Shown here: piece by piece, positions 1 to 27,759 of the stretch
Numbering within the stretch: the first letter of the stretch is position 1
Layout of the letters: every line of letters starts with the position of its first letter
DNA from: a virus
Length of the DNA stretch: 27,759 bases
Direction: 5' to 3' (one strand)
Virus record (IMG/VR): IMGVR_UViG_3300021962_000510
Location: 1 to 27,759 of that record
Program-made: the position numbers and the translations under genes
Notes under the pieces: model-generated
The model's database searches: none
Told to the model about the DNA's origin: nothing
The model's input: only the letters and a program-made list of their open reading frames with translations

Positions 1-60
1 TCTTCCATGCAAAATTGGAAAATCTAATAAAGGTTCATATTTGCTAATATCCTCTTCCAT
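1..60 (-). CDS. 5' end of an unidentified gene, cut by the window edge
   Basis: Only the first 20 codons are present, reading MEEDISKYEPLLDFPILHGR with no stop before the edge. The ATG (58-60) overlaps the TAA stop of the glycosyltransferase gene upstream as TAATG, the same coupling used at six other junctions here, so the start is credible although the product is not recognisable. Its position at the end of a run of glycosyltransferase genes makes another sugar-related gene possible, but nothing in 20 residues shows that. Confidence 0.6.
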   Translation of the reverse strand, partial: MEEDISKYEPLLDFPILHGR

Positions 61-1001
61 TATTTTAATTTATATAGGTCCATTACACTTTTAATTACCT
101 TAACGTGAGCATCAACTGTTGCATTTTCCTCATACCACTTTCTCCCATTAGCAGCTATAAACTGAACTTCTTCAGGATTATTTCTTAACTCTTCGAATCT
201 TTCAACATAGGCATCTGCCACTTCATTCCATCTACCTAAATCGCTACATTTTAATGCAGCATAATGGTAGTCTGGAATTAGTTCGTTGTGATATTTTATT
301 GTCAGTTTAGGTCTTACTAAACAACTTCGTAGTCCTAAAACATCAAAAGTCCTACAAGACACTTCAGCAGCACCATTTATATCGAGATTAATTGAGTATG
401 GAGCTATTTCGTTTATAAATTGTACAGGAAAAACTCTTCCATCATCAATAGTAAATCTTTCATCAAGTGCAAGAAACTCTCTTATTCCATACTTTCCTCC
501 TCTAAAAAATAGTTTAGTAGGAGTAATCTTTTCTTTATCGTATAAATCCTTAATTCTATTCTCTACATCTTGATGCAAAGACATATGAGATATTGGAGTA
601 TACTTTATGCCTGCATCTCTATAATCCTCTTCGTTTGCTTGAACTCCTAATGCTGCAAATAACTCAACACAATTTTCCATATCCCAAAAAGTACCTGGCG
701 TCATTCCTCTTAGTTTATCCCAATAAGAAATGTTAAAATACTTTTTATTGTCTGGATTCTCGATTATACAGTAGAAGTGTGAATATTTGCATGCAGGACC
801 GAAGTCTCTTTTTGGTGCTGGTCTTCCTTCTTCATCTAATTGATGGGAATTAATAGCTTCAAATTCAATATCAGGATGCATTTTCTTACACAACCTATAT
901 AATTTACAAGATGATATTAAATGTGTTACATTTGAATAGTAGAAAGGATCCTCAGCATCGGGATCTCCACATGGAAATTCAAAGTAAAACTTAAGCCTCA
1001 T
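60..1001 (-). CDS. Putative GT-B-like glycosyltransferase (CAP10/GT90 or CgeB-like C-terminal half)
   Basis: A 313-residue protein. I recognise no catalytic signature with certainty. The C-terminal third (about 200-310) resembles the nucleotide-sugar-binding half of GT90/CAP10 and CgeB-type enzymes: a stretch ending SINLDINGAAEVSCRTFD, then LRSCLVRP, an acidic/aromatic segment (ELIPDYHYAAL), and a closing helix pair with IAANGRKWYEENATVDAHV. That order (hydrophobic strand, small-residue turn, 'ngr.wy...t.' helix) is typical of those families. The N-terminal 190 residues are unassigned. It starts one base after the stop of a PF11397-type glycosyltransferase and is coupled by TAATG to the next gene, so it belongs to a sugar-transfer operon. 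A different sugar-processing enzyme is possible. Confidence 0.5.
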   Translation of the reverse strand: MRLKFYFEFPCGDPDAEDPFYYSNVTHLISSCKLYRLCKKMHPDIEFEAINSHQLDEEGRPAPKRDFGPACKYSHFYCIIENPDNKKYFNISYWDKLRGMTPGTFWDMENCVELFAALGVQANEEDYRDAGIKYTPISHMSLHQDVENRIKDLYDKEKITPTKLFFRGGKYGIREFLALDERFTIDDGRVFPVQFINEIAPYSINLDINGAAEVSCRTFDVLGLRSCLVRPKLTIKYHNELIPDYHYAALKCSDLGRWNEVADAYVERFEELRNNPEEVQFIAANGRKWYEENATVDAHVKVIKSVMDLYKLK

Positions 1002-1002
1002 T

Positions 1003-2271
1003 TTATAATTTATATTCTACTCTTTCACACCAACCTCTTTCTTCACTATAAGCCCAGAATACAACACGAGCTGGCTCTCTATCTACTAAGAAAAACTCTT
1101 CATAGTGAATATTTGCACCGTTTTGCATTAAGTTTGTTAATCTCCAATCACTAATATAGTTTTGGTTTATGCCGACTCCTTGCTCATCATCAAATGCAAC
1201 AAGTATGTGCTTGTAATCATTATGAGGAAAATCTTGTTTATGAACTGTTACTAAGTGGTAAAAGGACTTCATAAATGATTGCTCCCATAGCTCATCATCT
1301 TGAATATAAGGGTTTGGTGGATAGTTGTTATCTAATGTATACTTTTGTACTGCTCTTTGCTTAAAGTTGAAGCCTGCATACTTCTCATAATCTCTTAAAG
1401 TACGTACTGTACCTAAATCATAACCTGTCAAATCAACAGTAGGATCTTCTTCAGCTCGTAGCAATACTCTAATTTTCTTTCTAGCATAGTCTTGCTTTCT
1501 GTTAAAGTCTATTCCATTCTTAGAATCATCATCCCACTTTAACATTCCAGCTCTCTCTTCTCTCATAGTTGAATGCCAAATCACTAACTTATGTGGGTGG
1601 AACATATCATATCCGTGAGTATAAGATCTAACTGTTAAGTTTAACTCTTCACCACTAAAGTAAATGTCTGGATCATGTCTGACTTCTTTAGCCCATTCAG
1701 CTCTAGCAAAGCAAAAATGACCTGATAGGAACCTACTCATTGGAGGTTCAGTCATATCTAACCATCCATGAAGCAATCCTGGTCTAATAAAGATAGTTCC
1801 ATGCGGATAGAATGAAGCAAATTGTTGTTGCCAAGGCTCAGGAGTTCTTCCTTCAGGCTCTTTAAATGGATCATACAAAGGTAAATAAGCAGCTAGGATA
1901 GGTTTAAAACCTTTTGCTTCTAATCCACCATGCATTTCTAAGAGAGTTTCATCCCAATCTTGAGCAAATCTATGATGTGAATCAAGTTGTAAAATATAAT
2001 CTTGATTAGTTAATAGCACATCGTTAATTTGGGCTCTTGCCCAAGGTAAGCCTTGTGCTTCTAAATAAGGAACATCCATAATATGAAAGCGTTTATCATC
2101 TCTAAACTCATCCAAATTATCGAATCCATCCTCTTCTTTAAACTGTCTACAAATACCAAAGTGTATTCTCTTTGGATATTTTGCCATAGCTAAAGCATCC
2201 TTAATAGTTGGTACTAATTCTGGATCTCTGTAGGCTGGTAGATGTACAAATATTGTTGGTTTTTTACTCAT
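1003..2271 (-). CDS. GlcNAc-transferase-like glycosyltransferase (PF11397/GT60 type), copy 2
   Basis: A 422-residue enzyme with a GT-A fold pattern. Visible family landmarks are the N-terminal strand and AYRDPEL (about 13-19), the metal/nucleotide-sugar DxD-like motif LQLDSHHRF (about 94-102), FLSGHFCF (about 181-188), the FSGEE motif (about 205-209) and the YTHGYDMFHPH loop (about 217-227). These match the polypeptide GlcNAc-transferase family whose characterised eukaryotic members transfer GlcNAc to hydroxyproline or Thr. About 150 C-terminal residues follow the catalytic domain and end in GWCERVEYKL, a tail shared with the paralogue upstream. The ATG overlaps the end of that paralogue by 8 bases (ATGAGTAA), which implies translational coupling. 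Family assignment is firm; donor, acceptor and activity are not known. Confidence 0.85.
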   Translation of the reverse strand: MSKKPTIFVHLPAYRDPELVPTIKDALAMAKYPKRIHFGICRQFKEEDGFDNLDEFRDDKRFHIMDVPYLEAQGLPWARAQINDVLLTNQDYILQLDSHHRFAQDWDETLLEMHGGLEAKGFKPILAAYLPLYDPFKEPEGRTPEPWQQQFASFYPHGTIFIRPGLLHGWLDMTEPPMSRFLSGHFCFARAEWAKEVRHDPDIYFSGEELNLTVRSYTHGYDMFHPHKLVIWHSTMREERAGMLKWDDDSKNGIDFNRKQDYARKKIRVLLRAEEDPTVDLTGYDLGTVRTLRDYEKYAGFNFKQRAVQKYTLDNNYPPNPYIQDDELWEQSFMKSFYHLVTVHKQDFPHNDYKHILVAFDDEQGVGINQNYISDWRLTNLMQNGANIHYEEFFLVDREPARVVFWAYSEERGWCERVEYKL

Positions 2272-3523
2272 AACCTATGGGGTTTTCTATTCTTTCACAC
2301 CATCCTTTTGACTTGCTGTGAGGCCAAACTCTCCATGAGTGGGGTCTTTCAGAGCTTTCAAATTCTCTCCAGATGTGAATAAATTTATCGTTTTGATCTA
2401 CTTCAAAAAAGCCTTTTATTTCAAGTTCATTGGCATCTAACCTAAAGGCATCGTTACCATCTTTATCTAATAATGCTACTGCAAAGCTATCGTAGTCAGT
2501 CTCTAATAAAGCTCCTTTATAGATGTCAATACAAACTTTATGCTTAGTTGCTAAACCACTCTCATAATCGCCTTTAACTGGTGGTAAAGCGTAGTTTATA
2601 GTCTCTTGGTGTATTTGTCTAGTCTTAAATTTTAAGCCAGCATACCTTTCATATTCCTCTAAAGTTCTTTCATATCCCAATCCAAATAATCCTAAAGCAT
2701 TTCTTTGGCATGGGCTACAAGGAACATCATCCATATCAAAGATTTTTCTAAATCTATTATATGAAATTTTATCTCTATCTGCCCAATCTTGACTATCATC
2801 CCAATGCTTTGTCTTTCCTTCTCTTGTATATTCATGCCAAATAAGCGGTTTGTGAGGAGCAAATAAGTCATATCCATTAGTATAAGCTCTTCCAGCTAAT
2901 GAACTTTCTTCTCCATGAAAGTATAAATGAGGATCGTAAGGTACTTCCTTAACAAATTGACCTACAGTAAAGATAAAATGTCCTGATAAAAAGCGTGTTG
3001 GAAAAGGCTCTTTTAAAGCTTCCCACTTCTCAACGTGGTAGGGACGTAAGAAAGGAACTCCAGCTGGCATGAATCTATCTATATTTAAACCCCATACTTC
3101 AATGTTTCTTCCATCTGGATCATTTTTAGGAAAATAGCCAGGTAAATAAGCTGATAAAATAGGCTTTTTGTGGCCTTTTACTCTTAAATAATTAATGTAA
3201 TCTTTTAAAATAATATCCCAGTTCTTACTAAATCTATGATGAGAATCTAATTGAAGATAGAAGTCTTCGTTTGTATAAAACTGTTGAATTAAACTTCTTG
3301 CATGACAAACTCCCTTAGCTTCTTGGTAAGGGATGTCGATAATTCTAAAACGAGGATCATTTAAGTATTGATCTAACTTATCCCATTCATCTTCTTCAGC
3401 GTGTTGCCAAGCAATACATACAGTTAAATCGTCAGGATTAACTGCGTTTGATAAAAGGCTCTCTAAAGTAGATAATAGTTCTGGATCTCTGTAAGATGCA
3501 ATCGAAACAAAAATTTTAGCCAT
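2264..3523 (-). CDS. GlcNAc-transferase-like glycosyltransferase (PF11397/GT60 type), copy 1
   Basis: Paralogue of the next gene downstream. It carries the full family signature: IFVSIASYRDPEL at the N-terminus (about 4-16), EAKGVCHAR (about 68-76), the DxD-like LQLDSHHRF (about 90-98), RFLSGHFIF, KEVPYDP, FHGEES and YTNGYDLFAPHKPLIWHE. I start it at the ATG at 3523 (419 residues), which puts the first beta strand next to Met; a TTG 15 bases further upstream (3538) would add five residues and is less likely. After the catalytic domain is a C-terminal extension ending GWCERIENPIGYE, like its neighbour. The leader contains GTATAATATAG but no Shine-Dalgarno sequence. Expected to use a UDP-sugar in the host cytoplasm. 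The acceptor is unknown; the adjacent Thr/Pro-rich fibre proteins are candidates. Confidence 0.85.
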   Translation of the reverse strand: MAKIFVSIASYRDPELLSTLESLLSNAVNPDDLTVCIAWQHAEEDEWDKLDQYLNDPRFRIIDIPYQEAKGVCHARSLIQQFYTNEDFYLQLDSHHRFSKNWDIILKDYINYLRVKGHKKPILSAYLPGYFPKNDPDGRNIEVWGLNIDRFMPAGVPFLRPYHVEKWEALKEPFPTRFLSGHFIFTVGQFVKEVPYDPHLYFHGEESSLAGRAYTNGYDLFAPHKPLIWHEYTREGKTKHWDDSQDWADRDKISYNRFRKIFDMDDVPCSPCQRNALGLFGLGYERTLEEYERYAGLKFKTRQIHQETINYALPPVKGDYESGLATKHKVCIDIYKGALLETDYDSFAVALLDKDGNDAFRLDANELEIKGFFEVDQNDKFIHIWREFESSERPHSWRVWPHSKSKGWCERIENPIGYE

Positions 3524-3560
3524 AACTATATTATACAAATTTTATCTTAATATTCCAAAT

Positions 3561-3740
3561 TTATTCTGCAGATACAAAAATACCGTTTACTTTGTTAATA
3601 TACGGCGTAGCAGCTGCTTCTACAGCTATACAAGCTTCTTCAAAAGAATTAGCAGGAACTAAAAAAAGCATCTGTTTTGTTACAGTACCGCCATCTGGAT
3701 TTGCTATATTATAGTTTGCGGTTATTTTATACTGATTCAT
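3561..3740 (-). CDS. Small uncharacterised protein (59 residues)
   Basis: Starts at the ATG at 3740, after the fibre gene's stop at 3760; a longer version from 3878 would overlap the fibre gene by over 100 bases in another frame and is rejected. The sequence MNQYKITANYNIANPDGG, followed by a hydrophobic/aromatic strand (TKQMLFLVPA) and an alanine-rich helix (EEACIAVEAAATPYI), suggests a compact alpha/beta fold. There is no signal peptide or membrane segment. The leader is A-rich with TTTAAA directly before the ATG and no Shine-Dalgarno sequence. It lies between the fibre gene and the glycosyltransferases, so a fibre-assembly or fibre-modification role is conceivable but unproven. Confidence 0.65.
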   Translation of the reverse strand: MNQYKITANYNIANPDGGTVTKQMLFLVPANSFEEACIAVEAAATPYINKVNGIFVSAE

Positions 3741-3759
3741 TTTAAAAAGGTTTTTACTG

Positions 3760-6700
3760 TTATACTGAACAAGATATAGCACAACTAGTAAATGGTCCAT
3801 CTGTGCTATACAATAATGGTACAGCTCCGCCTGGGTCAGTTGTTGAAGATAGTATCTTAAATGAATCTGTTCCTCCAAGTGACCAGAAATACCATCTGTT
3901 TAAAGTTACTGAAGATCCTGCTGGGAATGCTACAACTACTGTACCTTGATTGCTACAAGTAGCACAATCATAATCAATTGCATCATAAAAATCATATCCT
4001 GCTGCAGGTGTTGCAGTAGGTGAAGGAGTAGGAGAATTAGAAGGTATTGTAGAACAATCTACATAATCCGTAACAACACCACTTGTATTAATTTGTGCAG
4101 CGTATGCGCTTGCGCCTTTTAATAATTTAAACCAGTTTCCATTACCATTAAATTGAGTACCTGAAGCTAAAGTCGAGCTATTATAGAATACAGTAGTTGG
4201 TATTGGTATATTTGTACCAGGTGCTGTGTAGATAGTAAAGGTCGGAGCACCACCTCTACAAGCATCTGTAGAGTTACCATATCCTCCCAAAGCTCCAAAT
4301 GCAGAAGCTGCTTGAGAGTTACTTGGAGTAACGCTTGGTGTTTGAGTAGGTGTTGGTGTTAAAGAAGGTACTGAAGAACAGCTAATTACTCCTGTTATCA
4401 CACCACTTACTCCTATTGATACAGCCCATTTAGTGCTAGCACCAGATTGGAATAAGAACCATCCTGAAGTTGATGGCGGAGTATATGTTGTTGTTAAGTT
4501 AGCATCTGTGTACAATTGAGCACCTACTGTTGGATCTGATCCAAATGCAGGTGGTTGATAAACAACTCCAGTAACAGTTCCACTACAAGCTAAGTTAGTA
4601 CTTCCATAGGTAGTTGTTGATCTACCAAACTGTACAGCTGGTGTTGTTGGAGTTGGAGTAACGCTTGGTGTTCTAGTAGGTGTTGGTGTTGGAGTACGAG
4701 TAGGTGTTTGTGATGGAAGAGTTGAGCATGTATAAACTGTTTGAAGTACACCACTTGCGTTTGGAAGTACTGCATATAAAGTACCATCATAAGAGAATAA
4801 ATACCATCCACTACCACCAGGAGTCCAAGTAGTTGTTAATCCTGGATTAGTGTACATTTGAGCACTTACTGCAGGACTGTTACCTCCACCAGCTCCGGGT
4901 GTTTGGTAAATAAGATCTACTCCTACAGTTCCAAGACAAGCAAAATACTCGTTAGCATAATCGCTTGAAGATCTAGAGAATATTGTAGCTGGTGTAGTAA
5001 CTGTTGGTGTTGGGGTCATCGTAGCACTTGGAGTGTTAGATGGAATTGCTGTACAAGCGGTTACAGTTTGAACTACACCACTTGTGTTAACTTCAACTGC
5101 CCAATAAACGCTACTTCTTCCTAACTTAAACCACCTATTACCAGGAATTGATGGAGCCCATGCAGTTGTACATGAGGCGTTTGTATATAATTGAGCCGTT
5201 GCTAATGGAGTACCTCCATCGGCTGGCTTTTGATATAATTGTTGGCCTGTTAATGTATCACTTTGGCGACAAGCATTGGTTGGATCTGTGTATGCTGTAG
5301 GAGCAGATCCTGCACCACCTGCAGTAAATGTTCCAAATTGGAATCCTACTGCACTGTTAGAAGGCGTTACTGATGGTGTTCTACTCACACTTGCAGTGGT
5401 AGAAATAGTAGGTGTTACGCTTAATGTAGCAGTTGTACTAATTGTCGGAGTAGGACTTATAGAAGCAGTCGTACTAATTGTTGGTGTAATAGAAGGTGTA
5501 GGTGTTACAGTAGCACTTGGTGTATTAGAAGGAATAGTAGAACAATCTGTTACAGCTGCAATAATACCACTTACGTTTACTTGAACAGCCCAATAAGTAC
5601 CACTTCTTCCTAACTTAAACCATCTTGCAGATCCTATTGCTGGAGCCCATGCAGTTGTACATGAAACGTTTGTATATAATTGTGCAGCGACTGTAGGTAT
5701 TGTACCATCAGTTGGCTTTTGATATAATTGTTGGCCTGTTAATGTATCACTTTGTCTACATGCTGTTGTACTATCACCGTAATCAGTTGGAGCTGATCCA
5801 GGTGCTCCTGCAGTGTAAGTTCCAAATTGCACTCCTACAGTACTTGTTGAAGGAGTTACGCTAGGAGTTCTAGATACACTAGCTGTTGTGCTAATAGTAG
5901 GTGTTACACTTAATGTAGCAGTTGTACTAATTGTTGGAGTAGGACTTATTGTAGCGGTTGTACTAATGCTAGGAGTTTGTGTTACTGTAGCACTTGGTGT
6001 ATTAGAAGGAATAGTAGAACAATCTGTCACAGTTTGAACAACACCTCCTATACTTACTAATACAGCCCAGTAAGTAGAACTTCTTCCTAACTTAAACCAC
6101 CTACTACCTCCAATTGCTGGAGCCCATGTTGATGTACAAGAATTATTTATATAAAGTTGTGCTCCTACTAATGGAATACCTCCGTCAGCTGGAAGTTGAT
6201 ATAATTGTTGGCCTGTTAGCGTATCACTTTGTCTACATGCTGTAGTTGAATCACCATAGTCTGTAGGAGCAGATCCTGGTGCTCCGGTAGTAAAGGTTCC
6301 AAACTGGAATCCTACTGCACTATTTGAAGGTGTTACAGATGGTGTTCTACTTATACTAGCTGTTGTAGATATCGTAGGTGTAATAGAAGGTGTAGGTGTT
6401 ATAGAAGCACTTGGCGTAGTTGATACAATAGTAGAACAATCTATAACTGTTTGGATTATACCACCTATGCTAACTTCAACTCCCCAATAAGTAGAGTTTC
6501 TTCCAAGCTTAAACCAAGAATTACTGCCAATGCTTGGATTCCATGCAGTAGTACAAGAAACATCTGTATATAATTGAGCACCTACCAATGGAGTACCTCC
6601 GTCAGCTGGAAGCTGGTAAAGATTTTGACCCGTTAAAGTATTGCTTTGTTGACAAGCTAATGTGCTACTAGCAAAATTAGTAGGAGCTGATCCTGGTGCT

Positions 6701-7140
6701 CCTGCGGTATAGGTTCCGAACTGGAATCCTACTGCACTATTTGAAGGTGTTACAGATGGTGTTCTAGAAATACTTGCCGTAGTACTAATAGTAGGTGTTA
6801 TTGAAGGAGAAGCTGTAATGGATGGGCTTGGTGTAGTAGAAGGTATCGTAGAACAATCTGTTACAGTTTGAATTACGCCACCTATGCTAACTTCAATAGC
6901 CCAATAAGTAGAACTTCTTCCTACTTTAAACCATCTGTTGCCTGCAATAGCTGGATTCCAAGCTGCTGTACAAGCGACGTCTGTGTATAATTGTGCAGTC
7001 GGGTTTGGTGTAGATCCATCTGCAGGCTTTTGGTATAATACTTGACCTGTTAAGGTATCGCTTTGGCGACAAGCTGTAGTTGAATCTAAATAAGGTGTTG
7101 GTGCTGCTCCAAAAGCTCCAGTAGTAAACGTACCAAATTG
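3760..7140 (-). repeat. Eight tandem protein modules of about 90-100 residues with mucin-like linkers
   Basis: Eight related modules alternate with Thr/Ser/Pro linkers. Modules 1-5 (7140 down to about 5038) are very alike, with three Cys each (ACRQ or ACQQ; a Cys after the AQLYT strand; DCST or ACTA). Whole DNA segments recur, for example TTGATATAATTGTTGGCCTG near 5230, 5719 and 6196. Modules 6-8 (about 4981-4037) are shorter and diverged, with only the first and last Cys kept. Linkers vary from about 10 to over 50 residues. Confidence 0.85.
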
Positions 7141-7300
7141 TACACCTACAGCACTTGTTGAAGGTGTTACACTAGGACTAGCACTAATAGTAGGACTAGC
7201 TGTAGTTGATATTGTTGGTGTTATACTTAAGGTAGCAGTTGTACTAACTGTAGGTGTTACTGAAGCAGTAATACTGATAGTAGGTGTTACACTAGGTGTT
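3760..7300 (-). CDS. Modular Thr/Ser/Pro-rich tail-fibre-like protein, C-terminal portion after a frameshift
   Basis: This frame is open from about 7370 to the TAA at 3760. It has no ATG, GTG or TTG until a TTG at 6588 (giving 942 residues from there), yet 6589-7300 already encodes one whole repeat module and part of the next, so it must be the continuation of the gene starting at 7930. It holds eight modules: roughly 6844-7140, 6421-6723, 6004-6306, 5527-5832, 5038-5342, 4710-4981, 4362-4635 and 4037-4305. Typical features are ACRQSDTLTGQ, AQLYT, WFKLGRSSTYWAV and DCSTIPS. Mucin-like linkers (TPTISTTAS-type) separate them, and a distinct C-terminal domain of about 80 residues with several Cys ends the protein. 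The T4-like position after the wedge genes suggests an adhesin or short fibre. I do not recognise the module family. Confidence 0.7.
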
Positions 7301-7522
7301 CTAAATACTTGCTGTAGTACTAATAGTAGGTGAAATGGAAGGACTTGCAGTTGTACTAATAGTAGGTGTTACTGAAGCAGTAATACTAATAGTTGGAGTT
7401 ACACTAGGTGTAGCTGATATACTAGCAGTTGTACTAATAGTAGGTGTTACACTAGGTGTTCTAGAAATACTTGCTGTAGTACTAATAGTAGGTGAAATGG
7501 AAGGACTTGCAGTTGTACTAAT
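7281..7522 (-). repeat. Direct duplication of about 82 bp within linker DNA (7281-7360 and 7441-7522)
   Basis: The two copies begin TAGGTGTTACACTAGGTGTT on the plus strand and run to GCAGTTGTACTAAT. They are identical except that the copy at 7281-7360 lacks two bases at about 7303-7304 (TCTAAATAC against TCTAGAAATAC). The offset is 160 bases, which would be 162 (54 codons) with the missing bases restored, so the repeat is in frame by design. The 2-base loss creates the TAG that ends the 209-residue frame. Confidence 0.85.
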
Positions 7523-7930
7523 TGTTGGAGTTACAGAAGGTGTAGGTGTTACTGAAGCAGTAATACTAATAGTAGGTGTAACGCTAGTAGTAACGGTTAC
7601 AGTAGGTGTTGGAGTTGCTGTTGGAGTAACACTTGGAGTTTGTGTTGCAGAAGGAGTCAATGAAGGAGAAACTCCTGGCGCTAATGCATAATTGTAAGTG
7701 TCTTTACAAGGTCCTACAGGTGAATTTACAACAATTTGGTCTACGTTATCAGGTGTAACAATAGTAACACCAGCTATCAATTGACCAGCTGACAAAGGTG
7801 AAACCGAAGCTCCATAGTTATCCACAGCAGGTATAAGTGTAGAACTACCTCCTATTGTATAAAACAAATTGAAGTAGTTTTCGGTGCTTAATCCGACACT
7901 TGAACACTGTATAAGTAACGTTTTTGCCAT
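7301..7930 (-). CDS. N-terminal portion of the modular Thr/Ser/Pro-rich fibre-like protein, ending at a frameshift stop
   Basis: A 209-residue frame with an ATG at 7930. It has a unique N-terminal domain of about 90 residues (MAKTLLIQCSSVGLSTENYF onwards), then about 120 residues of linker of the type SVTPTPTVT, TISTTAS and SISPTIST. It ends at TAG (7301-7303) in the middle of a linker repeat. A near-identical copy of the same DNA 160 bases upstream (7441-7522) has two extra bases (TCTAGAAATA against TCTAAATA on the plus strand) and reads through as SISRTPSVTP. Restoring two bases, or a +1 shift here, joins it to the downstream frame, giving a protein of about 1389-1390 residues. The truncated form may be real, an assembly error or a variable state. 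The leader contains AATATTTATA. Confidence 0.75.
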   Translation of the reverse strand: MAKTLLIQCSSVGLSTENYFNLFYTIGGSSTLIPAVDNYGASVSPLSAGQLIAGVTIVTPDNVDQIVVNSPVGPCKDTYNYALAPGVSPSLTPSATQTPSVTPTATPTPTVTVTTSVTPTISITASVTPTPSVTPTISTTASPSISPTISTTASISRTPSVTPTISTTASISATPSVTPTISITASVTPTISTTASPSISPTISTTASI

Positions 7931-7938
7931 TTAGTCTA

Positions 7939-7950
7939 ATATAAATATTT
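7939..7950 (-). promoter_or_regulatory. AATATTTATA leader element before the modular fibre gene
   Basis: In the 46-base gap between two fibre genes, the coding strand reads AATATTTATA about nine bases before the ATG at 7930. The same ten bases recur before the genes starting at 11249 and 20501. Its reverse complement contains TATAAATA, the T4 late-promoter box, but on the strand opposite the genes, so a late-promoter reading is uncertain; an AT-rich initiation element is the alternative. Confidence 0.35.
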
Positions 7951-7976
7951 TATTTCATTTTATTGTTAAATTCTTT

Positions 7977-9485
7977 CTATGTTGGACAAGCCGGTGGTGT
8001 ACTTGATACTCCTGATGTTAGGTAAACTTGAGTTTGGAATGAGGTAGGAGATGCAAGATATGACACACTTCCTAAAACCTCATCTATATCTCCACTATAG
8101 AACAATTCTCCACCATTGTAAATGTCACACACTCTATATCTAATAATATTACCAGAACCTGCTGACCAAGAACCCGTTACAGAGAATGGTACCAAAGAAG
8201 GATCTATATAAAGTGTTCCACTTTTGAGTGAAGGTGTTGTTATTTCATCTAAAATAATTGTTCCAGCTAAATTTCGTATTATTAATTCACCTGCACCTGC
8301 TCCTTTTGGTCCTGTTACCCAATTAACTTGTATCAACGTAGTAGCTGCCGAAACAGACATACTAGGTGTTACTGAAATACTTGGGCTAGCTGTTGTACTT
8401 ATAGATGGTGTAGGTGTTAGAGAAGGAGTTTTTGATACTGAAGCACTTGGTGTTGAACTAGCACCTATTGTAGCAGTAGTACTTGGTGTTATACTTACCG
8501 TAGGCGTGACAGTAGCACTTGGTGTTGAAGTTACAGTTGGTGTTGGAGTTTGTGTTGGAGTAGGTGTTGGACTTGGTGAAGGAGCAATCTCTGTTACAGT
8601 TAGTCCTTTTATGGTACAATCTACTATTTGTACATTAATAACTTGTTCATCCGAAGTAGCACAGTAAGTTGACTTTAAAGTATAGAGGCTTTTATAAGTT
8701 CCAATTTTATTTGTTAATGGATCAGATTCACTCAAAGTTACAGCTCCAGCATTACTAATACTATTGCTTGGAAATAAGTAATAAGGATATTCCTGTAAAG
8801 CTAAACTAGAAGAAACTATAGGAGCACAATCAGGAATAGCTCCTGCTATCGGAGTAAATGTTTTTGGACTAGTTGTAATGTCAAATACATACGACTTAGG
8901 GAAAGTGGTTGGACCACCATCCATAGCACAATAGTAGTTTGGATTTGTAATTATAATAAATCCTTGTGCATAGATAATATTACCAACATGTAAATTACTA
9001 TTAAGGGTGTCTATAATATTACCATTACCATCATCTACTAATTGATAGCTAGTACCATCATCCGATGCCAAGAAGAAACTCTTTTTAGATACTTGTTCTC
9101 CAAAAGCACTTCTTGGAATATTAATAATTTTAATCTTAGAAGCAGAAGCGGTGGGAAAGGAACGAATATCAGCTGATGCTGATGCTACAGTATTGCCTTC
9201 AAAAGTTCCGGATGCTGCAGTAGATTGGAGGAAATTGTCTGCAGACGAGCCAGACACTTGATAAGATCCTGTGAGGAAATTTGAGTAATATAAATGCCTA
9301 ATAGACCAATAGCGCAGAGTTGCCTCTGGTATTGATCCAGTTATCGTAACAGGGCCATTGATCCCAGTTTGTGCATAAATGCCTGAATCGCATATAGTAG
9401 TATCACTATAAGAAGCAGAGTATTTAAGTTTAATGGGAGTAGCTGTTACATCTGTTGCTTTTAGGCTATTTGATGATCTACTCAT
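7977..9485 (-). CDS. Tail-fibre-like structural protein with a Thr/Ser/Pro-rich linker
   Basis: 502 residues in three parts. Residues 1 to about 300 are a beta-rich domain with many Ser/Thr/Gly/Tyr residues and scattered Cys, starting MSRSSNSLKATDVTATPIKL. About 305-385 is a mucin-like linker (SPSPTPTPTQTPTPTVTSTP and similar). About 385-502 is a second compact domain beginning TLIQVNWVTGPKGAGAGELI and ending SSTPPACPT. The linker vocabulary (TPTPS, SISTTAS, SVTP) matches the next gene downstream, pointing to a shared origin or shared modification. No signal peptide or membrane helix is visible, as expected for a virion protein. It sits after the wedge genes, where T4 carries genes 9-12, so a baseplate-periphery or fibre component is the likeliest role. 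Confidence 0.7.
   Translation of the reverse strand: MSRSSNSLKATDVTATPIKLKYSASYSDTTICDSGIYAQTGINGPVTITGSIPEATLRYWSIRHLYYSNFLTGSYQVSGSSADNFLQSTAASGTFEGNTVASASADIRSFPTASASKIKIINIPRSAFGEQVSKKSFFLASDDGTSYQLVDDGNGNIIDTLNSNLHVGNIIYAQGFIIITNPNYYCAMDGGPTTFPKSYVFDITTSPKTFTPIAGAIPDCAPIVSSSLALQEYPYYLFPSNSISNAGAVTLSESDPLTNKIGTYKSLYTLKSTYCATSDEQVINVQIVDCTIKGLTVTEIAPSPSPTPTPTQTPTPTVTSTPSATVTPTVSITPSTTATIGASSTPSASVSKTPSLTPTPSISTTASPSISVTPSMSVSAATTLIQVNWVTGPKGAGAGELIIRNLAGTIILDEITTPSLKSGTLYIDPSLVPFSVTGSWSAGSGNIIRYRVCDIYNGGELFYSGDIDEVLGSVSYLASPTSFQTQVYLTSGVSSTPPACPT
8340..8590 (-). repeat. Thr/Ser/Pro-rich linker coding region in the 502-residue fibre-like gene
   Basis: Low-complexity codons for SPTPTPTQTPTPTV, TPSATVTPTVSIT and SISTTASPSISVTP-type runs, using the same vocabulary as the linkers of the next gene. 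The antisense strand is therefore open and encodes an artificial Val/Gly/Leu-rich string, which is not a gene. Confidence 0.8.
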
Positions 9486-9496
9486 TTCTTACTTTA

Positions 9497-10579
9497 TTAC
9501 CAATCTAATTTAACTCTTACAAGCGCTTCCTTAGTAAAGTCCTTCACCAAAGGTCTGGACATCTTAGCTACAGCTAATAACTGACTGTTGTCGTTATACA
9601 AACCTACTGTTGTTATGTAAGTTTGTGGATTGTAAACCATTGTAGAATATAATAACTGACCTGATCCAGAAACGAATGTTGGGTTAGAAGAGTAGTTATA
9701 TTCTTGGCTTGCTACTCTACAGAAGATGTAATTCGAAGATACATTTTCTTGTGAGTTTAACTGGAAGTTTCCTGCTCCAGAAATAGCTGCAAATAAATTA
9801 TTATTGTTTATTGATGAAGTATATAAGGATGCTGTTACAGGATTTATACTGTAGTTTAATCTATCTAAGGACAAACTAACACCACCCGATACTGCACTCA
9901 ATGCTAAAGCACTTGCGTTCAATAAGATTACTCCGATATCTGGTAAATACATTCCATAAGAACCTGATACTGTATATCCATTACCAGTTTGACCTACGTT
10001 TGTAGTTGTAGTTGCTTTACCATTTGAACCTGATACTAGGTCAAATACTCTACCACAATCTAAGTAGTTAACAACAGAAACGTCGTTACTATTATCGCAG
10101 ATTGTAATTTTAGAAGTACCAGAACCAGAAATAGTTAAGTTAAATGTTCCTGGAAATAAGCTTTCCTTATATCTGTTTCTATCAATGTTAATTGCAAGAA
10201 TATCTATGGCATTTGTAGCAGCTCCACCAAAGTTAAATCCTTGAGTTGAAGATGATACAGCAGGTCCGTATATTAAAGTGTTGTACTGATTGTAAGTTGT
10301 TAAAGAAGGAGTTACTCCTGGTACCAAGGCATTATATGGCAATGAACCAGATCCTTTTTGGTGACCATAAGCAATAGCGAATTGGATAGATGCGCTAGTT
10401 GAACCTACAGGTGCTTGATATACATTCAAGTAAAAAGCATTTTGTGTAATACTAGTTGACTGCGCTGGAGTTGATGTATAAAAACTAGTCAACGTAGGGA
10501 CATTGGAACTCCAAGCTGGAGCCGTTACTGAATCCGTACTAATGACAAAATCTGAAGGACTTAATCTAGTAAATGACAT
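9497..10579 (-). CDS. Phage tail/baseplate structural protein, conserved in marine T4-like phages
   Basis: 360 residues, soluble and rich in Ser/Thr/Asn/Gly. From memory it resembles a structural protein common in T4-like marine phages, most clearly at the C-terminus: YLPDIGVILLNASAL (about 210-225), GNFQLNSQENVSSNYIFCR (about 270-288) and the closing block with QTYITTVGLYNDNSQLLA and RPLVKDFTKEALVRVKLDW. Starts with MSFTRLSPSDF. It is one base downstream of the 222-residue gene and ten bases upstream of the next, so it is in the same transcription unit. A precise T4 equivalent (gp8 to gp11 position) cannot be assigned from sequence alone. Confidence 0.75.
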   Translation of the reverse strand: MSFTRLSPSDFVISTDSVTAPAWSSNVPTLTSFYTSTPAQSTSITQNAFYLNVYQAPVGSTSASIQFAIAYGHQKGSGSLPYNALVPGVTPSLTTYNQYNTLIYGPAVSSSTQGFNFGGAATNAIDILAINIDRNRYKESLFPGTFNLTISGSGTSKITICDNSNDVSVVNYLDCGRVFDLVSGSNGKATTTTNVGQTGNGYTVSGSYGMYLPDIGVILLNASALALSAVSGGVSLSLDRLNYSINPVTASLYTSSINNNNLFAAISGAGNFQLNSQENVSSNYIFCRVASQEYNYSSNPTFVSGSGQLLYSTMVYNPQTYITTVGLYNDNSQLLAVAKMSRPLVKDFTKEALVRVKLDW

Positions 10580-10580
10580 A

Positions 10581-11249
10581 TTATGATTGGTTTACTTTTA
10601 TTACTTGAACTGGGATTTGAATTCTAGCACCAGAATCACGACCTATAATTACTAATGTAGTATATAAAGTTGTGTTTGAGCCAAATAGTGTGTTAACAGT
10701 GGTAGCTGTTAAGTTGATTGAAGTACCGATTACTGTCTTAGAAACGTTAGTTCCAACTGTAATTGTGCCGGTTGCATTCAATGCTGTAGCGTCAGGAGTA
10801 TTGATACCAACACCATTAAACGCTGACATTGTTCTAACATCTCCAATTGTAGCCACATATCCAGATTGCTCAAACGTAGAAGTAGCTCCTAAATAGTTGA
10901 GAGTCTGTGGAGTTATAGATAATGAAGCACCTTGCTTGATAGTAATGTTGCTGTAGCCTACATCTACTACTGGTAACTTAGCTGTTCCTCTTGGAAGAGT
11001 AATCAACTTGTACTTCATAATTTCGTTAGAATTAGGAAAAGCTTGGATGATAGGCATATTTTCAATAGCCTCACCGTAAAATGCAGATCCAGATGGTTGG
11101 TTTGGATTGTATAAAGTATAATCCACTTCGTCATCTGAAAGTGAAAACTGCGTAATTCTAAAAGAACCGTCGTTTTGAGCCAAAAGCTGTCTACCTGTAT
11201 CGGTTAGAATCGCGTCTACAACAACGGATGTGTTACTTAAATATCCCAT
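10581..11249 (-). CDS. Tail structural protein, conserved in T4-like phages
   Basis: 222 residues. The N-terminal half (MGYLSNTSVVVDAILTDTGR, then QNDGSFRITQFSLSDDEVDY, NPNQPSGSAFYGEAIENMP) matches a block I recall from many uncultured and cyanophage-like myovirus tail clusters. The C-terminal half is a Thr/Val-rich beta domain ending VQVIKVNQS. No catalytic motif, membrane segment or signal is visible. Its leader, the 34-base gap after the 1596-residue gene, carries AATATTTATA directly followed by AAGGAG. That is the best Shine-Dalgarno-like sequence in the window, although it lies about 15 bases from the ATG. It is probably a baseplate or fibre-attachment component. Confidence 0.7.
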   Translation of the reverse strand: MGYLSNTSVVVDAILTDTGRQLLAQNDGSFRITQFSLSDDEVDYTLYNPNQPSGSAFYGEAIENMPIIQAFPNSNEIMKYKLITLPRGTAKLPVVDVGYSNITIKQGASLSITPQTLNYLGATSTFEQSGYVATIGDVRTMSAFNGVGINTPDATALNATGTITVGTNVSKTVIGTSINLTATTVNTLFGSNTTLYTTLVIIGRDSGARIQIPVQVIKVNQS

Positions 11250-11269
11250 GTTTTAATTGTTTTTCTCCT

Positions 11270-11279
11270 TATAAATATT
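11270..11279 (-). promoter_or_regulatory. AATATTTATA leader element followed by AAGGAG
   Basis: In the 34-base gap before the 222-residue tail gene. AAGGAG follows directly and lies about 15 bases from the ATG, longer than usual spacing. It is the only good Shine-Dalgarno-like hexamer seen in an intergenic leader here. Confidence 0.35.
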
Positions 11280-11283
11280 GTGA

Positions 11284-14200
11284 TTAGCTAAAACTTCCTC
11301 CATTTATAGCTGTAATGCCAGGGTTAGTTGGGTTAGATAATAATTGAGATTGAACTGCGGCTTGTAACGTATTAATATTGTTAGTTATTTCAGGGCTAAC
11401 TGTGTTGGGAATCAAGAAGCCATAAGACGTTTGTCCTGCAGGTTTATTGAAAGTCATAATCACATTTTGCTCGTCTTCATACGCTCTTAACAATAAGAAT
11501 GTTGATACATAACCAGGTGTTGCTACCCAGTTTGGAAGTATACTCGGAACTACTTTTATTTGTAAATTTCCGCCTACAACTTCAGCACTCTTTACATTCA
11601 AATCTTGAACTATTCCACTTCTGTCACGCATTATGATTTTGTCATATGCTTGAGGTAAGAAAGATGTGTTAATGTCTCCATAAGCTGTGTACAAACTACT
11701 ACTATACGCAACACCACCCGATACAAAATAAGGTACGAAATTGTAACCATAATAGCTAGTCAAACTTTGGTTAAGTACAATTAATCCTGTATCCGTTTCT
11801 GTAGTTAGGTTGGAAAGTGATTGAATAAATGGAGTTACATTACTTGTAGCATATGGATAGTTGCCTTGTGTACTGTTTTCTGATACTGTCAAAGATCCAA
11901 CTGAAACTGATGCTGTATAATTTCCTCCAGAAGCAGTTACGCTTTGCTGTAATACAAACGTTACTGAATCGTTAGCAGCGAAGCTTGTTGGTACAGTAGT
12001 CAAGCTTAAAGTTAAAGTTGCAGTTAAATTACTAATCGGAGTTGATGTTGAATAACTACTAATATTTGAAAGTGGTGTACTATAGCTTCCGTTAAAAAAC
12101 GTTACTATGTAAGTGCTTAATAAACCTGAAGTATCGTAATAGCTTGTTGCAAATTGAGAAGAAGGACCATATTGGATTTGACTGGTTCCGTAATCATAGT
12201 AAGTGTAAAGAGGATAAAAAGATGCACTTATCCAGGATCCAGATGCTGTAGTACCTATTGGAAGACCTGATGGACCATATACGTTAAATGGTCCGTAATA
12301 TACTACACTTCCTACTGGAGTTCCACTTACGATTGGTCCTAAAGCATTATCATAAACTACGTTACCATTGTAACTACCACCACTTGTTTGCGATGATTTA
12401 AATGAGCTTACAGATGTTCCGCTACCTAAAGGTACTCCATTCTTTTTAACACTAAAGCTATAAGTTACTTCTTGACCAGAAGCTGAAAATGCAACAGGAA
12501 TACTTAAGTCTACAGCAAAGCTTCTTACACCAGCATATGGAGCAGAGAAGGATGGGAAGTTTAAATAACTTCCGGTTGCATAGTAGTTATTGGTATCTGT
12601 TATTTCATTATTGAATATCTGATAGATGTATCCATTTATACTTGAAGAGTATGAAGGGGTTGGTATACCTGCAATATATTGGTTTGCAAATCCACTATTG
12701 TTTGATTGTACATCTCCTAAAGATGCGTTTCCTGCATATGCAAAATAAATTTGAGTATCACTTGCAGTTGCAAAATAAAGCTGTGGAGTGTAGTTATAAC
12801 CGCTATTATAAATGGTTTTAACACCATCTGTAGGAACTTGGTTCGAATATTGCTTATTGTCAAACTGCTTAACTGTTAAAGTTTCACCAGCTACAAATAT
12901 GTTTTGTAAATCTTGCCAGCTCTTATTGTTTTGGTTCAATTCAAATAAACCTCCTGATACGTCTGCAAAATATGCCAATGAAGCATTTACGGCACCAGGA
13001 ATAAATGAGCTTGTAGCTACTTGAGTAAATAATCCAAGCTTTCCAGAGTAGTAATTAATAACAGGATCATTACCATAAGAAATGTCACCAGAGTAACTTA
13101 CACTTCGAGTTGTAAATACATTGTAGTATAATCCAGAAAGATAAGACCCACTATATCTTGGTTGAATGCTTCTACGTAAATAGTAGTTGTAGTCTTGTAG
13201 TTGAGCATACATTGAGTATGGTTGCTGACTTTGAGAGACAGGTCCTATTACAGTAGATTGACTTAATGACTGAGTTATCAAACCGTAATTCACAGGAACT
13301 ACTTGATTAGAGCTATAATCTAAGTCCAAAAATCTTTGAGAGATTACTGAACCTGAAACATTGTTGATTAAGTATCCAACTGAGTAGGTGGTAAACATAA
13401 TGTTTGCACCAGCATGTTGGGAAGGTGCTACTGAAGATGTCCAAGGATACTCGTAGCTAGAAACATCAACTTGAGGGAAGTCGTTAGGAACTTTAATAAT
13501 AGATCCACTGTATTCACCAGTGAAGTTTTCAATACCAGTATTAGAAGCAATTAAAACATCTCCAGATTTATTACCTAGGTAAACAGAATTGCTTTGATAT
13601 TGAACAGGAACAGAAGCTGTGTAAGAAGTATTGTATAAGACTCCTTGTGCATCTGAACCAGTAATAGATACCATATTAATCATGGCAAGACTGCCACTAA
13701 TAATGACATAAGGCTCGTGTCGAGCATACTTGTTTCTTTCTAAGATGTGTGATCTTATAATGATACCACTGCTTAAATTAGCTCTTGCTGGTACCCAATC
13801 CTTCATCATCTTGAATAAAGAATTGTTGTAGTATTTTATAGTTCTAATGAAATCCCAAACATTATATCTTTGTAAGCCTGTTTGACCATTTCCAGTCATT
13901 GTAGCATCAAAGAAAGTATTTTCTAACTTTACTAATGGAATATAAGAACTTGAATATTGTAAGTTAGGAGCTCCAATATACTGCATGATATTGAAGTATC
14001 CAGGTTGATTTGAAGCAGTAACTATACCAGAGGAAGTAATTGCTGCGTTTAATCTATCGGTAGGAGAGAAGCCTACTTCAATGTCTGGTGATGTTTTATC
14101 AAAGTTGTTTTGGTAGTACTGTATGGTTGTGTAAGGAGATAACAAACTACTAGAGATATTCAACACACTACCTGTTGTAATATTGTTGTTATTTAACTCT

Positions 14201-16074
14201 TGGATACCAGCTATCTCGTAAATATTATAGCCACCATACTCGTTTACAGTTAAAATATCATCAGGAATACCATAAGTACAAATTAAAGCTTTTACACCTC
14301 TTTCAGTACCTTTTGTCTTAAGCAAGTAAGCTAAGTTATGGTAAAGACGTTTGTAGATTTCATTTTTAAGTTGCTCTGCAGGTAAGGTTGCAAAGCTAGA
14401 AGTAACACCAGCAGAAGCTGTAACAAAAGTAGTTACATATCTATTAATTTTCTCTTGACCAAATGGAGGTAATGATAAAGAAGAAGATAAATAAGGTTGT
14501 CCTGCTAAAGGATATAAACTACTACTTGCAATGTTAACTCGTGAATATAAACTAGATGTTACAGGGTATGCTGATCCAGTTTGGTTAATACCAAATAGAG
14601 AATAATAAATGTTGTCTGATACGTTTGTATTAGTATATAAGTTAATACCAAAGCTCTTTAATGCATCACCCACTTGATCCATAGATACACCAACAAAAGG
14701 ATTGTTTTCTGCAGAATATCTATTACTCAAATCTTTTATGTAAATCCAAATATTATCGAAATGCTGTCCAATCATATCTAAAAAAACTAGATATGGTGCA
14801 TTAGCTGCATCGTCTTGGATATAAGCAGGAGTTGAGTATACTAACCAATCCTTATTCTGATCATCGTAGTAGGATGAGGAGAAGTACATACTCATCGTAG
14901 TAGCAGTAGGAACTATATTAGTACTACCTAACCAGTTCTTAGCTTGAGATGATGTAACTGAATAAAGAGGGTATGGTTGAGTTGTTGAGGACTTAGGCCA
15001 TGCTGTAGAAGCAGACGTAAAGTATAGATAATATTCCCAACCATCAAACTTTTCAATAGTAGCATCTATTTCACTTTGTAAAGTTACTCTTGAAGCACTA
15101 TAGCTTGTTGAAGCTAAAGTTGCAGATGCAGATTCAATTGTTTGAAGCTTGTATACAAAGTTGTATAATCTTTCTGTTGCAGAAGAGAAGTGTATAAAGT
15201 TAGCAAAGTTGCTATAGTCTACATTAATCTGAATACCTTTCTCATCCATCAAAGATTTAATCTGTTGGTAAGAAGAGGTAACAGAAGTTAAAAGTAATGA
15301 GTTATAATTGTAATAAGGTGTTGTTTTACCAATCTTATCGGTAATGTTTACCTTATAGTTAGGACCTCTTAAAGGTATTGAAGTTGGTAAAAGCTCAGGA
15401 GTTACGTTAATTGTAACGTTAAACTCAGCTGGCTCAGCAACTTGATACACTACCCAAAAAGTAGACTTAATATCAAACTGATCAGGTAATGGTTCGTATA
15501 ATTTAAATATAATATAGCCTTGACCATCTTCATCAACATAAACAGCGTTTACACCGATTATTTGAACGTCTCTTCCAAAGTCAAGTAGGAAGTCAGGATA
15601 GTAAGCGTCAGTGCCTAATTGACCGTTAAATTCGTTAAATGCGGTAGATAATTCTAAGTTAGATAAGTCTTGGCGAGCACACTTAATTTCAGTTCTAGAA
15701 GTAGATATTTCTTTAATCCAGAAGTTTTGGCTAGGGTCTGGACCAGAGGCAATAAACTTTCTAAAAAAATTATATTTTACATTTACACTACCTCTATTAA
15801 AGCCTTGATCCTTTGCATCGGTTTCTGGATCTAAATAGAGAGTGCTTGTGTTGCCATTCTTAGGATTAAGATTATCTCCAATATTATATTTACTAAGATT
15901 GTAGTTACTGCCTATAACAGTTCCTGCTTGATCTTTTATAAAAAGTTCAATGTAGTCAGTTGGACCACCAAAGGCTGGAGTAATCAAGGCTTTGTTGACC
16001 AACGTAAGGTCAGCAGTATCATACTCTTGATATTGAGGTGTGGTTCCTAAATATGTTACATCTACTATCTCCAT
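11284..16074 (-). CDS. Very large baseplate/tail structural protein at the gp7 position
   Basis: 1596 residues. It starts MEIVDVTYLGTTPQYQEYD by a TAATG overlap with the gene before. About 1-270 is a beta-rich region with charged loops. The middle (about 270-640) is more helical and includes a block around 570-605 (YKRLYHNLAYLLKTKG, then GVKALICTYGIP and NEYGGYNIYE) that I recall from large tail proteins of other T4-like marine phages. Residues beyond about 650 are dominated by Ser/Tyr/Asn/Gly, consistent with extended beta structure. In T4, gene 7 follows gene 6 and its product is 1032 residues; here two small genes intervene and the protein is half again as long. A wedge scaffold or wedge-fibre fusion fits the context. 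Homology to gp7 itself is not demonstrated. Confidence 0.65.
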   Translation of the reverse strand: MEIVDVTYLGTTPQYQEYDTADLTLVNKALITPAFGGPTDYIELFIKDQAGTVIGSNYNLSKYNIGDNLNPKNGNTSTLYLDPETDAKDQGFNRGSVNVKYNFFRKFIASGPDPSQNFWIKEISTSRTEIKCARQDLSNLELSTAFNEFNGQLGTDAYYPDFLLDFGRDVQIIGVNAVYVDEDGQGYIIFKLYEPLPDQFDIKSTFWVVYQVAEPAEFNVTINVTPELLPTSIPLRGPNYKVNITDKIGKTTPYYNYNSLLLTSVTSSYQQIKSLMDEKGIQINVDYSNFANFIHFSSATERLYNFVYKLQTIESASATLASTSYSASRVTLQSEIDATIEKFDGWEYYLYFTSASTAWPKSSTTQPYPLYSVTSSQAKNWLGSTNIVPTATTMSMYFSSSYYDDQNKDWLVYSTPAYIQDDAANAPYLVFLDMIGQHFDNIWIYIKDLSNRYSAENNPFVGVSMDQVGDALKSFGINLYTNTNVSDNIYYSLFGINQTGSAYPVTSSLYSRVNIASSSLYPLAGQPYLSSSLSLPPFGQEKINRYVTTFVTASAGVTSSFATLPAEQLKNEIYKRLYHNLAYLLKTKGTERGVKALICTYGIPDDILTVNEYGGYNIYEIAGIQELNNNNITTGSVLNISSSLLSPYTTIQYYQNNFDKTSPDIEVGFSPTDRLNAAITSSGIVTASNQPGYFNIMQYIGAPNLQYSSSYIPLVKLENTFFDATMTGNGQTGLQRYNVWDFIRTIKYYNNSLFKMMKDWVPARANLSSGIIIRSHILERNKYARHEPYVIISGSLAMINMVSITGSDAQGVLYNTSYTASVPVQYQSNSVYLGNKSGDVLIASNTGIENFTGEYSGSIIKVPNDFPQVDVSSYEYPWTSSVAPSQHAGANIMFTTYSVGYLINNVSGSVISQRFLDLDYSSNQVVPVNYGLITQSLSQSTVIGPVSQSQQPYSMYAQLQDYNYYLRRSIQPRYSGSYLSGLYYNVFTTRSVSYSGDISYGNDPVINYYSGKLGLFTQVATSSFIPGAVNASLAYFADVSGGLFELNQNNKSWQDLQNIFVAGETLTVKQFDNKQYSNQVPTDGVKTIYNSGYNYTPQLYFATASDTQIYFAYAGNASLGDVQSNNSGFANQYIAGIPTPSYSSSINGYIYQIFNNEITDTNNYYATGSYLNFPSFSAPYAGVRSFAVDLSIPVAFSASGQEVTYSFSVKKNGVPLGSGTSVSSFKSSQTSGGSYNGNVVYDNALGPIVSGTPVGSVVYYGPFNVYGPSGLPIGTTASGSWISASFYPLYTYYDYGTSQIQYGPSSQFATSYYDTSGLLSTYIVTFFNGSYSTPLSNISSYSTSTPISNLTATLTLSLTTVPTSFAANDSVTFVLQQSVTASGGNYTASVSVGSLTVSENSTQGNYPYATSNVTPFIQSLSNLTTETDTGLIVLNQSLTSYYGYNFVPYFVSGGVAYSSSLYTAYGDINTSFLPQAYDKIIMRDRSGIVQDLNVKSAEVVGGNLQIKVVPSILPNWVATPGYVSTFLLLRAYEDEQNVIMTFNKPAGQTSYGFLIPNTVSPEITNNINTLQAAVQSQLLSNPTNPGITAINGGSFS

Positions 16075-16418
16075 TATACTATCTTAGTTATATTTGCGTA
16101 GTTGGCATTTGCCTCAAGTAATTGTTGTCTTAAAGAGTTAATCTCCTCTATGTAAGCCTTTTCTGTATCAGTTAATACCACACCACCTAAATACTCTGTA
16201 CTTCTTGCTACTAAGTATTCATGTGAGTTTACTTCACCTGTTGCAGGAATCTCAAAGAATAATTGGTTGTATAAATCAAAAAACTCTTCCACTGTGACTT
16301 GTTGTGTAACAGTGACAGGAGTAATTGGATTATATAATTCACTAAAAGAAACATCTACAACCCTTGGGTATGTAGTACGTCCATATACTTCTTTTACCAA
16401 ATCAACTTTTTGTTCCAT
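16074..16418 (-). CDS. Small baseplate-cluster protein, unknown function
   Basis: 114 residues, mildly acidic. The first half is beta/loop-like (YGRTTYPRVVDVSFSELYNP and VTVTQQVTVEEFFDLYNQLF). The second half has a short motif NSHEYLVARSTEYLGG and a C-terminal amphipathic helix (KAYIEEINSLRQQLLEANAN). Both ends are TAATG junctions, with the DNRLRE-type gene upstream and the 1596-residue gene downstream, which implies coupled translation and near-equal output. That makes a partner or small wedge subunit plausible. I do not recognise it as any named T4 protein. Confidence 0.65.
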   Translation of the reverse strand: MEQKVDLVKEVYGRTTYPRVVDVSFSELYNPITPVTVTQQVTVEEFFDLYNQLFFEIPATGEVNSHEYLVARSTEYLGGVVLTDTEKAYIEEINSLRQQLLEANANYANITKIV

Positions 16419-17767
16419 TAAGGTATAACTTTAAATACTAAATTTTGTCCTGTTACTATAACCTCTTCTGCCGGAAGCAAAGCTAGATCGGCTGTTGAGT
16501 AAAGAGACAATGCGTTATAGATTGATTGTTCATTATCGTAAACTGAAAGCGGACCAAAAGTAGTAGAATAAACTTTAGTCTTTATGAATATACGATAAAA
16601 TCTATTAATTTCCAACCCATTCATATACATGTAGAAGTAGTTTCCAACACTGTCAGCACTTAATCTAGTATATGTGTCATCAAAGTCAATTACCATTGCA
16701 CCAGTCTTAACATCTTGTAGAGCCCAGCTAGTATTCTCTGAAAGGTATAATTGGTTTAAGTATACAGATTGAGTTGAGAAGGATCTTGGAGGATATGTGT
16801 ATCTTACTGCAGTTCTAAACTTATAAACGTTGTTTTGTTGGAACTGACCAGGGTTATTAGCAAGTACGATAGTAAACTGATCATTCAATACGTAATTAGA
16901 TCCTTGTGGAAAATAATAAGCATCATCCCACTTAAACTGTATAGCTGGAGGGTAAATTGTATGTGTGTCTACTGAGAAGAACTTGAGATCGATAAAGGCA
17001 TCAGGATTCTCTTCAACAGCTTGTGGATGCTTAACTATTAAGCCATAGTTAGGAACTGATCCAGTATACCAGGAATCGAATATGTCTGTAATATCTACAT
17101 TTAAATCCTTATTAGACATGTAGTCAAAGTTCTGGATAGCGTAGATGTTATCATACCAAGAACCACCACCAGTTACATAGTAAGGTGAAGATCCACTTGG
17201 TACTTCAGTCCATAAGAAACTAGCACTTTGCCAGAAAGGTAAGTTATCATTATTCCAATAAAGTGTATTTTCAACCCATGCATCAGAGCTACCAGAATTA
17301 CCTGTGTAAATCCAAGATACTCCATTAGAGGATTGAGGTACTTGAGCAAATCTACCAGTTCCCATCGTCCATGATTGAGAAACAGGAAATACGTCAAGTG
17401 AATATGTTGTACTTAAGTTTTGAGCAAAAGCTAAACTTAAATTAAGGCTTGCTTGATAAGAGCTACTTCTAGATTGAGATGCAAAAGTTTGTAGCTTTGC
17501 TATATCCGTAGGAGAAAACTGTAGTACTGCTCTTCTAATATCTGTTTGAGGAAATAATTCTCCAGAAGTGTTATATTGTGCATTAGCAGCTAAATCATAC
17601 GTGTAGTAAGGGTTTTGAGTAATAAGTTGCTCTCTATTATAGAACGCTAAGCCAGCTTGAGAATTCTTAACAGAAACTTCTAATACTTCATCCTTACCAG
17701 TATTCTTGGTTGGATATCTTGAGTAAATTGTTGCATCTGCTGATGCGAATATTTGGTATACTGCCAT
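16418..17767 (-). CDS. DNRLRE-like beta-sandwich structural protein in the baseplate cluster
   Basis: 449 residues. The N-terminal 250 residues have the layout of the DNRLRE domain: ADATIYSRYPTKNTGKDEVL (about 10-29), RRAVLQFS (about 78-85), a SQSWTMGTG element (about 130-138), a Trp-rich core, VDITDIFDSWYTG (about 224-236) and NYGLIVKHP (about 240-248). In cell-surface proteins this fold is usually a stalk or carbohydrate-associated beta sandwich. About 275-449 is a second beta-rich domain. No signal peptide is present. The gene sits four bases after gp6 and is TAATG-coupled to the next, so the product is probably a wedge or peripheral baseplate component. Fold assignment is by pattern only. 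Confidence 0.6.
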   Translation of the reverse strand: MAVYQIFASADATIYSRYPTKNTGKDEVLEVSVKNSQAGLAFYNREQLITQNPYYTYDLAANAQYNTSGELFPQTDIRRAVLQFSPTDIAKLQTFASQSRSSSYQASLNLSLAFAQNLSTTYSLDVFPVSQSWTMGTGRFAQVPQSSNGVSWIYTGNSGSSDAWVENTLYWNNDNLPFWQSASFLWTEVPSGSSPYYVTGGGSWYDNIYAIQNFDYMSNKDLNVDITDIFDSWYTGSVPNYGLIVKHPQAVEENPDAFIDLKFFSVDTHTIYPPAIQFKWDDAYYFPQGSNYVLNDQFTIVLANNPGQFQQNNVYKFRTAVRYTYPPRSFSTQSVYLNQLYLSENTSWALQDVKTGAMVIDFDDTYTRLSADSVGNYFYMYMNGLEINRFYRIFIKTKVYSTTFGPLSVYDNEQSIYNALSLYSTADLALLPAEEVIVTGQNLVFKVIP

Positions 17768-17771
17768 TTTA

Positions 17772-19640
17772 TTACATTGTTACTACGCGTCCTTGAATGT
17801 CTGTGTCTGGGTACTTAACTTCGAAGATACTTGGATCTAAAGAAGGATAAATAACACCATTCAGAGTTGCTCCTGCTATGTCATAACTGTATTCTGAGTA
17901 ACCTGTAGATGTACCAGATAAATTTACAATTGCCACTTTGTTTACTGTTTGTACACCTGCTACTTGATCTAATAAAGTGTAGATTGTTGATAATATAATT
18001 GGTTGGTTGATTTGCCAATTTTCTCTATTAAAGAAAGTCTTAAGTAAATCTAAACATAATCCAATAGTCTCTCTTGCAGAGTAGTTTGGAAGAATTATAA
18101 TATCAAAAGCTACCTTAATGTTTATAATGTAGGCAGGCTTTAATCTAATAGTGTCAGTTAACATTCTATACTCTCTTAAGTATGTTTGAATGTTTCTATA
18201 TAAAGCAGCTCCTGGTACTTCAAATTGTCCTGAAGTGTTATATCCAAGTAAGTAAATAGAAGTTGCTAGAGGATCTCTCTCAGCAGGCTCGTTTACCAAG
18301 TATTGAGCAAAAGTTGCTTCGTCTTTAGTTACATAAGCTTTGGCTACTTGACCAAACTTAGCAGGCATACCTAGCACAATTCCTAAATAATCCTGCTGTG
18401 TTACAGCTCTTAGTTGAGATGGGAATTGGTTAAGTGTATTTAATTTTAATTGATCAGGAGTATCGCCATCACCTCCACCTACTGCTCTTACTGCATTATT
18501 AACTGCTAATGAAGCTAATGCTGCTGTTTGTAAGCTAGTGTTGGAAGGACTATTATCAAAAGTAGAAGTGCTAGTTACAATGTTTGTTAATTGATTAACT
18601 TGAACATTTGATGCTGCACCACCACCAACTAAATAAGTTACTGTTAGAGTTTCATTTTGAGGTGCTAAGCCATAACTATCATTTGTTACAAAGTTGGTTG
18701 GATCAAAAGCAGTATTCAATAGACTAATACCATTCACAGTTCCAATACCTACATTACTAGGGTTAGGAAGGTAACCTGAAGCAGATACTGCAGATACACC
18801 AGCTCCAAACTCTAATTCAAGAGTAGAATCTTCTTTAAACCTAGAAACAAATCTTCTTGGTACAAGTTCCTTTTCTAAGATATAAGGAACTTCATTTGCT
18901 TGTTGATATAAGCTAGGATAAGCTAGAGCTGTATTCTGTACAGGCTTTAAAATATAGTTTTGAGCTAAGTAAGGTACTTCATACCATTTATTACCATTAC
19001 CATCAGTAACACTTATAATTTCAATGATATCTGTATCTTGGATAGTTCTAATTGGAAATCTTTCAGCTGCTCCAAAAGTTAATCTCGTTGTCTTAACTTG
19101 ACCTGATATTGCTTGAGTTGTTTTCTTTAACAAGTATGTGCTTGGATTACCACCTACTGTCGTATAAACTGAAATATCAGTTGGATTGATAGAAGAAGAT
19201 AGGTTAAAGTTTACTTTGTTAGGAACGTAGAAAAACATTGTAGTATCTACATTTGATCTAACTTGCATTCCTTCTTCAACAGTCAAAGCATAATTAAAGT
19301 CAGGTAAGTAAGCTGCTCCAGAAGCAGGTAATTGTTGGTAAACATCTAAGTTTACAATAGCTGCAGAAGTAACCTTTGGTCTGTAGCCTAACATGTAGGC
19401 TAGGTTATATAAATTGGAAGGTTGCTTTGCGTACTCTAAGAAAGTTTCTTGAGTTTGATTATCTAAATAAAACGACAATACATCACCAACATAGGCAGCC
19501 ATGTCAATGAACATAGTACCAGGAGACGATGTAGAAAAGTCGTTATAGGAAGTCGGATAGTACGCTTTCGCATACTCAATCAACGCTTCTTTAAAGGTTG
19601 CAAAGTCTTTATTTAGATATCTTATGTCTTTGTTAGCCAT
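17772..19640 (-). CDS. 6: Baseplate wedge protein, T4 gp6-like (baseplate J family)
   Basis: 622 residues, close to T4 gp6 (660). The N-terminus is diagnostic: MANKDIRYLNKDFATFKEAL, then SPGTMFIDMAAYVGDVLSFY and NQTQETFLEYA, followed by LYNLAYMLGYRP, the typical gp6/J-like opening. The mid and C-terminal parts include the J-type core (LRAVTQQDYLGIVLGMPAKF, about 415-435) and a block containing IIILPNYSARETIGLCLDL. In T4, gp6 dimers join neighbouring wedges into the inner baseplate ring and rearrange on sheath contraction. The ATG overlaps the end of the gp25 gene by 8 bases, the order seen in T4 and its relatives. Confidence is high. Confidence 0.93.
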   Translation of the reverse strand: MANKDIRYLNKDFATFKEALIEYAKAYYPTSYNDFSTSSPGTMFIDMAAYVGDVLSFYLDNQTQETFLEYAKQPSNLYNLAYMLGYRPKVTSAAIVNLDVYQQLPASGAAYLPDFNYALTVEEGMQVRSNVDTTMFFYVPNKVNFNLSSSINPTDISVYTTVGGNPSTYLLKKTTQAISGQVKTTRLTFGAAERFPIRTIQDTDIIEIISVTDGNGNKWYEVPYLAQNYILKPVQNTALAYPSLYQQANEVPYILEKELVPRRFVSRFKEDSTLELEFGAGVSAVSASGYLPNPSNVGIGTVNGISLLNTAFDPTNFVTNDSYGLAPQNETLTVTYLVGGGAASNVQVNQLTNIVTSTSTFDNSPSNTSLQTAALASLAVNNAVRAVGGGDGDTPDQLKLNTLNQFPSQLRAVTQQDYLGIVLGMPAKFGQVAKAYVTKDEATFAQYLVNEPAERDPLATSIYLLGYNTSGQFEVPGAALYRNIQTYLREYRMLTDTIRLKPAYIINIKVAFDIIILPNYSARETIGLCLDLLKTFFNRENWQINQPIILSTIYTLLDQVAGVQTVNKVAIVNLSGTSTGYSEYSYDIAGATLNGVIYPSLDPSIFEVKYPDTDIQGRVVTM

Positions 19641-20043
19641 CTATACTTAATGTTATATTGTCAGATTCTCTTGTGTTCTTTATTGTGTAAGATAAGTTTA
19701 CTGTTAAAATGTTATCGTTTGGATTACCTCCAAAAATTAACTGTGTTATAACAACGTTAGGAAAGTATCTTTCTACACCAGATCTAATTAAAAGATCTAA
19801 ATCGTCAGCAGTACTATCTGTAATTTGCTCAAATAATTTGCTTCTAATGCCAGCTCCGAAGATAGGATTGAAGATTCTCTCTCTTGGATCAGTTAACAAG
19901 AAATTAATCAAGTTGTATTTTATTTGGTCCTTAGTAGTATAAACGGTTTGGAAGACAGCAGGGTTATTGAATGGAAGCGAAACTCCAATCCCTGTTGATT
20001 TTCTTAAATCCAGCACATTTATATTTCTAATGTTGTATGCCAT
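19633..20043 (-). CDS. 25: Baseplate wedge protein, T4 gp25-like (GPW/gp25 family)
   Basis: 136 residues against 132 for T4 gp25. The family block is plain: KYNLINFLLTDPRERIFNP followed by FGAGIRSKLFEQ (about 43-72), then an acidic helix and VERYFPNVVITQL. gp25 forms part of the wedge core bundle with gp6 and gp53 and is thought to help start sheath assembly. A related fold occurs in type VI secretion (TssE) and other contractile injection systems. Despite old 'lysozyme-like' labels, no glycosidase motif is visible. The start is TAATG-coupled to the 152-residue gene. A GGAG lies 8 bases before the ATG, within the upstream coding sequence, so it may be a chance Shine-Dalgarno. Confidence 0.93.
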   Translation of the reverse strand: MAYNIRNINVLDLRKSTGIGVSLPFNNPAVFQTVYTTKDQIKYNLINFLLTDPRERIFNPIFGAGIRSKLFEQITDSTADDLDLLIRSGVERYFPNVVITQLIFGGNPNDNILTVNLSYTIKNTRESDNITLSIDG

Positions 20044-20501
20044 TAAATTTCTCCGTTTTGTTGCATTTTAGCCATTAACGCTGTGAAATCTGGAACAGCA
20101 TTGATTTGAATAGCATCTAAGTTTGAGCTAGGTCTTGAGTTTGCAAACATCTCACCTACACTATCTACTACTGGTGCATTGTCTCTCACCATACCACCAA
20201 ACCCTTGAGCCATGCTTGAATCAAAGCTAAAGCTCTCCATATCGTCTCCTGACATAGCGTTTGCTGTTTCAGCAAGTAAGCTGTTTAGAGGGTTATTAGG
20301 ACCTAATACTGGTGCAGCTACTTTTCTAACTGGTTGAGTATTAAGGGTTCCTGGAATAACTGGTTTTGGTGGAGTTTTTGTTTCGACAATGGGTTGTCTG
20401 TTGGCAATTATAGCCTCTTTCAGAATACCTGCAAGTTCTTCTTGGAAGACTGCGCGGACTTCTTCACGTATAAGTTTTCTAAGTAAATCTGTTTGTCCCA
20501 T
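20043..20501 (-). CDS. Small conserved-looking tail-cluster protein, unknown function
   Basis: 152 residues. An N-terminal amphipathic helix (MGQTDLLRKLIREEVRAVF through EELAGILKEAI, about 1-31) is followed by a Pro/Asn-rich low-complexity stretch (about 35-75) and a C-terminal half rich in Ser/Asp/Met, ending DFTALMAKMQQNGEI. The helix-linker-tail plan suggests a docking or chaperone-like partner rather than an enzyme. It lies just before gp25 and is coupled to it by TAATG. Its leader holds AATATTTATA five bases before the ATG. I recall similar short proteins beginning with an 'LRKLIREEV'-type helix in related phage tail clusters, but no function is known to me. Confidence 0.65.
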   Translation of the reverse strand: MGQTDLLRKLIREEVRAVFQEELAGILKEAIIANRQPIVETKTPPKPVIPGTLNTQPVRKVAAPVLGPNNPLNSLLAETANAMSGDDMESFSFDSSMAQGFGGMVRDNAPVVDSVGEMFANSRPSSNLDAIQINAVPDFTALMAKMQQNGEI

Positions 20502-20506
20502 ATGAT

Positions 20507-20516
20507 TATAAATATT
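20507..20516 (-). promoter_or_regulatory. AATATTTATA leader element before the 152-residue gene and gp25-gp6 run
   Basis: The 21-base gap between the 733-residue gene and the gene starting at 20501 consists almost only of this element, five bases from the ATG. If it is a promoter, transcripts would be nearly leaderless. Confidence 0.3.
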
Positions 20517-20522
20517 TGTTTA

Positions 20523-22724
20523 TTACGTTTTTGCTAGACCAGTTTGAGGGTCAGCTTGGCGGCCTGGTCCACCCGCTTTTTCGTCTTCTTGAAGCTTTTT
20601 TAAAGCTATTGATTTAGATATTGGATTCTTTGAATTGTATAACTTAATGTAATTTTTTCTCTGTTCAGCAGTTAAAGTGCCAGCAGCTCCTGTTTCATTA
20701 CCAGTTCCAACCACACTAGCCACATTACCTGTGTTAAAGAGTCTGTCTCCATCTACTTTATCCTGAGCTGCTTGTTGTTTAAATTTACTAGCTGAGTTAT
20801 CCATTGCCGTTCTAACTCTCTTTCTTAAACGTCTACCACCTGATAAGTTGTTAATAAATGCATTTAAGCCTATTCCTTTACTTTCATCTGAACCATCTGG
20901 TGGATCTATGTTGTTGTCTACTAAGTTATCAAAGTTAAAGTCTTCAGATAAGACATCATCATTTTCTAAATATTGTGCAGCTTCAAATACTATTGCTAAA
21001 TCAGGATCAGCAAAGGTGCTGAATTGAGGTGCTACTAAACCTAAACTTGCAAGCTTTAATTTAGTTTCTTGTATAATAATAGAAGTGTTAGTTGCAAAAG
21101 TTAAATCAGATTGAGCTACTAAAACGCCATTTGCATCAAGAGCAATACCTCTTCTACGCTTGTTTTGTATAGTAGGATCAGTTAATTCTTCATCAACTAC
21201 TCTAATACTATAGCCTCCAAACTGTGCATTATTAGGACTTGTCTTTCCTTCATAGTTAGCAACATAAGCTTCCAATTGCTCTTTAATATCTTTTAAGTTT
21301 TGGTAACTCGCTTTTAGATCATCTAAGACAGGAGAATCCTTCATAGCTTCACAACTTTCAAGCTTAGCTATTAAAATTTCCAATTTAACTAAAAGCTCTA
21401 TTGCATTAGCAAGTATGTAGCGTACAAGAGCTAGTAAAGCAGACATTAAGCTATTAATTTGCTCAAGTCTTTTTATTGCTTTTGCTATCGCAAGTTCTGC
21501 AGCATCTCTCGCTTTTTCTAAAATAGCAACAATACCCATTGTTAAGAATAATGTAGGAAGTACATTTCCTAAGAAGAACTTCACTAAGAATTTTAATACT
21601 TTCAAAAGTACAATTAAGATTTTAATAATAAACTGTACTTGCGAAATAATGTTGTATATTTTTTGAGCAATCTTAACAAAAGCATTTACTTGATTCGATA
21701 TTTGTTTAATCGTAGGTAGAAGTTTGGTAGGGTCTAAAACTTTCGATAGCTTTTGAATTTGAGCCCTTATATCTACACCTAAAAACTCCAATGCTGCAAA
21801 AGTTAAGTTTTTAAAATCTAATAGTTGTATCGTAACACAAACAGATCGTACTTGGTTTATTTTTTTAAGAATAGTTTGTAAGTCTTCGTTGTTAATATTT
21901 CTATAATCTGAATATTGATTAACGTATCCTATAAAATCGTCTATGAAGTTTAAACTACCACCAAGTCCAGGAACTTGAGATATTAAAGTAGCATCTTGAG
22001 CTGTGATAACAGCGTTTTGATCTCCTACTGTAAACGCAGCTTTAATCTCTTGTAGTAAATTATATACATTAAACTTTTGAACATCCGTACCTGATATATT
22101 GCTTTTTCCTTGAGGTGCTCCTGAACCTGATACAGCTTGTTGCTGTGTTTCCGCTTTCGGCTCTATTCCAGCATAACTTCTAACTAAAGTTGTAGGTAGA
22201 GCTAGGTACTTATCGATTAAACTCTGAACTTCTGCTGCTCTATCTTGAACATAAAAAAGTGCTATTTGATCGTTAGTCCAAGGCTTAGGGGGTCTTGGTT
22301 TAGGTCTATTGTTTGTAGGATTGGTTAGGTAATTTAGTATACCACAAATGTCTAATCCGTTAATAGTGTCGAGAATATTAAAAACTCCAGATTGAAAGAA
22401 GTCGGTTATTTTATTTAAAGATTGTTTAGTAGTTCCTTTTACAGACTCAAAAAAACCTGTATTAGCATTCTTCACAATAGCTCTAGGAGGAGGATTGGTT
22501 AAAGATCCCCATAAAATTTTATACGTATTAGATTGTATGAAAGCTGTAGTTTTAGCAAGTAATACAATTATAGTTTCAATAGGATCCTTCGGTTTTGGTT
22601 GAGTTGCTTTAACCTTATCCAAAGCTTTTTGCTGAAAAGCAGGGTCATTTAGCTTAGCTCCTAATGCACCAGTATTACTACCTGTGTTGGGCTTTGGACT
22701 GTATATTGGTTCTGGTAATGGCAT
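20523..22724 (-). CDS. Large structural protein with a hydrophobic helical core (hub or tape-measure candidate)
   Basis: 733 residues. About 1-150 is Pro/Lys-rich. About 210-350 is helical. About 350-460 is one long hydrophobic helical stretch (IIKILIVLLKVLKFLVKFFLG, LPTLFLTMGIVAIL, LMSALLALVRYILANAIELL) that could insert into a membrane. About 460-495 is coiled-coil-like. About 520-570 contains a KRRRGIALDANGVLVAQSDL block that I recall from T4-like marine phage structural proteins, and the tail end is hydrophilic. In T4 the hub and tape-measure proteins (gp27, gp29) act near the spike; this gene is coupled to spike genes upstream and precedes gp25. A hub, tape-measure or membrane-piercing role is inferred, not shown. 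Confidence 0.55.
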   Translation of the reverse strand: MPLPEPIYSPKPNTGSNTGALGAKLNDPAFQQKALDKVKATQPKPKDPIETIIVLLAKTTAFIQSNTYKILWGSLTNPPPRAIVKNANTGFFESVKGTTKQSLNKITDFFQSGVFNILDTINGLDICGILNYLTNPTNNRPKPRPPKPWTNDQIALFYVQDRAAEVQSLIDKYLALPTTLVRSYAGIEPKAETQQQAVSGSGAPQGKSNISGTDVQKFNVYNLLQEIKAAFTVGDQNAVITAQDATLISQVPGLGGSLNFIDDFIGYVNQYSDYRNINNEDLQTILKKINQVRSVCVTIQLLDFKNLTFAALEFLGVDIRAQIQKLSKVLDPTKLLPTIKQISNQVNAFVKIAQKIYNIISQVQFIIKILIVLLKVLKFLVKFFLGNVLPTLFLTMGIVAILEKARDAAELAIAKAIKRLEQINSLMSALLALVRYILANAIELLVKLEILIAKLESCEAMKDSPVLDDLKASYQNLKDIKEQLEAYVANYEGKTSPNNAQFGGYSIRVVDEELTDPTIQNKRRRGIALDANGVLVAQSDLTFATNTSIIIQETKLKLASLGLVAPQFSTFADPDLAIVFEAAQYLENDDVLSEDFNFDNLVDNNIDPPDGSDESKGIGLNAFINNLSGGRRLRKRVRTAMDNSASKFKQQAAQDKVDGDRLFNTGNVASVVGTGNETGAAGTLTAEQRKNYIKLYNSKNPISKSIALKKLQEDEKAGGPGRQADPQTGLAKT

Positions 22725-23152
22725 TATCTAGTGTAGGTTACGTCAGATAAACAGTTTGTTTGTAATTGCGTTTTAATTACCGGAGCAATATCTCTCAAAG
22801 CAGATGCTGCTGCAACAATCAAAGGAATAGAAGCAGCTAAGTTTGATTCACTCAATCCGCTTAATCCATCTGCTAAAGTTTCTAAAGTATCAATCAGCTG
22901 CCCTAATTGAAAGGCTGTTCTATTACCAAGTAAAACTGGTTCACCTTCTAATGAAGCTCTAAATCCTAATTCAATTCTAGGTGAAGCAATTAAGACTCTA
23001 TCTGTTGCATCAACGTTAAAACTAGCTGGTGTTGATATAGCAACTCCTTTCTTTCCAAATAACATAATAAAGTCATCGTAGGAGTGGTGTGTAACTCTTC
23101 CTGAAGAAATTATTACCTGATTACCTTTATATGGAAAAGCTGGTTTGTTCAT
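22724..23152 (-). CDS. Spike/needle-like protein resembling a gp5 beta-helix segment
   Basis: 142 residues. Residues about 10-65 form regular short beta strands (NQVIISSGRVTHHS, DDFIMLFGKKGVAISTP, NVDATDRVLIASPRIELG), the 'nqIiinSgrv... vliaSP.I.lG' pattern of beta-helical needle proteins such as the C-terminal part of T4 gp5 and VgrG-type spikes. The rest (about 80-142) is an alanine/leucine-rich helical region with no counterpart that I recognise. It is TAATG-coupled to the OB-fold spike protein upstream and to the 733-residue protein downstream. The spike thus seems to be encoded as two polypeptides. Fold assignment is by pattern; confidence is moderate. Confidence 0.6.
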   Translation of the reverse strand: MNKPAFPYKGNQVIISSGRVTHHSYDDFIMLFGKKGVAISTPASFNVDATDRVLIASPRIELGFRASLEGEPVLLGNRTAFQLGQLIDTLETLADGLSGLSESNLAASIPLIVAAASALRDIAPVIKTQLQTNCLSDVTYTR

Positions 23153-24108
23153 TACTTAATGACGTTAGGATTTTGGTTATTGATACGTTGATCTTGTGCA
23201 TCAGGAGATAACGAATCTACACTCGTTAATTGCTGGTTCAGTGGTATAGCAGTAGTATTTGTATTACCAGTATCTACACCAAAGCTTGCTAATGAGAAGT
23301 TCTTTAGGTCATCTATATTAATAACTTGACCATTAGTTAAATAAATGGAAGAAGGATCAGTATTAATATTTTCTACGGTTGGAATCCAACCCTCTTGATC
23401 TATTTGCTTACCTTGACCATTTCTTATAATAGTAATAGGATTACCATTTGGACCATCCCACCAATAGTTTTTATTCTTATTCGTTACCAAAGATGATGCA
23501 AATCTTATTGAAGCACCATACCTACCTTCAAATGCAACATCTCCAACAAACATCTCAAGACTCTTTACATTTGCTTTCTCATAGAAGTTGTCTCCTAAAG
23601 GGTATTGTATTGAACTTGTAGTTAAGTTAGAAGGTTGATTTGTAGTTTGATTTTGTTGATAATCTTTTTGTACAGCATTAACATATTCACCATAATCTCT
23701 CAAGTTAGGAAGTGCATTATGATTAGTTGCTCCCCACAAACTAAAAGGAGGTAGGTAATAATAGTCTTTTTGTTCAGTACTTACATTTAACTCTAAACCA
23801 GGTCCAGCTACAACATAAACAAATTCTCCTTGTACAGGATATTGCTTCATCCAAGAATAGAATGGTTTAGCAGGTTGATTACCTATGCTATTAGAAGAAT
23901 CGCTTTGAGTACTATTAATAATTTGAAAAAAGATCTTACCTAAATCAGTAGGATCGTTGTAATTTGGATCAGGTACATCAGTACCAGGATAGAAAGGACC
24001 ATACACAACGTGAGCAACTCTACCTAAAAGATAGCCTGCTGCTCCAGCTTGGCTAGAAGCCTGCTGTCCAGATATACTACTGACGAAGTTGTTTTGTCCG
24101 TATGCCAT
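23152..24108 (-). CDS. 5: gp5-like baseplate spike/hub protein (OB-fold type), no lysozyme domain
   Basis: 318 residues. The N-terminus (MAYGQNNFVSSISGQQ onwards) leads into GYLLGRVAHVVYGPFYPG, an OB-fold-like opening of spike proteins. About 85-105 (YPVQGEFVYVVAGPGLEL) and about 185-260 (VGDVAFEGRYGASIRFASS, GNPITIIRNGQG, DPSSIYLTNGQVINI) match the 'f.GR.G.siRf...dPitiirnG...SsIyLts.q.i' block seen in gp5-like proteins of marine T4-like phages. No lysozyme domain is visible, unlike T4 gp5, so peptidoglycan digestion, if needed, is encoded elsewhere. It is coupled by TAATG on both sides. It is the likely base of the membrane-piercing spike in the baseplate hub. Confidence 0.7.
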   Translation of the reverse strand: MAYGQNNFVSSISGQQASSQAGAAGYLLGRVAHVVYGPFYPGTDVPDPNYNDPTDLGKIFFQIINSTQSDSSNSIGNQPAKPFYSWMKQYPVQGEFVYVVAGPGLELNVSTEQKDYYYLPPFSLWGATNHNALPNLRDYGEYVNAVQKDYQQNQTTNQPSNLTTSSIQYPLGDNFYEKANVKSLEMFVGDVAFEGRYGASIRFASSLVTNKNKNYWWDGPNGNPITIIRNGQGKQIDQEGWIPTVENINTDPSSIYLTNGQVINIDDLKNFSLASFGVDTGNTNTTAIPLNQQLTSVDSLSPDAQDQRINNQNPNVIK

Positions 24109-24485
24109 TATTCTTCTACGTTAGTGATGCTTGGTAATTCTTTTACCTCAGATTCTGGTAAAGGAGTTGTGGTCTTTTGAATATCGCTGAATAGTAATTC
24201 AAGATCTTTCTCATTAAATCCAGCTCCATCTCCACCACTTGGCATAGCAGCTTTAGAAGTAATTTGAGCTATCTTAACTAAAGCATCATCATTCTTAACA
24301 TCAACTTCTAAGTAATCTTTAATCAAAGGCACAATCATCACAGCTTCCCCAGGCTCACTAACCATATCAGTTAACTGACTGATTAAGGTTTTGATTTGAG
24401 TTTGCTTGCTTTTGTGGTTTTTTACAATATCCTGAAGCAGATCAGAATACTTCTTACCTTTAAATAATTCAAATTCAAAGTCCAT
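24108..24485 (-). CDS. Small acidic tail-cluster protein, unknown function
   Basis: 125 residues, mostly helical. It starts MDFEFELFKGKKYSDLLQD, followed by a Lys/Gln-rich helix (KNHKSKQTQIKTLISQLTDM), a block around VMIVPLIKDYLEVDVKND, and an acidic, Pro-containing C-terminus (KEKD-type helix, then TTPLPESEVKELPSITNVEE). No membrane segment or catalytic motif is visible. The ATG at 24485 follows a 21-base gap with CTATTTATTTAAAATAG, and the stop overlaps the spike gene start as TAATG. Position and coupling suggest a spike or hub assembly factor (T4 has small ones such as gp26, gp28 and gp51), but I cannot match it to any of these. Confidence 0.65.
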   Translation of the reverse strand: MDFEFELFKGKKYSDLLQDIVKNHKSKQTQIKTLISQLTDMVSEPGEAVMIVPLIKDYLEVDVKNDDALVKIAQITSKAAMPSGGDGAGFNEKDLELLFSDIQKTTTPLPESEVKELPSITNVEE

Positions 24486-24506
24486 AATACTATTTTAAAT
24501 AAATAG

Positions 24507-25277
24507 CTAACGAGTGAAAATGTTGATTTCGCTACCCTCTTCGAGATATTTATTGAGCATTTCTTTATATATACCTTTTAGGACTTTTATTACTTTAGTA
24601 ATGATTGGGGTAGGAGCGTCGGTAATCTCTTTTATATAAATGAATAAAGCTTTTTTATTAAATATGTCAATATTCTCTCTACGTTTGAATAACTCTAAAA
24701 TAGCATCTCCAACTCTAGCGTCTTGATCTTTTGGAAATATTTCCAGTAAATTATCGTCTACATATTGGATGTATAGGTCTATAAATGTAACATCTTCTAA
24801 GTTATCTTCTTGGTTAAGAACTAAATTGTTTAATAAAGTTTTATCCTCATCTACTTCTTCTACAGCAGCTTTACCTTTTAATCTTTTGTAGTTATTATTA
24901 TTGTAAACAATTAAATAACGTTTAGCAATAGTTCCAAAATAAGAGTAAGCTTTTCCTTTAGAATCATCATACAAATGTAACTTCTCTAATAAGAAAGCAA
25001 TCACTTCATGCTTAAGTTCATTTATATTATCTACTTCTGTATAGTAAAACTTAAAAGTATGAATGATATTCTCAGCCAACTTATAAAACGCATAGTATAT
25101 TCTTTCATTAAATATCTTATTTCTTTTAGTTGAACTAGCTTCTAATCTATATTCTAAGATGGCTGCTTGAGTATCTAAGGTAAAGTAGTCTATGGATTTT
25201 TTAGGTCTGCGTTTACGAACTTTGCCGTCTTTCGTCAAGCCTACACTTATCTCCTCTACTTTAAATAAATCTTCCAA
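24507..25277 (-). CDS. 55: Late-transcription sigma factor, T4 gp55-like
   Basis: 256 residues. About 55-130 resembles sigma-70 region 2: IFNERIYYAFYKLAENIIH, then NINELKHEVIAFLLEKLHLY and DDSKGKAYSYFGTIAKRYLI, the 'l..ea...l...l..yd..kgkafsYf..iakr.li' pattern shared with gp55 of T4 and cyanophages. A basic patch (KVRKRRPKK, about 19-27) precedes it. The C-terminal part is helical, ending EEGSEINIFTR. T4 gp55 binds host RNA polymerase core and reads TATAAATA late promoters with gp33 and the clamp. The frame has an in-frame stop just upstream and no ATG near the N-terminus, so the start is probably the TTG at 25277. It is larger than T4 gp55 (185 residues). It would direct transcription of the structural genes that follow. 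Confidence 0.75.
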   Translation of the reverse strand: MEDLFKVEEISVGLTKDGKVRKRRPKKSIDYFTLDTQAAILEYRLEASSTKRNKIFNERIYYAFYKLAENIIHTFKFYYTEVDNINELKHEVIAFLLEKLHLYDDSKGKAYSYFGTIAKRYLIVYNNNNYKRLKGKAAVEEVDEDKTLLNNLVLNQEDNLEDVTFIDLYIQYVDDNLLEIFPKDQDARVGDAILELFKRRENIDIFNKKALFIYIKEITDAPTPIITKVIKVLKGIYKEMLNKYLEEGSEINIFTR

Positions 25278-25282
25278 TTATG

Positions 25283-25552
25283 TTATTTTTTAAAGGTGTT
25301 AAGGGCAGTTTGTATAGTCTTTAGACTCTCAAATACTGTTTGCAATTCTTTATCACTTTCCATCCAAATCTTATCATCAAGATCTTTCAAAGCTTTATCA
25401 GACTGTACGATTAGATTTTGAACTCCTGCAATAAAGATTCCTTGATTAATTACAGTGTTTTCTAACTTAATATTCTTTTGGTATAGGTTATAAATAATCC
25501 AACCAACAATAGTTGCTACCCAAACGAATAGCATAAATAATCCAAATATCAT
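25283..25552 (-). CDS. Single-span membrane protein with coiled coil
   Basis: 89 residues. Residues about 2-23 (GLFMLFVWVATIVGWIIYNL) form one clear transmembrane helix, probably with the N-terminus short and outside. The rest is amphipathic, heptad-like helix (KNIKLENTVINQG, then DKALKDLDDKIWMESDKEL and ESLKTIQTALNTF). It is one base downstream of the HD-domain gene and five bases before the sigma gene, so it is co-transcribed with them. Short membrane/coiled-coil proteins of this plan occur in T4-like phages, but I know no function. An inner-membrane assembly or lysis-timing role is only a possibility. Confidence 0.7.
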   Translation of the reverse strand: MIFGLFMLFVWVATIVGWIIYNLYQKNIKLENTVINQGIFIAGVQNLIVQSDKALKDLDDKIWMESDKELQTVFESLKTIQTALNTFKK

Positions 25553-25553
25553 A

Positions 25554-26324
25554 TTATATTCCTTTTAATGCATTAAGCAAGCCAGGATTTGAACCAGCTA
25601 CCTTTTGTAGCTTTTTAGTTTCAGCTTGCTGTTTAAATTGTGTAGGACTAGCAGGTCTTACCTCTTTCTTAGCAGGTGCACCTACTTTTTCTAACCACTC
25701 TTTTTCCCACTCTATGCGAGATGCCATTAAGTCGGCTTGGTGTAAAATAAGTGGAAGAGAAGTACGTAACTTGGATTCGTTTTGGCCAGAAATTAAATAT
25801 GGCTTATTTGATTCATCATAAAGTCCATCGTGAATCCTTATTGCGATGTACTCATTAACTGTAACTGAAATACCCTCTGACTGCAAAATGAAAAGAGAGT
25901 TATCTTGTACGGGTAAGAAAGGAAGCTCTGTGTTTGGTTTATAATTAGCTCCTTGATTTTTAATGTGCCACTCTGAGTCATTAGGAATGTAGCGAGGCTT
26001 ACCTCCAAGTCCTAATTTACCTAAGTCGTGATTAAGTGCTGAGAATACTAACTCCTCTTCTGTAAAGTTGATAGTAGCTCCCATCGACTCCCAAGCATTA
26101 CGTACTACTAAAGCAGCTTCTGTTACTCTAATAACGTGGTCTACATAGCCGCCTGGAAAAGAATTATGAAAAGAAGCTTTGGAAGAGGCTGGAGCTAATG
26201 CTAGCAATTCTTCTTGACCTTGATACAAAGCTAAAAGCTTAGTAGCTCTAGGTTCAGAAATATGTGCTTCTATTAATTCGTAAAACCTTCCTAAGTTTGT
26301 TGATATTTGTTCTGCTGATAACAT
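25554..26324 (-). CDS. HD-domain metal-dependent phosphohydrolase
   Basis: 256 residues. The HD signature is complete: GGYVDHVIRV (His63), SALNHDLGKLG (His99-Asp100), AIRIHDGLYDES (His165-Asp166) and LPLILHQADLMASRIEWE (His195/Asp198), a layout that fits a one- or two-metal site. Family members hydrolyse phosphate esters of nucleotides, cyclic nucleotides or (p)ppGpp; the substrate here cannot be read from sequence. The last 45 residues are a charged tail (KKEVRPASPTQFKQQ and GLLNALKGI). The upstream gap carries TTCTATAAAAATAGAA, a small perfect palindrome and TATA-like element. Possible roles are nucleotide recycling or blocking host alarmone signals. The family call is firm, the role is not. 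Confidence 0.85.
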   Translation of the reverse strand: MLSAEQISTNLGRFYELIEAHISEPRATKLLALYQGQEELLALAPASSKASFHNSFPGGYVDHVIRVTEAALVVRNAWESMGATINFTEEELVFSALNHDLGKLGLGGKPRYIPNDSEWHIKNQGANYKPNTELPFLPVQDNSLFILQSEGISVTVNEYIAIRIHDGLYDESNKPYLISGQNESKLRTSLPLILHQADLMASRIEWEKEWLEKVGAPAKKEVRPASPTQFKQQAETKKLQKVAGSNPGLLNALKGI

Positions 26325-26380
26325 AATATTCTATTTTTATAGAACATACCAACAAAACCCAGCAAAAGCAACTTTAGATG
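26325..26380 (-). promoter_or_regulatory. Leader of the HD gene with TTCTATAAAAATAGAA palindrome
   Basis: A 56-base non-coding gap. A perfect 6-base inverted repeat around AAAA ends a few bases before the ATG at 26324. It contains TATAAAAATA on the coding strand, one insertion away from the T4 late box TATAAATA. Preceding T/G-rich sequence (TTGCTTTTGCTGGGTTTTG) has no clear -35 element. Promoter status is a guess. Confidence 0.3.
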
Positions 26381-26557
26381 TTATCCTTCTTCTTCAGTAT
26401 TAACTAAGGTTTGAATTTCTTCAATCTTATCTTTAGATTTAGCGAATTGATTCTCTACTTGCTCTCTACTAGGGTTACCAGAAAGAAGTGATTTAAGTCC
26501 CAAGATAATGTTGTCTAATTCTTCAAGTTTTCTCGAAACGAGTGTTTTGTAACGCAT
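26381..26557 (-). CDS. Short helical protein (58 residues)
   Basis: ATG at 26557, TAA at 26381, read directly from the sequence: MRYKTLVSRKLEELDNIILG, a GLKSLLSGNPSREQVE stretch, then FAKSKDKIEEIQTLVNTEEEG. The composition is charged and heptad-like, so a short coiled coil is likely. It fills the otherwise empty interval between the glutaredoxin-like gene (four bases away) and the HD gene and uses the same strand; the stop is followed by a 56-base leader to the next gene. Compact phage genes of this kind are often missed because of length. No named homologue is recognised. Confidence 0.7.
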   Translation of the reverse strand: MRYKTLVSRKLEELDNIILGLKSLLSGNPSREQVENQFAKSKDKIEEIQTLVNTEEEG

Positions 26558-26561
26558 ATTT

Positions 26562-26876
26562 TTAATTTAAAAGTGTAATTATATTATCAAACATTGTATC
26601 AGCATTAAAGCAGCCAATAATCATTTCACTATCTCCTACAATAGAAGAACCAAGCTTAGCAGCATCCTCAGCTCTAAATAAATAAGCGGTTTGAGTAGGC
26701 TTCTCTAAAATAACCATCGGATAGGTATTTGTTCCAGTTAAACTCTCAACATAGTCGGCAAGAGTATCATTTTCATCAGCATCTATAGTAGTAAATTCTA
26801 TATTAGCCTTATTTAAGGCCCCAATGAAATTTTTACACACGTCGCAGCCTTTTAGTACCAATACTTTTATCTTCAT
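26562..26876 (-). CDS. Glutaredoxin/thioredoxin-like protein
   Basis: 104 residues. The N-terminal beta strand and active site read MKIKVLVLKGCDVCKNFIGA, a CxxC (Cys11-Asp-Val-Cys14) at the start of helix 1. The cis-proline loop is TNTYPMVILEK (Pro53), and a C-terminal helix follows. These are hallmarks of the glutaredoxin fold; T4 nrdC encodes a comparable small thiol-redox protein that supports ribonucleotide reductase. Length fits. Whether it uses glutathione or thioredoxin reductase is unknown. It is preceded by a 110-base gap with an A-rich leader and no Shine-Dalgarno sequence. Confidence 0.8.
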   Translation of the reverse strand: MKIKVLVLKGCDVCKNFIGALNKANIEFTTIDADENDTLADYVESLTGTNTYPMVILEKPTQTAYLFRAEDAAKLGSSIVGDSEMIIGCFNADTMFDNIITLLN

Positions 26877-26986
26877 CTTTTTTTACTTTTTTCTTTTTCT
26901 TTTTTAACCTTTTTAAGGCTTTTAAGAAATGAAATTTTTACCTATAAAAGAAGTTACGGAATTTTTTTCACGTTTCCAACGGCTAG
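26877..26986 (-). promoter_or_regulatory. 110-base intergenic leader with a long A-rich run before the glutaredoxin-like gene
   Basis: The largest plain gap in the window. On the coding strand the last 35 bases before the ATG are almost all A with scattered G (AAAAAAGAAAAAGAAAAAAG). A CCTTAAAAAGG inverted repeat sits upstream of it. The hairpin is not followed by a T run on the coding strand, so I do not call it a terminator. A-rich leaders without Shine-Dalgarno sequence favour translation in Bacteroidota. Confidence 0.35.
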
Positions 26987-27736
26987 CTATAGACGATCTC
27001 CTGCTTTAGGATAGACAATGTACTGAACATCATCATCGTAGCCATGACGTTCTCTAACTGAAAACTTAGATAAAAGGAATGAATATAAATTGTCTGGTAA
27101 CTTTTCCCAACCTGTGTAACCGTATTTAAGTATTACTGGTTCTACGAATTCAGGTATTTCTGGATCATATTTGAAAGGGCGATAATCTCCTATTTTAATA
27201 TCTTGGAAATATTTTGGATAAACTTTTAAGATTAACTCTTCGATATCATCTCTCAAGTCGGTAGTTGTGTCTGCTGTAACTTCATCCATAGAGTATTCGG
27301 GAGGCATACCTTGGTTATCAAAAGTATGTACTTCAGCATCATGATCATACTCAATAGCATTGTTTACAGCTTCAGCATCATTTACAGATCCTTCTTGAAA
27401 CTGTTCATCTTCAGGATGTGGATTTTCAGGTCCACCTTGATCGTATGTTTGTGTGTAAGTATCTTCGTCTATATTTTGACCAGCCAAGCTTTCAGCATCA
27501 TCTTTAGAAGTAGCAAATTCAACTTGTCTAGTTTGTCCAAGCTCATGTCCTTTTTGATACCAAGCAGTCAATTCACTCTTAGTATAACCACCTTGAGGAT
27601 CAGGATAAGCAATTAAATGGTGCTTACTTTTACCAATTACTTTATACATCTGATCTTCAGACTCCATTAAAAGAGTCTTTTGGTATGGACCAGATTTAGT
27701 TTGACGTAACCAATCGTTATAATTAAATGCACTCAT
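26987..27736 (-). CDS. Uncharacterised acidic protein, 249 residues
   Basis: ATG at 27736, MSAFNYNDWLRQTKSGPYQK onwards. The N-terminal 80 residues are mixed alpha/beta. About 80-160 is strikingly acidic and low in hydrophobics (ENPHPEDEQFQEG, NAIEYDHDAEVHT), consistent with a disordered linker. The C-terminal 80 residues form a folded, aromatic domain (DLRDDIEELILKVYPKYFQ, DYRPFKYDPEIPEF, KYGYTGWEKLPDNLYSFLL). No family is recognised. It is first in the window's gene order, ahead of the glutaredoxin, HD and sigma genes, and is separated from them by a 110-base gap. Confidence 0.65.
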   Translation of the reverse strand: MSAFNYNDWLRQTKSGPYQKTLLMESEDQMYKVIGKSKHHLIAYPDPQGGYTKSELTAWYQKGHELGQTRQVEFATSKDDAESLAGQNIDEDTYTQTYDQGGPENPHPEDEQFQEGSVNDAEAVNNAIEYDHDAEVHTFDNQGMPPEYSMDEVTADTTTDLRDDIEELILKVYPKYFQDIKIGDYRPFKYDPEIPEFVEPVILKYGYTGWEKLPDNLYSFLLSKFSVRERHGYDDDVQYIVYPKAGDRL

Positions 27737-27759
27737 ATTAGTATGTTACTGTTCCTTGA

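Follow-up and report, generated by a model that had tools for sequence, protein, structure and literature searches.

Phage GT60 glycosyltransferases beside Thr/Ser/Pro-rich fibre genes: a candidate fibre O-glycosylation cassette

A viral gene cassette in which fibre-type genes dense in threonine, serine and proline (STP) stand ahead of glycosyltransferase genes raises the question of whether the virus sugar-coats its own fibres with its own enzymes. The cassette lies in the IMG/VR record IMGVR_UViG_3300021962_000510, the whole of which (27,759 bp, hereafter the window) was analysed, and the contig end falls inside what in relatives is a longer cassette.

The fibre slot and its STP-rich genes

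The window belongs to a phage with T4-like baseplate genes, with matches to baseplate wedge families across 17772-20043. Its closest cultured backbone relative is the Flavobacterium phage immuto (70.6% identity to 10581-11249 and 44.5% to the wedge protein), a Microcystis phage being a more distant one, and its host is probably a Flavobacterium-like bacterium. In immuto, the counterpart position includes genes annotated as tail fibre and tail spike, and 9485-3760 is on that account assigned as the fibre/spike slot; none of the immuto genes there contains STP stretches. The arrangement proposed in an initial annotation of this DNA, STP-rich genes in this slot followed by PF11397 enzymes in the same orientation, was confirmed with the corrections described below (Table 1).

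Table 1. Features of the cassette and the evidence for each, in window coordinates
Feature	Position	Strand	Basis
GT-B-like protein of family c5, perhaps an extension transferase	60..1001	-	PF13524 E 0.058, below cut-off (weak)
GT60/PF11397 transferase b (37% identity to a), a possible follow-on enzyme	1003..2271	-	PF11397
GT60/PF11397 transferase a, predicted as a likely polypeptide O-glycosyltransferase	2264..3523	-	PF11397, DSH motif, fold
Small ORF between fibre and enzymes, 59 aa	3561..3740	-	ORF; L012 has a 71-aa ORF in this position
Second STP-rich fibre gene, 3' part, other frame	3760..7287	-	STP linkers alternate with ~100-aa Cys-containing modules
Frameshift site	7305..7320	-	two nucleotides fewer than in the tandem copy at 7477
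Second STP-rich fibre gene, 5' part, 209 aa: N-terminal domain and STP linker	7301..7930	-	ORF
First STP-rich structural gene, 502 aa, tail fibre/spike slot	7977..9485	-	maximum STP 78% per 40-aa window; slot counterpart in immuto

The combined Ser, Thr and Pro content of 40-aa windows reaches 72-78% in the three STP ORFs; for six further large ORFs in the window, the corresponding figures are 35-57%. In the second STP gene, linkers add up to 430 aa (54% S+T, 17% P and no Asp) and form the long Ser/Thr/Pro-rich tandem repeats that characterize mucin-type acceptors. The ~100-aa module interspersed among them occurs in five close copies at 5044-7143 plus diverged copies and is modelled by AF2 with a pLDDT of 96.5; a comparison of its fold with the PDB gave no match, while its sequence matches were to phage proteins only, Cellulophaga phage phi17:1 among them. 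The module was found in 20 proteins, 18 of them in GT60 loci, the set having been assembled in a way that favours GT60 loci. The N-terminal domain encoded by 7301-7930 is similar to the one in L005, a related locus with a single STP gene.

The initial annotation counted two fibre-type genes; both are indeed STP-rich, but the second is not a single ORF here, as a 2-nt frameshift divides it. The ORF having a start codon within its 3' part spans 3760-6588, and the frame remains open upstream to about 7287. At 7315 the repeat reads ATTTCTAGAAC versus ATTTAGAAC in the near-identical tandem copy at 7477. Programmed frameshifting near 7305 is not favoured, because the counterpart gene of relatives is one intact ORF of 1290-1524 aa and the site is a plain two-nucleotide loss relative to the tandem copy, and the break fits a local deletion or an assembly error in tandem repeats. 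The two-base loss within 7301-7320 could also reflect a population mixture or real on/off variation.

The spacing of the cassette was previously described as consisting of tiny gaps, which holds for the enzyme genes (an 8-bp overlap between a and b, then 1 bp to 60-1001) but not for the 236 bp between the fibre gene and the first enzyme. This interval holds the small ORF, one of which is present at the same position in some relatives, and its coding strand contains no T4-like late promoter (TATAAATA). The product of 60-1001, initially called a GT-B-like transferase, may be one: its profile match is sub-threshold, and its family recurs in the GT60 cassettes of relatives. Those cassettes continue with several further sugar-related genes that vary between phages, including a carbamoyltransferase, an FkbM methyltransferase, GT2-type enzymes, HtrL_YibB with GT2, a PLOD-GT-like protein, and an NAD epimerase or GDP-mannose dehydratase; their far boundary is a conserved structural gene related to 9497-10579. 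The cassettes that we read contained neither a flippase nor a membrane transferase. The carbamoyltransferase recurs with GT60 (L006:3898-5559, PF16861/PF02543; family c8 in L010, L018, L019, L020, L024 and L027; ORF333 of Xanthomonas phage XacN1), which suggests carbamoylated sugars.

Family, motif and predicted fold of the enzymes

Both enzymes match the PF11397 profile far above its curated cut-off of 21 bits (249.9 bits, E 7e-74 for 2264-3523; 174.6 bits, E 5e-51 for 1003-2271), in agreement with the original assignment of two PF11397/GT60-type glycosyltransferases, and both match phrog_24687, 'glycosyltransferase' (E 1e-140 and E 1e-106, respectively). The metal motif of transferase a is D93-S94-H95 and its C-terminal His is H230, and D93, H95 and H230 are invariant across 15 phage GT60 sequences. 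The DxH motif is a feature of the GT60 family, which a survey of GT-A enzymes groups with GT27 by this motif and by O-glycosylation of Ser/Thr in polypeptides (PMC7185993). Consistent with this grouping, the AF2 model of the GT60 enzyme (pLDDT 89) adopts a GT-A fold related to GT27, and its best PDB structure matches are all ppGalNAc-Ts, human and parasite (E 8e-11), with a TM of about 0.5 that is moderate and indicates a common fold, not the same enzyme. Lower-ranked matches in the same fold group include wall-teichoic-acid and polysaccharide transferases, TarS/TarP among them. The phage linkers resemble the Ser/Thr/Pro tandem-repeat acceptors of GT27 enzymes, whose system of priming and then extension enzymes resembles the order proposed here for the phage; the phage setting differs from that of GT27, and the GT60 profile matched no sequence in the PDB. 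The tandem pair of a and b may comprise a priming and a follow-on enzyme.

GT60 activity is defined as a retaining reaction in which UDP-GlcNAc donates GlcNAc to Thr or hydroxyproline in a polypeptide. Characterized GT60 members include the T. cruzi pp-alpha-GlcNAcT (PMC6939170), which adds GlcNAc to Thr of mucins (PMC3769586), and Gnt1 of Toxoplasma and Dictyostelium, which has a hydroxyproline acceptor, as on Skp1 (PMC6939170). The phage enzymes share with these polypeptide alpha-GlcNAc transferases PF11397, DxH, the C-terminal His and the GT-A fold; unlike them, they are soluble, often occur as tandem pairs and carry an extra C-terminal region of ~110 aa, in a setting with no Golgi and no prolyl hydroxylase found on the phage side. 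The Gnt1 precedent, to which the initial annotation alluded, also bears on a possible hydroxyproline acceptor, whereby linker prolines would be hydroxylated and GT60 would then add GlcNAc to the hydroxyproline. Among 26 related phage records, however, the prolyl-hydroxylase-like PF13640 occurs in two, neither of which has STP motif hits, and we rejected this route as highly improbable because prolyl hydroxylases are lacking in these phage records, the sequences that the search covered.

The cassette enzymes lack membrane segments, in keeping with modification in the cytoplasm ahead of assembly. Among the papers that our literature search could reach, none linked PF11397 or GT60 with phages. 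Bacterial PF11397 relatives (L382-L461) are spread over many phyla and groups, among them Bacteroidetes, Acidobacteria, Burkholderia/Paraburkholderia, Yersinia and Serratia; STP genes lie nearby in 22 of 78 bacterial GT60 loci, mostly not adjacent in the same direction.

Co-occurrence of GT60 with STP-rich fibres in related phages

If the enzymes act on the linkers, the two should be found together, and the initial annotation named co-occurrence across relatives as one check on its proposal. We analysed 80 loci found only by the neighbouring structural gene 10581-11249, blind to both enzymes and STP, counting slots that were closed or that revealed GT60, with the window excluded and duplicates removed. 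Nine slots had a long STP stretch and GT60, one had long STP without GT60, none had GT60 without long STP, and 36 had neither. Co-occurrence was thus strong and repeated, with GT60 present in 9/10 long-STP fibre slots versus 0/36 slots without long STP (Fisher 9e-9, a p value that ignores kinship). The result is clear at STP thresholds of 0.50-0.60 and holds for 8/9 at 0.65, where L187 falls to 44 aa and L161 and a few others exceed it. L187 is also the minimal unit, in which about 17 bp separate the gene for a 402-aa (TP)n protein from a single GT60 gene. The sole long-STP exception, L161, has a Fringe-like transferase and a protein of family c20 in place of GT60; the segment L161:4393-8069, in which the long STP gene is followed by the c20 protein and the Fringe/GT31-like transferase, is a possible alternative decoration set.

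Family c20, another transferase of the slot, provides an internal comparison, as it occurs with long STP in 1/9 cases versus 9/9 for GT60 (p 4e-4). The other 8/9 accompany fibres without long STP, indicating that GT60, and not any such neighbour, tracks STP. On the backbone tree, STP and GT60 each change 5-6 times, and the independent pairs comprise four that change the same way, none opposite and one tie; with only five phylogenetically independent contrasts, a sign test cannot reach 0.05.

Such a pattern might also arise from ordinary mobility of the fibre slot, with the enzymes acting on a glycan of the host surface so as to mask receptors or exclude superinfection, the STP linkers serving as mere flexible spacers and the genes travelling together as host-range genes. 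Several observations are in keeping with this: c20, c116 and FkbM-like transferases or methyltransferases follow non-STP fibres in the same slot, bacteria of many phyla encode GT60 relatives, and TarS/TarP belong to the GT60 fold group. GT60 itself, however, accompanies none of the 36 non-STP fibres of the slot whereas c20 does occur there, and neither the soluble enzymes nor the cassettes, with no flippase or membrane transferase in those read, point to the cell surface. We consider this reading unlikely. Less probable again is glycosylation of other virion proteins (capsid, tail tube or folded modules), with the STP correlation stemming from another cause such as a shared host group. Mycobacteriophage virion proteins do carry sugars attributed to phage genes (Freeman et al. 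2023, cited in PMC12619734), yet the acceptors reported there are the C-termini of capsid and tail tube proteins, not STP-rich fibre linkers, and close backbone relatives differ jointly in STP and GT60 on the same tail backbone.

Two further designs bear on the pairing. At loci found by enzyme similarity, which are biased towards relatives of the window, the gene directly before GT60 is STP-rich in 26/56 non-redundant cases versus 14/681 other genes of the same loci (p 1.5e-22, again ignoring kinship), and the STP-GT60 adjacency shows at least six changes on the GT60 tree. Starting from the acceptor, we collected 120 stretches by a Thr-Pro-[Ser/Thr]-[Ile/Val] DNA motif and 73 by the reversed motif; GT60 was present in 9/120 and 0/73, respectively, mostly just downstream of the STP motif and on the same strand.

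Of the 24 large records surveyed, 18 have PF11397, and every one of these shows seven or more STP motif hits, including some records in which the hits are not adjacent to the enzyme gene; in the three that lack PF11397 and were selected on grounds other than STP, motif counts are at background. The records of L038, L070 and L089 have STP motifs and no PF11397. L223 has STP genes at the contig edge and no enzyme in the stretch; in its whole record, a single PF11397 gene occupies 170.5-171.4 kb on the strand of the STP genes and, if the record is assumed to be circular, follows shortly after the final STP motifs. Roughly one phage GT60 gene in two has no STP gene immediately next to it, and some lie beside QueE/FolE-like or baseplate genes. 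A second GT60 clade (clade B, L021-L032) appeared in a first tally to be without STP proteins, which was overturned by one near-complete clade-B record (G024) with STP genes elsewhere, including in the same fibre slot. Its GT60 lies tens of kb away from them, so adjacency is not required. In L022-L025 and L031 of this clade, a GT60 pair stands beside QueE-like, FolE-like and other nucleotide-metabolism genes, with the STP genes far off.

A T4-like role in which the enzymes glycosylate phage DNA bases has some basis in the proximity of one clade-B cassette to QueE/FolE-like genes and in the frequency of this role among phage transferases (PMC12619734). Nevertheless, the cassette occupies the tail-fibre slot, and in a Pfam search the enzymes match no T4-type glucosyltransferase family (BGT/AGT). 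Furthermore, PF00303 (the thymidylate synthase/hydroxymethylase family) is absent from 4/8 GT60 records and interrupted by stops in three of the other four. We regard DNA as a very unlikely acceptor.

A proposed model for fibre glycosylation by the phage

Since the enzymes track the fibres across related viruses, the virus most likely sugar-coats its own fibres. We read the cassette as a phage-encoded virion O-glycosylation system for its own STP-rich fibres, with a probability of roughly 0.6. The fibre proteins would consist of folded modules joined by long Thr/Ser/Pro linkers, to whose Thr/Ser hydroxyls one or both soluble GT60 enzymes would transfer a first sugar from a nucleotide sugar, in the host cytoplasm and before virion assembly. 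This sugar is GlcNAc in characterized GT60 enzymes, and the donor of the phage enzymes may differ. Chain extension and capping could then fall to the GT-B-like protein and to the variable downstream genes of relatives, namely GT2-type enzymes, HtrL/YibB plus GT2, carbamoyltransferase, FkbM methyltransferase and sugar epimerase/dehydratase. Fibres made in this way would be sugar-coated, extended, stiff and resistant to proteases, and their capping would differ between phages.

When 50,697 phage records were searched at the protein level, relatives of 2264-3523 turned up only in XacN1 and two Stenotrophomonas phages. XacN1, a cultured Xanthomonas phage, offers the only experimental evidence bearing on virion glycosylation, and it amounts to a hint: its report describes at least two virion glycoproteins and proposes the phage transferases ORF328 and ORF334 as their possible makers (PMC5852040, which names PXD008065 for the deposited virion data). 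ORF334 is the XacN1 GT60, a PF11397 homologue (38% identical), and we found about 14 STP-rich ORFs in that genome, with STP ORFs at 124-133, 235-238 and 249-262 kb. Unlike the genes of the window, ORF334 is not beside STP genes, and the accessible text does not assign the virion glycoproteins to particular proteins. Together with the co-occurrence and the ppGalNAc-T-like fold, the XacN1 glycoproteins lend weight to the self-decoration of fibres put forward in the initial annotation, which stands apart from its hydroxyproline and mimicry elements. Immune evasion by surface mimicry is unsupported, the nearest cultured relative infecting Baltic Sea Flavobacterium with no animal context.

The enzyme-acceptor pairing is real and recurrent and, as judged from sequence, is most likely explained by O-glycosylation of fibre linkers. 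A broader claim is more tentative: GT60 and an STP-rich fibre may form a widespread, repeatedly assembled two-part phage module for true mucin-type (Thr/Ser-dense) fibre O-glycosylation, a counterpart of mucins in which exchangeable extension and capping genes vary the fibre glycan. Long Thr/Ser/Pro linkers are common in environmental phage fibres and easily taken for inert spacers. Should they be glycosylated by GT60 cassettes, mucin-like fibres built by the phages' own enzymes would be a feature of many phages, which would matter for host range and for how stiff and protease-resistant the fibres are. The analysis also proposes a concrete function for phrog_24687, now filed only under its general enzyme class, and the cassettes would provide a simple bacterial system for making mucin-type glycopeptides, with two genes in the minimal case of L187.
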